Positions 1-64,000 of a stretch of DNA of 64,000 nt are shown piece by piece. The notes beneath the pieces were generated by a model. It was not told the origin of the DNA. It worked only from the letters and a program-made list of their open reading frames with translations, and did no database searches. Origin of the DNA: Planctomycetota bacterium (lineage in GTDB: Bacteria; Planctomycetota; UBA8742; UBA2392); assembly GCA_019636215.1 (NCBI GenBank), contig JAHBXZ010000003.1:186001-250000 (forward strand), written 5' to 3'. Position 1 is the stretch's first letter; each line of letters begins with the position of its first letter. Position numbers and translations under genes: made by a program.

Positions 1-1240
1 CCGGGTTGACGGTGTCGTTGGCGCCGATCACCAGCACAACATCGGTGTTCTTGAAGTCGTCGTTAATCTGGTCCATTTCAAACAGCTGCTCGTAGGGCAC
101 GTTGGCTTCGGCCAGCAGCACGTTCATGTGGCCGGGCATGCGGCCCGCCACGGGGTGAATCGCGTAACGTACGGCACAGCCGCGGGCTTCCAGGATCTTG
201 GCCAGTTCACGAATGGCGTGCTGGGCCTGCGCAACTGCCATGCCGTAGCCGGGCACCACCACCATGGTCTGGGCATCGGCCATCAGCATGGCTGCGGTTT
301 CGGCGTCGGCGGATTTGACATTCTTGTATTCACTCTTGCCGCCGCCCGCACCCGAATCGGTGGCGCCGAACCCGCCGAACATCACGTTTGCAAGGCTGCG
401 GTTCATGGCCTTGCACATGATCATGGTCAGGATCAGGCCTGCAGCACCAACCAGCGAACCGGACACAATCAGCACCTGGCTGTTCAGGGCAAAACCGGCC
501 ATAGCCGCGGCAATGCCCGAGTAACTGTTCAGCAGCGAGATCACCACCGGCATGTCGCCACCGCCAATCGGGATCACCAGCGTAATGCCCAGCACCAGTG
601 CGATCAGCGAAACCAGGACCAGCATGGTCGTGCCGCCGATGCCGCCGATGAACCATACGCCCATGACCGTGCAACCAATGGCAACCAGCCCCAGCACAAT
701 GTTGATCACATGCCGCGCCGGCAGCAGGATGGGCTTGCCGGACATCTTTTCACTCAGCTTGAGAAACGCGATCACGCTGCCAGTGAAGGTAACGCAGCCG
801 ATCAGAATCGAAAGCATCACCGCCAGGCCGTTGACGTCGCCGCTGGCGCCGCCGATCAGCGCCCGGTTCAGTGGCTGCGACGGGATACCGCCATACGCAT
901 AAGCTGCGATTGCCACCAGCGCTGATGCCAGGCCGCCCGACCCGTTGAACAGGGCCACCATTTCAGGCATTTGGGTCATCTGCACCTTGATGGATGCCAC
1001 GGCACCGATCAGGCCGCCGATCACCAGGCCGATCACGATCCACAACGGGTTGATCGTGCCCATCTGCACAAGCTGCGCGACCACTGCCAGCAGCATCGCC
1101 AGCGCGGCCAGCCGGTTGCCGTTCTTGGCCGTTTTGACGCGGCCCATCATCATGATGCCGAACATGAACATCAGGATGGAAAGGATGTAGCCGAAGTGGG
1201 CCAGCAGCTCATTCAGCTTGAGTGTCGCGATTGCAAGCAC
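1..1240 (-). CDS. pntB: NAD(P) transhydrogenase subunit beta (partial, C-terminus beyond window)
   Basis: Membrane and NADP(H)-binding subunit of the proton-translocating transhydrogenase, which couples the proton gradient to hydride transfer from NADH to NADP+. About 413 residues are inside the window. The first ~260 form a chain of hydrophobic helices. Domain III then begins, with the nucleotide motif GYGMAVAQAQ and the signature GANDTVNP close to the window edge. The family is about 460 residues long, so roughly 50 C-terminal residues are missing because the window ends, not because the gene is broken. The start is a GTG (1238-1240) preceded by a GGAG ribosome site. It is the last gene of the pntAA-pntAB-pntB operon, 15 bases after pntAB. 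Confidence 0.95.
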   Translation of the reverse strand, partial: MLAIATLKLNELLAHFGYILSILMFMFGIMMMGRVKTAKNGNRLAALAMLLAVVAQLVQMGTINPLWIVIGLVIGGLIGAVASIKVQMTQMPEMVALFNGSGGLASALVAIAAYAYGGIPSQPLNRALIGGASGDVNGLAVMLSILIGCVTFTGSVIAFLKLSEKMSGKPILLPARHVINIVLGLVAIGCTVMGVWFIGGIGGTTMLVLVSLIALVLGITLVIPIGGGDMPVVISLLNSYSGIAAAMAGFALNSQVLIVSGSLVGAAGLILTMIMCKAMNRSLANVMFGGFGATDSGAGGGKSEYKNVKSADAETAAMLMADAQTMVVVPGYGMAVAQAQHAIRELAKILEARGCAVRYAIHPVAGRMPGHMNVLLAEANVPYEQLFEMDQINDDFKNTDVVLVIGANDTVNP

Positions 1241-1255
1241 GTGGTTTTCTCCGGG

Positions 1256-1540
1256 CTACTTCTTCGATCCGAACATCTTCAGCATGCGTTCCGTTACCAA
1301 GAAGCCGCCGACACAGTTCACCGTGGCAAACAGCACCGCCAGCATTCCGATTACGTGCGCCGTAAGGCCGCCGGCGCCGCCGGCCACCACCAGCGCGCCC
1401 AGAATCGTGATGCCAGAGATTGCGTTGGCACCCGACATCAACGGGGTGTGCAACGTGGGCGGCACCTTGTTGATCAGCTGAAAGCCGGCCACGCAGGCCA
1501 GCACGAATGTGTAGAAACCCATCAGGACTTCGCCGGTCAT
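1256..1540 (-). CDS. pntAB: NAD(P) transhydrogenase subunit alpha 2 (membrane part)
   Basis: A 94-residue membrane protein corresponding to the small hydrophobic segment of the alpha subunit, which forms part of the proton channel together with PntB. Three hydrophobic helices are visible, and the conserved stretch PLMSGANAISGI marks the family. The ATG overlaps the stop of pntAA by four bases (ATGA), which indicates translational coupling. A separate PntAB is the arrangement known from Rhodospirillum and Thermus; enterobacteria fuse it to PntAA. Confidence 0.95.
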   Translation of the reverse strand: MTGEVLMGFYTFVLACVAGFQLINKVPPTLHTPLMSGANAISGITILGALVVAGGAGGLTAHVIGMLAVLFATVNCVGGFLVTERMLKMFGSKK

Positions 1541-2814
1541 GACTTGTTCTCCTGGGTTGCGGCGGGCGCAGGTGACGCAGCCGGTGCCTCCACGGGCGCG
1601 GCCGGTGTCGCGGCCGCCGGTGCGGGCTCGGCCGGCTTGGCGGGCTCAGGCTTGGCCAATGGCGGCAGGCCCATCAGTTCGCGCACCTTGGGGTGATGCA
1701 CTTCGCCTTCGTGGCAGATCATCGCGCCGTTGACGATGTCGTCTTCATAGGTCCACTTGAAGACCTTCTCCTTGGACTCTTTGCTGACCTTGATCATCGA
1801 GTCCTGCACGATGTTCATTACGTTCTTGGCGTACATATCGCTGGCGTTGACACTGACTGTGCGCGGCCAGTTGGTTTCGCCGATGATCGTCACTCCGTGC
1901 TTCTCGACAATCTTGCCGGGTTCGGTCAGCGCGCAGTTGCCGCCGCGTTCGGCGGCCAGGTCCACAATCACGCTTCCGGCCCGCATGGACTTGACGTGGT
2001 CTTCGGTGATTGTGGTCGGGGCCTTCTTGTACGGGATCAACGCCGTGGTGATGATTGCGTCGGCGTTCTTGAAAGCCTCGGCCAGCATTGCGGCCTGGGC
2101 CTTCTTGTACTCTTCGGTCTGCTCTGCGGCGTAACCGCCGGTGCCCTGCTTGACCTCTACGCCCTGCACTTCCAGGAACTTGGCACCCAGCGACTCGGCC
2201 TGTTCTTTGGTTTCGGGGCGCGGGTCGGTGGCTTCCACGATGGCGCCAAGCCGCTTGGCCGTGGCAATCGCCTGCAGGCCGGCCACACCCACGCCGATGA
2301 TCACAAAGCGCGCAGGTTTGATGGTGCCTGCCGGCGTCATCATCATCGGCAGGATTTTGTTCAGGTGGTAAGCCGCCGCCACCACGGCCTTGTAGCCAGC
2401 CAGGTTGGCCTGGCTGGAAAGGGCGTCGTCTTTCTGGGCGCGGGTCGTGCGCGGAATCGCGTCCATCGAAAACGCGCTGATCTTGCGGTCGTTGAGGGCC
2501 TTGACGACATCGAGGTGCTCAAACGACCACAGAAAGCTGATAATGCTGCCGCCCTCACGGATCTGGGCAACCTGGTCAAGTGTCGGCACGGCGATCTGCA
2601 GGATGATGTCGGCCTCGCCCATCGCACTTACGCGGTCAGTGGCCACGGTGGCGCCGACGGCCGTGAATTGCTCGTCGCTGATGTGGCTGCCTTTGCCAAG
2701 GCCGGATTCAACCACAACCTTCAGGCCGTCCTTGAGCAGGCGCTTGATCGTGTCAGGCGTGGCGGCGCAGCGCAGCTCGCCATCGGGTTCCTTCGGGACG
2801 AAAATCGAAGTCAT
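1537..2814 (-). CDS. pntAA: NAD(P) transhydrogenase subunit alpha 1 (NAD-binding)
   Basis: Soluble NAD(H)-binding domain I of the transhydrogenase, related to alanine dehydrogenase, 425 residues. The N-terminus carries the typical VPKEPDGELR start of the family (usually PKE...ERRVA). A Rossmann loop IGVGVAGLQAIATAKRLGA lies near the middle, followed by TALIPYKKAPTTIT. The last ~35 residues are a low-complexity Ala/Pro tail, probably a flexible linker. The ATG at 2812-2814 is chosen over an upstream in-frame start because GGAGAAGCA precedes it and family similarity begins there. First gene of a three-gene operon with pntAB and pntB. Confidence 0.95.
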   Translation of the reverse strand: MTSIFVPKEPDGELRCAATPDTIKRLLKDGLKVVVESGLGKGSHISDEQFTAVGATVATDRVSAMGEADIILQIAVPTLDQVAQIREGGSIISFLWSFEHLDVVKALNDRKISAFSMDAIPRTTRAQKDDALSSQANLAGYKAVVAAAYHLNKILPMMMTPAGTIKPARFVIIGVGVAGLQAIATAKRLGAIVEATDPRPETKEQAESLGAKFLEVQGVEVKQGTGGYAAEQTEEYKKAQAAMLAEAFKNADAIITTALIPYKKAPTTITEDHVKSMRAGSVIVDLAAERGGNCALTEPGKIVEKHGVTIIGETNWPRTVSVNASDMYAKNVMNIVQDSMIKVSKESKEKVFKWTYEDDIVNGAMICHEGEVHHPKVRELMGLPPLAKPEPAKPAEPAPAAATPAAPVEAPAASPAPAATQENKS

Positions 2815-3009
2815 TGCTTCTCCGGACGCGCGGCAGGGTGTGCCCCAAGTCGCCGCAAGGGTCGATTTGCGCGGGTGGTTGTAGCAACAGGCGACGGTTG
2901 GGGCAAAGGGAGAGCAGGAGAACACAGGTTCCCGGTTCTGGGTTTCCGGTTTCGGGGACAACCAGGCGAATCTGCCGGCCCCACAACCCGGAACCCGGTA
3001 CCGCTGTTC

Positions 3010-4107
3010 CTACTCCTCCTCGCCGTACACCCGCTTCTTCCAGGCCGCACGGCGGGCTTTCTTCTCGGCCTTGGCGAGTATCTGATCAGCGCCTTTGTTG
3101 TGGGCCAGCCTCACAAGGGGCTGAATCTCGGGCAAGTCCGCCAGGGCCTGCATGGTGTCTGGCTGCAGGTCTTCGGTGCGGTCGGCCGGACGGGCACCGC
3201 AGGCGATCAGCCATGTAGCGGCCTGCGCGTTGCTGACGCCCAGCGACATCGCCATGGCGTTGCTGACAGATTTGCGCCGGTGCTGGAACAACAGGTGCGC
3301 CAGAGCACGCAATCGCGCAAAGGCAATCATGTCCGGTGGCACAGGCACTCCTGCCTGTGATCCGTGCGGCACTATCTCCACCAGCGCTGAATCCACCCGG
3401 GGCTTGGGCCAGAACACCTTGGCCGGAACCTTGCGGATCATGCGCGCCTTGGCCAGACGCGACAGCAGCAGGCCGGGAAGCCCCCACTCGGTGTCGCCGG
3501 GCCGGGCCGAGAGTTTCTCGCCGACCTCATGCTGCAGCATCACCACCATGCGCTCAAAGGGCAGTCGGGCTTCCAGCAGGGCAAACAGGATCGCAGTGGC
3601 CACGCTGTACGGCAGGTTCGCGACCATCTTCAGCCGCCCGCAGCGCGGGGCCTTGCCGGGAAGGTTCGAGGAAACCTCAAAGTCCTGGGGTGGCACAGAC
3701 ACTCTTGTCGGTGCACCACCTTCGACCCCGCCGATTTCGCCCGCCTCCAGATAACCACGCAGCAGGTCATGCAGCGCCGGGTTCAGGCCGGACTTTGCCA
3801 GCGCGTCACAGCGCACCTGAACCAGGTTCTGGCAACCCTCAAGCACCTCGCGCGAAAACTCGAACATGCCGCGGTCAACCTCGACCGTGATGACCAGGCC
3901 GGCGGCATCGCAAAGCAGGCCTGTCAAAGACCCCGCGCCGGTACCAACCTCGAGCACGCAGTCGCCGGCGTCGACCTCGGCATCGGCGACAATGGCGTGC
4001 AGCAGGTTGAAATCGGCCAGAAAGTTCTGGCCAAACTTCTTGTGCGGCCGCAGGCCAAAGGAGGCCATACGCTGCTTGATGTCCTGCAGTTTGAGGGGCT
4101 CAGGCAT
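3010..4107 (-). CDS. rsmA: 16S rRNA (adenine1518/1519-N6)-dimethyltransferase with in-frame repeat insertions
   Basis: RsmA/KsgA dimethylates two adjacent adenines near the 3' end of 16S rRNA. Visible motifs are FGQNFL (25-30), the SAM-binding EVGTGAGSLT (53-62), catalytic NLPY (164-167) and the FWPKPRVDSA block. The protein is 365 residues against about 270 usually. Much of the excess is an extra segment at about 118-158, between the SAM-binding part and NLPY, plus a small one at about 249-258 and a basic C-terminal tail. Both internal additions coincide with copies of a dispersed palindromic DNA repeat. The ATG at 4105-4107 has no strong ribosome site, and an upstream ATG at 4128 is possible but lies inside an intergenic repeat. 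Function confident; activity despite the insertions is inferred from the intact motifs. Confidence 0.93.
   Translation of the reverse strand: MPEPLKLQDIKQRMASFGLRPHKKFGQNFLADFNLLHAIVADAEVDAGDCVLEVGTGAGSLTGLLCDAAGLVITVEVDRGMFEFSREVLEGCQNLVQVRCDALAKSGLNPALHDLLRGYLEAGEIGGVEGGAPTRVSVPPQDFEVSSNLPGKAPRCGRLKMVANLPYSVATAILFALLEARLPFERMVVMLQHEVGEKLSARPGDTEWGLPGLLLSRLAKARMIRKVPAKVFWPKPRVDSALVEIVPHGSQAGVPVPPDMIAFARLRALAHLLFQHRRKSVSNAMAMSLGVSNAQAATWLIACGARPADRTEDLQPDTMQALADLPEIQPLVRLAHNKGADQILAKAEKKARRAAWKKRVYGEEE
3335..3360. repeat. dispersed palindromic repeat inside rsmA (copy 1)
   Basis: GGTGGCACAGGCACTCC followed by TGCCTGTG: an imperfect inverted repeat (CACAGGCA/TGCCTGTG). A related copy lies at 3689-3715. 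Read on the minus strand it is in frame with rsmA and encodes the short extra stretch near residue 250. Confidence 0.7.
3689..3715. repeat. dispersed palindromic repeat inside rsmA (copy 2)
   Basis: GGTGGCACAGACACTCTTG with a diverged right arm. It matches copy 1 at most positions and lies in the middle of the roughly 40-residue extra segment of RsmA, again keeping the frame open. Confidence 0.65.
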
Positions 4108-4111
4108 TCTT

Positions 4112-4187
4112 GGTCCACGGATGAACACAGATCAACACAGATACCACAGGAACACGTTATCCGTGTCCATCTGTGTCCATCTGTGGA
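4112..4187. repeat. intergenic palindromic repeat, GGTCCAC...GTGGA family (copy 1)
   Basis: The left part repeats ACACAGAT and the right part repeats ATCTGTG, so the whole element folds into a long imperfect hairpin. It fills the gap between hcrB and rsmA. A second member with perfect 11-base ends lies at 9734-9812. No coding capacity. Confidence 0.85.
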
Positions 4188-4188
4188 T

Positions 4189-5250
4189 TCAGCTTTTCGC
4201 GCCATCCCGCAATTCAGCCAGCAGGCGTCGCGTCAGCACGCCGCACATCTTCTTGCGGTAGCCCGGCTCCATCGGCACGTTCAGCTTGGGCTGGCACTGG
4301 GTCTGGATGTGCTTGCTGACTTGCTCGATCAGCGCGTCGTCAAGCTGCTTGCCGATCACGTCGGGCATGTTCTTGTAGGGGTCGGTCAACAGGTAGCTTG
4401 CCGGGGCCTTCACCTGCGCGGGCTTGCTGAAATCAAACAGCACCGGCGTGGTGTCCACCGCCCCCACCGCCACGCGCAGGGCTTTCACCTTGCCCTTGTC
4501 GAGGTCAAGCGCGATGCCGATTCCCGCGACCGGAAAGTCAATGCTCTGGCGCGGGGCAAGCTTTTTGTAGCCGCTGCGGACTTCGTGGGCCCACTTGGGC
4601 AGGCCGACCTTGACCAGGATCTCGCCGGGTTTGCGTTCAAAGCGCGCAATGCCGTCGCCAAAATAGAAGTCATTGAGCTTGAGCGTGCGTGAGCCTTCCG
4701 GCCCGGTGAACGTCACCTCCGCGCCCAGGGCAATCAGCATGGGCGCCAGGTCGCTGCTATGCGTGGCCACGCAGACCTTGTTGTTGAGGACGCTTTTGCC
4801 CCCCTCGTTGATCATCGGCACCACGTGGCAACGGTCGCCGTCGGCCTTGAGGCAATAGCCCAGCGAATGGCGCCAGAAGTAGCTCTGGTTGAAAAAGTGG
4901 CAGCGGTTGTCCAGCATCAGGTTGCCACCCAGCGTGCCCGATTCGCGCAGCAGCGGCGAGGCAATGTGACCGGCGGTGAAGGCCACGCTGCGCGGGACAT
5001 CGGCATTGCGTTCGATGTCGACAATGCGCACACCCGCGCCGATGGTGTCACGCGTGATCTGTTTGAGCTCGGCAATATGCGCCAGCGAGATTACGTGCCC
5101 ATGCGCGTTCAGGCCGCACTTGTAGTTGGGCAGCAGGTCCGTCCCGCCCGAGAGAAAGTCAAAGTCCCCGGCATGGGTTTTGGCAAGTTTGACCGCATCG
5201 GCCAGCGTGGCGGGCTGGTGGAGTTCAAACCTGGGCAGCAGCATGGTCAT
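4189..5250 (-). CDS. hcrB: FAD-binding beta subunit of a 4-hydroxybenzoyl-CoA reductase-type molybdenum hydroxylase
   Basis: FAD subunit of the xanthine-oxidase family, 353 residues. It relays electrons between the iron-sulfur subunit and an external carrier. The FAD-binding GGTDLLP (35-41) and SGTLGGN (104-110) motifs are present. Between them and the C-terminal domain lies a loop with C117, C133, C141 and C160. Such an insert carrying an extra [4Fe-4S] cluster is the hallmark of 4-hydroxybenzoyl-CoA reductase beta subunits and is absent from xanthine dehydrogenases. The C-terminal CO-dehydrogenase flavoprotein domain is complete. The gene lies 15 bases after the DUF262 gene that separates it from hcrA. 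The true substrate cannot be fixed from sequence because no other aromatic-degradation gene is in the window. Confidence 0.85.
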   Translation of the reverse strand: MTMLLPRFELHQPATLADAVKLAKTHAGDFDFLSGGTDLLPNYKCGLNAHGHVISLAHIAELKQITRDTIGAGVRIVDIERNADVPRSVAFTAGHIASPLLRESGTLGGNLMLDNRCHFFNQSYFWRHSLGYCLKADGDRCHVVPMINEGGKSVLNNKVCVATHSSDLAPMLIALGAEVTFTGPEGSRTLKLNDFYFGDGIARFERKPGEILVKVGLPKWAHEVRSGYKKLAPRQSIDFPVAGIGIALDLDKGKVKALRVAVGAVDTTPVLFDFSKPAQVKAPASYLLTDPYKNMPDVIGKQLDDALIEQVSKHIQTQCQPKLNVPMEPGYRKKMCGVLTRRLLAELRDGAKS

Positions 5251-5265
5251 GGTTGGTCTCTTGGG

Positions 5266-7242
5266 CTAGGCGGTCTCAACTTGCCATTCAACATCCAGGC
5301 CGCTTTCTCGAACAACGTCGCGGCAGCGCTTCGCCGCCCCCGTAGCAGATGCGTGAACGTCGAAGAACACGCCGGGCGTTAGCTGGAGAGGGTTTCGGAG
5401 TCTATCGGAATTTGTGCCGCACCAATGAGGTAGCGCCGCCTGTAAGCGCTGAGGCAAGTCGTCATCTAGCTCGACCAGCTCACGCAAGGTTTCACGCAGA
5501 ACATCTGCCCACGTGTTTACTCGGATAGACTTCCCCGCAATCTTGAGTACTCGTGGCTTCGTCCCCGTCACATCCCCGGCAACGCGAGAACCTCCTGTCT
5601 CCTCTCCCGCAAAGTTCGGCCAAATTTCTCGCGCACGCTCAGCTAGCGCCCTTGCACGTCGCTCGATCGCAGTTCGATCCCACTTCTCGACATCGGCGAA
5701 GTAGCGGTTCAGTTGCACATGGCTTTCGGCAAGCAATTGCTTCTTTTCGGTGAAGTCGCTGTTGCTGAGTTCGGGGTTGTAGGCCGTCAGCGTCAGGTTG
5801 CCGAGCGTGTGAAGCCAAACCTCGTGGTCTTCGTCAGCCTGTGGGCCTAACATCTCGCGCCAAGCCTGCGTTAGAGCCTGCGGTAGGACATGCTCGATGG
5901 TCAATGAGTCAAATGGAACTTGCTCCTTGTGCTCATAAGACTCCTCCAACCTTTCAAGCAGGAGCTTGAGCCTTGTCCTGTCTCCGCTTGCATACAAAGA
6001 GGCGTTGCACAGCCGTTCCACGAACTCGCTGTCTCGCGGGTAGCGACGCGTAGCAAGTTCTTTCCTCAACGCTTCGCCAAAGTTGGGTTGCTGTCTGACT
6101 TTGGCAAACACGCCTGGGAACCACCGATTCACGTCGTTTGTAGCAACCGAACAGGCCGACCGCCGGAGAATGAAGTTCTCGATCAGATCCAGTGACTCTA
6201 CGAACACTCTCAGGCTCAGGCCGCCGCTAACGTAGTCATCGTACATTGCCATCAGCAATGGATGCGCCGTTGTGACGTCAAGGCGCTTGAGCCGTCCAAA
6301 CCTAACCCTGAGTTCCGGGTCTTCCTCGGCGAGGGCAGGTTCCGTTATTGCATGATAATAGCGCGAGAATCGTTCCAATCTGCTCAGGTAGCTCTCGATG
6401 TCTGCACCGGTTCGCGCTTGGTCCGCCTCTTTCTTCAGGTTCCAGTACACCGAATCCTTGCGAACCCAAGTGCCGCCAAGCATGAGAAAGTGACGCATGA
6501 ACTCCGTTGCACCTTCGCCGAGCCGTTCCTGAATCGGGAGCCAAAGCTTGCGAAACACGCGCTCCTGATCGTTGATGTGCACGCGCATCAGGAAGTAATT
6601 TCGGATAAGGTCGGCCTGCGTAAGATCACGACCCTTCGAGTTCAAGGATTCGAAAACAACATGTGGGTTGTCGGATTCATCCAGAACGACGCTCACCAAA
6701 ATTAGTCTCGACACGACGACGCTCTTGCATTGCTCCAAGGCTGCAGCGTCAAAAGTCTTCACCTTGCGCGAGAACCAACGGTAACACTTACCTATCGAGG
6801 TGTCGGGTTTTGTTTCTTCACTCTGGATGAGAGAGATAAAACTAGCCCTGTCGGACTGCGTTGGTAGCAGTTTAAAGTGGTCATTGCCCTGCTTGTAGGC
6901 ATTCTTTAGAAGAGTGTTGTCTATCTCCGGACCGAGTGTCGGCATCTTTAGTACGTTGGCGTGGTCACGCATAGCCGCCAACAGGATGAAAAGCGTTGTC
7001 AGGCGTTGCTGGCCATCTATCAGCAGATACTTGGCGACACCCTCGGGCACGGACTTGGCCGGGGCGGTTACGATAGGGCCAATGAAGTGCTCGCCTTCAG
7101 TGGTTTGGCCGAGATCGGTGATGTCGGTCCACAGCTGATCCCACTCCTTGCTGGTCCATGTGTATGGGCGCTGGAACAGAGGTACGAGGTACTGATTTGT
7201 ACCCTCGATCAACTTCTGCAGTTTGCTTTCGGTGGCTTTCAT
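5266..7242 (-). CDS. DUF262/DUF1524 protein (GmrSD-like, HNH nuclease), inserted in the hcr operon
   Basis: 658-residue protein with a DUF262 (ParB-like nucleotide-dependent) domain: FQRPYTW at 23-29, DGQQRL at 76-81 and FESLNSKGRDLTQADLI at 198-214. A DUF1524 His-Me finger nuclease domain follows, with IEHVLPQ at 449-455 and HTLGNLTL at 478-485. The last ~100 residues are a further domain I do not identify. Fused DUF262-DUF1524 proteins include the GmrSD type IV restriction enzymes against modified phage DNA, so a defence role is the leading inference. ATG 7240-7242 follows GGGAG at a normal distance; a GTG two codons upstream is less likely. The gene is visibly less GC-rich than its neighbours and splits hcrA from hcrB, which suggests acquisition by transfer. 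Confidence 0.88.
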   Translation of the reverse strand: MKATESKLQKLIEGTNQYLVPLFQRPYTWTSKEWDQLWTDITDLGQTTEGEHFIGPIVTAPAKSVPEGVAKYLLIDGQQRLTTLFILLAAMRDHANVLKMPTLGPEIDNTLLKNAYKQGNDHFKLLPTQSDRASFISLIQSEETKPDTSIGKCYRWFSRKVKTFDAAALEQCKSVVVSRLILVSVVLDESDNPHVVFESLNSKGRDLTQADLIRNYFLMRVHINDQERVFRKLWLPIQERLGEGATEFMRHFLMLGGTWVRKDSVYWNLKKEADQARTGADIESYLSRLERFSRYYHAITEPALAEEDPELRVRFGRLKRLDVTTAHPLLMAMYDDYVSGGLSLRVFVESLDLIENFILRRSACSVATNDVNRWFPGVFAKVRQQPNFGEALRKELATRRYPRDSEFVERLCNASLYASGDRTRLKLLLERLEESYEHKEQVPFDSLTIEHVLPQALTQAWREMLGPQADEDHEVWLHTLGNLTLTAYNPELSNSDFTEKKQLLAESHVQLNRYFADVEKWDRTAIERRARALAERAREIWPNFAGEETGGSRVAGDVTGTKPRVLKIAGKSIRVNTWADVLRETLRELVELDDDLPQRLQAALPHWCGTNSDRLRNPLQLTPGVFFDVHASATGAAKRCRDVVRESGLDVEWQVETA

Positions 7243-7310
7243 CGACACTCCCGAATCTCATATCCGTCGCCAAAGTCAACACTTTCGGCGCCAACTCATA
7301 GTGCCCATGC

Positions 7311-9707
7311 CTACTTTGCTCTCTCGCGGGCTTTGGCTTCTATGGCCCGCAGCACGCGGTCGGGGGTCATGGGTACTTCGAGCATCCGCACGCCTACCGC
7401 GTCGTAGATGGCGTTGCCTACAGCCGGGATGATCGGGGCCAATGCGCCTTCGCCGCACTCCTTGGCGCCGAACGGCCCTTCGGGGTCGTGGCTTTCCACG
7501 ATAATCACTTCAATGTCCGGTGTGTCGAACGGGGTTGGAATCTTGTAGTCCAGGAAGTTCGCGTTCAGCATCTGGCCATTGCGGTAACGCATTTGCTCAG
7601 TTAGGGCTTGTCCAAGGCCCATGTGCACGCTGCCTTCGATCTGCCCCTCGACACTCAGCGGGTTCAGGGCCTTGCCGCAGTCGTGGGCGGCCCAGATTTT
7701 CAGGGGCTGCACGAAGCCGGTGTCGGGGTCCACTTTCAACTCGCAGATGAACGCGCTGAAGCTGTAGCTCGGGCTCAGGCCTGCGTTGCTGCCCTTGAAC
7801 TCACCCCCAAGCGGCGGGCTTTGGTAGCTGCCACTGGCAATCAGCGCCCCGCGGTCGGCCTGGGCTTCGTGCAGGGCTTCCATGAAGCTGACACGAATGC
7901 TGGGCTTGCTGCGGCAGATGATTTCTTCGCCCGCGAAGTCAAAGTACTGGGCGGGCTGGCCCGTAAGTTTGCTGGCCGCGGCGGCCAGGTCCTTGCGCAC
8001 GACTTCGGCGGCCTCGCGGGCGGCGTTGCCGGCCATGAAGGTAACGCGCGAGCTGTAGCTGCCCAGGTCAATCGGTGCGGTGTCGGTAGTTGTGCTCTTG
8101 ACGTGCACGCGGTCCAGCCTGCAGCCAATCACCTCAGCCACGATCTGCGCGATCATGGTGTCGCTGCCCTGGCCGATATCGGCGGCCAGTGAATGGCAGG
8201 TCACGCCGCCGTCCATGTCGATCTTGATGTGGACGGTGCTTTGGGGAAGCTTGTTCCAGTGAATCGGCAGGGCGCTGCCGCTGATGTACCACGCGCAACC
8301 CACGCCAATGCCGTGGCCGAAGGGCAGCTTGCCCCACTTCTTCTTCCAGTCGCTGCGCCGCATGGCCTCTTCGAGACCTTCGCGGATGCCGGTGCTGGTG
8401 ATGCGGAACTTATGGTGCGGCGTGATTGAGTTCGGCGGCAGGAAGTTGCGCAGTCGAAGCTCGCAGGGGTCCATGCCCAGTTCCACGGCCGCCATGTCCA
8501 CCAGCGTTTCGGTGCAGTATCGCGGGTTCACGCTGCCGTGGCCGCGCATGGCACCGCTGGGAATGCGGTTGCTGTAGACCCGCTTGCCGTGATAGCGAAA
8601 GGCCGGCAGCCAGTAAGGCCCGTTGCTCAACACGCCGTTGTAATAGGCGCTGACCACGCCGAAGCTGCCGTAAGCCCCGCCGTCGATGATCACGTCACTG
8701 TCCAGAGCCAGCAGCTTGCCGTCTTTGTCAAAGGCCATGGCCATCTTGGCCTCTGTGGGATGGCGACCGCGGCCGGTCAGGAAGGTTTCCTCACGGTCCA
8801 TGGTGAGTTTCACGGGCCGGCGTGTCTTGCGGGCCAGCATGCAGGCGATCATTTCGTGCTGAAACGGGTCGCTCTTGCCGCCAAACCCGCCCCCCACCGT
8901 GGTGCGGATCACCTGAATCTGGTGCATGGGCAGATCGAGAACCTTGGCCAGCGCCCGGTGCGTGTAGTGCGGCACCTGCTGGGGCGTGTAAAGCTGCACA
9001 CGTTCTTCGGCGTCCCAGTGCGCGATCACGGCGTGCGGCTCGGTAAACCCGTGGCTGATGCCGTCAAACTTGAAGCTGGCGCTGGGCGTGCTGGCGGCCT
9101 GCTTGAAGGCCCCCTCAACGTCGCCGAATTCCTGGTCCACGGCCTTGTGGACGTTGGTGTTGGGGTGCTTCTTTTCGACCTTGTCGTGCAGCTGAAGCTC
9201 CGGCGCGACCTCCTTCAGCGAGTCCTGCGGCTTGAGGAACTCCTGCAGCGGTTCGTACTCGACTTCAATCGCCCAGATTGCGCGTTCGGCAATGTCTTCG
9301 CTGTCGGCGGCCACAGCGGCCACGGGCTCGCCGTTGTAGATCACCTTGTCGATCGCCATGGACAGTTCGTCCTGGCTGACCGGCAGCACGCCAAAGCGCA
9401 TGTCGCTTTCGCGGCCCGTGACCACGGCGCGCACGCCTTCCATCGCTTCGGCCTTCGTCGTATCAATGCGTTTGATCTTGGCGTGGGGCTTGGTGGCGCG
9501 CAGGATGCGCGAAAACAGCATGCCCGGGAACTTCATGTCGTCGGCGTACACGGCCTCGCCGGTGACTTTCTTGAAGCTGTCCTTGAGAGGCGCGGGCTTG
9601 CCGATGATGCTGTTGGCAACGACCGCCGGTGCGCCGGAATCACTCCAGACGCCTTTGTTCTTCTGGTGTTCGTTACGGGTACTGCCGGAACCTTGCACAA
9701 TGGGCAT
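7311..9707 (-). CDS. hcrA: molybdopterin-binding alpha subunit of a 4-hydroxybenzoyl-CoA reductase-type hydroxylase
   Basis: Catalytic subunit, 798 residues, of a xanthine-oxidase-family molybdenum enzyme. The N-terminal hammerhead domain (about 35-160) contains GKPAPLKDSFKKVTGEAVYADD. The molybdopterin-binding part has VGGGFGGK at 271-278 and AMRGHGSVNPRYCTE, and near the C-terminus EGPFGAKECGEGAL, which contains the conserved catalytic glutamate. HcrC, HcrA and HcrB together would form the active complex. Upstream of the ATG is AGGATGAGAC. It is separated from hcrC by a palindromic repeat and followed after 68 bases by the DUF262 gene. The assignment to 4-hydroxybenzoyl-CoA reductase rests on the partner HcrB; other aromatic or heterocyclic substrates are possible. 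Confidence 0.88.
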   Translation of the reverse strand: MPIVQGSGSTRNEHQKNKGVWSDSGAPAVVANSIIGKPAPLKDSFKKVTGEAVYADDMKFPGMLFSRILRATKPHAKIKRIDTTKAEAMEGVRAVVTGRESDMRFGVLPVSQDELSMAIDKVIYNGEPVAAVAADSEDIAERAIWAIEVEYEPLQEFLKPQDSLKEVAPELQLHDKVEKKHPNTNVHKAVDQEFGDVEGAFKQAASTPSASFKFDGISHGFTEPHAVIAHWDAEERVQLYTPQQVPHYTHRALAKVLDLPMHQIQVIRTTVGGGFGGKSDPFQHEMIACMLARKTRRPVKLTMDREETFLTGRGRHPTEAKMAMAFDKDGKLLALDSDVIIDGGAYGSFGVVSAYYNGVLSNGPYWLPAFRYHGKRVYSNRIPSGAMRGHGSVNPRYCTETLVDMAAVELGMDPCELRLRNFLPPNSITPHHKFRITSTGIREGLEEAMRRSDWKKKWGKLPFGHGIGVGCAWYISGSALPIHWNKLPQSTVHIKIDMDGGVTCHSLAADIGQGSDTMIAQIVAEVIGCRLDRVHVKSTTTDTAPIDLGSYSSRVTFMAGNAAREAAEVVRKDLAAAASKLTGQPAQYFDFAGEEIICRSKPSIRVSFMEALHEAQADRGALIASGSYQSPPLGGEFKGSNAGLSPSYSFSAFICELKVDPDTGFVQPLKIWAAHDCGKALNPLSVEGQIEGSVHMGLGQALTEQMRYRNGQMLNANFLDYKIPTPFDTPDIEVIIVESHDPEGPFGAKECGEGALAPIIPAVGNAIYDAVGVRMLEVPMTPDRVLRAIEAKARERAK

Positions 9708-9733
9708 GTCTCATCCTGTTAGAAACTGCATCG

Positions 9734-9812
9734 GGTCCACAGATGAACACGGATAAACACAGATGGCGCGCGACGATTGTTATCAGTGTTGATCTGTGTG
9801 AATCTGTGGACC
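9734..9812. repeat. intergenic palindromic repeat, GGTCCAC...GTGGACC family (copy 2)
   Basis: Perfect terminal inverted repeat GGTCCACAGAT/ATCTGTGGACC, with inner ACACAGAT and ATCTGTG units as in the copy at 4112-4187. It occupies nearly the whole gap between hcrC and hcrA, so an hcr transcript would contain a long hairpin here. Confidence 0.88.
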
Positions 9813-9816
9813 GAAA

Positions 9817-10314
9817 CTAAGCCTTCACCGGCGCGGGGACTGATTTCTCGCGCATCTCTGTGGCCGCGCGTTCCACCGCGTCGTAGATCTTCATGAAGCC
9901 CGTGCAGCGGCACAGGTTGCCGCTGAGGCCAGCCTTGATCTCTTCTCGCGTGGGTTCGGGGTTTTCCTTCAACATCGCGCAGCTCTTCATGATGAAGCCG
10001 GGCGTGCAGTATCCGCACTGGCTGCCGCCACATTCCGCAAAGGCCTTCTGCAGCGGGTGCATTTCGTACTCGTTCAGGCCTTCAATCGTGCCGATCTTGG
10101 CCCCTTGGCACTCCAGGGCCAGGGTCAGGCAGCTCAGCTTGGCCTTGCCGTCAATGTGGACGGTACAGCAGCCACAGGTGCCCATGTCGCAACCGATCTT
10201 GGTGCCGGTGAGGTTCAGGTCGTTGCGAAGCACGTTGGCAAGGGTGTGCCAGGGTTCGCAGGCGATCTCGACGGCACGACCATTGACGGTACAGCGCAGA
10301 ATCTGCTTGGACAC
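9817..10314 (-). CDS. hcrC: [2Fe-2S] gamma subunit of a 4-hydroxybenzoyl-CoA reductase-type hydroxylase
   Basis: Small iron-sulfur subunit, 165 residues, with two [2Fe-2S] clusters. The plant-ferredoxin-like N-terminal cluster uses C42, C47, C50 and C62 (GCDMGTCGCC). The helical C-terminal domain uses C100, C103, C135 and C137 (CGYCTPGF and CRCTGF). The start is a GTG (10312-10314) preceded by AAGGAAA; in-frame codons further upstream show no family similarity. First gene of the hcr cluster, divergent from the Cys-rich protein gene at 10478. Confidence 0.92.
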   Translation of the reverse strand: MSKQILRCTVNGRAVEIACEPWHTLANVLRNDLNLTGTKIGCDMGTCGCCTVHIDGKAKLSCLTLALECQGAKIGTIEGLNEYEMHPLQKAFAECGGSQCGYCTPGFIMKSCAMLKENPEPTREEIKAGLSGNLCRCTGFMKIYDAVERAATEMREKSVPAPVKA

Positions 10315-10477
10315 GGCGGTTTCCTTGAAGGACGGCCGGAGTTTAGCGCGGCACGGGGGGTCGGCAACCCTTGGAGCCTGCCCCATTTCACTCGACTTCC
10401 CACTCAAAAATGTAAGGATGATCCGCGCTGGGCCACCTGTTATTGGTGCAACCACCGGAAACTCTGGAGAAAACCTC

Positions 10478-11026
10478 ATGAAGACCCTTCTGTTGACTGT
10501 GTTTGCCGCCCTCTGCCTGTGTATGGGCAGTGGCCTGATGGCTCAGTGTGGCGGTTGTGGTGGCTGCGGCAGTGGCGCCGCTGTCAAGTCTGACGCTGCT
10601 TCCAAGAAGGCCGCCTGCGCCGATGCCGTGAAGTCCGCCGAAACCAAAGAAGTCGGCACCGTCTGTGACAAGTGCGCCAAGACCGATTCCACCGTCAAGG
10701 CCGAAAAGACCGACGACGTGAAGGCCGCCGAAGCCAAGGCTGCCGCCGCCAAAGCCAAGCAGCGCGCTGCTGCCGCCAAGGCCAACGTCAAGGCTGACAC
10801 CAACAAGACCGCTGGCGGATGTGGTGGTTGTGGTGGTGGCTGCGAAGGCTGCGGCAGCGAATGCGGCAGCGGCAACTGCAAGGACAGCGCCTGCGGCGCC
10901 AAGAAGGCCGCCAGCGCTGAAGCTGTCAAGAAGGCCGCGACCGCCGAGGCCGTGAAGACCGAAAAGGGCGAAGCTGCCAAGACCGAAGGCTGCGAGGGCT
11001 GCAAGGCCAAGAAGGTCGAAAACTAA
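10478..11026 (+). CDS. exported Cys/Ala/Lys-rich low-complexity protein
   Basis: 182 residues. An N-terminal signal peptide (MKTLLLTVFAALCLCMG...) is followed by a mature part built almost entirely of Ala, Lys, Glu, Gly and Cys. Two glycine-cysteine clusters (CGGCGGCGSG after the signal peptide and CGGCGGGCEGCGSECG in the second half) and a C-terminal CEGCKAKK alternate with Ala/Lys-rich, probably helical, stretches. I recognise no family. Cys clusters in an exported protein could bind metal or form disulfides; both are guesses. The ATG follows CTGGAGAAAACC. It is a single-gene unit closed by a strong terminator at 11045-11072. Confidence 0.8.
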   Translation: MKTLLLTVFAALCLCMGSGLMAQCGGCGGCGSGAAVKSDAASKKAACADAVKSAETKEVGTVCDKCAKTDSTVKAEKTDDVKAAEAKAAAAKAKQRAAAAKANVKADTNKTAGGCGGCGGGCEGCGSECGSGNCKDSACGAKKAASAEAVKKAATAEAVKTEKGEAAKTEGCEGCKAKKVEN

Positions 11027-11044
11027 GCGCAAGGCAATCCATCA

Positions 11045-11072
11045 ACCGGGGACGACAAGAGTCGTCCCCGGT
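11045..11072 (+). terminator. rho-independent terminator after the Cys-rich gene
   Basis: Twelve-base-pair GC-rich stem ACCGGGGACGAC/GTCGTCCCCGGT with loop AAGA, followed by TTTGCGTT. Confidence 0.85.
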
Positions 11073-11164
11073 TTGCGTTAAACCGGTGCGTTCAGGGCAA
11101 GAATCGCACGCCGATTCCAAACGCGCTGGCCGAGAATGTCCTGTCCACGTGATAGCCTTAAGCC

Positions 11165-12088
11165 ATGGCTGGCGTCGCGATCAAACCGACCGCCCGTGCT
11201 GAAGCCCCCGCGGCCCACCGCGAGGCCAAGGCCCGCCTTCAAGCCGCGCTCAAACCAGACACCAACCTTCGGCGTGTCGGCCCTGACCGCACCATCCTGT
11301 TTGCCCTGGCGCCCCTGACCCTGTTGCCCTTTGCCGGCGCCGTGCTGCTGGCCATGCATCCCCCGCTGTGGCCCGCTGATACCAGTGACTGGCGGCAATG
11401 GCTCGATCCCGCATGCTTTGGGGCAACGGCGCTGGCGATTGCCGGCCTGTTCGGATGGGGCTGTCTGCGCGCGGTTGGCCTGTTCGCGGCAAGCCGACCG
11501 GATACGCCCGAGGCCGCTATCCGCGAGTTCTATCGCGCGGCCCAGCGCCACCCGGCCCGGCTGCCCTTGCTGGCCCGCCCACAGGAGAACCCGGAATCGC
11601 CACGGCCGGTGTTTCACTGGCTGGTGGCGGGCGCGGTGCCTTCACTGCGCGAGCCCAAGGCCGTCACCAAGTACTGGCTTGGCCTGTTGCGCGGCAACCC
11701 GGCTGTGGTGCGCCTCATTCGGGTTCTGGACCTGGGCGTCAGCACACCCCGGGCCGATGTGGCCGTGGCGGCGCTGACCTTGCGTGTGCGCAGTATCCGC
11801 CGAGCTCGTGCCCAGGTGGCGTGGCTGCCGGCGCTGGCCTTGGCCGTTGCGCCGTTTGCGGCGGGGCCCGAGTTCGTGCGCACCACGGGTGCGCCATTCT
11901 GGGCCGCGGTGGCCGCCTGCTGGCTTGTGGCACCAGGCCTGTACTGGCTGATGTTCAGGGCCTTCGGCGCGGTGTCCGAATCGCGCGAGGTGGAGCTTCG
12001 CAAGATTCTGGTACGCAGCGGCCACAACTGGCGCCTGCTGCACGGCGAGTGGCAGGCCGAAGCCGAGACCGATCTTTCGTGGCTGTAA
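11165..12088 (+). CDS. membrane protein of unknown function
   Basis: 307 residues, four to five hydrophobic segments: a pair at about 45-65 and 80-105, another pair at about 220-260, and a weaker one between. They flank an Arg-rich cytoplasmic-looking middle. The basic N-terminus (about 40 residues) and the acidic C-terminus (EAETDLSWL) are soluble. No recognisable domain. It sits 110 bases upstream of the AAA+ ATPase gene in the same direction, but a repeat (12149-12171) lies between, so co-transcription is uncertain. Confidence 0.7.
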   Translation: MAGVAIKPTARAEAPAAHREAKARLQAALKPDTNLRRVGPDRTILFALAPLTLLPFAGAVLLAMHPPLWPADTSDWRQWLDPACFGATALAIAGLFGWGCLRAVGLFAASRPDTPEAAIREFYRAAQRHPARLPLLARPQENPESPRPVFHWLVAGAVPSLREPKAVTKYWLGLLRGNPAVVRLIRVLDLGVSTPRADVAVAALTLRVRSIRRARAQVAWLPALALAVAPFAAGPEFVRTTGAPFWAAVAACWLVAPGLYWLMFRAFGAVSESREVELRKILVRSGHNWRLLHGEWQAEAETDLSWL

Positions 12089-12148
12089 CAAACATGACTT
12101 TTGACAGTGCTGCTTGCTGACGCTTGGCGCTTCAGCCCGGAGACTGCA

Positions 12149-12171
12149 CCGCGCGCTTGCGCTTGCGGCTC
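12149..12171. repeat. dispersed repeat with GCTTGCGCTTGCGGCTC core
   Basis: The same 23 bases occur as both arms of the perfect hairpin at 61598-61678. Shorter relatives (GTCGCTTGCGCTCGGGGCT) occur at 21954-21975, 24811-24833 and 24887-24909. Confidence 0.75.
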
Positions 12172-12198
12172 CTGTCGGGGCACTGCTAGCATCCCGCC

Positions 12199-13704
12199 AT
12201 GGGCAACACGACACGACCGGCCACGCTTGGGGCGCTGAAGCAGTCCGGCTACAAGTCCCGAACCGTCAAGGACGAGCTTCGGCAGAACCTGATTGCGCGC
12301 ATGAAGTCCGGCGCGCCGCTGTTTCCGGGCATTGTGGGCTATGACCGCACGGTGATCCCGCAGGTCGTCAACGCGCTGCTGGCGCGGCACAACATGATCC
12401 TGCTTGGTCTACGCGGACAGGCCAAAACGCGCCTGCTGCGCAGCTTCACCGAGCTGCTGGACGAGTTCACGCCCGTGATCAAGGGCAGTGAGCTCAATGA
12501 CGACCCGCTGAACCCGCTGACCAAGCGTTCGCGCGCTCTGGTTGCCAACCACGGCGACGCCGTCGAGATTGACTGGCTGCACCGGGATTCGCGCTACAAC
12601 GAAAAGCTGGCCACACCAGACGTCAGCATCGCCGACCTGATCGGCGACGTGGACCCGATCAAGGCCGCCACCCAGCGTCTGACCTTTGCCGACGAAGAGG
12701 TGATCCACTTCGGCATCATCCCGCGCACCAACCGCGGCATTTTCGCCATCAACGAACTGCCCGACCTGCAGCCGCGCATCCAGGTCGGCCTTCTGAACAT
12801 GCTTGAGGAAAAGGACATCCAGATTCGCGGCTTTCCGGTGCGCATCCCGCTGGACATCCTGCTTTGTTTCAGCGCCAACCCCGAAGACTACACCAACCGC
12901 GGCAGCATCATCACGCCGCTGAAAGACCGCATCGAAAGCCAGATTCTCACGCACTACCCGCTCACCATCGAAGACGCCAGGACCATCACCGACCAGGAAA
13001 GCTGGATCCATCGGCCCGGCGCGCCCAAGGTGCGCGTACCCGAATTCTTGCGCGACGTGATTGAGGCGATCGCCTTTGAGGCCCGCAAATCCGAGTTCGT
13101 GGACCAGGCCAGCGGCGTTTCGGCGCGCATGACGATTGCGATCTACGAGAACGTGCTAAGCAATGCCGAGCGGCGCTGCCTGATGACGGGCAGCGAAAGC
13201 ACCACTTTGCGTATGGTAGACCTGGGCGCGGCCGTAGCGGCCATGAGCGGCAAGCTCGAGCTGGTGTACGAAGGTGAACAGGAAGGCGCCCACACCGTGG
13301 CGGCCAAGATTATCGGCGGGGCCGTACGCAAGGTCTTCGAGGCCTCGTTCCCCGGCGTGTACGCGTCGCGGGCGCGCCAGGGTCGCAAGCAGAAAGAAAG
13401 CATCCCCCAGCGGGAAGAAGGCCCATACAAACCGGTGATTGACTGGTTCGCCAAGGGCCGCCGGCTGGAGATCACCGACGAGATGCCCGACGCAGCCTAC
13501 GGCAACGTGCTGCAGGCGATTCCCGAACTTGAAACCTTGACCCGTCAACACCTGGAGAACCTGCCGCGTGAGGACCTGCACGCGGGCATGGAGTTTCTGC
13601 TGGAGGGCCTGCACCAGAGCAGCCTGCTGGCCAAGGAAGACATTGACCGGGGCATTCTTTACTGCGATATGCTCGGCGCCCTGTACGACGGCAACGAGCC
13701 CTAG
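12199..13704 (+). CDS. AAA+ ATPase related to magnesium chelatase subunit I / MoxR
   Basis: 501 residues. The P-loop is GLRGQAKT at 70-77, with Ala in place of the usual second Gly, as seen in this ChlI-like subgroup. The Walker B region is RGIFAINELPDL at 179-190, followed by LNMLEEKDIQIRG and FSANPEDYTNRG. The first two thirds match ChlI-type ATPases; the C-terminal ~130 residues are less conserved. Members usually act with a von Willebrand A-domain partner in metal insertion or complex remodelling, but no such partner gene is adjacent here. The start at 12199 fits the family N-terminus. The gene converges on the hydrolase-like gene at 13850. Confidence 0.88.
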   Translation: MGNTTRPATLGALKQSGYKSRTVKDELRQNLIARMKSGAPLFPGIVGYDRTVIPQVVNALLARHNMILLGLRGQAKTRLLRSFTELLDEFTPVIKGSELNDDPLNPLTKRSRALVANHGDAVEIDWLHRDSRYNEKLATPDVSIADLIGDVDPIKAATQRLTFADEEVIHFGIIPRTNRGIFAINELPDLQPRIQVGLLNMLEEKDIQIRGFPVRIPLDILLCFSANPEDYTNRGSIITPLKDRIESQILTHYPLTIEDARTITDQESWIHRPGAPKVRVPEFLRDVIEAIAFEARKSEFVDQASGVSARMTIAIYENVLSNAERRCLMTGSESTTLRMVDLGAAVAAMSGKLELVYEGEQEGAHTVAAKIIGGAVRKVFEASFPGVYASRARQGRKQKESIPQREEGPYKPVIDWFAKGRRLEITDEMPDAAYGNVLQAIPELETLTRQHLENLPREDLHAGMEFLLEGLHQSSLLAKEDIDRGILYCDMLGALYDGNEP

Positions 13705-13799
13705 CTGTTGCAGGCATCCGGCCCGCGGGCTTTTGCTCTGACCTGACGCCGGACGCACCAAAGCAGCGGACGGGAAGTCCGCAACAGGCACCACAAGAG

Positions 13800-13825
13800 A
13801 CGGCGCGGGCTTTTGCCCGCGCCGT
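13800..13825. terminator. bidirectional terminator between convergent genes
   Basis: Eleven-base-pair stem ACGGCGCGGGC/GCCCGCGCCGT with loop TTTT, followed by TTTCC on the plus strand. It lies between the ends of the genes at 13704 and 13850. Confidence 0.8.
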
Positions 13826-13849
13826 TTCCTGTGATCGCAGACAATCCGG

Positions 13850-15268
13850 TTACTTTTTCTCGATGGCCAGCCTGCCGTCGGTGGCTTTCTTCAGCGTCTC
13901 GGCGTCGAACCACTTGCTGCTGGTCTCGTCGGCCTTGAGCGTGCTGTTCCAGAAGTGCAGCGTGGTGGACTTCACCCAGCTGAAAATAGCTTTCTCTTCC
14001 GCGCTTGGCTCGCGCGGCTGGCCGCCGCGACCCTGACGGCCGCCCATCTGCGGGCCTTCGCCGGCCAGGACACCCGTGAAACTCTGGGCGCTGGCACCGT
14101 CGATTACCACGTGAATCTTGTTGCCTTCCGGCGCGCCGGCGAATGCCTCGCGCTTCCAGTCCGGGCCCTGGCCCTCCGCGCGTGGGTTGGAGTCGTTGCT
14201 GCCGGTCATCGTAAGCGTCGGGGCTGCGATGCCCTTGAAACTATCCTTGGTCAGGCCCAGTGTGCCGCTGCCACGACCCGAAAGCTGAACTGCTGCCTTC
14301 ACGCGCTTGTCGGCCAGGCTTTGTGCCTTCTTTTCGGCGGAAAGGTCAACGGTTGCACCGGACAGCAGCGCTGCGGTGTAGGCGCCAAAGCCGTGGCCCA
14401 CGACACCGACCTTGCCGGCATCAATCTTGCCCTTCAGGCCGGCGTTGAGTTCACCGAGTTTCTCAAGGTTGTCCAGCAACAGCACCAGGTCCTTCACGCG
14501 GTCCACACCGGCTTCGATGGTCTCTGCGCCGCCGAACTGACCACCCTGCCCTCGGCCCTGGCCGGGTTGACGCCCCTGTCCGCCACGCGGGGCCGGGGGT
14601 GCTGGTTCGTCCAGCCAGGCTTCCAGCAAGCTGCCGGGAGCAACGCTGAACTCGTCGTCCTTGCCGGGTTCCTTGGGCGCGGGGCGCGGCGGGGCGGGCT
14701 GCTGGCCGCGACCGCCGCCTGGGTTGCCACCCGGCGCGATGGCACCCAGGGCCTTGGTGAACTCATCTTTGCTGATCTTGCCGTCTTTATCGGCGTCGGC
14801 ATCCTTGATGCGGTCGGCCAGCATCGCCGGGATTTCTTCTTCGCTGAGAAAGCCGTCCTTGTCGGTATCAAGCTGGTCAAAAATCGCGCCGGCATCCATG
14901 CCCCGGCCCTGCTGCTGGCGCCCGCCGCCCTGGTCGGCATGAACCGGCAGAAGTACCACGTAACCATGGCTGGCCCAATAGGCAGCCAAGGCGTTGCCGC
15001 TGGTGCTGCCCAGAATCACCGGGAACTTGCCCTCGCCTTCAGGAAACATGGCGGTGAAAAGCAGGTCTTTCTTGCGGGCTTCGTCGGTCAGCTTCAGGTC
15101 GGCGATTGTCACGACCTTGAACTTTCCCGCCACAGGTGCAGCGGCATTGGGTGCCGGGGCGGTCTCAGTCTTCTTTTCCGGCTCCGTGGGCTTGGGAGCG
15201 TCCTGCGCTTGCACGGCAAACGAACCGGCAACGGCAACAACAACCAACGAGGCAAGAATGCGCTTCAT
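13850..15268 (-). CDS. secreted alpha/beta-hydrolase-fold protein with EF-hand pair and no catalytic Ser
   Basis: 472 residues. Signal peptide at 1-22, then an Ala/Pro/Glu linker and the start of an alpha/beta-hydrolase fold like chlorophyllase or PAF-acetylhydrolase (KFPVILGSTSGNALAAYWASHGYVVLLP). Two canonical EF-hand loops are inserted at 134-145 (DTDKDGFLSEEE) and 158-169 (DADKDGKISKDE), followed by Gly/Pro/Gln-rich linkers. The fold resumes with KVGVVGHGFGAYTAA: the nucleophile elbow reads G-H-G-F-G at 291-295, so Ser is replaced by Gly (codon GGC instead of AGC). The late segment IDGASAQSF also lacks the His expected near there. The protein is probably a calcium-binding pseudoenzyme; that is an inference. 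ATG 15266-15268 follows GGAGAAGAAG. Confidence 0.85.
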   Translation of the reverse strand: MKRILASLVVVAVAGSFAVQAQDAPKPTEPEKKTETAPAPNAAAPVAGKFKVVTIADLKLTDEARKKDLLFTAMFPEGEGKFPVILGSTSGNALAAYWASHGYVVLLPVHADQGGGRQQQGRGMDAGAIFDQLDTDKDGFLSEEEIPAMLADRIKDADADKDGKISKDEFTKALGAIAPGGNPGGGRGQQPAPPRPAPKEPGKDDEFSVAPGSLLEAWLDEPAPPAPRGGQGRQPGQGRGQGGQFGGAETIEAGVDRVKDLVLLLDNLEKLGELNAGLKGKIDAGKVGVVGHGFGAYTAALLSGATVDLSAEKKAQSLADKRVKAAVQLSGRGSGTLGLTKDSFKGIAAPTLTMTGSNDSNPRAEGQGPDWKREAFAGAPEGNKIHVVIDGASAQSFTGVLAGEGPQMGGRQGRGGQPREPSAEEKAIFSWVKSTTLHFWNSTLKADETSSKWFDAETLKKATDGRLAIEKK

Positions 15269-15397
15269 CTTCTTCTCCAATAGACCAGCGCCCGCAAGGG
15301 CGGGCGCGCTTCGGTTATGACTGCGGACACTTCAAGAGACCCTGTTGCTGCCCTATTGGTTCCGGCTGAGGCGTGTTTCCTTACCGGAGAACCATAT

Positions 15398-15425
15398 ACA
15401 TTGAGTTTTTCAATGTTTACATTGA
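15398..15425 (+). promoter_or_regulatory. possible operator upstream of the DUF2089 gene
   Basis: ACATTGA (15398-15404), its inverse TCAATGT (15410-15416) and ACATTGA again (15419-15425) lie in an AT-rich island 50-80 bases before a gene encoding a zinc-ribbon/helix-turn-helix protein. An autoregulatory site is plausible but unproven. Confidence 0.4.
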
Positions 15426-15477
15426 TTATATGGAACCACTGGGTAAATATTAGTAAGTACGCTTTGAGGACACTCCC

Positions 15478-15843
15478 ATGGATCGCCAAAACCCCCTCGA
15501 CCTCCAGTGCCCCAACTGCCAGCACGCCCTCTCCATTCACAAGTACCACTGCCCCACCTGCAATCTCACCGTGGAAGGGTCACTGGAGGTCCCCCCACTG
15601 GGCCGGCTGCCCATGGCCGAACAGGCCTTTGTCATGGCCTTTCTGCGCGTGCACGGAAACATCAAACGTATGGAGCAGCTGTTCGACATCAGCTATCCCA
15701 CGGTCAAGAGCCGCCTGAACGCGATTGCGAAAAGGCTGGATGCAACCTTTGAGACTCCGCCCGAGCGCAACGACGTGCTGGACCGCCTTGGCAAGGGGCA
15801 GATCAGCGTCGAGGAAGCCCTGAAGCTGCTGGATCAGTTGTAG
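15478..15843 (+). CDS. DUF2089 family zinc-ribbon/HTH protein
   Basis: 121 residues. An N-terminal zinc ribbon (CPNC and CPTC pairs within the first 30 residues) is followed by a helical region: LPMAEQAFVMAFLRVHGNIK, then ISYPTVKSRLNAI, typical of a helix-turn-helix. The C-terminal helix (GQISVEEALKLLDQL) resembles a SHOCT-like segment. DUF2089 proteins are usually encoded beside a SHOCT-domain protein, exactly as here, and are thought to regulate envelope-related genes. AGGAC precedes the ATG only weakly. Confidence 0.9.
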   Translation: MDRQNPLDLQCPNCQHALSIHKYHCPTCNLTVEGSLEVPPLGRLPMAEQAFVMAFLRVHGNIKRMEQLFDISYPTVKSRLNAIAKRLDATFETPPERNDVLDRLGKGQISVEEALKLLDQL

Positions 15844-15932
15844 TCGCCGACAACAGCCCGGGCTGGAAGGCCCGGGGGTCGCCGCGCTGTTGCGGCGACA
15901 GAATCCGGATGCACCCACCCTAAGGAAACGCC

Positions 15933-16454
15933 ATGAACACCGAACGCCGCAAGATCCTGGATATGCTCAAGGAAGGCAAGATCACCGCCGAGGACGCCGA
16001 CCGGTTGATCGACAAGCTCGAGCAGCTCGACCAGCGCGAACCCGTCAGCGACGAAGACGTCGTGCTGGATTCCGGCATCGGCGAAACCATCAGCGCCGCC
16101 GTGGCCACGGCCATGCGTGGTGCCAAGGCCGCGGCCACCAAGGCCGGCCGCGCCGCCCGCACCCTGACGATTCGCGCCACGGCCGGCGACGGCAAGCCGC
16201 GCTGGTTCTGCATCCAGGTGAACACTTCGGATGGCGACAACATCAACGTGCGCCTTCCGCTGAAGCTGCTGCAGGCCGGCGTGCGCCTTGCCGCCCTGTT
16301 GCCCGAAAACGCCCGCGAGGCCATTGCCGAACAAGGCATTGACCTGGACAAGCTGGGCGAACTCGATGCCGAGAAGCTGGTGGAAGCCTTGCAGGAAATC
16401 GACATCAACATCAACAGCAACGACGGCGACACCATCCGCATCTGCTGCGAGTGA
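15933..16454 (+). CDS. SHOCT-like domain protein (YvlB/LiaX N-terminal type)
   Basis: 173 residues. The first 35 (MNTERRKILDMLKEGKITAE, then DADRLIDKLEQLD) form the short helical SHOCT-like module of the YvlB/LiaX group. An Ala-rich helix follows, then a part with RPLKLLQAGVRLAALLP-like spacing (LPLKLLQAGVRLAALLP) also seen in that group. It ends in RICCE. Ninety bases after the DUF2089 gene and in the same direction, so probably one operon. The molecular role is unknown; relatives sense cell-envelope stress. Confidence 0.85.
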   Translation: MNTERRKILDMLKEGKITAEDADRLIDKLEQLDQREPVSDEDVVLDSGIGETISAAVATAMRGAKAAATKAGRAARTLTIRATAGDGKPRWFCIQVNTSDGDNINVRLPLKLLQAGVRLAALLPENAREAIAEQGIDLDKLGELDAEKLVEALQEIDININSNDGDTIRICCE

Positions 16455-16466
16455 GGTCTTGCCGCA

Positions 16467-16838
16467 TTACAGCGGCGGAGGGACGTCCTTGGGCGGCGCC
16501 CGGCGCGGCGGTTTGGCGCGACGACGGGCGCAATCGGTCTCGACTTCCCATTCTTGCTCGATGGGCGTCCCCGTTGGAAGAACCTGGTTGTAGCCAGGTT
16601 CTGGTTCTGGTTCAGGTGCTGCCAACACCGCTGTGGGCGCTGATGCCGGAATGTGGTCCAGTGTGGGCAACGGGCCGTATTGCTGCTTGATAAGACCGCG
16701 ACCAGACCTCTGATCCGCGGCGGCATGAGCCAGGGGCGGCGGGACCAGTGTTGCCACAATCGCCATCGCCGGGATCAGCCCCAGCAAGGCAGTTGCGGTA
16801 AACGCCTTGACGAGATAGCGCACTGATTCGCTGGGCAT
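16467..16838 (-). CDS. small secreted or membrane-anchored Pro-rich protein
   Basis: 123 residues. N-terminal hydrophobic segment at about 10-32 (signal peptide or anchor, ending PPPLAHAAA), then a mature part rich in Pro, Glu and Arg (EPEPEPG, RRRAKPPRRAPP) with no recognised domain. ATG 16836-16838 has a strong GCGGAGG ribosome site, the main support for the gene. Its end converges with the SHOCT gene, 12 bases away. Confidence 0.65.
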   Translation of the reverse strand: MPSESVRYLVKAFTATALLGLIPAMAIVATLVPPPLAHAAADQRSGRGLIKQQYGPLPTLDHIPASAPTAVLAAPEPEPEPGYNQVLPTGTPIEQEWEVETDCARRRAKPPRRAPPKDVPPPL

Positions 16839-16927
16839 GGCAACCTCCGCGAGCTCAAAGAAGCACACCGGGAAGGGCACCCCTGGAAACGTGCCGCCAC
16901 CCCCAAAGTTCACTGCCACCAAAGCAA

Positions 16928-16957
16928 AGCGCCAATGTTCTTGCGAACATTGGCGCT
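16928..16957 (-). terminator. terminator after the selenoprotein gene
   Basis: Perfect 13-base-pair stem AGCGCCAATGTTC/GAACATTGGCGCT with a 4-base loop. On the minus strand it is followed by TTGCTTTGG. It lies 24 bases past the stop of the gene at 16981. Confidence 0.85.
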
Positions 16958-16980
16958 ATGGCGCATGGCGGTCAAACCTG

Positions 16981-18060
16981 CTACTTGCCTTCGGGCGGCT
17001 TGGCCTCGGCCTTGAGCTGCTCGCGGTGGAAGTCGGCGTAGGTCTTGGCCGTGTCCGCCGCGGCGGTTCCGGGGTGTTCCTTGATCAGCTTGTCAAAGAA
17101 CGCAATGCACTTCTTGCGGAACTCGGCCATCACCTTGGCGTCATTTAGGTCGAGGTCGCCCGCGCCCCAATCCAGGTCGCGCATGCCGGTCAGCAAGGCG
17201 CGGCGCGCGGCGGCTTCTTTCTGGGCGTCCTTGTTGGCGGCCAGTTTCTTCAGCGCCTCGGGCGCATCGGCGGCGTCTTCGCAACCCTTGTAGGCTTCAG
17301 CCAGGCGCTTCAGGCACGCAGTCTGCGTGGCCACATCCTTCTGTACTTCGGCCATCTCAGCGCGCTGGTTCAGCGCACGAATGCTCTCTTCAATGCGATC
17401 TAGGATAAACTGGGCGTCAGCCTGCGCGGCCTCTGAGAAGTCGCCCTCCACCACTGCCGTTGCCAGCTTCACGGCCTCCGCGAACTGCTGTTTGCCAAAG
17501 GCCTTGGCGGCAGCTTCTACTTCCGAGGCAACCTTGGCGCGGCCAAGCCCCGGGTACTTCACCTTGGCGAGTTCCTTTTCAATGGCTTCGTCGTAGCCCT
17601 TGGTGCCCTTGTGGACGATCTTGCCATCCACGCCGATCACCCAAACCTGCGGAAGGCTGGGCGAGGGATAGTCGTCCCCCCACAGGCCGTCCAGCGCAAT
17701 CGGGTACTCAATCTTGTGTTTGGCGACCAGTTCTTCGATCTGGGCCAGCGGGTGGGCCTGGCAGTACAGCGTGAACACATGAAGGCCCTTGGGCCCGTAC
17801 TCCTTGTGGAGCTCGTTCATATGCGGCAACTGCCGCATGCAGGGGCCTCAGTTGATGCCCCAGCTCTTCAACAGGATGACGTCGCCTCTCAGGTCGCTGA
17901 ACTTCGGCACGGCGGGCGTGTTGATCCAGTTGCCGATCTCAAGATCCACGGCCTCGTCGCCGACCTTCAGCCCCGGTTCTTCCTGAACCTCGGGTTTTTC
18001 CTGGGCAGCCAGTGGCGCGCAAAGCAGTGCGGCCAGCAGCCCTAACAGCAGGGTCTTCAT
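16981..18060 (-). CDS. candidate selenoprotein: secreted thioredoxin-fold protein with UGPC redox motif
   Basis: Read through one in-frame TGA (17848-17850) this is a single 359-residue protein. It has a signal peptide (1-20, MKTLLLGLLAALLCAPLAAQ), a short linker, a TlpA/ResA-like thioredoxin domain (about 30-165) and a ~190-residue helical C-terminal region. The TGA is codon 71 and falls exactly on the first redox position: SWGIN-U-GPC-MRQLPHMNELHKEYG. The second cysteine is C74, and the cis-proline region SPSLPQVWVIGVDGKIVHKG follows at the normal distance. Frame and thioredoxin similarity continue on both sides with no indel. A perfect hairpin begins ten bases after the TGA (17821-17838). 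GGAGGAG precedes the ATG at 18058-18060. Thioredoxin-like selenoproteins with Sec at this position are known; no selA, selB, selC or selD lies in the window, so Sec insertion is inferred. The alternative is a nonsense mutation. Confidence 0.82.
17821..17838 (-). promoter_or_regulatory. putative bacterial SECIS hairpin
   Basis: In the mRNA the TGA is followed by nine bases, then a perfect stem ATGCGGC/GCCGCAT with loop AGTT. A G is in the second loop position and the loop begins 16 bases after the TGA. This fits the loose rules for bacterial SECIS elements (stem-loop just downstream of UGA, short apical loop with an early G). The stem is also coding (MRQLPH). Confidence 0.65.
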
Positions 18061-18179
18061 ATGAACTCCTCCGTATGCACCGGCCCTCACGGTAATACGG
18101 GCGACTGCCCGTTGCGAGAACGGAGTTCTTGGCGCCACGGCAGGGGCAGAGGGCTACTTTCGCCTGCAACCATCGTGCG

Positions 18180-18185
18180 TATTGT
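18180..18185 (+). promoter_or_regulatory. possible -10 element of tRNA-Leu
   Basis: TATTGT ending nine bases before the tRNA, with a poor -35 match (TTTCGC) 16 bases upstream. Confidence 0.4.
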
Positions 18186-18193
18186 TGTGGAGT

Positions 18194-18282
18194 GCCCGGG
18201 TGGCGGAACTGGCAGACGCAGAGGACTTAAAATTCTCTGGGGGGCAACCCCCGTGCGGGTTCAATCCCCGCCCCGGGCACCA
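18194..18282 (+). tRNA. tRNA-Leu (anticodon UAA), CCA encoded
   Basis: Acceptor stem GCCCGGG/CCCGGGC, anticodon stem GAGGA/TTCTC with loop CTTAAAA (anticodon TAA), a long class II variable arm (GGGGG...CCCCC) and T-arm GCGGGTTCAATCCCCGC. The 3' CCA is encoded at 18280-18282. Decodes UUA and UUG leucine codons. Confidence 0.96.
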
Positions 18283-18300
18283 GCCTGCACGCCGCAGCCA

Positions 18301-19437
18301 TCACCAGCCGTTGACGCGATCCCACTGTGCGACAATCTCAGTCCCGCCATCGACCACCTGGTACTGGTTGTAAGCCGCGGCGGTCATGCAGATGTGATTG
18401 GGCATCACCCTCACCCGCGAGCCGATTCGCAGGCGTTCATAGGGCAACGGTGATTCCGACGTGACATGCCCGTGCTCCTGGTTGGTGCGGTGCACATACA
18501 GGCCATCCAGTGGCGCGCCTGCAAGGTCACACAGCGTACCGTAACCGACGTGCCGGCCATGGCGCTGGGCGCTGGTGTCCTTGCTGAGTGCAAGGCCGCC
18601 GGCGTCAATCAGCAGCGTGTTGCGTTCGGGATAGTGCCCGATCACAGTCGCCAGCACCGTGCATGCCACATGCCCCGGTGGCATGCTGCCCAGCCCAACC
18701 TGGTCAAGGTCACCCAGCAGGTACACACCGGGCCGCATCTCTGTGACGCCCTCCAGGCTGCGCGCGTGGGTGGCCGTGGGTGTGCTGCCCACACTGACAG
18801 TTTCGCAGGGCAGCCCGGCCTCGCGCAGGCGTTTCGCGGCGTGAACGGCCGTGGCACGCTCCTGTTCCGCGACGTCGGCAATCTCATCTGCGTTGCGACA
18901 GCCATAACTGTGGCCGGCATGGGTCAGCACGCCGGCCAGGCGCAGGTTGTCGGTGCCATGCATCAACTTGGCAATGATGATCAGCGCCGCGCTGTCGGGT
19001 GGAACACCGCCGCGGCTGTCGCCGCAGTCAACTTCCACCAGGGCGCCCACCGGCCAGGCCAGGTCGCCGGCCCCGGCGCACGCCGCTCGCAAGGCTGCGG
19101 CGCTGTCAGGACTGTCCACCAGCACCGTCATGCGCGCGCCAAGGCGCGTCAGGTCTATAACGTCCGCCGCGCGCGTGGGCGGCAGTTCCACGGCCAGCGT
19201 CATGTCCACGAATCCGTGCTTCAGGAAGTACGCAGCTTCGGCCAGAGTACTTACGGTGATGCCGCCGAACTGGCCCTGGGTTGCCAGCCGAGCCACGTGG
19301 GCACTCTTGGCTGTCTTCAGGTGTGGGCGCAGGTTCACGCGCAGGTCCCTTGCGCGCCGGGCCATAAACGACGCGTTCTCGCGCAGACGCCCGAGCTCCA
19401 GAACCAGTGCAGGTGTGCGGATTTCGGAAAGATCCAT
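18301..19437 (-). CDS. D-threonine aldolase / D-serine dehydratase-like PLP enzyme
   Basis: 378 residues, alanine-racemase-type TIM barrel followed by a small beta domain. The PLP lysine is expected at K41 in RPHLKTAKS. THAGHSYG and SVGSTPT bind the phosphate, and the C-terminal PNHICMTAA holds the conserved His and Cys that bind the metal in D-threonine aldolase and D-serine dehydratase. The enzyme would cleave or dehydrate a D-beta-hydroxy amino acid; which one is not decidable here. ATG 19435-19437 fits the family start. Divergent from the DedA gene, with 37 bases between starts. Confidence 0.88.
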   Translation of the reverse strand: MDLSEIRTPALVLELGRLRENASFMARRARDLRVNLRPHLKTAKSAHVARLATQGQFGGITVSTLAEAAYFLKHGFVDMTLAVELPPTRAADVIDLTRLGARMTVLVDSPDSAAALRAACAGAGDLAWPVGALVEVDCGDSRGGVPPDSAALIIIAKLMHGTDNLRLAGVLTHAGHSYGCRNADEIADVAEQERATAVHAAKRLREAGLPCETVSVGSTPTATHARSLEGVTEMRPGVYLLGDLDQVGLGSMPPGHVACTVLATVIGHYPERNTLLIDAGGLALSKDTSAQRHGRHVGYGTLCDLAGAPLDGLYVHRTNQEHGHVTSESPLPYERLRIGSRVRVMPNHICMTAAAYNQYQVVDGGTEIVAQWDRVNGW

Positions 19438-19474
19438 GTACGTTAGGATAGCCGGAACCAGGAGCCTCGGCAGC

Positions 19475-20101
19475 ATGGATTGGGAAGCAATCAAGGAGTA
19501 CGTGGCGACCTACGGCTATCTGGCCGTGGCCCTGGGCACGTTGTGGGACCAAAGCGGCCTGCAGGCCTTTGTGGTGGCGGGCGGAATCCTGGCATCGATT
19601 ACCGGACGACTCAGCCTGCCACTGGTGGCGCTGGCGGGCGGGGCCGGCGGCCTGACATCGGACCTCTTGCTGTACGGCATCGGGCGCTGGCGGGCTACAT
19701 GGCTGGAAAGAATCATGCGGTCTGACAAAAACCGCATGCGGCTGGTGGTGCTGCAGCAGGGTGTTCAGCGCTGGGGCTGGTTGCTGCTTACGTTCGGGCG
19801 ATTCCTGCCGTGGTTGGGGCGGTTTGTTCCTGCGGCTGCGGGCCTGCGCCGCTACAGCCCGTTCAAGGCGATTGCGTTTTCGGCGCTGGGTGCGCTGTTC
19901 AGCGCGGCGATGTACGGATCGATCGGTTACTACGCCACGGAGAGCATTGCCTGGTTTGACGACTACGCGATCTGGATCGGCATTGGCGCGCTGCTGGTCA
20001 GCCTTCCGGTTGCCGCGCTGATGCTCAACCGCTTTGACAAGCTGGTGAACGCCCGCCTGGCACAGGACGCCGCCGCAATGAACGGCGACGTCCGGCTTTG
20101 A
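19475..20101 (+). CDS. DedA/SNARE-associated family membrane protein
   Basis: 208 residues with four to five hydrophobic helices. It has the DedA features: an N-terminal helix before GTLWDQSGLQAFVVAGG, a Gly-rich re-entrant segment (LAGGAGGLTSDLLLYGIGR) and the FGRFLPWLGRFVPAAAGL block with the conserved arginines. DedA proteins are thought to move lipid carriers or phospholipids between membrane leaflets. AGGAG lies ten bases before the ATG. Confidence 0.87.
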   Translation: MDWEAIKEYVATYGYLAVALGTLWDQSGLQAFVVAGGILASITGRLSLPLVALAGGAGGLTSDLLLYGIGRWRATWLERIMRSDKNRMRLVVLQQGVQRWGWLLLTFGRFLPWLGRFVPAAAGLRRYSPFKAIAFSALGALFSAAMYGSIGYYATESIAWFDDYAIWIGIGALLVSLPVAALMLNRFDKLVNARLAQDAAAMNGDVRL

Positions 20102-20110
20102 CCCGCAGAG

Positions 20111-21709
20111 TTAACGGCCCATTTCGCCTGTAGCCTTCATCAGGGTCAGCCTTGCGCGCTGCAGGCCGATTCTGGCTTTGCTCTGGTTGATACGCGCTGC
20201 CGTGCGGTCCTTCAGCGCCTGCTGCACTTCAAACGGCGTCGCCAGGTCAGCGCTTTCGCGTTCCTTGGCGGCGCCCCAGGTTTCGTCTTGGGCCTTGAAC
20301 GCGGCGTCGGATGCGGCCACGGCCTCTCGGGCGCTGCGGATGCCGCGCACGGCGCCGGCGACTTCAATGATGATGCCGGTTTCTGTTTCACGCGCCGAAA
20401 GCAGCGCGTTGCGGCGGCCGATCTCGGCGCGGGTCAGCGTGGAGCGCGCGGCCCGGTTCTGCAGCGGCACACCGAACTCCAGATTGAAGCCGTACTTCAG
20501 GTTTTCGAAGTCGTCCCAGCTGTCCAGTGAGTCCTCAAAGTCCTTGCCTGACCCGTTGACGCCGAACTCGCCCACCAGGTCCAGCGTGGGCAGCAGGCCG
20601 TATTCCCCCATGCGCACGCTGATGCCCGCGTTTTCAATGCGCTTGCGAGCCTGCATGATCTCGGGGCGGCGGCGCAGGGCGGCTTTGACTTCTTCCAGCA
20701 CTACCGGGTCGTCACCGGTGGAACGAGAGATATCGGGGTTCGTGGTCGGGATGATGTCGACGGCGTAGTCGCGGAACAGGGCATAGCCGATGACCAGATC
20801 CGGGTGAATGGCGTGCAGCAGCTCATCGCGGCGGTTATCGCGGTTATTGCGCGACGTGATAATGCTGACTTCACTGTTGCGCAGGGCCGCCTGCTGGGTC
20901 AGCACTTCCAGGCGGGTGCCGATCCCGGCATCAAGCCGGTTCTGGGCCAGCTTCAGGGCCTCGGCAGCCAGGCTGGACTCCTCGCGGAACAGTTCAAGCT
21001 CGTTCTGGGCTTCCACCAGGTTCCAATAAGCAATCGCCACAGCATAGGCCTGGTTGTTGCGTGAGACAGAGACCTGCCAGTCGGCAATCGTGCGGTCGTT
21101 CTCGGCGATCCATACGTTGCCCAGGTTCGGCACAAAGCCGAAGCCGTTCAGCAGGTGCTGGCGCACACTGACGGTTGCCTCCGGGAAGAACTCAAACCGC
21201 TGAAACGGGCTGTTGCTGTCGTTGCGAACAAACGCGCCGCCGATGGTGACGGTGGTGCCGGTTTCAAACGGCATGGTCGCATTGATACCGTAGTTGGTGA
21301 CGGCAGTAATGTCGCGTGCGCGGCTATCGCCGGGAAAGCTGTTGTTCACGGGCCGCTCGCTGCGGTTGTAGCCGATGTTGGCACTGATGCGGAAATCCAG
21401 CGGCGAACGCGCACCCACCACGTTGGCCGCCGCGACTTCGGCCGCCAGGCGGTCGAACAGGATCGTGCGGTTATGGCTCATGGCAAGTTCGATGCAGTCG
21501 TCCAGCGACAGGTTCAGCACCACTGGTTCGCGGCGGCGATCGAGGTCGTCGGCCTTGACCTTGTTGGCCTTGGGCTGGCGCAGCATCACTTCATCCAGCG
21601 CGGCGCGGAAGGATTCGGATGGTTCGGCCTCCTTGGTGGGCGTGTGGCAGGCCGACAACCCGAAAGGGATCAGCAGCAGCCCAAGACCAAGCAGACGGCG
21701 GAATCTCAT
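20111..21709 (-). CDS. TolC-family outer-membrane lipoprotein
   Basis: 532 residues. Lipoprotein signal ending LSAC (Cys21), then two outer-membrane-efflux repeats with long amphipathic helices: LSLDDCIELAMSHNRTI at the start, RPEIMQARKRIENAGISVR in the second repeat. TolC-like proteins form the outer-membrane duct of efflux pumps or type I secretion. No pump or adaptor gene is adjacent, so the partner is unknown. ATG 21707-21709 is preceded by GGAGAG; upstream in-frame codons lack similarity. It converges with the DedA gene, 9 bases apart. Confidence 0.9.
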   Translation of the reverse strand: MRFRRLLGLGLLLIPFGLSACHTPTKEAEPSESFRAALDEVMLRQPKANKVKADDLDRRREPVVLNLSLDDCIELAMSHNRTILFDRLAAEVAAANVVGARSPLDFRISANIGYNRSERPVNNSFPGDSRARDITAVTNYGINATMPFETGTTVTIGGAFVRNDSNSPFQRFEFFPEATVSVRQHLLNGFGFVPNLGNVWIAENDRTIADWQVSVSRNNQAYAVAIAYWNLVEAQNELELFREESSLAAEALKLAQNRLDAGIGTRLEVLTQQAALRNSEVSIITSRNNRDNRRDELLHAIHPDLVIGYALFRDYAVDIIPTTNPDISRSTGDDPVVLEEVKAALRRRPEIMQARKRIENAGISVRMGEYGLLPTLDLVGEFGVNGSGKDFEDSLDSWDDFENLKYGFNLEFGVPLQNRAARSTLTRAEIGRRNALLSARETETGIIIEVAGAVRGIRSAREAVAASDAAFKAQDETWGAAKERESADLATPFEVQQALKDRTAARINQSKARIGLQRARLTLMKATGEMGR

Positions 21710-21953
21710 GCGGCTCTCCATACGCGACGGGCGGAGTATGGCACGACGCCCTTGAGGTTCAAGTTGGGTATCGCGGTTGGTGCGGAACATGCATTCCGAA
21801 AGCCGAATCAAGCCCGGCGGCCACCCCCGCCCCTGAATAACGCTTGAGACGGCAAAAGCACTGCCAAAAAATGGAAGGGCATGAAACAATGCGGGCGTTG
21901 TACCAGAAGGCGCGCTGTGGCCCCCGCAGCGCGCAACCGTTGAATGAACTGCG

Positions 21954-21975
21954 CCCGTCGCTTGCGCTCGGGGCT
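21954..21975. repeat. dispersed GTCGCTTGCGCTCGGGGCT repeat
   Basis: One unit in the 299-base gap before the HMGL-family gene. Related units lie at 24811-24833 (inverted) and 24887-24909. The rest of the gap shows nothing I can name. Confidence 0.65.
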
Positions 21976-22008
21976 GTTGTCACTAACTGAGGCGGCACCG
22001 GAACCTAC

Positions 22009-23244
22009 ATGACCACAGCCCCTACCGAACAAGACCTGATCTACGACTGGAACCGCGTCGGCACGGACCCCATCCTCAAACGCACCAAGCCGATTGCCTT
22101 TGACGACGAAACCCTGCGCGACGGCCTGCAAAGCCCGTCGGCGGTCAACCCCACAATCGAACAGAAGATCGAGCTGCTGCGCTTCATGGAAAAGCTGGGC
22201 ATTGACCGCGTGGACCTGGGCCTGCCCGGTGCCGGCCCGCAACACCGCGAGCACATTGAGGCCCTGCTGAAGGTGATCGTTGACGAACGCATGAAAATCA
22301 TCCCCGGTTGCGCCGTGCGGACCGTGGTCAGCGACATCGAACCGATTGACGCCCTGCAGCAGAAGTACGGCATCAAGATCCAGGCCAGCGCCTTTTTGGG
22401 CACCAGCCCGATACGCCAGTACGCCGAGGGCTGGACGCTGCAGAAGCTGATGGAGACACTCGACACCGCCGTGAAGTGGGCCATTGCCCACGGCATCCCG
22501 GTCATGTTTGTCACCGAGGACACCACCCGCAGCAAGCCCGCCGACATCAAGGCCCTGTACCAGCGGGCGATTGAACTTGGCGCCTACAGCATCTGTGTCT
22601 GCGACACCTGCGGCCACGTGACGCCGCATGGCGTGCATGAGCTGCTGACGTTTGTGATCAACGATGTCGTCAAACCCACCGGCAAGAACGTCCTGGTCAA
22701 CTGGCACGGCCACAGCGACCGCGGGTTGGGCCTGATGAACGCACTGGCCGCCGTGGAGGCCGGGGCGGACATCGTGCACGGCACGGCACTCGGCCTTGGC
22801 GAACGCGTGGGCAACACGCAACTCGATCAACTGCTCGTGAACTTGAAGCTCATGGGTCTGATCAAGAACGATTTAACGCACCTTGCGGCCTACGTGCGCA
22901 AGGCCCACGAATACACCGGCGTACCCCTGCCCGAAAACTACCCAGTGTTCGGCGAAGACGCCTTCGACACCGGCACCGGCGTTCACGCCGCCGCGGTCAT
23001 CAAGGCCAAGAAGAAGGGCGAAGACTGGCTGGCCGACAGAGTGTATTCAGGCGTGCCCGCCGGCGACTTCGGCCTGACCCAAAGAATCCGCGTAGGCCAC
23101 ATGAGCGGCAAGTCAAACGTAGTGTTCTGGTGCGAACAAAACGGCTACGAACCCACCGACGACCGCGTAAACAAGATTCTGGAAGCCGCCAAAGCCAGCA
23201 AGGCACTGTTGAGTGACGCTGAATTGAAGAAGCTGGCGGGGTAG
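22009..23244 (+). CDS. 2-isopropylmalate/homocitrate synthase-like enzyme (HMGL family)
   Basis: 411 residues. The DRE-TIM metallolyase barrel shows DDETLRDGLQSPS at the N-terminus (metal Asp and catalytic Arg), the metal-binding pair NWHGHSDRG, and GTALGLGERVGNTQLD near the barrel end. The C-terminal LeuA dimerisation/regulatory domain is absent; a ~120-residue extension takes its place. Enzymes of this family condense acetyl-CoA with a 2-oxo acid. Without neighbours from leucine or lysine synthesis the substrate is open. It starts with an ATG 30 bases after a possible repeat and is followed by the RAYT element. Confidence 0.85.
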   Translation: MTTAPTEQDLIYDWNRVGTDPILKRTKPIAFDDETLRDGLQSPSAVNPTIEQKIELLRFMEKLGIDRVDLGLPGAGPQHREHIEALLKVIVDERMKIIPGCAVRTVVSDIEPIDALQQKYGIKIQASAFLGTSPIRQYAEGWTLQKLMETLDTAVKWAIAHGIPVMFVTEDTTRSKPADIKALYQRAIELGAYSICVCDTCGHVTPHGVHELLTFVINDVVKPTGKNVLVNWHGHSDRGLGLMNALAAVEAGADIVHGTALGLGERVGNTQLDQLLVNLKLMGLIKNDLTHLAAYVRKAHEYTGVPLPENYPVFGEDAFDTGTGVHAAAVIKAKKKGEDWLADRVYSGVPAGDFGLTQRIRVGHMSGKSNVVFWCEQNGYEPTDDRVNKILEAAKASKALLSDAELKKLAG

Positions 23245-23248
23245 CACC

Positions 23249-23411
23249 GTCAGCCCGGGGTGCAAACCCCGGGCCTTCGTGACGGTCGTTGTCCCAATAC
23301 GCGGGCGCTGCCATGCGCGGGGTTCCCTCGACGCGTCTTCTGCGCTTGGCGCACATGGCGTTGCGGGGCGGTTTGCGTCCCGAAGACCCAGCCTTGGCAG
23401 GCTGGGCTGAC
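23249..23411. repeat. RAYT-associated repeat, copy 1
   Basis: About 160 bases starting GTCAGCCCGGGGTGC and ending GCAGGCTGGGCTGAC, so the ends GTCAGCCC/GGGCTGAC are inverted. The left end folds as CCCGGGGT...ACCCCGGG, the right end as CAGCCTTGGCAGGCTG. Copy 2 lies at 23936-24094 in the same orientation. Confidence 0.88.
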
Positions 23412-23421
23412 GCTATCCCGT

Positions 23422-23919
23422 CTATGTTTCTGGCAATGGGTCGCCTTGCTGGTTGCGGACGTAGTCGACCGCCATCTGGAATTCGTTGTCGTTGAACAGC
23501 CAAGTATGACTGCCGCCGGTCGTCCATACCGGGCGGTCAGGACCTATCAACTGGGCCTTGCGCAGTTGTCGCGTGGCGCACGCCTTAATGGCGTGCAGCA
23601 GTTTCTCTGGCAGTGCCACATTGGCGATCACGGCATGCACGTGGTTTGAGTGAACGTTCAAGGCGTACAGGTGACGCTTGCGGAACTCGCAGTCCTGTTC
23701 AATGGCCTCGCGCACTACCTTACGCATCGCAGGGCTTATCACCAACGGTTCACGTTTGAGTTGACTGCGCCGCAGCGCCAGAAGGCGAATGTTCGGCGCG
23801 ACAAACTCCGTGGCCTCAGGGTCGCGTTTGCGATCCCATGACCCGCGGTCGTCACCATGCAGCCATGTGCCGTAGGTTGTCCAAGTAAGCAGCCACGCCT
23901 TGGGCCAGAAGTCGCGCAT
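23422..23919 (-). CDS. REP-associated tyrosine transposase (RAYT, IS200-like Y1 superfamily)
   Basis: 165 residues. The start WLLTWTTYGTWLHGDDRGS is typical of the planctomycete/proteobacterial RAYT group. The HUH-type metal motif appears as NVHSNHVHAVI (HVH) and the probable nucleophile is the tyrosine in AVDYVRNQQG near the C-terminus. Such single-strand transposases are linked to REP-like palindromes in the same genome and are usually domesticated single-copy genes. This one is bracketed within 11-17 bases on each side by direct copies of a ~160-bp repeat with palindromic ends. ATG 23917-23919 is chosen because the family starts there; an in-frame codon at 24000 would run into the repeat. 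Confidence 0.9.
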   Translation of the reverse strand: MRDFWPKAWLLTWTTYGTWLHGDDRGSWDRKRDPEATEFVAPNIRLLALRRSQLKREPLVISPAMRKVVREAIEQDCEFRKRHLYALNVHSNHVHAVIANVALPEKLLHAIKACATRQLRKAQLIGPDRPVWTTGGSHTWLFNDNEFQMAVDYVRNQQGDPLPET

Positions 23920-23935
23920 CCCGAAATGGTATCGC

Positions 23936-24094
23936 GTCAGCCCGGGGTGCAAACCCCGGGCCTTCGTGACGGTGGTTGTCCCAACGTGAAAGCGTTGCAA
24001 TGCGCAATGCTGGCGCGCTCTCTGCGCTTGGATCGCCGTGCGTTGCGGGGCGGACTTGCATCCCGAAGGCCCAGCCTTGGCAGGCTGGGCTGAC
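23936..24094. repeat. RAYT-associated repeat, copy 2
   Basis: The same ends and order of blocks as copy 1: the left hairpin, CTTCGTGACGGT, TTGTCCCAA, GCGTTGCGGGGCGG, the right hairpin and GGGCTGAC. The middle is diverged. Confidence 0.88.
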
Positions 24095-24109
24095 GGAACT
24101 TCACAGGCG

Positions 24110-24127
24110 TTGGCAGGCTGGGCTGAC
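24110..24127. repeat. RAYT-associated repeat, partial right end
   Basis: TTGGCAGGCTGGGCTGAC repeats only the last 18 bases of the ~160-bp element, directly after copy 2. Confidence 0.75.
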
Positions 24128-24173
24128 GGGGCCGGGTGATGCTACACTGGCGGCGTCACTGTGCGGAGCTTCC

Positions 24174-24806
24174 ATGAAGACGGTTCTGTTCGCGGCTTTG
24201 CTGCCGCTGTTTCTGCTTACTGGTTGCGTTTCAGGGCCGCCGGCGCGGGAGCCCGGCTGGTGGACCAAGCATGTGCATGACCAGCGGCCGGAGATCGAAT
24301 CCGACGCTGGCATGTTCTATGGCAGCGGCGACAGCAACCGTTCCGCGACACTGGAAGACGGCGACGCGCTGGAGTTCAAGTGGAGCTGCGATATCAACGG
24401 CGCGCCCACCTGGTCCCTGCATGTGCGGCCTGACGGCACGGGCTATGCAGTAAGCTATGAGACATACATTGATGGGGCGATTGTCCGCGCGGCCCAGCGC
24501 AAACTGGATTTCAAGTTGACCGCCGCCGAGAACACCGAACTGCGCAGATTGGTGCGTGATTCCGGTGCATTGACGCTGCGAGAGAGCTTCGGTGGCGGAG
24601 GCGAGCGCACCTGGTGGCTTGGCATGCGCGTGGGTGAAACGCTGGTCGGCATCAAGATGAACGGCGGCTTTCCCGACGAAGCCAAGCGCGTGGTGCAGGG
24701 CGCCTGGGATTTGATTGTGAAGCCCCGCGCAGAAGAATTCCGCAAGGCCGAACGTTACAAGCCCGACGACTGGAAAAACGCGCCTGAGTTCGCGCCGCTG
24801 CGGTAG
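24174..24806 (+). CDS. lipoprotein of unknown function
   Basis: 210 residues. Lipoprotein signal peptide with lipobox LTGC (Cys18). The mature part has no recognised domain; beta-rich, with EDGDALEFKWSCDINGAPTW and TWWLGMRVGETLVGIKMNG. CGGAGCTTCC precedes the ATG. It lies immediately downstream of the RAYT repeat tail, in its own transcription unit. Confidence 0.8.
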   Translation: MKTVLFAALLPLFLLTGCVSGPPAREPGWWTKHVHDQRPEIESDAGMFYGSGDSNRSATLEDGDALEFKWSCDINGAPTWSLHVRPDGTGYAVSYETYIDGAIVRAAQRKLDFKLTAAENTELRRLVRDSGALTLRESFGGGGERTWWLGMRVGETLVGIKMNGGFPDEAKRVVQGAWDLIVKPRAEEFRKAERYKPDDWKNAPEFAPLR

Positions 24807-24810
24807 CAGG

Positions 24811-24909
24811 AGCCCCGAGCGTAAGCGAGTGGGACAGTGGCATTCTCCGCCCGCGCAGGGTTGAGCGGTACGCGCAACCTGTTAGTCCCGTCGCTTGCGC
24901 TCTGGGTTC
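24811..24909. repeat. inverted pair of GAGCG(T/C)AAGCGA-type repeats
   Basis: AGCCCCGAGCGTAAGCGAG at 24811-24829 and CGTCGCTTGCGCTCTGGGTT at 24889-24908 are imperfect inverses, about 55 bases apart. The pair lies between the convergent lipoprotein and SET genes and may serve as a terminator or BIME-like unit. Confidence 0.65.
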
Positions 24910-24914
24910 TTGTT

Positions 24915-25397
24915 TTACGGCGCCACTCGCCTGGTGTTGAACATGCGCCGGATGTAGGCCAGTGCAAAGGGCCGCAGCTTGCGCTGGAACCTTGGCCGCA
25001 GCATGTTGAAGCCTTCTACCCTGCCCCGGCAATCGCGCGCTCCGCAGCTGCAGTTGAAGCCCCAGTCGTCTACGTCGCACATGGCCATGGCGTAGTCAAA
25101 CGTGAGTTCCTCGCCGGCGGCAATGTCGCGAATCGCAAACAGACGCAGGTCGCCCTGAGTGAACCCAAGATTGGCGTCGCAGCTGTGGTTGAGGTAGTCA
25201 TCCGTGCGCCCGCCCAGCGAACAAAGCCACTGGTCGTCATCAACCTTCACGCAGTAATGCAGCGGGCTGACATCACTGGTGGCTAGCCTCTCGCCCGTGA
25301 GCTCCAGCACCTGCTCGCCTCGGGCGATCGCGCGCTGGGCAAACACGCCCTGACCGGAGGTTGCGGACCTGCGCACTTCAAAGGCGGGGCCTTCCAT
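24915..25397 (-). CDS. SET-domain protein (putative lysine methyltransferase)
   Basis: 160 residues, a complete small SET domain: SGQGVFAQRAIARGEQV at the start, NHSCDAN (70-76), GEELTFDY (95-102) and a post-SET cysteine cluster CSCGARDCRG (116-125) that would bind zinc together with an earlier Cys. SET proteins transfer methyl from SAM to lysine side chains; bacterial targets are mostly unknown. The start at 25395-25397 fits the fold. Divergent from the antiporter gene, with 66 bases between starts. Confidence 0.9.
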   Translation of the reverse strand: MEGPAFEVRRSATSGQGVFAQRAIARGEQVLELTGERLATSDVSPLHYCVKVDDDQWLCSLGGRTDDYLNHSCDANLGFTQGDLRLFAIRDIAAGEELTFDYAMAMCDVDDWGFNCSCGARDCRGRVEGFNMLRPRFQRKLRPFALAYIRRMFNTRRVAP

Positions 25398-25463
25398 GCC
25401 CACAATGTTCGCACAAGTCGTCCAACATGGCAAACGGGCAGGCAGCGACTAAGCTCTTTGCTC

Positions 25464-27257
25464 ATGTTTCTGGCCGGTGGCGCGGTACCTCCGCTGATTG
25501 AAGCAATCGGTTATTGCCTGCTGTTGGCCGGCGTACTTTCCGTCATCTTTGCCAAGCTGCGCGTGCCCACGATTGCGGCCTTTCTGGCCGGCGGGGTGAT
25601 TGTCGGGCCGATCGGTGGAAACCTTGTCACCGACCGCGCCAGCATCGAGACCATTGCCGGGCTGGGTCTCATTCTGCTGCTGTTCCTGATCGGCCTTGAA
25701 ATCGACCTGCGCAAGCTGCTGAAAAGCGGCAAGCCACTGGTGCTGACGGGCCTGCTGCAATTCCCGTTGTGCGTGGCGTTTGGGTTTGCCGTGACCTGGG
25801 GCCTTGCTTCGGCTGGCTGGGATTCCTTTGCCGGCCAGTACACAGGCATTTACGTGGGCATTGTGGCCGCAGCTTCGTCCACGTTGCTGGTAGTGAAGCT
25901 GTTTCAGGACACCGGGCAACTGGACACAATTGTGGGGCGAGTCAGCCTTGGCGTGCTGATCTTTCAGGATGTCTGGGCGATTGTCGTGCTTGCGCTGCAA
26001 CCGAACTTTGCCGACCCCCAGCTGGGCAAGATCCTGTTCACATTCCTGGACATCATTGTGGTCACGGCCATAGCCATGGCCGCGGCGCGCTGGGTGCTTC
26101 CAGTGGTGTTCCACTGGATTGCGCGCCTGCCCGAGCTGCTGCTGGTCGCGGCGCTGGGCTGGTGCTTTGGCGTGGGCATGCTTGGCGCACAGACGGGCCA
26201 CCTGCTGGGGTATCTCGGCCTGCACCTCGACATGTCGATTTCGCTGGAAATGGGGGCACTGATCGCCGGCGCCACCATTGCCGGCAAACCCTTTACCTAC
26301 GAGCTGATGTCCAAGGTCAGTGCCGTGCGCGACTTTTTTGTCACGCTGTTCTTTGTGGGCCTTGGCATGAGCATCCCCGCGCCCGATGGCATTGATGTTC
26401 TGCTGATGGCTGCGGCGCTGGCCGCAATCAGCGTACTGGCGCGCTATGTTGTGTTTCTGCCGCTGATGTACGCAACGGGCCTGGACCGCCGCCAGAGCTT
26501 CGTGGCGGGCACAAGGCTGGCGCAGATTTCCGAGTTCTGCCTGGTGATTGCCTACATCGGCATGAGCTACGGCCACGTGAACGACAAGTTCGTGGCCGCG
26601 GTGATCTTTGCATTTGTCCTCACGGCGCTGATCACGCCGGCCCTGTTCAAGGGCGCCGACAGGCTGCACGACGCCCTGGCACCGCTGTTGCGTTTGATCG
26701 GCTTGCGCGACCCCAGCGCTGCGGAATCAGGCCGCCACGAGGCCGTGGGCGCATCGCTGGTGATCCTGGGTTTCCACCGTGTGGCCAGCAGCCTGCTTCA
26801 TGAGATTGAAAAGACCAGGCCTGAACTGCTGCCGCGCACGCTGGTGGTTGACTTCAATACGGCCCTGCACCCGGCCATCAAGGCCCGGGGCGCAAAGGTG
26901 AAGTACGGCGACTTCTCCAACCTTGAAACCCTGCATCACATCGGCATTGAGGGCGCCCATGTGCTGTTGTGCACCGTGCCCGACGACATTCTCAAGGGCA
27001 CCAGCAACCTCAAACTCGCACAGGGCCTCCGCAAACTGGCACCGCACGCGGTTATCATTGTCAATGCATTGCGCGCCCAGGACGCAAAGGCCATGTACGA
27101 GGCCGGGGCGGATTACGTCTACCTGCAACGGGTGGAAACGGCGCACGCCCTGATGCCGGCCCTGGAGGCCGCGCTGGCCGGCGAGATCAAGGGCTACATT
27201 GAGGACCACCAGTTCCGGGTTGGCAATCCACTCGAGAGGCAGGAGGTTCTGCCTTAG
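25464..27257 (+). CDS. CPA2-type cation:proton antiporter with TrkA-N-like domain (KefB/YbaL type)
   Basis: 597 residues. About twelve hydrophobic helices to residue ~400 with the CPA2 signatures AFLAGGVIVGPIG, LLLFLIGLEIDLRKL and VSLGVLIFQDVWAIVVLAL (the ion-binding QD). A C-terminal Rossmann-like TrkA-N domain follows. Its nucleotide loop reads ILGFHRVASSLL rather than GxGxxG, so nucleotide gating may be lost. The family exchanges K+ or Na+ for H+ across the inner membrane. An ATG at 25464 is used; a TTG two codons upstream is also open. Confidence 0.9.
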   Translation: MFLAGGAVPPLIEAIGYCLLLAGVLSVIFAKLRVPTIAAFLAGGVIVGPIGGNLVTDRASIETIAGLGLILLLFLIGLEIDLRKLLKSGKPLVLTGLLQFPLCVAFGFAVTWGLASAGWDSFAGQYTGIYVGIVAAASSTLLVVKLFQDTGQLDTIVGRVSLGVLIFQDVWAIVVLALQPNFADPQLGKILFTFLDIIVVTAIAMAAARWVLPVVFHWIARLPELLLVAALGWCFGVGMLGAQTGHLLGYLGLHLDMSISLEMGALIAGATIAGKPFTYELMSKVSAVRDFFVTLFFVGLGMSIPAPDGIDVLLMAAALAAISVLARYVVFLPLMYATGLDRRQSFVAGTRLAQISEFCLVIAYIGMSYGHVNDKFVAAVIFAFVLTALITPALFKGADRLHDALAPLLRLIGLRDPSAAESGRHEAVGASLVILGFHRVASSLLHEIEKTRPELLPRTLVVDFNTALHPAIKARGAKVKYGDFSNLETLHHIGIEGAHVLLCTVPDDILKGTSNLKLAQGLRKLAPHAVIIVNALRAQDAKAMYEAGADYVYLQRVETAHALMPALEAALAGEIKGYIEDHQFRVGNPLERQEVLP

Positions 27258-27427
27258 ACGGCCGGTTTAAGGTCAACATGCGGGCCTTCGGCCCGCGTTC
27301 AGGGTCGAGGACTGTTGTCGGGCGCGGCCATGAATGCCTCGCGAGCAACGGCGCCCGCCCACGCCTGGCGTTCAGATGCCTGCACGATTGCCTGGTCTAT
27401 CCGCAGCGGTCAACCGTCCTCGACCTT

Positions 27428-27460
27428 CGACGCAAGGCCAAGCCGGGCATCTCGACCCTG
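27428..27460. repeat. 33-base dispersed repeat, copy 1
   Basis: CGACGCAAGGCCAAGCCGGG then CATCTCGACCCTG. Copy 2 at 36368-36400 matches at about 30 of 33 bases, both in the same orientation and both intergenic. Confidence 0.7.
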
Positions 27461-27487
27461 GACAGTTCTATTACATAAAGCATGTGC

Positions 27488-27493
27488 TATACT
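27488..27493 (+). promoter_or_regulatory. possible -10 element of the ferredoxin-MBL gene
   Basis: TATACT seven bases before the ATG at 27501, in an AT-rich patch. No clear -35. If used, the transcript would be almost leaderless. Confidence 0.4.
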
Positions 27494-27500
27494 AACCAGT

Positions 27501-28367
27501 ATGCCCGACATCCGCAGACGCCGAAGCGAAAACGTCGACGGCCCCTTTTACGTCGATGCCACATGCATTGACTGCGACGCCTGCCGCTGGATCGCGCCGG
27601 CGAGCTTTCACCAAGCCGACGGCCAAAGCGCCGTCTACGCCCAGCCTGTCGATGAGGTGGGGCGCTTTGCGGCGTTGCAGGCCCTGGTCGCCTGCCCCAC
27701 CGCCAGCATCGGCGTAACCGACCCGGCGTTGCAGGCCCGCACCAGGGACGCCGTGGCCTCGTTTCCGCGATTGCTGGATGCGAACGTGTTTCACTGCGGG
27801 TTTCACGCGGAAAGCAGCTTTGGCGCCGCCAGCTGGTTCATCCAGAGGCCGCAGGGCAACGTGATGGTTGACTCGCCGCGGTTTGCAGGCCCGTTGGTGA
27901 AGCGGATTGAACAGCTGGGCGGCATCAAGACGCTGTTTCTGACCCACATCGACGACGTTGCGGACCATGAGAAATGGGCCCGGCACTTCGGCTGCGAGCG
28001 TGTCATGCACAGCGCCGATGCCCGCGGCCTGGCCATCGAACGCAAGTTCGATGGCCGCGAGCCTGTTGCGCTCGACGCCGAACTCGTGGTGATCCCGACA
28101 CCAGGTCACACCCGGGGCAGTGCCTGCCTGCTGTACGCCCAAAGGTACCTGTTCACGGGCGACCACCTGGCCTGGTCACCCCGGCGGGGCCATCTTGTCG
28201 CGTTTCGCGACGCCTGCTGGTACTCGTGGGATGAACTGAAGGTCTCCATGAAGGCCTTGCGCCATCATCGCTTTGAGTGGGTGTTGCCCGGTCACGGGCG
28301 GATCCACCATGCCGCGGCCCCTGAAATGGCAGCCGCGCTGGACAAGTGCATCGCGTGGATGGGATAG
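27501..28367 (+). CDS. ferredoxin domain fused to a metallo-beta-lactamase-fold hydrolase
   Basis: 288 residues. The first ~75 form a small ferredoxin with CIDCDACRW and a later CP (CPTASIG), giving Cys ligands for an iron-sulfur cluster. The remainder is an MBL-fold domain with LTHIDDVADHEKW as metal motif, PTPGHTRGSACLL, FTGDHLAW and a final VLPGHGRIH. Proteins with this domain order exist in several bacterial phyla; the substrate is unknown. ATG at 27501 lies directly behind TATACT and has no ribosome site, consistent with a very short leader. Confidence 0.85.
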   Translation: MPDIRRRRSENVDGPFYVDATCIDCDACRWIAPASFHQADGQSAVYAQPVDEVGRFAALQALVACPTASIGVTDPALQARTRDAVASFPRLLDANVFHCGFHAESSFGAASWFIQRPQGNVMVDSPRFAGPLVKRIEQLGGIKTLFLTHIDDVADHEKWARHFGCERVMHSADARGLAIERKFDGREPVALDAELVVIPTPGHTRGSACLLYAQRYLFTGDHLAWSPRRGHLVAFRDACWYSWDELKVSMKALRHHRFEWVLPGHGRIHHAAAPEMAAALDKCIAWMG

Positions 28368-28422
28368 GGGGCGGACCGAAGCGTCAAAGGGGTCGAAGAG
28401 CCCAACGGCCCCAAAACAACCG

Positions 28423-28450
28423 TATTCAAAAACCGGTCCGTCATTATAAT
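28423..28450 (+). promoter_or_regulatory. sigma-70-type promoter of the coiled-coil gene
   Basis: A perfect TATAAT at 28445-28450 with a weak -35 (TATTCA, 28423-28428) 16 bases upstream. It gives a leader of about 110 bases before the ATG at 28565. Confidence 0.55.
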
Positions 28451-28564
28451 GGCCGCCCGTTGTTGACCGGGGTACGGTTCTTGCGGGCGTGAAACTGCGC
28501 AAAGGCAATCCGTAACCAATGGACTAAGGGGACCCTCACCCCCTCGAGGGCAAGGAGACATCGC

Positions 28565-29473
28565 ATGAAATGGGCCGTGATCGGAATCTTCGCAGTGGTG
28601 GTTCTGGGTGGCGTGGGCTTTGCCGTCTACAAGCTGACCGACGCCCCGGAAAAGGCGCAGGAATGGTGGGACGAAAAGAAGCTCGATAACTTCGAGGTTC
28701 TGGCCAACCGCGAACTCGACGACTTCGAGAAAAAGATCGCCGACCACAAGGACACACTCCTGAAGCTCAAGGTTGACCGAGCCTACTTTGCGGGTCGTGA
28801 AGAATTAGGCTGGGACAACGCCAAAGTACAGAAGACCGGCTTCTGGACCCTGCGCGGATACCAGATGCAGCAGGCTTACCGCACCAAGCAGGGTGAGGCT
28901 CTGGCCAATGCCTACAAGAAGGGACTGGACACCAAGGGCACTATGGACAGCACCACGGGCGAAAAGTCCCTGCCCGCCGATACGGTCATCTCCGTTGAAC
29001 TGCCTTCCAAGGACGGACTCACTTCGGTGCGTGAATACACAGCCGAAGAAGTCATGAAGCTACTGGCCGATATCGAGGTCGAACTGGTTGAAGTCGAAGC
29101 CAACGCCAAGCGCGTCGAGGGCGTGGTCGCCGAGTATGACAAGTCAATTGCCGACTGGGATGCGCACATCAAGGTCGAGGAAGAACAGCTCAAGGAGCTG
29201 CGCAAAGAAGTGAAGTTGGTGGCCGCCGAGATCAAGATCCAGAAGGCCAAGGAGAACCTGGCGGAACTGAACAAGGCCATCAACGGCGAGGGCGGAAACA
29301 GCGAGCTGGGCAAGATGATCCGCAAGTACGAAGAACGCAAGACCAAGTTCAAGATTGAAGAACTTGTCGCTGCCGACGAAGGCAAGAAGGCCAAGACCAG
29401 CGTGTCTCTGGACGACCTGGACAAGCCCGCCAAGGGTGGTTCCGCGCCGGCCAAGAGCCGCTTCATCAAGTAA
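28565..29473 (+). CDS. membrane-anchored coiled-coil protein of unknown function
   Basis: 302 residues. One N-terminal transmembrane helix (about 3-23), then a charged, almost wholly helical body. Two coiled-coil regions stand out: about 45-75, and 155-260, with many Glu/Lys heptads such as EEEQLKELRKEVKLVAAEIK. The C-terminus is a Lys/Ser/Pro-rich tail. It resembles PspA-like membrane-stress proteins only in general shape. AAGGAGACATCGC precedes the ATG and a terminator follows at once, so it is a single-gene unit with its own promoter. Confidence 0.82.
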   Translation: MKWAVIGIFAVVVLGGVGFAVYKLTDAPEKAQEWWDEKKLDNFEVLANRELDDFEKKIADHKDTLLKLKVDRAYFAGREELGWDNAKVQKTGFWTLRGYQMQQAYRTKQGEALANAYKKGLDTKGTMDSTTGEKSLPADTVISVELPSKDGLTSVREYTAEEVMKLLADIEVELVEVEANAKRVEGVVAEYDKSIADWDAHIKVEEEQLKELRKEVKLVAAEIKIQKAKENLAELNKAINGEGGNSELGKMIRKYEERKTKFKIEELVAADEGKKAKTSVSLDDLDKPAKGGSAPAKSRFIK

Positions 29474-29489
29474 GTTGACCGTGAATCAG

Positions 29490-29512
29490 CCGGGCCCGCA
29501 TTGCGGGCCCGG
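29490..29512 (+). terminator. rho-independent terminator
   Basis: Stem CCGGGCCCGC/GCGGGCCCGG, loop ATT, then TTTTCATTT. Confidence 0.9.
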
Positions 29513-29515
29513 TTT

Positions 29516-30295
29516 TCATTTGGGAGGCTTGCGCTTGAGGTGAATCACCGTGCGGTCGCGGGTGTTGGCAAGCTCGTCGTACATCTCCAGCCACCCCACC
29601 GTGCCGTCCGCCGGGATCTGCGTACCGTCCTGCACACCGAAGATGATCTCGCCGCCCTTTTCATCTCCCGGCTGCGGCGAGTAATAGACCACCAGATCGC
29701 CGCCAAACCACCCATGCTTGAAGCCGCGCCCGGGAACCTTGATCGGGTCGCGGCCATCCATGAACAGGCCAAACGTCTGATTGGGCAACGGCGCGACCAG
29801 AAAGTTGTACTGCCTGCGCGAAAACTGAGCCCCGCGGCCGAAGCTCACCGATCGCGGCCTGGACCGATACCGCTTGCCCTCATGCGTGAAGTCCACCGCA
29901 AAGGTCACACTGCTGTCGAACTGGGCAAGGTCGATGGCCAGGTAATGGGTATCGCCGCCGGTGTGGCCAACTTCGTACCACAATCGGTCATTCTTGGTGG
30001 CAATCAGCCGGCAATCACAGAAATCGTCCGTCTTCCACAGCACCCAGAACTCGGGGCTGGACATGCGGTGACCATGCTGCGGCCACAGGTTGGACGGGTC
30101 GCGCTGGGGCAGGTCTTCCAGCACCACTTGCTCATACTTCAGGCCTGCATCGGGCAGGTTGGCAGGCGGCGGCGCGTGGTTTGCAGCCTGGTTGCCGCGC
30201 GCCGGTGCGCCGCGCCACTGGCTCCAGGCAAACAGGATCAGCATCGCCAATGCGATGGTCGCCAGCGACGCGATCAAAGGCTTGAACTTGCCCAT
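29516..30295 (-). CDS. membrane-anchored protein of unknown function
   Basis: 259 residues. One N-terminal hydrophobic helix (8-25) and a soluble beta-rich domain with several Trp/Asp pairs (WPQHGHRMSSPEFWVLWK, GWFGGDLVVYYSPQPGDE). No family recognised. It begins 17 bases after the end of the pirin gene in the same direction, so the two probably share a transcript. Confidence 0.75.
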   Translation of the reverse strand: MGKFKPLIASLATIALAMLILFAWSQWRGAPARGNQAANHAPPPANLPDAGLKYEQVVLEDLPQRDPSNLWPQHGHRMSSPEFWVLWKTDDFCDCRLIATKNDRLWYEVGHTGGDTHYLAIDLAQFDSSVTFAVDFTHEGKRYRSRPRSVSFGRGAQFSRRQYNFLVAPLPNQTFGLFMDGRDPIKVPGRGFKHGWFGGDLVVYYSPQPGDEKGGEIIFGVQDGTQIPADGTVGWLEMYDELANTRDRTVIHLKRKPPK

Positions 30296-30312
30296 GGCGG
30301 GATGATAGCCGG

Positions 30313-31011
30313 TCAGGCCAGATCGAACAGAAGCAACTCGGCCCCCTGCGCGGAGGCAACCGTTACCTGTTCTTGGTCACTGATCGCGACGCCGTCACCG
30401 GCGGAAAGCTGATTTCGCGCAAGCTCGGCGCTGCCCCGCATCACCTGCAGCCAGCCACTGCGACCCTGGCCAAAGGCATGAGACAGCTGGTCACCGGGTG
30501 CCAACCGGGCAGCGTACAGCCGCGTATCGGCGTGGATGGTCAATGATTCCTGCGCGCCATCGGGAGAAGCCACCAGCACCCAGCGACCGGTTTGCCCTGC
30601 GCCGGGCAAAGCGCGTTCCTCGTACCCGGGTTGCACTCCGCGGGCGTTGGGCAGAATCCAGATCTGGTACAGGTGCACGGGGATGGTGTCGCTGGCATTG
30701 AACTCGCTGTGCACGATGCCTGTGCCGGCGCTCATGCGCTGGACAATGCCGGGCATGATCCGCCCGTGGTTGCCCAGGCTGTCCTTGTGCTCCAGTTGGC
30801 CCTCCAGCACATAGGTGACGATCTCCATGTCCCGGTGCGGGTGCATCGGAAAGCCGCCACCGCCGGCCACGCGGTCTTCATTGATCACGCGCAGGGCGCG
30901 AAAGTGGTGATTCTCGGGGTCATAGTAGTCGGCGAAGCTGAACGTGTGGGCCGTCTTCAGCCAGCCGTGGTCGTAGTGCCCGCGATCCTGGGCCTTGCGG
31001 ATGCGAATCAT
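30313..31011 (-). CDS. pirin family protein (YhaK-like)
   Basis: 232 residues, bicupin fold. The metal-binding N-terminal cupin is complete: GFPMHPHRDMEIVTYVLEG gives two His, and GTGIVHSEFN a third with a Glu nearby. Pirins act as redox sensors or quercetinase-like dioxygenases. The YhaK-type length (about 230) fits. The spaced motif FSFADYYDPENHHFRALRV at the N-terminus is typical. Divergent from the radical SAM gene, with a 272-base gap. Confidence 0.93.
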   Translation of the reverse strand: MIRIRKAQDRGHYDHGWLKTAHTFSFADYYDPENHHFRALRVINEDRVAGGGGFPMHPHRDMEIVTYVLEGQLEHKDSLGNHGRIMPGIVQRMSAGTGIVHSEFNASDTIPVHLYQIWILPNARGVQPGYEERALPGAGQTGRWVLVASPDGAQESLTIHADTRLYAARLAPGDQLSHAFGQGRSGWLQVMRGSAELARNQLSAGDGVAISDQEQVTVASAQGAELLLFDLA

Positions 31012-31283
31012 GGTGCGCCCCCGTGCGTACGTTCTCCTGTTTAACGATTCGACATCGAACGGTATTCCAGTGTGCGATCTGTGGCTGAGGGGCGGCGGCT
31101 CAAGTGTTGCAGCACGTCCATGGCTGGATTGAAGGTCGCCAATCTGGCCGGTGGCGCAAGTAAGGTCCCGCAGTTGCTGCTGTCACCACTGCCCACGCCT
31201 TACAACCACCCTCGACGCGAAGCGGCTCGGCCGTCAACGTGCTGCGGAGCCGCGCTTGTCGCAACCCTTGCTACACTTTCCCT

Positions 31284-32345
31284 GTGAACCAGCACGCACC
31301 AATCCCAGGCCGTGGCACAAGTGTCAACCCGGCCAACCGCTTTGAGCGCATACTGGTTGCGCCTGACGCCGACCACCCGGCCGAGGAAGGTCCCGACCCG
31401 CGCACCGAGTTCTACTGGGACGAGAGCCGCACCATCATCTCCGAGAACAAGAGCCCCGACCTGCCGTTTGTCTACTCCCTGAACCCCTACCGCGGCTGCG
31501 AGCACGGTTGCAGCTATTGCTACGCCCGGCCCTATCACGAGTACCTGGGCCTTTCGGCCGGACTGGACTTCGAAAGCAAGATCTTCGTCAAGCGTGACGC
31601 CGCCAGGCTGCTGCGCGCCGAACTCATGAAACCATCGTGGCAGCCCTCGTGGATCAGCCTTTCGGGCGTGACCGACCCATACCAGCCGTGCGAGGCCCGT
31701 TTCAAAGTCACACGCAGCATACTTGAGGTAATGGCCGAGTTCCGGCACCCCTGCAGCGTGATCACCAAGAACTCACTGATTACCCGCGACCTGGACCTTT
31801 TGCAGCAACTGGCCGAACACGATTGCGTGGGCACCGTGTTGAGCATCACCACACTCGATGAAGATCTGCTCCGCCGCCTGGAGCCGCGCACCGCCACGGC
31901 CCGCCGCAGGTTGGAGGCCGTGCGCGAACTTGCTGATGCCGGCATCCCCGTGGGCGTGAACGTAGCGCCGGTGATTCCCGGCCTGAACGATGAAGAAATC
32001 CCGGCCATCCTGAGCGCCGCCAAGGCCGCGGGCGCAAGCTGGGCGGGCATGACGGTGGTGCGCCTGCCCATGGCCGCGGGCGACATCTTTGAGGCCTGGG
32101 TTCATCAGCACTTTCCGGACCGCGCCGCCAAAGTAATGCGGCGAATCCGCGAACTGCGCGGCGGCCGTCTGAACAATGCCGGCTTTCACGACCGCATGCG
32201 CGGCAACGGCCAGCGTGCGGAGCAGATTGAACAGTTGTTCAACCTTGCTCGTCGCAAGGCCGGCTTCAGCGACCAGCGGCGCGAGCTGAACGCGCAGGCC
32301 TTCCGTCGCCCCGGTGAAACCCGCCGGATGTTCGAGACGGGTTGA
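31284..32345 (+). CDS. PA0069-family radical SAM protein (SplB-like)
   Basis: 353 residues. The cluster motif is CEHGCSYCYA (C-x3-C-x2-C), preceded by LNPYRGC, with the family N-terminus GRGTSVNPANRFER. The region SGVTDPYQPCE and the CSVITKNSLITRD block match the SplB-like branch, whose reactions are mostly unknown. Start codon uncertain: GTG 31284 gives the usual family N-terminus but has no ribosome site, and another GTG at 31239 is in frame. Confidence 0.88.
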   Translation: MNQHAPIPGRGTSVNPANRFERILVAPDADHPAEEGPDPRTEFYWDESRTIISENKSPDLPFVYSLNPYRGCEHGCSYCYARPYHEYLGLSAGLDFESKIFVKRDAARLLRAELMKPSWQPSWISLSGVTDPYQPCEARFKVTRSILEVMAEFRHPCSVITKNSLITRDLDLLQQLAEHDCVGTVLSITTLDEDLLRRLEPRTATARRRLEAVRELADAGIPVGVNVAPVIPGLNDEEIPAILSAAKAAGASWAGMTVVRLPMAAGDIFEAWVHQHFPDRAAKVMRRIRELRGGRLNNAGFHDRMRGNGQRAEQIEQLFNLARRKAGFSDQRRELNAQAFRRPGETRRMFETG

Positions 32346-32360
32346 GCACCCGGGCCGGGG

Positions 32361-32711
32361 TCACGCCCGCAGAATCTTCTCCATCGGCTTGCCCTTGGCC
32401 AGCTCGTCAACCAGCTTGTCCAGCCAGCGGATTTTCTGCATCAGCGGGTCTTCAACTTCTTCCACGCGCACGCCGCACACCACACCCTTGATCAGCGCGC
32501 TGTTGGGGTGCATGGCCGGGGCGTTGGCGAAGAAAGTCTTGAGGTCCACTTGCTGCGTGATCTGCCTTTGAAGGCCCGCGTTGTCGTAACCAGTCAGCCA
32601 GCAGATGATCTGGTCTACTTCTTTCTTCGTGCGCTTCTTGCGTTCGGCCTTCTGCACGTACAGCGGGTAGACCTTGGCGAACTCCATCTCGAACAGGGCA
32701 GGCCTTGGCAT
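32361..32711 (-). CDS. DUF2200 family protein
   Basis: 116 residues, complete. Matches the DUF2200 pattern ([33 protein letters not shown] and later [28 protein letters not shown], broken here for length). No function is known. It converges with the radical SAM gene, 15 bases apart. Confidence 0.88.
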
Positions 32712-32859
32712 GTTCGTTTCCTGTCTGCGTGCGACTTGTTCCGCATGCTAACAGACGTCGAACACATGCCGCCACCGGCCTTGCCTAGTTTCGCCAGCCG
32801 ACGGGGCCTGTGTTGATCCATGACCGCCGGCCGTTTGTCCGCTACATTCGTACCCGACC

Positions 32860-33951
32860 ATGAATCTGCCCGCTGAACAGGTGTATCTGTTTCGCCACGC
32901 CGTGGTACGGCAGGCCGCTTACCAGCTTCAGCCGCCGTTGCACCGTGCGCGGGCCCACGCGCTGGCGCTGCAGATACTTGAGGGCCTTCCCGGCATGGCG
33001 TCGCCGGCGTTCGCGCTGGAACTTGCCGGACACGCCGAGAACGCCCTGCCCGGCGCCAGCGATGACGAGGCCCACGGCCTGCGAAGCAAGCTGACCCAGT
33101 ACCTTGCCACCGGCGCCGACTACGCCCGCTTCAACTATGACTATGCCGCCGGCGAGGCCGCGCTGCGCAAGCTGATGCCGCTGCTGGAAGGTAACGCCGA
33201 ACGCCGAATGAAGGCGGCCGATGTCATGGCCGACCTGTGCCAGCGGATGGGCCGGCATACAGAGGCGCGCAAGTGGTTTGAGTTCGTGATCGAGCACGGC
33301 ACCAGCCCGATGTTTCGTGGACGCGCCCTGCTTCACCTGGCCTGGGAGGCCCTGGAACATGGCGACTTCAGCCGGGCAGAAGGTCTGGCCGCCCGCGGCG
33401 AGCCCCTGAACGAGCTTGAGCCCGACCCGCGCATGACTGTCGCATGGGTGCTGTATCACGCCCGACGGCATGCGCTGCGCGGCGACCAGCACGAAGCCAA
33501 CCGCCTTCAGAACCAGGCGCTGGCCCAGGCCGAACGCGGCGGGGACTGGGTGCAGGCAGTGATTTCGCACCTGCACCTGGCAGAGGGCCTGGCCAAGCAG
33601 GGCAACTTTGAAGGAGCCAAGGGGCACCTTGACCGGGCTGAGCCCCTGGTGCAGGGGCCGACGGCCGCCAACTGGCGCGCGCAGGTCGACCTTGGGCGTG
33701 CCGAACTGCTGCGCATGCAGGGCCGAAACGATGACGCCCTGGCCTGTCTGCGCAACGTTACCGAGTTCGCGCGCGCGACAGGATCCATGGGCATGTACGC
33801 CAGCGCGTTGTTGCGCCGGGCGCGGATACTGCATGAACAGGGGCAGGTGCAACAGGCGCGCCGTGACGCCGAACAAGCCCGCGACATCGCGACAGAGATC
33901 GGCGACGAAGCTGTCCGCCGAGAGGCCGTAAGCGTTGCCAACCTGAACTAG
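32860..33951 (+). CDS. TPR-rich helical protein (kinase-associated type)
   Basis: 363 residues of helical repeats. It begins FRHAVVRQAAYQ, a motif that in large bacterial kinase/ATPase regulators marks the junction between the ATPase domain and the TPR region. Tetratricopeptide-like units follow to the C-terminus (e.g. RALLHLAWEALEHGDFSRAE, ALACLRNVTEFARATG). So it looks like a free-standing TPR half of such a regulator. The neighbouring Ser/Thr kinase gene converges on it with 22 bases between stops. Partnership is an inference. Confidence 0.75.
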   Translation: MNLPAEQVYLFRHAVVRQAAYQLQPPLHRARAHALALQILEGLPGMASPAFALELAGHAENALPGASDDEAHGLRSKLTQYLATGADYARFNYDYAAGEAALRKLMPLLEGNAERRMKAADVMADLCQRMGRHTEARKWFEFVIEHGTSPMFRGRALLHLAWEALEHGDFSRAEGLAARGEPLNELEPDPRMTVAWVLYHARRHALRGDQHEANRLQNQALAQAERGGDWVQAVISHLHLAEGLAKQGNFEGAKGHLDRAEPLVQGPTAANWRAQVDLGRAELLRMQGRNDDALACLRNVTEFARATGSMGMYASALLRRARILHEQGQVQQARRDAEQARDIATEIGDEAVRREAVSVANLN

Positions 33952-33973
33952 AGTCGCGGCAAGCCGCTGCAAC

Positions 33974-35398
33974 TCAACCCTCGTTGGCGGCTTCGGCTGT
34001 GGCCTGGCTTGGGGCGGCCTGCTTGGCCGGGTTTTCCAGAATCACCGTGCCGCCGGCCACAGACGGCGGGGCGGCTGGGTAGTTGAACTGCGGCTGCGGG
34101 TTGGTGACGCTGCCGGCCTCCTGGCGCGCCAACACGTTGTAGATCGGGCTTTTCTTGCGCTGCTTGACCAGTTCCATACCGGCATCGCTGAACAGTTCGC
34201 GCGAAATGCGGCGTTGCAGCGCAACCTTGCCCTCTTTATTGCGAAGGAATGTCAGCTGGCGCAGGTCGTCCTGGTTGGCATCGGTGAAGTCGCCCTCAAA
34301 GATGCGCAGGTATGCGGCCATGCTGTTGTTGGTGGGGCCGAAACCCTGCGCGAACAGGTAACGCTTTTCAAGGTCAATGCAGACTTCCAGCATGCGCTGG
34401 TAACGCTTGTCGACATCGTACTCGAGCATCTTCATCACTATCTGGCTCAGGCGTTCCGGCAGGTCGGGGCACACAACGTTCGGTGGCACAATCGGGCGCG
34501 ACTGGGCCTGCTTGACCCAGCGCACGTTTTCGTCCCAGCTGCCCTTGCTGAGTGGCTTGAACAGGTTGATGCCCGTAAGCAGCTCATAAGCCACCACGCC
34601 CAGGCTGAAGATGTCGGCACGGCCGTCGCTGCGCTGGCGTGCCAGCTGTTCCGGTGCCATGTAATGCACTTTGCCGGCGAACTCCTCACCGGCCGCGGCC
34701 AGGGGTGCTGCAATGCCGAAGTCGGTCAGCTTGGGCACACCTTCACTGCTGATCAGCACGTTGCCCGGCGTTACATCCTTGTGCACGATCCACTGGTGCG
34801 CGTACTCCAGTGACCGCGCAATGCGGCTGATGATGAACATGGCAATCTGCGGCGGCAGCAACAGGTGCAGCTTGAAGTGGTGCCGCATCAGCATGGCCAG
34901 GTCAACACCGTCGACATAGTCCATGCACATGAACAGCACGTGCGGGCTGGCCTCAACCTGCTTGGTTGCCTTGGGGTTTGGCATGCGCGCCGGTGCAAAG
35001 CCAGGTGTGCGCTTGCCCGGGCCCTTGCGCGGGTCGACCATCCGCCGCAGGTGAAAGGTTGGCAGCTGAAGGTCGGAGGTCGGCTTGATGCTGGCGCCCT
35101 CTCCCAACGTGCGCCGGAACGCTTCAGGCAGGTCACTCAGCTTGCAGGTTTCCAGGCCATAGGTCTTGACGATGTTTTCGTGGCGCAGAAACGTGGCAAT
35201 GTTGGCCTCGTTGCGCAGCCGGGCTTCCTGTTCGTCGTCGAGCGTCTTGAACGATTTGAAAACAACGTAGTCCAGCACACCGCCGCAGTTTTTCTCGGCC
35301 AGGTACACCACACCCATGCCGCCACGGCCTAACTCTTCCACAATGGCGTAGGAAGCCGAACTGGAAAAGTTGAATCCACGCAGCGGGAAGTCTTCCAC
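33974..35398 (-). CDS. Hanks-type Ser/Thr protein kinase with HKD catalytic loop
   Basis: 474 residues. Glycine loop GRGGMG (24-29), ATP lysine K48, catalytic loop VHKDVTPGNVL (HKD instead of HRD, 206-208), TDFGIAA (DFG 226-228) and MAPE (247-250). All catalytic residues are present. A Pro/Lys-rich insert of about 65 residues (84-150) separates the start of the N-lobe from the hinge. The C-terminal ~100 residues are low-complexity and contain no transmembrane helix or sensor domain, so the kinase is probably cytosolic. It converges with the TPR gene. Confidence 0.92.
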   Translation of the reverse strand: MEDFPLRGFNFSSSASYAIVEELGRGGMGVVYLAEKNCGGVLDYVVFKSFKTLDDEQEARLRNEANIATFLRHENIVKTYGLETCKLSDLPEAFRRTLGEGASIKPTSDLQLPTFHLRRMVDPRKGPGKRTPGFAPARMPNPKATKQVEASPHVLFMCMDYVDGVDLAMLMRHHFKLHLLLPPQIAMFIISRIARSLEYAHQWIVHKDVTPGNVLISSEGVPKLTDFGIAAPLAAAGEEFAGKVHYMAPEQLARQRSDGRADIFSLGVVAYELLTGINLFKPLSKGSWDENVRWVKQAQSRPIVPPNVVCPDLPERLSQIVMKMLEYDVDKRYQRMLEVCIDLEKRYLFAQGFGPTNNSMAAYLRIFEGDFTDANQDDLRQLTFLRNKEGKVALQRRISRELFSDAGMELVKQRKKSPIYNVLARQEAGSVTNPQPQFNYPAAPPSVAGGTVILENPAKQAAPSQATAEAANEG

Positions 35399-35626
35399 GG
35401 CTGGCCCTCAGGTGTGCCACTGCCGCCCGGAGTAGCTGGCTGAATTATCCCACATAAACTGTGGTTTGGCAAAGTCTTATGGGCAGCATTTGCATTGTTC
35501 TGACAATTTGGGGCCAATTGTGATTATCGGCCACGGCGGGGCCCACCAGCCTGCACATCCTGCCCAACGCCAAAGCGTTGCTATGCTGGTGCCATGTGCA
35601 TGAAGCTGCGTGTAGACACTGAGGGC

Positions 35627-35953
35627 ATGAGCACAGGTCGCAAGCTGTGGGCCTGGCGGGTGCTGCCGTTTCTGGCACTGGTGTGGCTGTACAAGAAACT
35701 GCTGAGCCCGGTGCTGCCCAGCGCCTGCCGCTATCACCCCACCTGCAGTGAGTACACGTTCGACGCCATCAAGCAGCGCGGGGTGATCCAGGGGATCGTC
35801 ATCGGCGGGTTGAGATTACTGCGTTGCGCGCCCTGGGGCAGCAGCGGCTACGACCCAGTAGAAGCCTTCGCCTGGCCGTGGGAGAAAAGGGCGGCCAGCC
35901 GGCAGTCGGCAGCGGGCAGTCCTCAGCAAACGCAGGATGGCGCCAAGCCGTAG
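35627..35953 (+). CDS. yidD: membrane protein insertion efficiency factor YidD
   Basis: 108 residues from the second Met (119 from an earlier in-frame ATG at 35594). It has the YidD core: VWLYKKLLSPVLPSACRYHPTCSEY, with the conserved cysteines, followed by GLRLLRCAPWGSSGYDPV. YidD is a small amphipathic membrane-associated protein that assists membrane-protein insertion with YidC. A ~35-residue Ser/Gln-rich tail is unusual. yidD is normally next to rpmH, rnpA and yidC; here it stands alone. Start uncertain. Confidence 0.92.
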   Translation: MSTGRKLWAWRVLPFLALVWLYKKLLSPVLPSACRYHPTCSEYTFDAIKQRGVIQGIVIGGLRLLRCAPWGSSGYDPVEAFAWPWEKRAASRQSAAGSPQQTQDGAKP

Positions 35954-35995
35954 GTGTTTTGTAGTTGCTGCTGACTGCACACCGCTGGTTCGCCG

Positions 35996-36259
35996 TCAAT
36001 ACGCGTCGCCGTTTTCGGCAATCTTCTTGTCTTCATAGGGCGCGGCCGCTCGCCGGTAGAACTCCAGCTTGGCGCACTCCAACGCGCCGGTGATCTCGTT
36101 GATGCGGGCGTAGTTCAACTCTCGCCGTAGCAGCTCGGCGCACAGGCGCGAGACCACGTAGTTCAGGCTGCCCGCGAAGTCCCTCTGGGGCATCAGCTTG
36201 ACAAGCTGCTCAATCAGCGGGTCAAAGGGTTTGCGGTCAGCGGGCTTGATGTAGGGCAT
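35996..36259 (-). CDS. small conserved protein (DUF6899-like)
   Basis: 87 residues, charged and helical: MPYIKPADRKPFDPLI at the start and the pattern NYVVSRLCAELLRRELNYARINEITGALECAKLEFYRR, which I associate with a small uncharacterised family that keeps this N-terminus. No function is known. ATG 36257-36259 is preferred; the longer frame upstream runs through repeat-like DNA. Downstream of eno in the same direction, 164 bases away. Confidence 0.75.
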   Translation of the reverse strand: MPYIKPADRKPFDPLIEQLVKLMPQRDFAGSLNYVVSRLCAELLRRELNYARINEITGALECAKLEFYRRAAAPYEDKKIAENGDAY

Positions 36260-36367
36260 AGAGTTCGTCGCGGGGCCGAAGGGTTGAAACGTCGAGAAAG
36301 CGAAGGGGCAAGAGGTCGAAAAGTCGATTATCCCATACGGCCACAACCCACGCCACACAACCACTCT

Positions 36368-36400
36368 CGACGCGAGGCCAAGCCGAGCATCTCGACCCTC
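36368..36400. repeat. 33-base dispersed repeat, copy 2
   Basis: CGACGCGAGGCCAAGCCGAG then CATCTCGACCCTC; see copy 1 at 27428-27460. It lies between eno and the small gene downstream. Confidence 0.7.
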
Positions 36401-36423
36401 AACCGGCGGCGCAGCCGCCCACT

Positions 36424-37728
<1,305 letters not shown>

Positions 37729-37851
37729 TCAGGCACGGTAAAGGCCTGCGTTTTTGGATTTTAGAATCTGGATTTTGGATTAGCCTGGCGGGCTGACATT
37801 GCCACGATGCACCCCGGGCAATTTGCCTCCTCATGTACGCGGGCTCACTCT

Positions 37852-38664
37852 ATGGCCGACAACCCGAAAACACCTGATTTCTCACTTGTCATTGTCGCCG
37901 GCGGTTCTGGCTCGCGCATGCGCAGCCACACCAAGAAGGCCTTTCTTGAAGTCGCGGGCGAGCCGCTGGTACTGCAAACAGCCCGGGTCTTTCAAGGCCT
38001 GCCCGGCATCGGCATCGCTGTCTGCGTGTTTCCCGCACCTGACCTCAATGCGCAGACCGGCGAGTCCGGCCTGGTGGTTGACATCCGCAAGCCGCCACGC
38101 AAGGCCACCCAGCTTGTCCGTGACCTCTCGGCCGCCGGTGTCCACAGGCTGGTGGCCGGCGGGGCGCGCCGTCAGGACAGCGTGCTGGCCGGACTGCAGG
38201 CCACCGATGCCAAGCTGCCCTTTGTGATGATCCATGACGCCGCCCGCCCGTTCGTGTTTCCCAACGAACTGCTGAACGTAATGCAGAAGACCCGGGCATC
38301 TGGTGCAGCCATGCTGGCCCACCCGGTGCGCGATACCATCAAGCGCGTAGAAGGCGACGCCATCGCCCAGAACGTCGATCGCGCCAACCTGTGGGCCGCC
38401 CAAACGCCCCAGTGCTTCCGGCGCGAGTCACTGTTGGCGGCGTTTCAAAAGCATAACAGCAGGGATGTCACCGACGATGCCGCCATGGCGGCGCTGGACG
38501 GCGTTGTCTGCCACGTGGTGGCGGGAAGCGGGCTGAACTTCAAGATCACCACCAGCGAAGACCTGGAACTGGCCGAAGCCCTGATGCGGGCCAAAGGTGC
38601 CAGTGCGATCTTTCGCAGCCTGCCGGATAACGAGACCATTTTTGACCTGGGGCCGGGGAAGTAG
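37852..38664 (+). CDS. ispD: 2-C-methyl-D-erythritol 4-phosphate cytidylyltransferase
   Basis: Third enzyme of the MEP isoprenoid pathway, 270 residues. CTP-binding IVAGGSGSRMRSHTKKAFLEV (AGGxGxRM...KxF), GGARRQDSVLAGL, MIHDAARPFV and the later LWAAQTPQCFRRE and DDAAMA motifs are all present. The family is usually 225-240 residues; the extra length lies partly in a segment before the Gly/Arg block and in the C-terminal tail. No ribosome site stands out before the ATG at 37852. Confidence 0.95.
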   Translation: MADNPKTPDFSLVIVAGGSGSRMRSHTKKAFLEVAGEPLVLQTARVFQGLPGIGIAVCVFPAPDLNAQTGESGLVVDIRKPPRKATQLVRDLSAAGVHRLVAGGARRQDSVLAGLQATDAKLPFVMIHDAARPFVFPNELLNVMQKTRASGAAMLAHPVRDTIKRVEGDAIAQNVDRANLWAAQTPQCFRRESLLAAFQKHNSRDVTDDAAMAALDGVVCHVVAGSGLNFKITTSEDLELAEALMRAKGASAIFRSLPDNETIFDLGPGK

Positions 38665-38762
38665 TTCACGTCCAGGGGCAGGGTCAGGGTCAGGATTCTG
38701 AGCCTCGACCTGGCAGTTTGACCTGATCACTTGACCTAAGAACCACCCTGCTCGACCCCTCG

Positions 38763-38790
38763 TTGACAACCGACACTGCCCTGCTACCGT
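38763..38790 (+). promoter_or_regulatory. promoter of rpsO-pnp
   Basis: TTGACA (38763-38768), 16 bases, TACCGT (38785-38790). About 70 bases before the rpsO start. Confidence 0.5.
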
Positions 38791-38857
38791 TCCCGCCCAT
38801 TCAAGCGCGCAGGTTGCGGCCATGGCTGCGACAGGCGTAAGTGCAACAGGAGAAAGC

Positions 38858-39124
38858 ATGATTACCAAGGAACGTCGCGCCGCCCTGATCAAGGAGCATG
38901 GGCGCGGCAAGAATGACACCGGCTCGGTTGAAGTTCAGGTTGCGTTGCTGACAGAAGAGGTCAACAACCTCACCGTGCACCTGAAGATCCACAAGAAGGA
39001 TCACAACAGCCGACGGGGCCTTTTGAAGATGGTCGGCAAGCGCAACTCACTTCTGAAGTACCTGGCACAGGAAGATGAAGTCCGCTACCGCAGCCTGATT
39101 GAGAAGCTGGGCATCCGCAAGTAG
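38858..39124 (+). CDS. rpsO: 30S ribosomal protein S15
   Basis: 88 residues, standard length. [42 protein letters not shown] and the C-terminal [21 protein letters not shown] contain the S15 signature. Primary binder of 16S rRNA. AGGAGAAAGC precedes the ATG. Followed by pnp, the common rpsO-pnp order. Confidence 0.98.
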
Positions 39125-39388
39125 CGGGTGCCTTTCTGTTTTACGGCCGCGGCGGGCAGCCCCCGCCGCAGCCGCAAGAAGGGTCCCGGCGTTCGGGGCC
39201 CAGGCGCGGCAGGAATGTCCTGTCAGGGCCCAGGCGGACACAGAGACGGCTGTCTTACAAGACACCCACCTCTCTGCCCGCCGGGGCATCGGCCGCCAAG
39301 CCGGCTTTCCACGCGCCAGTTTTCGGTTCAACGCCCCGCCCGCGACAGCACGCGGGGCATATGCGTCCTTTGGCGCAAAGAGAGAATC
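39125..39388 (+). other. rpsO-pnp intergenic leader, GC-rich with inverted repeats
   Basis: 264 bases without a convincing gene. It contains short GC-rich hairpins (for example GGCGGGCAGCCCCCGCC just after rpsO, and a pair CAGGAATGTCCTG further on). In many bacteria the leader of pnp holds an RNase III-processed hairpin used for autoregulation; such a role here is a guess from position. Confidence 0.45.
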
Positions 39389-41722
39389 ATGGCAGTCGAG
39401 AAACACAAGATCACCAAGCACATCGTCAACGTTGAAGTCGGTGGCCGCACCATCACCTTCGAAACCGGCTGGCTGGCCAAGCAGGCCGCCGGTGCAGTCC
39501 TGGTCCGCGAAGAAAACAGCGCCGTGTTCGTGGCCGTTACCACCGCTGACCCGCGCCCGGGCATCGATTTCTTTCCGCTGACTGTCGAGTACAAGGAAAA
39601 GACAAGCGCGGCCGGCAAGTTCCCCGGCGGCTTCTTCAAGCGCGAAGCACGGCCCAGCACCAAAGAAGTGCTGACGATGCGCATGACCGACCGCCCACTG
39701 CGTCCGCAGTTCAAGGACGGTTATCGCGACGAAGTGCAGATCAACGGCATGGCCATGTCCGCCGACCCCAACCTGGACCCGGACATCCTGATGATCAACG
39801 GCTCCAGTGCCGCCACCATGCTGGCTGGGCTGCCCTTTGACGGCCCGGTTGGCGCGGTGCGTATGGGCCGCGTGGACGGAAAGTTCGTGGTCAACCCGAA
39901 CTATGCAGGCATCGACGCCGGCGACCTGAACATGGTTGTCGCAGGCACCGTTGCTGGCATCAGCATGGTCGAGGCCGGCGCCAACGAACTGTCCGAAGAC
40001 GAAATCATTGAGGCCCTGGGCCTGGCCCATAAGGCCATCATCAAGATCTGCGAAGCCCAGCAGAAGCTGGTCAAGCTGGCCGGGATCAAGCCCAAGGAAT
40101 TCAAGGAACCGGCGGGCCCTGACGCCAAGCTGGCCAAGGAGCTGCACGACAAGTACTACGCCCAGTACATGAAGGCGATCAAGACCCCCGGCAAGCACGA
40201 ACGCTCCGAGGCCCTGAGCGCCATCAAGAAGTCCGCCATCGAGGCCTACGCCAAAGTCGGCGACAAGGCCACCGCCGAGGAAAAAGCCGCAGCCGCCGAA
40301 AAGGGCAAGCAGGTCGCGGCAATCCTGGGCGAATACAAGTACGAGTGCCTGCGCGAGATCGTCTTGAAAGAAAAGAAGCGCGTAGACGGCCGCGAGCTGC
40401 ACGAGATTCGCGACATCACCATTGAAATGTCGCCCTTCCCGCGCAACCACGGCAGCGTGACCTTCACCCGTGGTGAAACCCAGGCGTTTGTCACCTGCAC
40501 ACTCGGCACCGCCGAAGACACGCAGTTGATTGACGGCCTGCGCGAAAGCCGCGAAGAGGCGTTTTTGCTGCACTACAACTTCCCGCCATTCTGCACCGGT
40601 GAAGCCAAGCCGATTCGCGGCGTAAGCCGCCGAGAACTTGGCCACGGCGCGCTGGCCGAACGGGCCATCCGCGTCATGCTGCCCAAGGAAAATGAGTTCC
40701 CCTACACCATCCGCATTGTCAGCGACATTCTGGAATCCAACGGAAGCTCCAGCATGGCCACTGTCTGCGGCGCGACCCTGAGCGCGTTTGACGCGGGCGT
40801 GCCACTGAAGAAGGCAGTCGCGGGCGTGGCGATGGGCCTTGTCAGCGACGGCACAACCAACGCCGTGCTGTCCGACATCCTGGGCGACGAAGACCACGTC
40901 GGCGACATGGATTTCAAGGTCTGCGGAACCAAGGACGGCATCACGGCACTGCAAATGGACATCAAGGTCAAGAACCTGTCCGCCGACCTGATGCGCAAGG
41001 CCTTGGGCCAGGCGCGCGACGGCCGCCTGCACATTCTTGCCAAGATGAACGAAGCCATGGGCCAGGCCCGCCCCGAGATCAGCAGCTGGGCGCCGCGCTT
41101 TGAAACCGTCAAGATTGACAAGGAACAGATTGGCCTGATCATCGGCCCCGGCGGCAAGAACATCCGCGGCATGCAGGAACAGTTCAAGACCACCATCACC
41201 GTCGAAGAAGACGGCACGATCAAGATCTTCGGCCTGGACGGCGAAGGCGTGAAGGGCACCGCCACCAAGATCAAGGCCATGACCACCAAGCCCGACGTCG
41301 GGGCACGGTACAAGGGCAAGGTCGGCTCCATGCGCGAGTTCGGCGCGTTTGTGGAGTTCAGCGGCGGCCAGGAAGCGATGATCCACGTTTCGGAGTTGGC
41401 CGAAGGCTACGTCGAGAAGCCCGAAGACGTGGTCAAGGTCGGCGACGAGATCGAGTTTGAAGTCATCGGCGTGGACGCCATGGGCAAGATCAAGGGCAGC
41501 CGCAAGGCCGTGATCCTGAAGGACCGTGGCGAAACGTACGTGGCCAAACTGCCCGGCGGACGCGGCGGAGACCGCGGCGGCCGTGGTGGCCGAGGCGGCG
41601 ACCGTGGCGGCCGTGACCGCGACCGTGGCCCAAGGCGCGACCGTGGCGACCGCCCCGAGCGCGGCGACCGTCCACCCCGCACTGAACAGGCAGCCCCCGC
41701 CCCCGACCGCGGCGGCGAATAG
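39389..41722 (+). CDS. pnp: polyribonucleotide nucleotidyltransferase (PNPase) with RGG-rich tail
   Basis: 3'-to-5' phosphorolytic exoribonuclease, 777 residues. Two RNase PH domains (first with TADPRPGIDFFPLTVEYKEK and FPGGFFKREARPS; second with RGETQAFVTCTLGTAED and SSSMATVCGATLS), then KH (IGLIIGPGGKNIRGMQ) and S1 (YKGKVGSMREFGAFVEF). The last ~55 residues are an Arg/Gly/Asp-rich repeat tail, likely disordered and RNA-binding. ATG 39389 follows AAGAGAGAATC and fits the family start. Confidence 0.97.
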   Translation: MAVEKHKITKHIVNVEVGGRTITFETGWLAKQAAGAVLVREENSAVFVAVTTADPRPGIDFFPLTVEYKEKTSAAGKFPGGFFKREARPSTKEVLTMRMTDRPLRPQFKDGYRDEVQINGMAMSADPNLDPDILMINGSSAATMLAGLPFDGPVGAVRMGRVDGKFVVNPNYAGIDAGDLNMVVAGTVAGISMVEAGANELSEDEIIEALGLAHKAIIKICEAQQKLVKLAGIKPKEFKEPAGPDAKLAKELHDKYYAQYMKAIKTPGKHERSEALSAIKKSAIEAYAKVGDKATAEEKAAAAEKGKQVAAILGEYKYECLREIVLKEKKRVDGRELHEIRDITIEMSPFPRNHGSVTFTRGETQAFVTCTLGTAEDTQLIDGLRESREEAFLLHYNFPPFCTGEAKPIRGVSRRELGHGALAERAIRVMLPKENEFPYTIRIVSDILESNGSSSMATVCGATLSAFDAGVPLKKAVAGVAMGLVSDGTTNAVLSDILGDEDHVGDMDFKVCGTKDGITALQMDIKVKNLSADLMRKALGQARDGRLHILAKMNEAMGQARPEISSWAPRFETVKIDKEQIGLIIGPGGKNIRGMQEQFKTTITVEEDGTIKIFGLDGEGVKGTATKIKAMTTKPDVGARYKGKVGSMREFGAFVEFSGGQEAMIHVSELAEGYVEKPEDVVKVGDEIEFEVIGVDAMGKIKGSRKAVILKDRGETYVAKLPGGRGGDRGGRGGRGGDRGGRDRDRGPRRDRGDRPERGDRPPRTEQAAPAPDRGGE

Positions 41723-41740
41723 CAAATGAAGCAATCAAAC

Positions 41741-41770
41741 CAACGCCCGCCGAGAAATCGGCGGGCGTTG
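41741..41770 (+). terminator. rho-independent terminator after pnp
   Basis: Perfect 13-base-pair stem CAACGCCCGCCGA/TCGGCGGGCGTTG with loop GAAA, then TCGTTTC. Confidence 0.9.
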
Positions 41771-41893
41771 TCGTTTCATTGGCCCGGCCTGTGCTGTGAT
41801 TACACAGGACAAGACCCGCCGACCCACAAACCTCTTCGTTTCGGCCCTTTTGGCTTCTTGGCGCCCCTTACGGACTGTGTTACCTTTATACAC

Positions 41894-42850
41894 ATGGGCA
41901 ACGACTTTCTTCCCAACGTCATTGGCAACTCGCCGCGCATGCGCGAGCTCAAGGCCCAGGTTGCGCAGGTGGCCAATGCCGATTTTCCGGTGCTGATCCT
42001 GGGCGAATCGGGCGCGGGCAAAGAAGTGGTCGCCCGCGCCATTCATGCCCTGTCGCCGCGCAAGCAGGCACCCTTTGTGGGCCAGTCCTGTCTGGCGATT
42101 CCCGAGTCACTGATTGAGAGCGAGCTTTTCGGCTTTGAGGCCGGGGCCTTCACAGACGCTCGCGAGCGGCGAATCGGCCTGTTTGAGCAGGCCGAGGGCG
42201 GCTCGCTGTTCCTGGACGAAATCGGCGACATCCCGCTGGGGTTCCAAAAGCGCCTGCTGCGCGTGCTGCAGGAACGCGAAGTGCGGCGGCTTGGCGGCAC
42301 CGATGCCGTGGCCATTAACGTGCGCATCATGGCCGCCACCAACGCGCCCCTGGACCAGATGGTAGCCGACGGCCGCTTTCGCATGGACCTGCTGCACAGG
42401 CTGAACACGTTTGAAATCACCGTGCCGCCGCTGCGCCAGAGATTGGACGACGTGCCGGCGCTGGTCGACTTCTTCATTGCCAAACACGCCCTGCGCTATG
42501 GGGTGAAGGTTGCGCCGCCGGACACAGCAATGCTGGAAAGACTGCGCGCCTACCCCTGGCCAGGCAACGTGCGCGAGCTGGAAAACTTCGTGGTGCGCTG
42601 GATCAGCCTGGGCGAAGAAGCCCTGTCCGCGCTGGACAAGCGCGTAACCCTGAGCTTTGAAACCCAGGACATCTCGCGGCGCTGGCTTTCCATGACCATG
42701 GACGAGATCGAGGCCGAGGTAATCAAGCTGGTGCTTGCCGACAGCGGAGGCAACAAGAGCACCTGCGCCAAGCGCCTAGGCCTGGCCCGCAAGAGCCTGT
42801 ACAACAAGATGGAACGGTACGGGATTCCGGGCGTGGAATCGCGCAAATAG
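41894..42850 (+). CDS. sigma-54-interaction-type AAA+ regulator without receiver domain (GAFTDA variant)
   Basis: 318 residues. Bacterial enhancer-binding-protein core: Walker A GESGAGKE, ESELFGFEAGAFTDA, Walker B GGSLFLDEIGD, then RIMAATNAPLD and the sensor II region YPWPGNVREL. A C-terminal Fis-type helix-turn-helix (NKSTCAKRLGLARKSLYNKM) follows. There is no N-terminal receiver or sensor domain. The loop that touches sigma-54 reads GAFTDA rather than GAFTGA; the fifth residue is acidic, which may weaken or change sigma-54 contact. ATG 41894 removes an upstream in-frame extension with no similarity. Confidence 0.9.
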   Translation: MGNDFLPNVIGNSPRMRELKAQVAQVANADFPVLILGESGAGKEVVARAIHALSPRKQAPFVGQSCLAIPESLIESELFGFEAGAFTDARERRIGLFEQAEGGSLFLDEIGDIPLGFQKRLLRVLQEREVRRLGGTDAVAINVRIMAATNAPLDQMVADGRFRMDLLHRLNTFEITVPPLRQRLDDVPALVDFFIAKHALRYGVKVAPPDTAMLERLRAYPWPGNVRELENFVVRWISLGEEALSALDKRVTLSFETQDISRRWLSMTMDEIEAEVIKLVLADSGGNKSTCAKRLGLARKSLYNKMERYGIPGVESRK

Positions 42851-42882
42851 GTCGGACTGACCGTTCAGACGCAGAGCTTTTA

Positions 42883-42896
42883 GGCACATTTTGTGC
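42883..42896 (+). promoter_or_regulatory. possible sigma-54 promoter (GG-N10-GC), or short terminator hairpin
   Basis: TAGGCACATTTTGTGCC matches the -24/-12 spacing, with GG at 42883-42884 and GC at 42895-42896. It is also a hairpin GGCACA/TGTGCC with loop TTT. It lies 33 bases after a sigma-54-type regulator gene and before the first secreted-protein gene, so either role is possible. Confidence 0.4.
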
Positions 42897-42907
42897 CCGG
42901 ATTTGCC

Positions 42908-42935
42908 TTTACTCGCGACAAACTCATGACAGTAT
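42908..42935 (+). promoter_or_regulatory. promoter of the first CTERM-tail gene
   Basis: TTTACT, 16 bases, CAGTAT. The spacing and the inner block CGCGACAA are identical to the promoter at 44990-45017, which drives the second gene. Confidence 0.65.
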
Positions 42936-42945
42936 CCCCCCCAAT

Positions 42946-43044
42946 CGAACATTTGGTCTGACAGTGCGCATTGGGCGGTTGCCCCTCGTGCTATGTCAGC
43001 AAACTTGTGCGGCGTTGTGCCGCAACTCTGTTGGAGTCATGTAC
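42946..43044 (+). promoter_or_regulatory. structured 5' leader A
   Basis: Starts CGAACATT, has hairpin GGGCGGTTGCCC (42973-42984), then stem TGCGGC/GCCGCA with loop GTTGT (43008-43024), then GGAG before the ATG at 43045. Leader B at 45028-45123 has the same order and spacing. Confidence 0.6.
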
Positions 43045-44793
43045 ATGATACGAATCAAGGTTTTTGCTGCTGTGCTTATGCTTTCTGCAGTGTTCGCAGC
43101 TGTGAGCTCTGCTCAGGTGCTCCTGACGCAGAACTTCGACTCTGTCACTGCGCCCGCGCTTCCTACTGGATGGACCGTTGGCGGGTCTGGTAGCGGAGCA
43201 GATTGGGTAACTGATACCACCACTGTTGACTCTGCTCCAAACGCCGCATTCACCAACAATCCGAATACTCCGAGTGACCGGCGTTTGAATACCCCGTCCA
43301 TAGCAGTTCCTGCCAGTGGCACCGCTACACTGACATTTCGCAAGGCGTTCACAACAGAAAACGGATTCGATGGTTGCGTACTTGAGATAGATGTTGGCGT
43401 GACGGGCACATTTGCTGACATCATTACCGCGGGCGGCTCATTCGTCAGCGGTGGATACACCGGAACGATCAGTTCCAGCTTTGGCAGCGCTATTGGTGGA
43501 CGCCAAGCTTGGACCGGGACCTCTGCCGCGTTTACAACAACAGAGGTAACCCTTCCCTCGTCAGCAAACGGAACCAACATCATGCTTCGCTGGCGCATGG
43601 CTTGTGACTCCTCCGTTGGAAGCGTAGGATTTCGCCTCGACAATGTGAACCTTGAGATTCCAGCCGTTGCGCCCACGATTACCAGCACACCGGTGACTGC
43701 GGCCTTCCTGACACAGATGTACACGTACACGGTAACGGCAACCGGCGCTCCTGCGCCCACGTTTGCCCACACTGGCGGCACACTGCCGGCGGGCATCACC
43801 TTCAATGCGGGCACGGCCACGTTCTCGGGCACGCCCACGGCCACCGGCACTTTTGCCAACATTGAAGTCACGGCCACCAACGCCAGCGGCAGTGACGTTC
43901 AGACCTTCACGATCACGGTTTCGCCCTCGGCGCCCGAAATCTCCGTCGACGACCCGGGGTCGACCACCATCAACAGCGGCCACAACTTTGTGATCTACGG
44001 CCTCTTCACTGGCACGAACGTCATTGGCGGCACGTTCACCATCAACAATCTGGGCAACGTGGACCTGACGATCAGTGCCATCGCCAGCGCCAACCTGGTG
44101 AATAACACCGTGACGATCACCCCGGCACAAACCCTGCCCTGGGACATTGCCGCCAGCGGCAGCCTGGACTTCGACTTTGAAATCACGGTAACTGCTGTCG
44201 GCGCCTTCAGCGGACGCCTGAACATCGCCAATAACGACTCTGACGAAAACCCGTTCTTCTTCACCTGGAGCGGCACCATGGCCGCCACGGGCGCACCGGA
44301 AATCGCCGTTCACACCCAGACCGGCGCGAACATCCCCAACAACGGCCAGGTGAACTACCCCAACGCGGGCACCTTGAACTTCACCCGCACCTTTGACATC
44401 CGCAACGAAGGCGGCGCAATGCTGACCCTTTCGGGCGGCCCGGTTGCCATCAGCAACCTGGTCAACTGCACAGTGATGGTCACCCAGCCGGCCAACAGCA
44501 CTTTGGCCGCTGCATTTGGTGACCCGGAAATCGAGCCGTTCTCGCTCTCGATCTCGCCGGTTGCCGCGGGTGCCTTCAGCTTCACGGTCACCATCGGCAA
44601 CGACGACGCCGACGAAAACCCGTTTGTCTTTCGCTTCAACGGGCACACCGCGGCATTCCCGCCGGCCCCGTCCAAGAAGAAGAAGGACAGCGGCTGCAGC
44701 ACGGATTCCAGCAGCGGCATGAGCTGGATGCTGCTGGCGGGCCTTGCGGCTGCCATGGCCGTTGCGGTTCGTACCCGCCGTCAGAACGCCTAA
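43045..44793 (+). CDS. secreted Ig-like/HYDIN-type repeat protein with C-terminal sorting tail (1)
   Basis: 582 residues. Signal peptide (MIRIKVFAAVLMLSAVFAAV...), then a jelly-roll domain like cleaved adhesin/MAM domains (about 25-200, ending LDNVNLEI). A putative Ig (He_PIG) domain follows (GTLPAGITF, FSGTPTATGTF), then two choice-of-anchor D/HYDIN-like beta-sandwiches, each ending in NIANNDSDENPFFFTW or TIGNDDADENPFVFRF. The C-terminus is Lys-rich, then GCSTD, a ~20-residue hydrophobic helix and RTRRQNA. This layout (Cys motif, helix, basic end) is that of MYXO-CTERM/GlyGly-CTERM-type sorting tails. Probably cell-surface adhesion or scaffold. ATG 43045 is 8 bases after GGAG. Confidence 0.85.
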   Translation: MIRIKVFAAVLMLSAVFAAVSSAQVLLTQNFDSVTAPALPTGWTVGGSGSGADWVTDTTTVDSAPNAAFTNNPNTPSDRRLNTPSIAVPASGTATLTFRKAFTTENGFDGCVLEIDVGVTGTFADIITAGGSFVSGGYTGTISSSFGSAIGGRQAWTGTSAAFTTTEVTLPSSANGTNIMLRWRMACDSSVGSVGFRLDNVNLEIPAVAPTITSTPVTAAFLTQMYTYTVTATGAPAPTFAHTGGTLPAGITFNAGTATFSGTPTATGTFANIEVTATNASGSDVQTFTITVSPSAPEISVDDPGSTTINSGHNFVIYGLFTGTNVIGGTFTINNLGNVDLTISAIASANLVNNTVTITPAQTLPWDIAASGSLDFDFEITVTAVGAFSGRLNIANNDSDENPFFFTWSGTMAATGAPEIAVHTQTGANIPNNGQVNYPNAGTLNFTRTFDIRNEGGAMLTLSGGPVAISNLVNCTVMVTQPANSTLAAAFGDPEIEPFSLSISPVAAGAFSFTVTIGNDDADENPFVFRFNGHTAAFPPAPSKKKKDSGCSTDSSSGMSWMLLAGLAAAMAVAVRTRRQNA

Positions 44794-44817
44794 GGCGGCT
44801 TGCATCATGATACAAAC

Positions 44818-44843
44818 CCGGGGCGGCCATCAGGCCGCCCCGG
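44818..44843 (+). terminator. terminator after CTERM-tail gene 1
   Basis: Stem CCGGGGCGGCC/GGCCGCCCCGG with loop ATCA. Confidence 0.85.
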
Positions 44844-44893
44844 TGCTATCTTGCGCCGCAGGGCTTGCGCAACTTGAAGACCGGAGTTCCCGC

Positions 44894-44958
44894 ATGGCAG
44901 GCAACAGCGACTATGACGTGATCATTGTGGGCGGCGGGCCTGCGGCGTTTGGCTGCCA
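44894..44958 (+). pseudogene. truncated start of an FAD/NAD-binding oxidoreductase gene
   Basis: CCGGAG ribosome site, ATG and the start MAGNSDYDVIIVGGGPAAFG: the beta-strand and GxGxxG-like loop that open thioredoxin-reductase-like flavoproteins. After this the family match stops abruptly. A terminator-like hairpin GGAGCC/GGCTCC with TTTT (44973-44991) and the promoter of the next gene follow. The remainder of the oxidoreductase is not elsewhere in the window. Best read as the scar of a deletion or insertion. Confidence 0.6.
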
Positions 44959-44989
44959 TGAAAGCGGTCCGCGGAGCCCAAGGCTCCTT

Positions 44990-45017
44990 TTGACGCGCGA
45001 CAATCCGGTGATAGGAT
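44990..45017 (+). promoter_or_regulatory. promoter of the second CTERM-tail gene
   Basis: TTGACG, 16 bases, TAGGAT: a good sigma-70-type promoter. Shares the 16-base spacing and CGCGACAA with the promoter at 42908-42935. Confidence 0.7.
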
Positions 45018-45027
45018 GCCAATTCTT

Positions 45028-45123
45028 CGAACATTACTTCTTGCACTACATCTTGGGCGGTTGCCCTTGGGTGTAGTCTTTGAGTTCCGTGGCATAGTGC
45101 CACTACGACTGGAGACTCTGTAA
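45028..45123 (+). promoter_or_regulatory. structured 5' leader B
   Basis: CGAACATT at the start, hairpin GGGCGGTTGCCC (45055-45066), stem GTGGC/GCCAC with loop ATAGT (45089-45103), GGAG and ATG. Against leader A the second stem shows a compensating C-G to T-A change. Confidence 0.6.
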
Positions 45124-46776
45124 ATGCGTATGACTTTGCCTGCGGTGCTGACTTGCTTGCTGGTTGCCGGGTCCTTGGCCGCACAGGCTGGGGTGACCCT
45201 CACCGGCACGATTGACACCAGTGACCCTACCCAGATGGGCCGCATTTTCCGCGACGGCGATGGCAGCGTAGCATCCTCGCCCAAGGCTTATCCGGGCCTT
45301 TTCAATCCCGCCACGCCTTACCACTACGACATTCACACTGTGACGAACACGAGTGCAACGCCGATCCAGGTGCAAGTTGTGTTCCTCGCCACAGGCAACT
45401 TCCTTCACATTCAAGCCAATGCGCCCATCTATGATCCAGCGGATCAGGGCAATGGATATCTGGGCGACAGCGGCAACAGCAGCTCGGGGGCGAATGTTGG
45501 ATTCTCCTTCAACGTGCCTGCCGGGACTAACTTTGAGTTCGGAGTTTATGAGCCCGCGACGGCAACAGGCGGCAACTACACTGTGACCTACTACATTTCG
45601 CCATCAAACAATGCGCCGGTACTCGACAATTCCGGCGCAGTGGCGCTGCCGGACATCGCCCAAGACCTGCCCGGCGGGTCAAATCAGGGCATGACCATCG
45701 CTGCCCTGTTGGCAACAGGCGCCAGTGGCGATCCCATCACTGATGTCGACTCAGGTGCGGTTGAGGGCATAGCCGTTCTTTCCGTTGATAATGCAAACGG
45801 CGCTTGGGAGTTCTCGATAGATGGCGGAACCAACTGGACGCCCTTTGGAGCCATCGCTACGAGCTCTGTTCGCTTGTTAGCCGACAACGCCAGTACTCGA
45901 GTGCGATTCGTACCCGATGCCTCGTTCACTGGTACCGTCTCTCAAGGCATCACGTTTCTGGCTTGGGACCAGACCAACGGACTGAATGGCGAAGTCATGC
46001 AAACCTACGTTTCGGGCACCGGCACCAATATGGGTAATGTCGGATCACTGAGCATCGCTACTACCCAAGAATCCGCGGCCATCACCGTGATTACGCAGCA
46101 GGCAGTGACTGTCACTGGCATTGTTCCCGCCACCGGAGCCAGCATCGGTGGGTCCACAGTTACAATCACCGGCACCAACTTCGGCGCCAGCTCCACAGTC
46201 ACCATCGGTGGGGCTGCCGCGACCAGTGTGGTTGTGCTCAACGCCACTACCATTACCTGTGTCACACCGGCAGGAACAGTCGGCACAGCCTCTGTTGAAG
46301 TGACATCGAACGGGCTGACCAATGCGGCAAATACATTGTTCACCTACGTTGTTGGCGTTGCCCCGACCTTCACCAGCACTGCAGCGCCCTCCACGGCAAC
46401 TGTAGGGGTAGCGTACAGCCACACCTTTACTGCAAACGGAACCCCCGCCCCGACCTTCTCGGTCACTGCAGGTGGTCCGTTACCTGCTTGGTTGACACTG
46501 ACTTCAGGTGGGCTCCTGTCCGGCACACCATCAGCTGGCGACGTAGGCACGGTCGGCCCCTTCACTGTTACTGCAGACAATGCCGTCGCCCCTGCTGCTA
46601 CACAGATCGTGACCATCACAGTTTCCGCTGCGGGTGGCGGTGGCGGTGGCGGTGGCGGAGGTGGTGGCAGCGATGGCGGTTGCTCGACAGACGCTGGCGG
46701 ACTTGGCTGGATGCTGCTGGCCGGCCTCGCGGCTGCCATGGCCGTTGCGGTTCGTACCCGCCGCCAAAACGCGTAA
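45124..46776 (+). CDS. secreted IPT/TIG and Ig-like repeat protein with C-terminal sorting tail (2)
   Basis: 550 residues. Signal peptide (MRMTLPAVLTCLLVAGSLAAQ) and an N-terminal domain resembling bacterial pre-peptidase C-terminal/CUB-like beta-sandwiches (YHYDIHTVTNTSATPIQV, FEFGVYEPATATGG). A middle region follows with WEFSIDGGTNW, then an IPT/TIG domain (VTGIVPATGASIGGSTVTIT) and a putative Ig domain (LPAWLTLTSGGLLSGTPSAG). A run of ten Gly leads to GCSTD, a hydrophobic helix and RTRRQNA. The last ~28 residues are nearly identical to those of gene 1, although the ectodomains differ, so the tail is under separate conservation or exchanged as a unit. Confidence 0.85.
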   Translation: MRMTLPAVLTCLLVAGSLAAQAGVTLTGTIDTSDPTQMGRIFRDGDGSVASSPKAYPGLFNPATPYHYDIHTVTNTSATPIQVQVVFLATGNFLHIQANAPIYDPADQGNGYLGDSGNSSSGANVGFSFNVPAGTNFEFGVYEPATATGGNYTVTYYISPSNNAPVLDNSGAVALPDIAQDLPGGSNQGMTIAALLATGASGDPITDVDSGAVEGIAVLSVDNANGAWEFSIDGGTNWTPFGAIATSSVRLLADNASTRVRFVPDASFTGTVSQGITFLAWDQTNGLNGEVMQTYVSGTGTNMGNVGSLSIATTQESAAITVITQQAVTVTGIVPATGASIGGSTVTITGTNFGASSTVTIGGAAATSVVVLNATTITCVTPAGTVGTASVEVTSNGLTNAANTLFTYVVGVAPTFTSTAAPSTATVGVAYSHTFTANGTPAPTFSVTAGGPLPAWLTLTSGGLLSGTPSAGDVGTVGPFTVTADNAVAPAATQIVTITVSAAGGGGGGGGGGGGSDGGCSTDAGGLGWMLLAGLAAAMAVAVRTRRQNA

Positions 46777-46803
46777 GTTACACCCGCCGGACGTTTTAGA
46801 GCG

Positions 46804-46829
46804 CAGGGGTGGCCTTGGGGCCGCCCCTG
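46804..46829 (+). terminator. terminator after CTERM-tail gene 2
   Basis: Stem CAGGGGTGGCC/GGCCGCCCCTG (one T-G wobble), loop TTGG. Confidence 0.8.
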
Positions 46830-46973
46830 TTGCATTTATGGCGTCTGGCGCGGCCTTTGCACCATCCCTGCACAGCTTGCGCGGCGGGGGCGCGGGCGGG
46901 TAATCTTCCACCACTGGGTAACTTTGCGGCATGTGGCGCCCCGGCCTCGCATGCCGCGCAAAAAGGAGGCCTC

Positions 46974-47507
46974 ATGAAGGCTCTATTGCTTTTGGTTACG
47001 GCGGCATTGCTGGCAGGCGGGCTTGCGGCGCAGACACCAGACATTCAGGTGCAGCGAGCGGCCATCAACGTCAACAATGGCGGCACAGACCGCGTGGGCA
47101 ACAGCACCGGTGTGGATCAGTTCTCGGTCACCTACACCATCCAGAACACCGGCGGCGGAACACTGACTTTGACCGGCGGCACACCCATCACGGGTTCCAA
47201 CGCCTGGGCAGTGAACTACACGATCAATCCGCCGCTCACGACCACCATTGGCGCGGGAATGTCCACGACCTTTGTCCTCGATCTCGACCCAAACGCCAAC
47301 GGGTATTTCAGCATGCGCGTCAACATTGCCAGCGACGACCCGGACGAAAACCCATACACGTTCACAGTCGAGGGCGATACCGGCACCAAAGACAAAAAAG
47401 ACGACGACTGCAGCACCGGCACGGGCAACGGCCCCGGCGCGGTCATGCTGCTGGGCCTGCTTTCGGCCCTGGTTGTCGGGCTGCGCCTGCGCACCGCCCG
47501 GGCTTGA
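46974..47507 (+). CDS. secreted single HYDIN-like domain protein with C-terminal sorting tail (3)
   Basis: 177 residues. Signal peptide (MKALLLLVTAALLAGGLAAQ), one choice-of-anchor D-like beta-sandwich (PDIQVQRAAINVNNGGTDRVG, then NIASDDPDENPYTFTVEG), an acidic/Lys linker, the Cys motif DDCSTG, a hydrophobic helix and RLRTARA. It is a minimal version of genes 1 and 2 with a diverged tail. AAGGAGG precedes the ATG at 46974; the longer in-frame stretch upstream has no signal peptide. Confidence 0.85.
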   Translation: MKALLLLVTAALLAGGLAAQTPDIQVQRAAINVNNGGTDRVGNSTGVDQFSVTYTIQNTGGGTLTLTGGTPITGSNAWAVNYTINPPLTTTIGAGMSTTFVLDLDPNANGYFSMRVNIASDDPDENPYTFTVEGDTGTKDKKDDDCSTGTGNGPGAVMLLGLLSALVVGLRLRTARA

Positions 47508-47522
47508 TGGTCGTTCAACCTT

Positions 47523-47546
47523 GCGGGCGGCCTGCGGGCCGCCCGC
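47523..47546 (+). terminator. terminator after CTERM-tail gene 3
   Basis: Stem GCGGGCGGCC/GGCCGCCCGC with loop TGCG, then TTCTCGTTTCTG. Confidence 0.85.
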
Positions 47547-47672
47547 TTCTCGTTTCTGTGAGGCCTCCGGCCCATTCACGAATCCGCTAGGCCGCGTGAC
47601 GATTGCCACGGCCATGGCCGTCCGCAGGTACTACTATGGGTGGCGAGGATATGACCAACTCGGAGGAGTGAC

Positions 47673-49601
47673 ATGAGGACAGCATTCTGTCTGGCAGTGA
47701 TCGTTTTGTGCACGGCCGTTTCGGCGCAAAGTTACACCGTCACCTATGGCTCGGGTTCGTTCACGCCACTGGGGTCTGGTGCGACGCGCCTGAGCTTCAC
47801 AAGCGACGACGAACTCAGTACCACCCTGTCGTTCGGCGGCAGCGGCTTCGATTTTTTTGGCACCACCTACGGCAAGTTTGAAGTCTGCACCAACGGCTTT
47901 GTGCTGATGGATGGCGGCAACACTTACAAGGACTCCAAGCCTGACCTGGTGGCCAGCGGCGGCAAGGTACTGGCACCGCGCTGGGCTGATTACGCGCCAT
48001 CATCGGGCGGTTACATCGCCTATGAAGACCAGGGCGGCGTCATGGTCGTCGAGTGGAACGACCTGAAGCAGGCCAGCGGATCTTCAGGCACCATCACCGT
48101 GACCATGCAGCTGATCATGGACTGCAACACGGGCATCATCGAGTTTCGCTACGGCAGCCCCAGTTACGTTGCCCAGGGCGGCGAAAAGACCGAAGACTAT
48201 GCCGTGGTGATTGCCCAGGAGTACGGCATTGTTCAAGAGGTCATCTTCGGTGACCTTGAAGACAGCGGCATCACCTATGTCGACAAGAACACCGGCATAA
48301 TGATTGACTGGCTCGAGAAATCCTGGATCCAGTTCAAGCCCAACGGTGCCGCGAACACGCCCCCCACCATTGCCGGCAGCTATCAGCCCAATGGCACCGG
48401 GCCGACTTTTTCCATCACAAACGGCGGCACTGTCAACGTCGCCTTCGGCACCACAGTTTCGTCCATGACCTTCAACTTCGCGATTGACGACGCCGACTCC
48501 AACAACTGTGCAGTCAGCGCCGCCATCACCAACCTGGGCAGCACCGGCATCGTGCTGGCGCAGTGGCAGAGCAGCTCGGCCGCGGTGCCTTACGGCCTGG
48601 CGCCCGCCACCGGAACGTTCAACACCAGCGCGGGGGTTACACATGTGGTAACGCTGACCGTAAGCGACGGAACCACGCAGACGGTGCTGTCGTTTTCGAT
48701 TGTCCAGTCCGCGGCCTCGCCGGTGCTTGCGGTGGCGGACCCAGGCGGCGCCATTGCCTACAACGCGGCGGCAGGCAGCACCCCACGCAACTTCGGCACC
48801 CAGGGCATTGCGGCTGGGCCCACGGCGGCCATCACCATCACCATCAGTAACACGGGCAGCGCGGCGCTGACGCTCAGTGCCCCCACCGCCACAGGCAGCG
48901 ACGGTGGCGAGTTTGTGCTGAACACAAGCTCGATGGTCTTCAGCGTGGCCCCGGGCAACAACACCACGTTCACGATAGCGTTTGACCCGACCACGATTGG
49001 CAGCAAGTCCTCGTTCATTGAGTTCACGCACAATGCGGCCAGCAGCAACCCTTTCCGGTTTGAAGTCACGGGCGTGGGCAACAACCCTGCAACACCGTTG
49101 CCGCTGATCGTGGTGCATGAAGGCACCATCACCGGCCCGGTGATTGCTAACGGTGCCCCGGCCACGGGCGGGCGCGACTTTGGCACACTGGATCTTTCCG
49201 CCATGCCGTCTGCTGCGCTGACTATCACGATCCACAACGCGGGCACAGCGGACCTGACCCTTGGCACCCCGGGTTCCAGCAGCAATCAGTTCACGGTGGA
49301 CTTGACCGGCTTCACCGGCACGGTCATCGCCGGCGGTACAACCAGCTTTGCTGTCCGCTTCACGGCAACCAGCACGGGACTGAAGGGCTCAACCATCAGT
49401 TTCAGCCACAACGACACCAGCACAACCACGCCGTTCAGCTTCGGCGTAACGGGCACGGCCACAATAACCGGCACACCACAGCCCGGTGGCAACGGCGGTG
49501 GCGGGGGCGGCGGTGGCGGTGGTTGCGCGGCTGCAGGCGGCGTACTGGCCCCGTTTGCTTTGTTGCTGCTGGCAGGCCTGGCGCGTCGCCGGCGCCGGTA
49601 A
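47673..49601 (+). CDS. secreted repeat protein with choice-of-anchor D domains and C-terminal sorting tail (4)
   Basis: 642 residues. Signal peptide (MRTAFCLAVIVLCTAVSAQ) and an N-terminal nidogen/PEP-CTERM-like beta domain (FFGTTYGKFEVCTNGFVLMDGG, IIEFRYGSPSYVAQGG). A cadherin-like middle follows, then two choice-of-anchor D modules (RNFGTQGIAAGPTAAITITI; RDFGTLDLSAMPSAALTITI). A Gly run leads to GCAAAGG, a hydrophobic helix and ARRRRR. Its tail has the same three-part plan as the three upstream genes but a different Cys motif. GGAGGAGTGAC precedes the ATG. Confidence 0.85.
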   Translation: MRTAFCLAVIVLCTAVSAQSYTVTYGSGSFTPLGSGATRLSFTSDDELSTTLSFGGSGFDFFGTTYGKFEVCTNGFVLMDGGNTYKDSKPDLVASGGKVLAPRWADYAPSSGGYIAYEDQGGVMVVEWNDLKQASGSSGTITVTMQLIMDCNTGIIEFRYGSPSYVAQGGEKTEDYAVVIAQEYGIVQEVIFGDLEDSGITYVDKNTGIMIDWLEKSWIQFKPNGAANTPPTIAGSYQPNGTGPTFSITNGGTVNVAFGTTVSSMTFNFAIDDADSNNCAVSAAITNLGSTGIVLAQWQSSSAAVPYGLAPATGTFNTSAGVTHVVTLTVSDGTTQTVLSFSIVQSAASPVLAVADPGGAIAYNAAAGSTPRNFGTQGIAAGPTAAITITISNTGSAALTLSAPTATGSDGGEFVLNTSSMVFSVAPGNNTTFTIAFDPTTIGSKSSFIEFTHNAASSNPFRFEVTGVGNNPATPLPLIVVHEGTITGPVIANGAPATGGRDFGTLDLSAMPSAALTITIHNAGTADLTLGTPGSSSNQFTVDLTGFTGTVIAGGTTSFAVRFTATSTGLKGSTISFSHNDTSTTTPFSFGVTGTATITGTPQPGGNGGGGGGGGGGCAAAGGVLAPFALLLLAGLARRRRR

Positions 49602-49654
49602 CAGTGGTTGATGCAACTCATGGGCAGAAAGGCACGCCGGTGTAGACTGCCGGC

Positions 49655-50746
49655 GTGCTTGATCATCCGTACATTGCCGACCCCGAGTACTCCACCACCG
49701 TGCTGTCGTGGTTCGACGGCGGGCTGCATTTTTTCCGGCGTGTACCCGACCACGGCATTGAGCTGCTGAACCTGTTTCACCTGGCCTATGGCCTGATCTT
49801 TGTGTTCGCCCTGTGGGTCACCCGCCACTGGTACAAAAAGGGCAGCTTTCGCGTGCCGCGTCGTGCGGTGCTGGATTCGGTACTGGTGGCCGTGGCATCG
49901 CTGGTGATCGGCGGCCGCCTGATGGAGGCCATTGTCTATAACCCGCAATACTACTTTGAGGACCCGTGGCGAATCGTGTTGAACGCCAGCGGGTTCACCA
50001 TTCACGGCATGATCCTGGGCGTGATCATTGCCTTCTGGTTCTGGGCGCGCTGGATCAAGCGCCCGTGGTTTCACCTGCTGGACCAGACGCCGATCATCGT
50101 CGCATTTGGCACCCCACTGGGCCGCGTGGCCAACTTTCTGGCCGGCGACCTTTGGGGCCGCGAAACCAGTCTGCCCTGGGGAACGCGCTTTCCCATGCGC
50201 GGGCCGCTGTTCCGGCAGGTCGTGGCCAACAGCAAGGGGGAGACCTTTGTCGTGGTGCAGCAGGAAGTCGGCAAGGAAACGTTCGCGCACTTGCAGCGCT
50301 GGCCCGCCGACCAGGGCATTGAGATCCTGCGCGACACACAGCCCTGGTTTGCACCCGTGAACAGCCATGATTCGGGGGTCTATGAGTTGGTTCACCAGGT
50401 CGTTACCACGCCGCGCCACCCCAGCCAGCTCTACCAGGCCGTCACCGAAGGCATCGTCCTGCTGGTGATCATGCTTGTTGTGCGGCATCGCACCAAACTG
50501 ATCGGCGTGCAAAGCGGTGCGTTTCTGCTGGCGTACGGCCTTTTGCGCCTGGGCAGTGAGTTCTTCCGCCAGCCTGAGCCGGGACTGGGCTATCTGCTGG
50601 GCCTTACGCGGGGCCAGTTGCTGAGCCTGAGTATGGCCGTCGCAGGTGTGGTTGTGCTGGCCTGGGCCTGGCGCAAGAAGGCCCGGATTGAAGACCTGCC
50701 GGCCGACCCGCCGCACGACAACCCACCTGAAGCAAAGCCGACGTAG
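49655..50746 (+). CDS. lgt: prolipoprotein diacylglyceryl transferase
   Basis: Transfers diacylglycerol from phosphatidylglycerol to the lipobox cysteine of prolipoproteins in the inner membrane. 363 residues with about seven helices. Signatures: GGRLMEAIVYNP, SGFTIHGMILG (catalytic His), GTPLGRVANFLAGDLWGR (the Lgt signature GRxxNFxNGE variant) and TPRHPSQLYQAVTEG. Between the last two is a ~75-residue periplasmic insert that is longer than in E. coli (291 residues total). The start is a GTG at 49655. Its product would act on the TolC-like, YceI and other lipoproteins encoded here. Confidence 0.93.
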   Translation: MLDHPYIADPEYSTTVLSWFDGGLHFFRRVPDHGIELLNLFHLAYGLIFVFALWVTRHWYKKGSFRVPRRAVLDSVLVAVASLVIGGRLMEAIVYNPQYYFEDPWRIVLNASGFTIHGMILGVIIAFWFWARWIKRPWFHLLDQTPIIVAFGTPLGRVANFLAGDLWGRETSLPWGTRFPMRGPLFRQVVANSKGETFVVVQQEVGKETFAHLQRWPADQGIEILRDTQPWFAPVNSHDSGVYELVHQVVTTPRHPSQLYQAVTEGIVLLVIMLVVRHRTKLIGVQSGAFLLAYGLLRLGSEFFRQPEPGLGYLLGLTRGQLLSLSMAVAGVVVLAWAWRKKARIEDLPADPPHDNPPEAKPT

Positions 50747-50818
50747 CGGGCATTTTAAGCGAACCCCCGCACCGACGAATTCGTACAAAGGATGAAGGAA
50801 TTGCGGTGCGGAGGGGCC

Positions 50819-53023
50819 ATGTCTGCAAGCCGTATCGGCGGCGCCAATCTGCTTCTGCTGGTGATCACGCTGGGTGCCGTGTTGTTCGGCGCCTGGAGTT
50901 TTCTGTACAACAACGCCCCATCGGTCGCAGCCAACATCCCGTTGCGTGCCGCCGACCTGGACCTGACTGACCCGCCTGTCACCGAAAGCCCGGGCACAAG
51001 ACCGAAGCACAGTACCCAGCCCGAGATCATCCGGCCCGCCCAGCCGCCCGGCACCACCGACGGCCACTCAACCACCCAGCCCCCGGCCAACACGTCCGGC
51101 AAGTTTGAAGTAAAGCTGCCCGAAAGCAGTCCTTCCGACAGCGGCGATGCACGCATGGAAGGCAAGGTCATCGGGCCCGACGGCAAGCCCTGCGCCGGGG
51201 CCACGGTGACGGCGTTGCGGGCCGGGTTTGACGCCACACCGCCTGAGTTCAACCGGGGCGATCTTGAGGCCTACCGCGACCGTATGGCCGCGTTTCTGGA
51301 ACACACCGCCCGGCAGCGTCGCCAGACAACCACTGACAGCCGCGGGATCTTCACCTTTACCGGCCTTGACCCACGCCTGGCCTACAACCTGTCTGCTGTG
51401 GCCGAAGGCGTGGGCAGCGGCACCGCCACCAGCATTGCCGCCACGGACTCGCCAGTGGTGCTGATCTCGGCCGACGCCAGTCTGCAAGGGCGGGTTCAAA
51501 CCATCGAGGGAACCCCGGTCACGGCATTCACCGTGCGTCATTGGCGCGCCAATCGTGAATGGGAGGCCCGCAGCCAGTCCTTCAACCACCCCGAAGGCCG
51601 CTTCAGCCTGCCGTCGAAGCCCGGCAGCCTTTACTGCGAAGTCACTGCGCCCGGTCTGTCGCAGGGCAGCCCCGCCGAAGCAACCGTGGGCCCGCAAGCG
51701 CCCGAACTGGTCATCACCCTGGCACGTGCGGCGCAGTTGTCGGGCACTGTGCGCGACCAGGCTGGCAACCCGCTGGCCGGGGCGCAGGTGTACCTTGGCG
51801 CCGCGCGCAACGAGGAACGCGGCGGCCGCTGGGGTGGCGAATGGGCCAACACCCCAACCGCCACCTCGGACAGCAAGGGCCGCTATCTGTTTGATTCGCT
51901 GCCGCCCAGGACACACACCGTGACGGCGACATTCGGCGAGGCTACATCAACCCAGACGATTGATGCCAAGGCCGGCGAAAACACGTTGGATTTTGCACTG
52001 GAGGGCGGAGCCCGGGTGGTGCTGCGCCTCACAGATGCCACCGGGCAGCCCGTGCAGGCCGATGAAGTCTGGTTCCAGGCCAAGGCAGGCAACTGGCCTC
52101 GGGCCATCCGGCTTCCACCGCGCGAGCCCGGGCTCACGGAGTTTGCGGGCCTGAAGCCGGGCGAGTACACGGCGACTATCAACTCTGCGGGCTGGCCGTC
52201 GCTGCGCAAGCCGGTCACGATTAAAGACGGCGACAACCAGTTTGAGTTCCAGTTCGCGCAGGGCGCGACACTCAGTGGCATCGTCACGGGCGCCGGCGGC
52301 GTCAGCCTGACAGGCGTTGCTGTGCGCCTGCGAAAGGACGAAGAGGACGCATACGGCGGATGGGGCACCGGCCGCTATTCGCAGGTTGCCGCCGACGGCA
52401 AGTACAAGCTGGGGCCAGCAGAGCCGGGCCAATGGAAGCTCGAACTTTACGCCACCGACGGCTGGAAGCTGGTGCACAGCAGCACAATCACCCTGGCGGT
52501 GGGCGAGAACAACCACAACCTCACTGTGGATTCGGGCGGGTCGCTGGTGGTCACTGTCACAGACGAGGCCGGAAGTCCCGTCGCCTGGGCCGAAGTACAG
52601 ATCCGCGGCGAGCAATCATACAACGGCCGCACCGACCAGAGCGGCCGCGCGGTGATTTCGTTCATCCAGCCCGGCGCCTACACGGTTTACTCAAGCTCGC
52701 GCGCGCTGAGCAGCAAGTCGGTCAGTGTAAGCGTACGCAACGGCGAGAACCCGCTGGGCCTCCAGCTGCTGAAGGCCAATTGTTCGCGCATCACGCACGT
52801 TTACCCCGACACCCAGGCGGCGCGTCTGGGCGTGCAGGTGGGTGACCTCGTGTACGAATACAACGGCGAGGCGATCTCAAGCTGGCGGGCGCTGAGCGCA
52901 GCTATCCGAAAGACCAGGGCGACCGACAACGTTGCCATGCAGGTCGAACGCAACGGGCAGATCTTGACATTCAACCTCAAGGGCGGCACCGTCGGCATTG
53001 AAGGCGCGGACGGCGTTCGTTAG
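50819..53023 (+). CDS. secreted/anchored carboxypeptidase-regulatory-like repeat protein with C-terminal PDZ domain
   Basis: 734 residues. One N-terminal transmembrane helix, a Pro/Thr-rich linker, then at least five carboxypeptidase-regulatory-like (CarboxypepD_reg) or SdrD-B-like beta domains. Each has a G-x-V-x-D/P-x-G-x-P-x-x-G-A start, e.g. LSGTVRDQAGNPLAGAQVYL. The last ~95 residues form a PDZ domain (VYPDTQAARLGVQVGDLVYEYNG). The protein probably works at or outside the membrane; PDZ suggests protein-tail binding. ATG 50819 is chosen because of GCGGAGGGGCC just upstream. Confidence 0.85.
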   Translation: MSASRIGGANLLLLVITLGAVLFGAWSFLYNNAPSVAANIPLRAADLDLTDPPVTESPGTRPKHSTQPEIIRPAQPPGTTDGHSTTQPPANTSGKFEVKLPESSPSDSGDARMEGKVIGPDGKPCAGATVTALRAGFDATPPEFNRGDLEAYRDRMAAFLEHTARQRRQTTTDSRGIFTFTGLDPRLAYNLSAVAEGVGSGTATSIAATDSPVVLISADASLQGRVQTIEGTPVTAFTVRHWRANREWEARSQSFNHPEGRFSLPSKPGSLYCEVTAPGLSQGSPAEATVGPQAPELVITLARAAQLSGTVRDQAGNPLAGAQVYLGAARNEERGGRWGGEWANTPTATSDSKGRYLFDSLPPRTHTVTATFGEATSTQTIDAKAGENTLDFALEGGARVVLRLTDATGQPVQADEVWFQAKAGNWPRAIRLPPREPGLTEFAGLKPGEYTATINSAGWPSLRKPVTIKDGDNQFEFQFAQGATLSGIVTGAGGVSLTGVAVRLRKDEEDAYGGWGTGRYSQVAADGKYKLGPAEPGQWKLELYATDGWKLVHSSTITLAVGENNHNLTVDSGGSLVVTVTDEAGSPVAWAEVQIRGEQSYNGRTDQSGRAVISFIQPGAYTVYSSSRALSSKSVSVSVRNGENPLGLQLLKANCSRITHVYPDTQAARLGVQVGDLVYEYNGEAISSWRALSAAIRKTRATDNVAMQVERNGQILTFNLKGGTVGIEGADGVR

Positions 53024-53052
53024 GCGCCACGGCAGCCTCGCGTTGACGCCGA

Positions 53053-53715
53053 ATGAACCAGGAACCTGATTGGGAAGCAAAGAAGCGCCACTACCAGCGT
53101 GAAGACGTTGTCGAGAAGTACAACAAGGTGCGCTTCAAGGGCGGTTTTCACGGCCGCACCACCGTCAACAAGTGGAACATGATCCTGCGCGCCGTGGCCG
53201 GCCTGGACGGAATTTCACGCGTCCTGGATCTGCCCTGCGGCACTGGACGGTTTACGCAGCAGATTCTTGAGCACGGCTGGAAGCTGGTCAACGGAGACAT
53301 CAGCCTGCCGATGCTGCGCAGCGCCCGCGAAGTCGGGCAGGGCCACGCAGGGCTGATAGGCAGCGCGCGCTTTGACGCCGAACACCTGCCCTTTGCGGAC
53401 AGCAGCCTGGACCTTGTGATCAGCATCCGGTTTCTGATGCACGTGCCGCGCAGTGTGCGCCCCGATATCTTCCGCGAGTACGCCCGCGTCAGCAGACGCT
53501 ATGTGGTGCTGGACGTGCGCCACAAGTACTGCCTGAACACATGGTTCAAGCATGTGCGCCGGCTGTTCAGCAGCAAGGTCAAGCTGCCCGAGCACCGGTA
53601 CAACATGCGCGAACTGGACGAAGACATCGCCGCCGGCGGCCTTCGCATTGTGCGCAAGGTGTGGAACCTGCCGCCGTTTTCCGAGAAGCTTGTGCTGCTG
53701 TGCGAGAAGACCTAA
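53053..53715 (+). CDS. class I SAM-dependent methyltransferase
   Basis: 220 residues, Methyltransf_11 type: motif [15 protein letters not shown], acidic residue in [28 protein letters not shown] as motif II/III, then [14 protein letters not shown]. The pattern resembles small-molecule or lipid methyltransferases; the substrate cannot be read from sequence. It begins 29 bases after the preceding PDZ gene, so they may share a transcript. Confidence 0.88.
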
Positions 53716-53746
53716 CTCGGGCGCAGGCGTCGCCGCACAAGGCCGG

Positions 53747-54328
53747 TTAGTCCACTTCTTCGGCGCGGATGAAGTTGTCGCGCTCGCCCAGTCCCGTCAG
53801 CGGGTAATCCTTGCGCAGCGGGAAGTGCTCGAAGTAATCGGGCATCAGCACGCGGCGCAGGTCCGGGTGGCCTGAAAACTCAATGCCGAACATGTCATAA
53901 ACTTCGCGCTCTACCCACGGGCCGCCCGCGAACAGGCCCACGGTGCTGGCGATCGTCGGGTCGTGTTCCGGCAGGTCGGTCTCAATGCGAACGCGCTTGG
54001 TGTTCTCAAGGCTGTACAGATTGTGAATCACCGTAAAGCGGCGCGCGGGCTCAAAGTCCTCGCGGCGCAGGTTGTCCACGGCCGTGACATCCGTGAAGTA
54101 TCGGAAGGAGAGCTCCGGGTCGTTGCGCAGGGTTTCAATCACCGCGCGAGTGTGCTGGCGTTCGGCCTTCAGCACCGTCTGCCCGTGCAGGGTGTCGATG
54201 GACTTCACCAGGTGCCCCAGCTTGCGTCGCAACAGGTCATGGTCGACCTGGTTCTCTTTGTGAACACGGGCACTGCGTGGGTGCGCGTCGTGTGTCGGCG
54301 GCAGCTTGGGCGCGGTGGCATCAGCCAT
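53747..54328 (-). CDS. nuoC: NADH-quinone oxidoreductase subunit C
   Basis: 193 residues of the complex I peripheral arm (30-kDa subunit). Visible: ELSFRYFTDVTAVD, FTVIHNLYSLE, and the subunit signature ERE(V/A)YDMFGIEFSGHPDLRRVLMPD with PLRKDYPL. It starts 2 bases after the nuoB stop. The next gene downstream is on the other strand, so nuoD and later genes must be elsewhere. Confidence 0.96.
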   Translation of the reverse strand: MADATAPKLPPTHDAHPRSARVHKENQVDHDLLRRKLGHLVKSIDTLHGQTVLKAERQHTRAVIETLRNDPELSFRYFTDVTAVDNLRREDFEPARRFTVIHNLYSLENTKRVRIETDLPEHDPTIASTVGLFAGGPWVEREVYDMFGIEFSGHPDLRRVLMPDYFEHFPLRKDYPLTGLGERDNFIRAEEVD

Positions 54329-54330
54329 GG

Positions 54331-54858
54331 TCAGGTTGCCTCCGCCACCAGCATTTCGGAAGGCCGCGTGAACTCGTGGCGCTTGGCCTGGCCGTCGATG
54401 ATCTGCTGGATTTTCAGCACGGCATCAATCAGGCTTTCCGGTCGCGGCGGGCAGCCGGGCACATAAACATCCACCGGGATAAACTGGTCCACTCCCTGAA
54501 TCTGGGTGTAGGTGTTGAACACACCACCGGTGCTGGCGCAGGCGCCCATGGCAATCACCCATTTGGGTTCGGCGACCTGCTGATAAATCTGTGAAAGCAC
54601 GGGCATCATCTTCAACGTCACACGGCCGGCCACCACAATCAGGTCGCTCTGGCGCGGGGAAAAACGCACCACCTCAGCCCCAAAGCGCGATATGTCGTAA
54701 CGGCTGCTGGCCGTGGCCATGAACTCAATGGCGCAGCAGGCCGTGCCGAATGGGTAAGGCCAAATGCTGTTCTTGCGGCCCCAAGCAATCAGCTTGTTTA
54801 CCTGTGTGGTGAAGATGCCGTCACCGGCCAGCGAGGGAATCAATTGTTCCAGACCCAT
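54331..54858 (-). CDS. nuoB: NADH-quinone oxidoreductase subunit B
   Basis: 175 residues. Binds cluster N2, the last [4Fe-4S] before quinone: [10 protein letters not shown] (two adjacent Cys), GACASTGG and PGCPPRPE supply the four ligands. It is preceded closely by nuoA (11 bases) and followed by nuoC. Confidence 0.97.
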
Positions 54859-54869
54859 AAGGTGATTCC

Positions 54870-55340
54870 TCAGGCCGCGTGCTTGTGCCCGTGGCCGTGG
54901 TCATGCCCCCCGTCGGTATGATCGTGGTCGGCTTGGCGCGCGGCTTCTTCCGGGTTTGCACCAAGCGGCACGTTCCAGTCCAGTACGCCCTTGCGCCAGG
55001 CGTACAGCAGGCCCATGCCCAGCACAGCAAGGAACACGCCTACCTCGGCCAGGTACTCAATACCCTTGCCCTCTGAAAGGTCGCTCAGGAACGTCGCGGC
55101 GTAGGGCGCCAGCAGCACGGTTTCAATGTCGAACAGGACAAACAGCATGGCCAGGATGAAGAAGCGCACGTTGAATTCGGTGCGCGTCTCCCCGATCTGC
55201 GGCATGCCGCATTCCAGTGGTTCTTCTTTCACCCAACCGCGGCGCCGCTTGCCGACCATGTGCGAAAGCACCAACCCGCCGCTGCCGACGGCCAGGATCA
55301 GCACACAGTAGATGGCAAAGCTGAAGAGGTTCTGGTCCAC
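54870..55340 (-). CDS. nuoA: NADH-quinone oxidoreductase subunit A, His-rich C-terminus
   Basis: 156 residues, three membrane helices. [19 protein letters not shown] is the NuoA signature and [14 protein letters not shown] the conserved second-helix block. The last ~20 residues are unusually rich in His and Asp ([18 protein letters not shown]) and could bind metal. The start is GTG 55338-55340 with GGAG seven bases upstream. First gene of the nuoABC operon. Confidence 0.95.
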
Positions 55341-55455
55341 GCACAAACTCCTTGCGGGATAAGGTTTAGCCTGTGATGTGTCGCCGTGCAAGGGCAACAG
55401 GCCCCCGCAAACCACGCCTTGGCGGTGCCCCGGGCGACAAGCGACAAATGGAACA

Positions 55456-55479
55456 GGGGCAACCCTCCCGGGTTGCCCC
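55456..55479 (-). terminator. hairpin between the short frame and nuoA (attenuator-like)
   Basis: Stem GGGGCAACCC/GGGTTGCCCC, 4-base loop. It lacks a good U-run on the minus strand, so termination is uncertain. Confidence 0.45.
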
Positions 55480-55547
55480 CCTTCCTGACGTATATGTGTG
55501 ATACGCAGGGGATCGGGCGTCGGTCCAACGAGCCCGTCGGATCTACG

Positions 55548-55586
55548 TTAGACGCGCCCCCTACGCTTTCGGCCTTCAATGTTCAC
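55548..55586 (-). CDS. possible 12-codon basic leader peptide
   Basis: GTG start, 12 codons, stop TAA; the peptide would be MNIEGRKRRGRV. Directly upstream (55587-55598) is AGGAGGTGATCC, complementary to the full 3' end of 16S rRNA, with six bases between AGGAGG and GTG. Supported only by that site; it could equally be a regulatory ribosome-standby site. Confidence 0.35.
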   Translation of the reverse strand: MNIEGRKRRGRV

Positions 55587-55681
55587 GGATCACCTCCTCT
55601 TCAAGTTGGGTTTTGGTCGCGGCGACCGGTAAGCGATGGGCCGCGTTGACCGAAAAGGTTAAGCCCGCGTCCGGGCCCGTG

Positions 55682-55739
55682 TGTCAGCTACCTTTCGTAA
55701 CTGACGCTGGAAGTCTATCCCATGGTTGGTGATGCGACA
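55682..55739 (-). promoter_or_regulatory. promoter and 5' stem-loop of the nuoA leader
   Basis: Minus strand: TTGTCG (55734-55739), 17 bases, TAGACT (55711-55716), then stem GTCAGTTAC/GTAGCTGAC (one wobble) with loop GAAAG, likely at the very 5' end of the RNA. Confidence 0.5.
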
Positions 55740-55862
55740 AATAAATCGTGTCAGTTTCTTTTCCACACAGTGTGAATCTTGTGTGGACAGATGAGGGCGG
55801 TGCCTGCTGCCTGGGGGAAGGCGATATCGGCATGCACCACGCAATGAAGACGTCCGCGGGTT

Positions 55863-57476
55863 TCAGGCCTGTCGGTCGTCAAGCTCGACACGTTCGCGGG
55901 CCTTGAACTTCAGCTTGATCGGGATGTCACGAAACACCGTGGTCTCGTGCAGCCGGTGCAGCAGGTACGTGCGCCAGTTTTCCGGGAACAGCTCGGGCTC
56001 GTTGACGAACACCACAATCTGCGGCGGGAACACACTGACCTGGGTGCTGTAGAAAATGCGGCCCAGCCGGTTCTGGCGCGGCTGTGGGTGATGTCGTTCA
56101 AAGGCCGCGTTGATCATGCGGTTCAGCTCGCCGGTGCCCACGCGCTGGCCGCTCTGGCTGTGAAGCTCGCGGGCAAGCGCGACAACTTCAAACACGTTTT
56201 CGCGCTCCTTGACCGACATGAACACCACCGGCGCGTAATCAATCTGGCCAAGCTTTCGGCGCAGGTACTTGATGTAGTCGTCGTGGTCCACGTTGTTGGT
56301 CAGGTCCCACTTGTTCACCGCGATGATCATGGGCTTGTGTGACTGCAGCGCGACTTCCACCAGCTTGCGATCCATCTGCGACACGGGCTCCAGCGCGTCC
56401 AGCATCAGCACCACCACGCTTGCACGGCGCACGGCGCGAAACGCGCGGCTCTGGCTGAAGAACTCGACACTGTGCTGAAGGCTCTGCTTCTTGCGCACAC
56501 CCGCGGTGTCGATCGCAACGAAACTCTTGCCCTCAAAAGTGAAGCGCACGTCCACGCTGTCGCGCGTGGTGCCTGCAAGTTCGCTGGCAATCACGCGCTC
56601 GTCGTCGGCCAGAACGTTCACGAAACTTGACTTGCCCACGTTGCGGCGCCCCACCACGGCCAGCAGCAGCTCGGGCGCGTCCAGTGACTCGGCCTCGGAC
56701 TTTGGCGGCAGCAGCTCGCAGATGGCATGGCGCAGGCCCTTGAGGTTGCGCGCGCTGCGGGCGGACACGCGCTGGGGATCACCCAGCCCGAGCTCAAACA
56801 GGGCGTTGGCCAGGTCGTCCAGGGACGGGTCGTCCAGCTTGTTGGCCACGGGCAGTACTTTGCAGCCGCCGCGGCGCAGTCGATCTGCCACCTGCAGGTC
56901 CAGCGCGATCACGCCGTCGCGTGCATCCAGCACAAACAGCACCAGGTCGGCCGCCGCCATGGCGTTGTCGATCTGTTCTTCGACGTGCGGCAGCACTTCG
57001 GCCTCGTCGACAATGCCGATGCCCGCGGTGTCGAAGAGCTGCACCACGCGCTGGGTGTTGTCGGCGGCCTTCAGGCGCACCAGCGCGCTTACGCGGTCGC
57101 GGGTGGTGCCCGGGCGCTCGTCCTCAATGGCAATGCGCGAGCCTGCCAGCCGGTTGAACAGGCTGCTTTTGCCCACGTTGGGGCGCCCCACGATCGCGAC
57201 GACGGGTACACGGCCGCCCGGCACGTCGGGCGATTCCTGCCCAAGTTCAGCAGCGCTGCGCTGGCGGCGCGTAAACGGCTTGCCCTGTGCCGTCACGCGC
57301 GGCGAAGGCACGAACTCGGGCGCGGCTTCGCGTTTGGGACGACGGCGCTTGCCCTGGACCTTGGCGTTGGGACGACGTCGCTTCTTGGCAGCACGCTTGA
57401 GCAGCGCCTCGTCGGTCGGTCGCCGTGCGTTGCGCCTGGCGCGCTTGGCGCCGCCTTTTTTGTAACGCTTGGGCAT
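55863..57476 (-). CDS. der: ribosome-associated GTPase Der (EngA) with basic N-terminal extension
   Basis: Essential double-GTPase that acts in 50S subunit assembly, 537 residues. First G domain: GRPNVGKSSLFN (97-108), DTAGIG, NKLDD. Second: GRRNVGKSSFVN, DTAGVRKKQ, NKWDL. The C-terminal KH-like domain includes FYSTQVSVFPPQIVVFVNEPE. The first ~88 residues are an Arg/Lys-rich extension that most Der proteins lack, plausibly rRNA-binding. The ATG 57474-57476 starts this extension; starts closer to the first G domain cannot be excluded. Confidence 0.95.
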   Translation of the reverse strand: MPKRYKKGGAKRARRNARRPTDEALLKRAAKKRRRPNAKVQGKRRRPKREAAPEFVPSPRVTAQGKPFTRRQRSAAELGQESPDVPGGRVPVVAIVGRPNVGKSSLFNRLAGSRIAIEDERPGTTRDRVSALVRLKAADNTQRVVQLFDTAGIGIVDEAEVLPHVEEQIDNAMAAADLVLFVLDARDGVIALDLQVADRLRRGGCKVLPVANKLDDPSLDDLANALFELGLGDPQRVSARSARNLKGLRHAICELLPPKSEAESLDAPELLLAVVGRRNVGKSSFVNVLADDERVIASELAGTTRDSVDVRFTFEGKSFVAIDTAGVRKKQSLQHSVEFFSQSRAFRAVRRASVVVLMLDALEPVSQMDRKLVEVALQSHKPMIIAVNKWDLTNNVDHDDYIKYLRRKLGQIDYAPVVFMSVKERENVFEVVALARELHSQSGQRVGTGELNRMINAAFERHHPQPRQNRLGRIFYSTQVSVFPPQIVVFVNEPELFPENWRTYLLHRLHETTVFRDIPIKLKFKARERVELDDRQA

Positions 57477-57491
57477 GCCGGCCTCAATTGA

Positions 57492-57519
57492 AACGGGGCG
57501 CAGCATGCTGCGCCCCGTT
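57492..57519 (-). terminator. terminator after the Bax-inhibitor-1 gene
   Basis: Self-complementary AACGGGGCGCAG-CATG-CTGCGCCCCGTT in the gap between the Bax-inhibitor stop and der. Confidence 0.75.
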
Positions 57520-57538
57520 GAAACCGCAAGTGCCCGCA

Positions 57539-58360
57539 CTAGTCGCGGCTGACGCCCAGGAAGTACAGCGCGTAGCGGAACAGCATGATGAAGTCATACA
57601 GCAGGTTGATCGCGGCGCTGACTGCGTCGTTGGCCATGTAGTAATCGCGAACCACGCGCGAGGTGTCAAACAGCGTGAACCCGATGAACAGCAGCAGCCC
57701 GCCGCCCATCAGAATCGCCGTCAGGAAACTTGGGAAGCCGACGATCCAGCCGATCAGCATCATGCCCACCAGGGCCAGCACGCCCGCGAACAGCATGCCG
57801 CCCAGGCTGCGGAAGTCCTTGCCCGTGGTAAGCGTGAACACCGTCAACCCGAAGAACGTCACCGTGGCCACACCCAGTGCCAGCACAATCAACGTGCCCA
57901 TGCCTGCGGCCACGTGCGCCATCAGCAGAGGTGCCATCATCGCACCGGCCGAAGCCGCAAACACGTAAAGCAGGCCCGTCTTCAGCGGGCTGTGGCTCTT
58001 GCGCGTAAACACCACAACCAGGTAGCTGGCAAAGAAGCCCACCAACCCGCCGGCCCACAGGCCGGTCATGGCGCCGGTGTTGCCCGTGGCAATGAAGTGT
58101 TCGGCAAGTTTGGTCGCGCCGAATGCGGCACCCATGGCTGTAGCCAGGGCCGTGCCGAAATAGGTGTAAACCTTGCGCGTGAACGCCGCGACCGCCGGGT
58201 GCGAGATATCGCCGGCTTCGGCGCCCTCCACATACTGCCCCTGCCCGTCGCCATAGTAGGCCCCGGCCGGAGCCGGTGCCTGCCCGTACTGCGGTGCCTG
58301 CGGGTAGGCCTGCTGCGGCTGGCCGTAGTTGTAGTTCTGGTTGGGTCGGTTCTCGTACAT
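57539..58360 (-). CDS. Bax inhibitor-1/YccA family membrane protein
   Basis: 273 residues. A Gln/Pro/Tyr-rich N-terminal tail (about 50 residues) is followed by seven hydrophobic helices. The family end TLFDTSRVVRDYY, then INLLYDFIMLFRYALYFLG, is clear. Members modulate proteases or act as Ca2+ leak channels. CGGAGGAACC precedes the ATG. Between trpS upstream (minus) and der downstream. Confidence 0.9.
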   Translation of the reverse strand: MYENRPNQNYNYGQPQQAYPQAPQYGQAPAPAGAYYGDGQGQYVEGAEAGDISHPAVAAFTRKVYTYFGTALATAMGAAFGATKLAEHFIATGNTGAMTGLWAGGLVGFFASYLVVVFTRKSHSPLKTGLLYVFAASAGAMMAPLLMAHVAAGMGTLIVLALGVATVTFFGLTVFTLTTGKDFRSLGGMLFAGVLALVGMMLIGWIVGFPSFLTAILMGGGLLLFIGFTLFDTSRVVRDYYMANDAVSAAINLLYDFIMLFRYALYFLGVSRD

Positions 58361-58423
58361 GGTTCCTCCGGCTTGGTACCGGCCCATTGTACGGGCCAAT
58401 ACATGCATCGGGAATGCAAATCG

Positions 58424-59416
58424 CTAGCGCAGGCCCACGGCCCGTCTTACGTCATCGGTTACGCGCACCGCAATCTCGCGGGCCCGGGCCGCGCCATCCT
58501 TGAGAACCTGGTTAACGTAATCTTCATTGTTGCCCAGTTCCTCATAACGCTGGCGGGCCGGCCCGAACGTCGCGAAGAAGTGGTCGGCCAGGCGTCTCTT
58601 GAAGTCGCCGTAGCCCACCCCGCCTTTTTCGTAAAGCGCGCGGATTTCTTTCAGTTCTTCTGGTGGGGCAAACAGCTTCAACAGGGCAAACACGTTGCAG
58701 GTGTCAGGGTTCTTGGGCGACTCCAGGGGCGTGCTGTCGGTCTTGATGCCCATGATGCGCTTGCGCGTTTCTTTTTCAGGCCCGAACAGGTCGATGGTGT
58801 TGCTGTAGCTCTTGGACATCTTTTCGCCGTCTATGCCGGGCACCACGGCGGTGTCGTCCATGATCATGGGCTGGGGCAGCTTCAGTACGCCGCCCTGGCC
58901 GGTGGCCGGGTCAAAGCCCGGGCAATAGGTGGTGTTGAACTTGACAGCGATGTCGCGGGTGATTTCCAAGTGCTGCTTCTGGTCTTTGCCGACCGGCACC
59001 ACGTCACTGTGATAGATCAGGATGTCGGCAGCCATCAGCACCGGGTACGCAAACAGGCCGTGGTCAGGGCTGATGCCCCGGGCCGTTTTGTCCTTGTAAC
59101 TGTGGGCGCGCTCCAGCAGCCCCATCGGCGTAACGGTAGACAGCACCCAGCTTAGTTCCGCGACTTCGGCGATATCACTCTGCCGGAACAACGTGGCCTT
59201 CACCGGGTCCAGGCCCAAGGCCAGAAAGTTGCGGGCAACGTCATGCACCAGTTCGCGCATGGTGTCGGCATTGCGGATGGTGGTCAGGGCGTGCAGGTCG
59301 GCAATGAAGTACAGCCCGTGACCCTTGTGCTGCAGGTCCACGAACTGGCGGATAGCACCGAAGTAATTGCCGATGTGCAGCTTGCCCGAGGGTTGTACGC
59401 CACTGAGGATACGCAT
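58424..59416 (-). CDS. trpS: tryptophanyl-tRNA synthetase
   Basis: 330 residues, class I synthetase. HIGH-type motif SGKLHIGNYFGA at the N-terminus, MADILIYHSDVVPVGKDQKQHLE for tryptophan and AMP binding, KMSKS as GEKMSKSYSN. Standard bacterial length. ATG 59414-59416 matches the family start; the next gene upstream (YceI) is divergent. Confidence 0.97.
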   Translation of the reverse strand: MRILSGVQPSGKLHIGNYFGAIRQFVDLQHKGHGLYFIADLHALTTIRNADTMRELVHDVARNFLALGLDPVKATLFRQSDIAEVAELSWVLSTVTPMGLLERAHSYKDKTARGISPDHGLFAYPVLMAADILIYHSDVVPVGKDQKQHLEITRDIAVKFNTTYCPGFDPATGQGGVLKLPQPMIMDDTAVVPGIDGEKMSKSYSNTIDLFGPEKETRKRIMGIKTDSTPLESPKNPDTCNVFALLKLFAPPEELKEIRALYEKGGVGYGDFKRRLADHFFATFGPARQRYEELGNNEDYVNQVLKDGAARAREIAVRVTDDVRRAVGLR

Positions 59417-59496
59417 GGGCCACCTTGATACAGAGACGATTTCAGGTTGCAAGCAATGGCAACAGCCGCGGGCCGCCAGATTCCCGGAATGATTCT

Positions 59497-59510
59497 ACAT
59501 CGAACGATGT
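59497..59510 (+). promoter_or_regulatory. possible operator before the YceI gene
   Basis: ACATCG-AA-CGATGT, an exact inverted repeat with a 2-base spacer, 40 bases before the ATG. Confidence 0.35.
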
Positions 59511-59550
59511 TCTGATATCACAGGAACTGCACAATCCAAGGAGCTTACCC

Positions 59551-60213
59551 ATGAAACACCTGATCGTGGCATCGCTGACGGCATCCATTCTGCTGGCCTT
59601 GTCGGCCTGCAGTGACCCACTGGCCAATGTCGCCAAGGCAAATGTGGCCGAAGCCAAGGAAGTCAAAGAAGAAAAGGCCACCGGCCTGGGCAAAGAACTA
59701 AAGTTCAGCCATGCCAGCGGCGGCGAAATCAAGTTCATGAGCGGCAAACGCACTGCGGATCATCCGGGGGGATTCAGCGAATTCGCTGGCAAACTTGTGA
59801 CCACCGACGACGGCAAAGGCGTCAAACAAGTGGAGCTTGAGATCAAAATGGACTCCATCTGGTCGTCCGACGGCACTGACGGCAAAGACAAGACCAATGT
59901 CAAGTTGACCGGCCACCTCAAGAGCGCAGACTTCTTCAACGTGGAAAAGTATCCCACAGCAAAGTTCGTCAGCACGGAGATCAAGGAAGGTGGAAGCGGC
60001 GCAACGCACACCGTTACTGGCAACCTCACGATCATGGAGACGACGAAGTCCGTCACCTTCCCGGCCACGATCAAGGTGGACGGGGGCAAAGTGACAGCCA
60101 CAGCGCCCATGTTCAAGATCAACCGCAACGACTGGGGCATTACCTACAAGGGCATGGCCGACAACCTGATCAAGGACGACGTAGGCATTGAGTTCGAGAT
60201 TAGGACCGAGTAG
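59551..60213 (+). CDS. YceI-family lipoprotein
   Basis: 220 residues. Lipoprotein signal with LSAC (Cys20), a Lys/Glu/Ala helix, then a complete YceI lipocalin-like barrel (FSEFAGKLVTTDDG, HLKSADFFNVEKYPTAKFVST, TGNLTIMETTKSVTFPATI, INRNDWGITYKG). The family binds isoprenoid lipids such as polyprenyl chains in the periplasm. AAGGAG precedes the ATG; a terminator follows. Confidence 0.94.
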   Translation: MKHLIVASLTASILLALSACSDPLANVAKANVAEAKEVKEEKATGLGKELKFSHASGGEIKFMSGKRTADHPGGFSEFAGKLVTTDDGKGVKQVELEIKMDSIWSSDGTDGKDKTNVKLTGHLKSADFFNVEKYPTAKFVSTEIKEGGSGATHTVTGNLTIMETTKSVTFPATIKVDGGKVTATAPMFKINRNDWGITYKGMADNLIKDDVGIEFEIRTE

Positions 60214-60238
60214 CAGAAAGTCTTCTGGCAAACAGGGA

Positions 60239-60269
60239 CCCGCCGGTAACCCGGCGGGCCCATTTTTTT
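60239..60269 (+). terminator. rho-independent terminator after YceI gene
   Basis: Stem CCCGCCGG/CCGGCGGG, loop TAAC, then CCCATTTTTTT. Confidence 0.9.
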
Positions 60270-60272
60270 CTG

Positions 60273-61520
60273 CTAGTAATCGGCGGTGTCGTCTTCCAGC
60301 GCTTCCTGCGGCATGCGCAGGCGCACCGTGGCTTCCAGGTCCTTGAAGAAGACTGGCAGGTGGCGCGGCGGGTACAGGATGCCTTTTCCGTTTTTGAACA
60401 GGCGCTGCACGATGCTGAGGTGCGCAATGCCGACCTTGCCCATGTAAAGCAGTTCAAAGCTTTCGGGGCTGGTCTCCCACAACTGCTTCACCTGCTCGTA
60501 GCCATAAAAGTAAATGTGGTCCTTGGTGTATCCCCCACCGCGAAAGGCGCGCTCGCAGATGGTGTAGGACTCAGCCTTGGAAAACTTGTACTGGTTCACC
60601 AGCACATTGAAGATGTCGTAGAACGACATCTCTTCTTTATCCATCAGGTACACGGCCTTGACGCGCCCGGCCAGCAGGCGACGGCGGCGGTTGGTCAGTA
60701 CGCCGGCAAGTTCTTCGTTGAACGTGGCAAGGCCTTCTTCCGTGCTCAGGTACGCGCTGGCAGGCTTGTCAACGCGCGGGAAACCGTGAAAGAACAATGC
60801 GCGAAACGGCTGCATCTCGGCGTTGCGGGTGCGCAGAACGTGGGTTTCGATTTCATGCACGGCCAGCGACTCAATGTCGTTTTTGCTGTAGTACGCGCCC
60901 TTGCGCAGGGCCACAGCCAGTTCGCCTGCGGCGGCGTCGCTGGACAGGTAGTTGCGCACGCGGATGCTGCACAGAAACTTCTGGCGGCGCACGGTCATGG
61001 TCAGGCGCGCGCGCGCTTCTTTCGCGTCAAACAGGTCGGTGTCTTCTGGCTCAGGCTCCAGTGCCAGCCACTTCTCGGCTTTTTCAAGCGTGGTCTTTTC
61101 CGCCGTGCCGAACAGCAGTCTTGACCGGTCAAGAAACTCCGGCGTGTTACGCGACTCCAGCATGCATATGGTGTTGAACACCTCGTCACGCTTGGCGCGG
61201 TAGATGCGCCCAAGTTCGCTGTCCACAATCGGCAGGTTCAACAACTCGACCTTCACCGCCTCGGGGTCGAACTCGAGTTCGCGGTACACATAGCGCGGGT
61301 TGTTCTGCGGGATCTTGTTGCTGTTGATGTACTGCTTGGCGATGTCGGTGCTGTTGACCGGGTTGATGTACTTCAGCACCCGAAGCCTGGCACTGGCCAT
61401 GCTGATGTGGCGGTCTGCCTCCAGCAGCAGAAAGAAATCCTGGCTTTCGAAGGCCTCCTGGTACCGTCGTTCAACGACGTGGGCCTCGTTGCGGATGACG
61501 TTGGGCGCCTGTTCGTTCAC
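60273..61520 (-). CDS. DUF1704 metalloprotease-like protein (MATCAP / QEGLA-motif family)
   Basis: 415 residues. Zinc-protease motif HEIETH at 222-227 (HExxxH) and the family's EEGLA at 261-265 (QEGLA in most members). Helical N-terminal part (1-190) and C-terminal RAFRGGGYTKDHIYFYG with a late MGKVGIAHLSIV. DUF1704 was named from flavohemoglobin-modulating QEGLA proteins; eukaryotic homologues (MATCAP) cleave tubulin and detyrosinate it. The bacterial substrate is unknown. Its stop lies just past the YceI terminator on the other strand. Confidence 0.88.
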   Translation of the reverse strand: MNEQAPNVIRNEAHVVERRYQEAFESQDFFLLLEADRHISMASARLRVLKYINPVNSTDIAKQYINSNKIPQNNPRYVYRELEFDPEAVKVELLNLPIVDSELGRIYRAKRDEVFNTICMLESRNTPEFLDRSRLLFGTAEKTTLEKAEKWLALEPEPEDTDLFDAKEARARLTMTVRRQKFLCSIRVRNYLSSDAAAGELAVALRKGAYYSKNDIESLAVHEIETHVLRTRNAEMQPFRALFFHGFPRVDKPASAYLSTEEGLATFNEELAGVLTNRRRRLLAGRVKAVYLMDKEEMSFYDIFNVLVNQYKFSKAESYTICERAFRGGGYTKDHIYFYGYEQVKQLWETSPESFELLYMGKVGIAHLSIVQRLFKNGKGILYPPRHLPVFFKDLEATVRLRMPQEALEDDTADY

Positions 61521-61597
61521 TGCACCTCCGTCGCGACGGGGCAGTATACGTTAAGCGGGTTTGCAGCGACAGGGGGGAGTGTCGGAAACTCGCCAAA

Positions 61598-61678
61598 CAA
61601 GAGCCGCAAGCGCAAGCGCGCGGGGCCCTTGAACCTCATGCGATGAACGACACCGCGCGCTTGCGCTTGCGGCTCTTG
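61598..61678. repeat. perfect 26-base inverted repeat
   Basis: Arms 61598-61623 and 61653-61678, CAAGAGCCGCAAGCGCAAGC (then GCGCGG) and its exact complement, separated by 29 bases. The core recurs at 12149-12171. It sits just past the ffh stop on the minus strand, so it is also a likely terminator. Confidence 0.85.
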
Positions 61679-61683
61679 TGGTC

Positions 61684-63153
61684 CTACTTGATGTCAAACT
61701 GCTTGCGGAAGGTATCCAGGTCCGTGGCCGCGCGGCGCACGTTGGCCTTGGCGCGCTTCTTCTGGCTCTTGAGCTGCTTGCTTTGCTCGTTGAGCATCTT
61801 CTTCTTGTCGCGGTCGATCTTCCAGGCCGCGGCACGGCCCATCAGGCCCTGCTGCTTCAGGCCCTGCACCATTTCGCGCATCTGGTCAAAGGCCTTCAAC
61901 AGGCGGTTGACTTCTTCAATGCTGCGGCCGGCACCGGTGGCAATGCGACGCTTACGCGAGGGGTTCAACTGCTCGGGAAGGCGGCGTTCCTTGGGCGTCA
62001 TACTGTTGATGATCGCCTCGACATGGTCCAGGCCCTTTTCGTTCACCTGGTCCAGGGGCAGCTCGCTGGCGCCGGGGATCATCTTCAACAGTTCTGACAT
62101 CGGCCCCATCTTCTTGATCGCCTTGATCTGGCTGAGGAAGTCCTCCAGCGTGAAGGTGTCTTCCAGCAGTTTGCGCTCAAGCTCGATCGCGTGTTCTTCG
62201 TTGATGGCGCTTTGTGCCTTCTCCACAAGGCTGACCACGTCGCCCATGCCCAGGATGCGGCCCGCCACGCGGTCGGCATGGAACACTTCCAGGCCGTCCA
62301 TCTTTTCGCTGATGCCGACAAAGCGGATCGGCTTGCCGGTGATGGCGCGCACGGTCATGACCGCGCCGCCCCGTGAATCGCCGTCCAGCTTGGTCAGGAT
62401 TGCGCCCGTCAGCGGCAGTTTTTCGTCAAAGGCCTTGGCCGACTTGACGGCGTCCTGGCCGGTCATGCCGTCGCACACAAAGAAGATTTCGTCGGGCTGG
62501 GTTCTGCGAGCGATCTCCTGCACTTCCTTCATCAAGTCTTCGTCAACGTGCAGGCGGCCTGCGGTGTCGAGAATGACCACGTCGTGGCCGCCCTTGCGCG
62601 CGGCCTCCAGCGCGCGAAAGCAGACCTCGGGCGGGGTAGATTTGCGGTCGGCAAACACCGGCACGCCGATGCCCTTGCCCACGACTTCAAGCTGGTCCAC
62701 GGCTGCGGGGCGCTGCAGGTCCGCCGCGACCAGCAGCGGGTTCTTCTTCCACTTCTTTTTCAGGTACAGGGCCAGCTTGCCGCTGGTGGTGGTTTTGCCT
62801 GAGCCCTGCAGGCCTGCCATCATGATCACCGTGGGCCGGTCGCCACGGAACTTGAGCCTGGCGCGGCCCTGGTCGTCCAGGGTGTCGGCCTCGGCCATCA
62901 AGTTCACCAGCTCATCGTGTACGATCTTGATGAACTGCTCGCCGGGACGCACGCCCTTGAGCACGTCTTCGCCCAGGGCCTTTTCGCGCACACGCTCGGT
63001 GAAGTTCTTGACCACGGCCAGGCTTACGTCGGCCTCCAGCAGCGCGGTGCGAATCGCGCGCACGGCATCTTTGATGTTGTCTTCGCTGATGGTGGCGTTG
63101 CCGGAAATCTTGCGCCAAACGTCCGTAAACCGGCTGGAGATTGCGTCGAACAT
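61684..63153 (-). CDS. ffh: signal recognition particle protein Ffh
   Basis: 489 residues. NG GTPase: GLQGSGKTTT, DTAGRLHVD, TKLDGDSRGGA; and methionine-rich M domain ending KMLNEQSKQLK and a basic tail. Binds signal sequences and 4.5S RNA to bring nascent membrane proteins to FtsY. Family length ~450; the extra is in the M-domain tail. ATG 63151-63153 is the family start. Confidence 0.97.
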   Translation of the reverse strand: MFDAISSRFTDVWRKISGNATISEDNIKDAVRAIRTALLEADVSLAVVKNFTERVREKALGEDVLKGVRPGEQFIKIVHDELVNLMAEADTLDDQGRARLKFRGDRPTVIMMAGLQGSGKTTTSGKLALYLKKKWKKNPLLVAADLQRPAAVDQLEVVGKGIGVPVFADRKSTPPEVCFRALEAARKGGHDVVILDTAGRLHVDEDLMKEVQEIARRTQPDEIFFVCDGMTGQDAVKSAKAFDEKLPLTGAILTKLDGDSRGGAVMTVRAITGKPIRFVGISEKMDGLEVFHADRVAGRILGMGDVVSLVEKAQSAINEEHAIELERKLLEDTFTLEDFLSQIKAIKKMGPMSELLKMIPGASELPLDQVNEKGLDHVEAIINSMTPKERRLPEQLNPSRKRRIATGAGRSIEEVNRLLKAFDQMREMVQGLKQQGLMGRAAAWKIDRDKKKMLNEQSKQLKSQKKRAKANVRRAATDLDTFRKQFDIK

Positions 63154-63276
63154 GCGTGTTCCGTGGGTCCGTGGGCCTCAATGCGCCGCGTCAGTGCGGG
63201 CGGGCAGTGTAGCAAGGCGAACCACAGGCAGTAGGGCGCGCACAACTTCGTTCGTCGTGGCCACACGAGCAGGTTG

Positions 63277-64000
63277 CTACAACCCGGACTGCTCGCCCGA
63301 ATTGCCGCCATTGCTGGAAAGCCGCTCTGTCAAGACAATCGAGTACTCATTTCCTTCGTAAATCGACACGTCTGGAATCTCATCTATGGACATCGGAGCC
63401 ACTTCCAATAGCGCCGTTCCATTGGGACCAACAGAGCACACCTGACAGGGATAAAGTCGATGGTCGAGTCTCACGTACAGAGACGGCATCTCACCAATGT
63501 TGCGCACTCTGATCACCGAGCTATCGGCATCTTCCATACGCATCCACTCAAGACATTTTGTCAGCAAGCGGCTCGTTTGCAGATCCAAGTCCTCCAGCAT
63601 GACAACCCACTGCTTGAAGCCTTTCTGGCCAATCGCTCGGATTTCCGGCCGGTCAAGCGTGAGGCCACCAACTAGCACCCGATAGTTTCCGTCGTCTTCC
63701 CTGGACCAAGGTGTCCGTGGAACGTCCTGGATATGCTCACCGATGAACGCCCGAAGCCGAGCAATCTCGGCTTCACTGTATCGCGCGGGGTCTCCCGCAG
63801 CACAGCGGATGACGATGTGAGTTGGGTCTTCCGTATCATAGTTAATGGCAACAATCTGAAGGCCAACGCCCCGGACCCACTCGACAAAGATGTTCTGCTC
63901 TACCTGCGGTCGATCCAGTCGCAAACACAATGTTTTGAGAAACAGAGCGCCAAGGGCACCTGCCCCAACACGTTCTCGCACAAACCCGATCCGAATGTGC
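63277..64000 (-). CDS. unidentified protein, 5' end outside window
   Basis: At least 234 residues; the frame stays open to the window edge, so the true start may lie beyond 64000. The first visible part (VGAGALGALFLKTLCLRL) is mildly hydrophobic, the rest soluble and acidic with paired Trp/Arg (WVRGVGLQIVAINYDTEDP, TPWSREDDGNYRVLVGG). No family recognised. Base composition is visibly less GC-rich than ffh beside it, as in the DUF262 gene. Confidence 0.65.
   Translation of the reverse strand, partial: HIRIGFVRERVGAGALGALFLKTLCLRLDRPQVEQNIFVEWVRGVGLQIVAINYDTEDPTHIVIRCAAGDPARYSEAEIARLRAFIGEHIQDVPRTPWSREDDGNYRVLVGGLTLDRPEIRAIGQKGFKQWVVMLEDLDLQTSRLLTKCLEWMRMEDADSSVIRVRNIGEMPSLYVRLDHRLYPCQVCSVGPNGTALLEVAPMSIDEIPDVSIYEGNEYSIVLTERLSSNGGNSGEQSGL

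What the first reader, a model, noticed from the sequence alone, without database searches (positions are those of the whole stretch)
16981..18060. Candidate selenoprotein: in-frame TGA at the first position of a thioredoxin CxxC
On the minus strand a signal-peptide-bearing frame (from 18060) meets TGA at 17848-17850 and continues, in the same frame, as a thioredoxin-fold protein. The codon falls exactly where the first redox Cys belongs: WGIN-U-GPC. The cis-Pro segment lies at the normal distance downstream. Both halves are needed for one complete TlpA/ResA-like domain and there is no indel. This is what a Sec-for-Cys replacement looks like; annotation pipelines would call two unrelated genes. 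The ~190-residue helical C-terminal region is not part of known thioredoxin selenoproteins I can name, so this may be an undescribed family.
Basis: partly seen in the sequence, partly recalled or inferred. Interest (0 to 1): 0.92.

Follow-up and report, generated by a model that had tools for sequence, protein, structure and literature searches.

The report
Planctomycete UxxC thioredoxin-fold selenoprotein
A gene that looks broken by a stop codon actually encodes a probably secreted thioredoxin-like enzyme whose stop codon is read as selenocysteine, and it belongs to a multi-copy family of such selenium enzymes in a group of Planctomycetota, so standard annotation would split or lose it.

Summary
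The minus-strand frame 18060-16981 carries one TGA (17850-17848) at the first residue of a thioredoxin UxxC motif (WGIN-U-GPC). The genome has tRNA-Sec, selA, selB and selD, and its SelD also has an in-frame TGA. Among 95 distinct homologous sites, 63 have TGA at this codon (never TAA or TAG), 20 have Cys and 12 other residues. A SECIS hairpin (mostly 6-8 bp, loop AGUU or GUU) follows the UGA with compensatory changes: GUUG at +20..23 occurs in 49/63 Sec members and 0/32 non-Sec homologues. Listed TGA copies occur only in genomes with selA or tRNA-Sec. Ka/Ks between congeners is 0.09-0.18 on both sides of the TGA. Novelty is smaller than claimed: UxxC TlpA/redoxin-like selenoproteins are already tabulated, and the C-terminal helical region is shared with NCBIfam VPGUxxT type-1 selenoproteins. 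What appears new is this particular family, which has no NCBIfam model of its own and is expanded in Planctomycetota: four verified Sec paralogues in this genome, plus Cys and redox-dead copies. Most likely function (inferred): an extracytoplasmic thiol-disulfide reductase using Sec71 as nucleophile and Cys74 as resolving residue.

The parts
16981..18060 (-). Selenoprotein CDS, 359 aa with TGA read as Sec at residue 71; stop TAG
18066..18072 (-). Shine-Dalgarno-like GGAGGAG before the ATG
   Evidence: sequence
18001..18060 (-). Signal-peptide-like N-terminus MKTLLLGLLAALLCAPLAAQ (residues 1-20); judged by eye, no predictor run
17611..17964 (-). Thioredoxin-fold (AhpC-TSA/Redoxin, ResA-like) domain, residues 33-150
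17848..17850 (-). UGA codon decoded as selenocysteine (residue 71)
17839..17841 (-). Cys74, resolving residue of the UxxC motif
17821..17838 (-). SECIS hairpin AUGCGGC-AGUU-GCCGCAU, 7 bp; loop G 17 nt after the UGA
17650..17652 (-). cis-Pro loop proline (Pro137), nearly invariant
17044..17532 (-). C-terminal helical domain, residues 177-339, shared with VPGUxxT type-1 selenoproteins
   Evidence: helices in low-confidence model
16928..16957 (-). Terminator-like hairpin, 13 bp, after the stop

Best explanation
The gene encodes a genuine selenoprotein. SelB and tRNA-Sec, recruited by the hairpin just after the UGA, insert selenocysteine at residue 71 (supported by comparative evidence; not shown biochemically). 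The product is probably exported (signal-like N-terminus). It folds into a ResA/TlpA-type thioredoxin domain in which Sec71 attacks a substrate disulfide, Cys74 resolves the mixed selenenylsulfide, and the oxidised protein is re-reduced by a membrane or periplasmic electron donor (inferred from the ResA/TlpA family). The helical C-terminal domain most likely binds partners or substrates (inferred). Paralogues diversified by duplication, with Sec swapped for Cys or the active site lost. The confidence given is for Sec decoding; the thiol-disulfide reductase role is about 0.6.
For: Full Sec machinery: tRNA-Sec 73 bits, anticodon TCA, selA 539 bits, selB 323 bits, selD 391 bits with its own in-frame TGA in GAG-U-GCK. 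Site: 62 UxxC + 1 UxxS, 17 CxxC + 3 CxxS, 12 others among 95 distinct sites; no TAA or TAG. SECIS: 25 distinct AGUU-class sequences, 96.7% of cells paired against 77.8% in shuffles, 20 double-change cells against 4.8, covariation 0.462 against 0.125 (0/500 shuffles reach it; slid versions at most 0.114). A second class with a GUU loop has 6 bp in a register shifted by one. GUUG loop in 49/63 Sec against 0/32 non-Sec. UGA+SECIS model: every hit below E 1e-3 is in a Sec-decoding genome, none in six genomes without selA. Co-occurrence: listed TGA homologues only in genomes with selA, the one apparent exception (G040, 80% complete) having tRNA-Sec at 74 bits. Purifying selection on both sides of the TGA: Ka/Ks 0.12 before, 0.09 and 0.18 after.
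Against: No protein or 75Se data. Function beyond the thioredoxin-fold assignment is inferred; substrate and electron donor are unknown. The AlphaFold model, limited to a 4-sequence alignment, is poor (pLDDT 58) and was not used for a fold search. Several distant Sec homologues lack an obvious hairpin of the same shape.
Confidence: 0.96

Rival explanations
1. Pseudogene or sequencing error: the TGA is a nonsense mutation or base-call error in a Cys-type thioredoxin gene.
For: TGC/TGT to TGA is one base; Cys homologues exist.
Against: The same codon is TGA at 63 distinct sites across many genera, always TGA; Ka/Ks well below 1 after the TGA; SECIS covariation.
Confidence: 0.01
2. Two separate genes: a short secreted peptide (ends at 17848) and a downstream protein starting at the internal ATG 17838.
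For: This is what a stop-obeying ORF caller gives (285 aa from 17838).
Against: The thioredoxin domain spans the TGA; the second ORF would lack the N-terminal part of the fold and both redox residues; Cys paralogues are single uninterrupted frames; no Shine-Dalgarno-like sequence directly before 17838.
Confidence: 0.01
3. The UGA is decoded as another residue (Trp or Cys by a code change) or is read through at a low level.
For: Any in-frame UGA could in principle be suppressed.
Against: Several family members end at TGA stops; the internal UGA is position-specific and tied to a SECIS and to selA/tRNA-Sec; Cys, not Trp, is the usual alternative residue at this site.
Confidence: 0.02
4. It is a selenoprotein but acts mainly as a peroxidase (AhpC/GPx-like) rather than as a disulfide reductase.
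For: Pfam's best hits are AhpC-TSA and Redoxin, with a weak GSHPx hit; Sec often serves peroxidases.
Against: UxxC motif at the ResA/TlpA position; strongest NCBIfam match and most PDB matches are ResA-like; the PxxxTxxC peroxiredoxin signature is absent at this site.
Confidence: 0.2

Closest known systems
UxxC 'Thiol-disulfide isomerase-like protein' (cd02966) and 'Redoxin family protein' (PF08534) selenoproteins, PMC13188914 Table 1
   Same: TlpA/ResA/redoxin-type thioredoxin fold with Sec at the first Cys of CxxC; predicted computationally in bacteria.
   Different: Only accessions are given, and they could not be fetched here, so whether those proteins carry the C-terminal helical domain or fall inside this family was not tested.
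VPGUxxT family thioredoxin-like (seleno)protein type 1 (NF041382)
   Same: Two-part build: Sec-bearing thioredoxin-like domain plus helical C-terminus; C-terminus homologous (33/41 members match, best 6.8e-23); profile alignment puts the two Sec residues together. One same-family genome has a true member (517 bits, TGA).
   Different: PGU motif instead of WGxNU; the window protein scores 29.8 against a cut-off of 350, and its N-terminal domain is not matched.
ResA-like WAxxUGC motif-containing protein (NF041054)
   Same: ResA-like thioredoxin domain with Sec at the active site.
   Different: UGC motif instead of UxxC; 32.9 bits against a cut-off of 300.
ResA/TlpA/CcmG thiol-disulfide oxidoreductases (e.g. 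ResA 1st9; PDB 28db redoxin domain protein)
   Same: Fold, WGxxCxxC-type site, cis-Pro.
   Different: Cys instead of Sec; the matches stop before the C-terminal helical domain.

Membership tests
Bacterial selenoprotein | In-frame UGA at a position where homologues have Cys or UGA | tested here: met
   63 TGA and 20 Cys of 95 distinct sites
Bacterial selenoprotein | SECIS hairpin just downstream of the UGA with a G in the apical loop | tested here: met
Bacterial selenoprotein | selA, selB, selC (tRNA-Sec) and selD in the genome | tested here: met
Bacterial selenoprotein | Selenium present in the protein | not testable with these tools
   needs 75Se labelling or mass spectrometry
ResA/TlpA-type thiol-disulfide oxidoreductase | AhpC-TSA/Redoxin fold with CxxC (here UxxC) and cis-Pro | tested here: met
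ResA/TlpA-type thiol-disulfide oxidoreductase | NCBIfam ResA model (NF002854) cut-off | tested here: not met
   60.1 bits against 170: a relative, not a ResA orthologue
ResA/TlpA-type thiol-disulfide oxidoreductase | Disulfide reductase activity | not testable with these tools
   needs an enzyme assay
VPGUxxT type 1 (NF041382) | Score above the curated cut-off, VPGU motif | tested here: not met
   29.8 bits against 350, C-terminal half only
VPGUxxT type 1 (NF041382) | Helical C-terminal domain | tested here: met
WAxxUGC ResA-like (NF041054) | UGC motif and cut-off | tested here: not met
   UGPC motif; 32.9 bits against 300
Tabulated UxxC redoxin / thiol-disulfide isomerase-like selenoproteins | Direct similarity to the representative accessions | not tested
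   accessions not held by the tools

The most novel reading that the evidence does not exclude
This is an unnamed two-domain selenoprotein family (Sec thioredoxin fold plus helical domain, related to VPGUxxT type 1) that expanded in one Planctomycetota family into about four or more Sec paralogues per genome, with Cys-swapped and redox-dead tandem partners, forming a selenium-dependent extracytoplasmic redox network.
Probability: 0.5. Interest if true: 0.6.

Novelty: new member of a known kind. Interest (0 to 1): 0.5.

Why it matters
Stop-obeying annotation splits every Sec copy of this gene, so a multi-copy, conserved redox family of uncultured Planctomycetota is invisible or mis-annotated. 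It offers a natural series of Sec, Cys and inactive paralogues, often side by side, for asking what Sec adds to a thioredoxin-fold enzyme and how easily Sec and Cys interchange (at least 7 changes forced on the tree). It also ties a second family to the VPGUxxT selenoproteins through a shared helical domain.

Tried and rejected
Pseudogene or base-call error: rejected by 63 TGA sites and low Ka/Ks. Two genes: rejected because the domain spans the TGA. Hairpin as a by-product of the protein sequence: synonymous-codon shuffles give mean z -1.64 for Sec and -0.59 for Cys members, so the energy test alone is only moderate and many single sequences are not significant; the covariation and loop tests are the strong ones. 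Structure: low-confidence model; no fold search was run on it, and no second job, because loci from the genome search are not on that tool's allowed list. The search for related loci in genome contigs gave only one full-length relative. Papers: no text found that describes this planctomycete family; the selenoprotein list of two Porphyra planctomycetes is in a supplement that could not be read.

Full report
Observation. The minus-strand frame 18060-16981 translates to 359 residues with one TGA at codon 71 (17850-17848), in LKSWGIN-U-GPCMRQLPH, and ends at TAG. With the TGA read through, Pfam AhpC-TSA covers residues 33-150 and Redoxin 48-156, so the domain spans the TGA. The PDB matches are ResA and a redoxin domain protein. 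Codon-usage scanning of the whole 64 kb gave this as the one convincing TGA-interrupted frame.

Machinery. The genome has 3.99 Mb in 34 contigs and is 91% complete. A congener appears to be the Planctomycetota MAG H3_PLA7 from a partial-nitritation/anammox system (PMC7648391). The genome has tRNA-Sec (73 bits, TCA anticodon), selA, selB and selD. SelD itself has an in-frame TGA in GAG-U-GCK; a Sec form of SelD is a known selenoprotein (PMC13188914).

Homologues. A search of 60 relatives found homologues in 50. From the fetched loci, 95 distinct sites were aligned to codon 71: 62 UxxC, 1 UxxS, 17 CxxC, 3 CxxS, 12 others, and no TAA or TAG. The others are mostly a clade of tandem paralogues with WHxRDGTA in place of the motif. 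In this genome four Sec copies were verified (C23, C30, two on C12), plus a Cys copy (C9) and a redox-dead copy (C30). Other genomes of the same family have about the same number. A wider draw of 294 Planctomycetota genomes gave 57 with matches at 1e-20 or better, many with one TGA (TGA positions there were not checked one by one).

Co-occurrence. selA passes its cut-off in 45 of the 60 relatives. Genomes with listed TGA copies have selA; the exception, G040 (80% complete), has tRNA-Sec at 74 bits. Genomes without selA that have listed homologues show no in-frame TGA in them.

SECIS. Seventeen nucleotides separate the UGA from the G of a small apical loop, AGUU in this gene, closed by AUGCGGC/GCCGCAU. 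In 25 distinct AGUU-class sequences, 96.7% of pair cells are standard, with 20 double-change cells; the third pair occurs as CG, AU, GC and UA. Shuffled and slid controls fall far below. A second class has loop GUU and stem GAAGGC/GCCUUC, shifted by one. GUUG at +20..23 is in 49/63 Sec members and 0/32 non-Sec homologues. A covariance model of UGA plus hairpin has hits below E 1e-3 only in five Sec-decoding genomes and none in six genomes without selA. The model was trained on this family, so recovery of family members is partly by construction; the absence in controls is the informative part.

Selection and history. Between the window gene and its congener, Ka/Ks is 0.12 before the TGA, 0.09 in the rest of the thioredoxin domain and 0.18 in the C-terminal region. 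On a tree of 92 members with the site masked, the Sec label needs 12 changes, 7 of them forced by well-supported branches. Sec has therefore been exchanged repeatedly, mostly with Cys; direction was not tested.

What it is. NCBIfam gives ResA (60 bits, cut-off 170) and WAxxUGC ResA-like (33 of 300) for the N-terminal half, and VPGUxxT type 1 (30 of 350) for residues 177-339. Across the alignment, 33 of 41 members match VPGUxxT type 1, best 6.8e-23. A true VPGUxxT member from the same family of genomes aligns with the family profile at 99.5% probability, with the two Sec residues in register; most of that score seems to come from the C-terminal half, and a plain BLASTP between the two single proteins is not significant.

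Literature. A 2026 review lists 119 prokaryotic selenoprotein families or subfamilies, among them UxxC thiol-disulfide isomerase-like (cd02966), UxxC redoxin family and VPGU thioredoxin-like proteins (PMC13188914). Planctomycete selenoproteins have been reported (PMC4807772). None of the papers found describes this expanded family, but the library covers only open-licence papers.

Mechanism. Supported by comparison: Sec decoding of the UGA. From family knowledge: Sec71 nucleophile, Cys74 resolving, cis-Pro137 in the substrate loop. Inferred: export by the N-terminal hydrophobic segment, disulfide reductase role, partner binding by the helical domain. Confidence is about 0.96 that it is a selenoprotein and about 0.6 that it acts as a thiol-disulfide reductase.

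Noticed in passing
L016 1501-2427 (-), genome G000:C31:170525-171451: selD of this genome carries an in-frame TGA at GAG-U-GCK, i.e. a Sec-containing selenophosphate synthetase.
   Followed up: partly
L053 (G000:C30:83700-86700), L072, L073, L075, L076: Tandem clusters of a Sec copy, often a Cys copy, and a paralogue with both redox residues lost (WHxRDGTA), recurring across the family.
   Followed up: partly
L110 1489-2538 (+): A full VPGUxxT type-1 selenoprotein in same-family genome G011, with motif PGUATC, so a UxxC spacing as in the window protein.
   Followed up: partly
window 18194-18282 (+): tRNA-Leu (TAA) divergent from and just upstream of the gene; the same arrangement is kept in the congener (L048 3807-3896).
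   Followed up: partly
G000:C1:312820-312855 (-): Weak UGA-SECIS model hit (E 0.02) outside the known family genes; not examined.
   Followed up: no
L001 1643-1740 (+): ARAGORN reports an odd tRNA-like call with a four-base anticodon right after tRNA-Sec; probably spurious.
   Followed up: no
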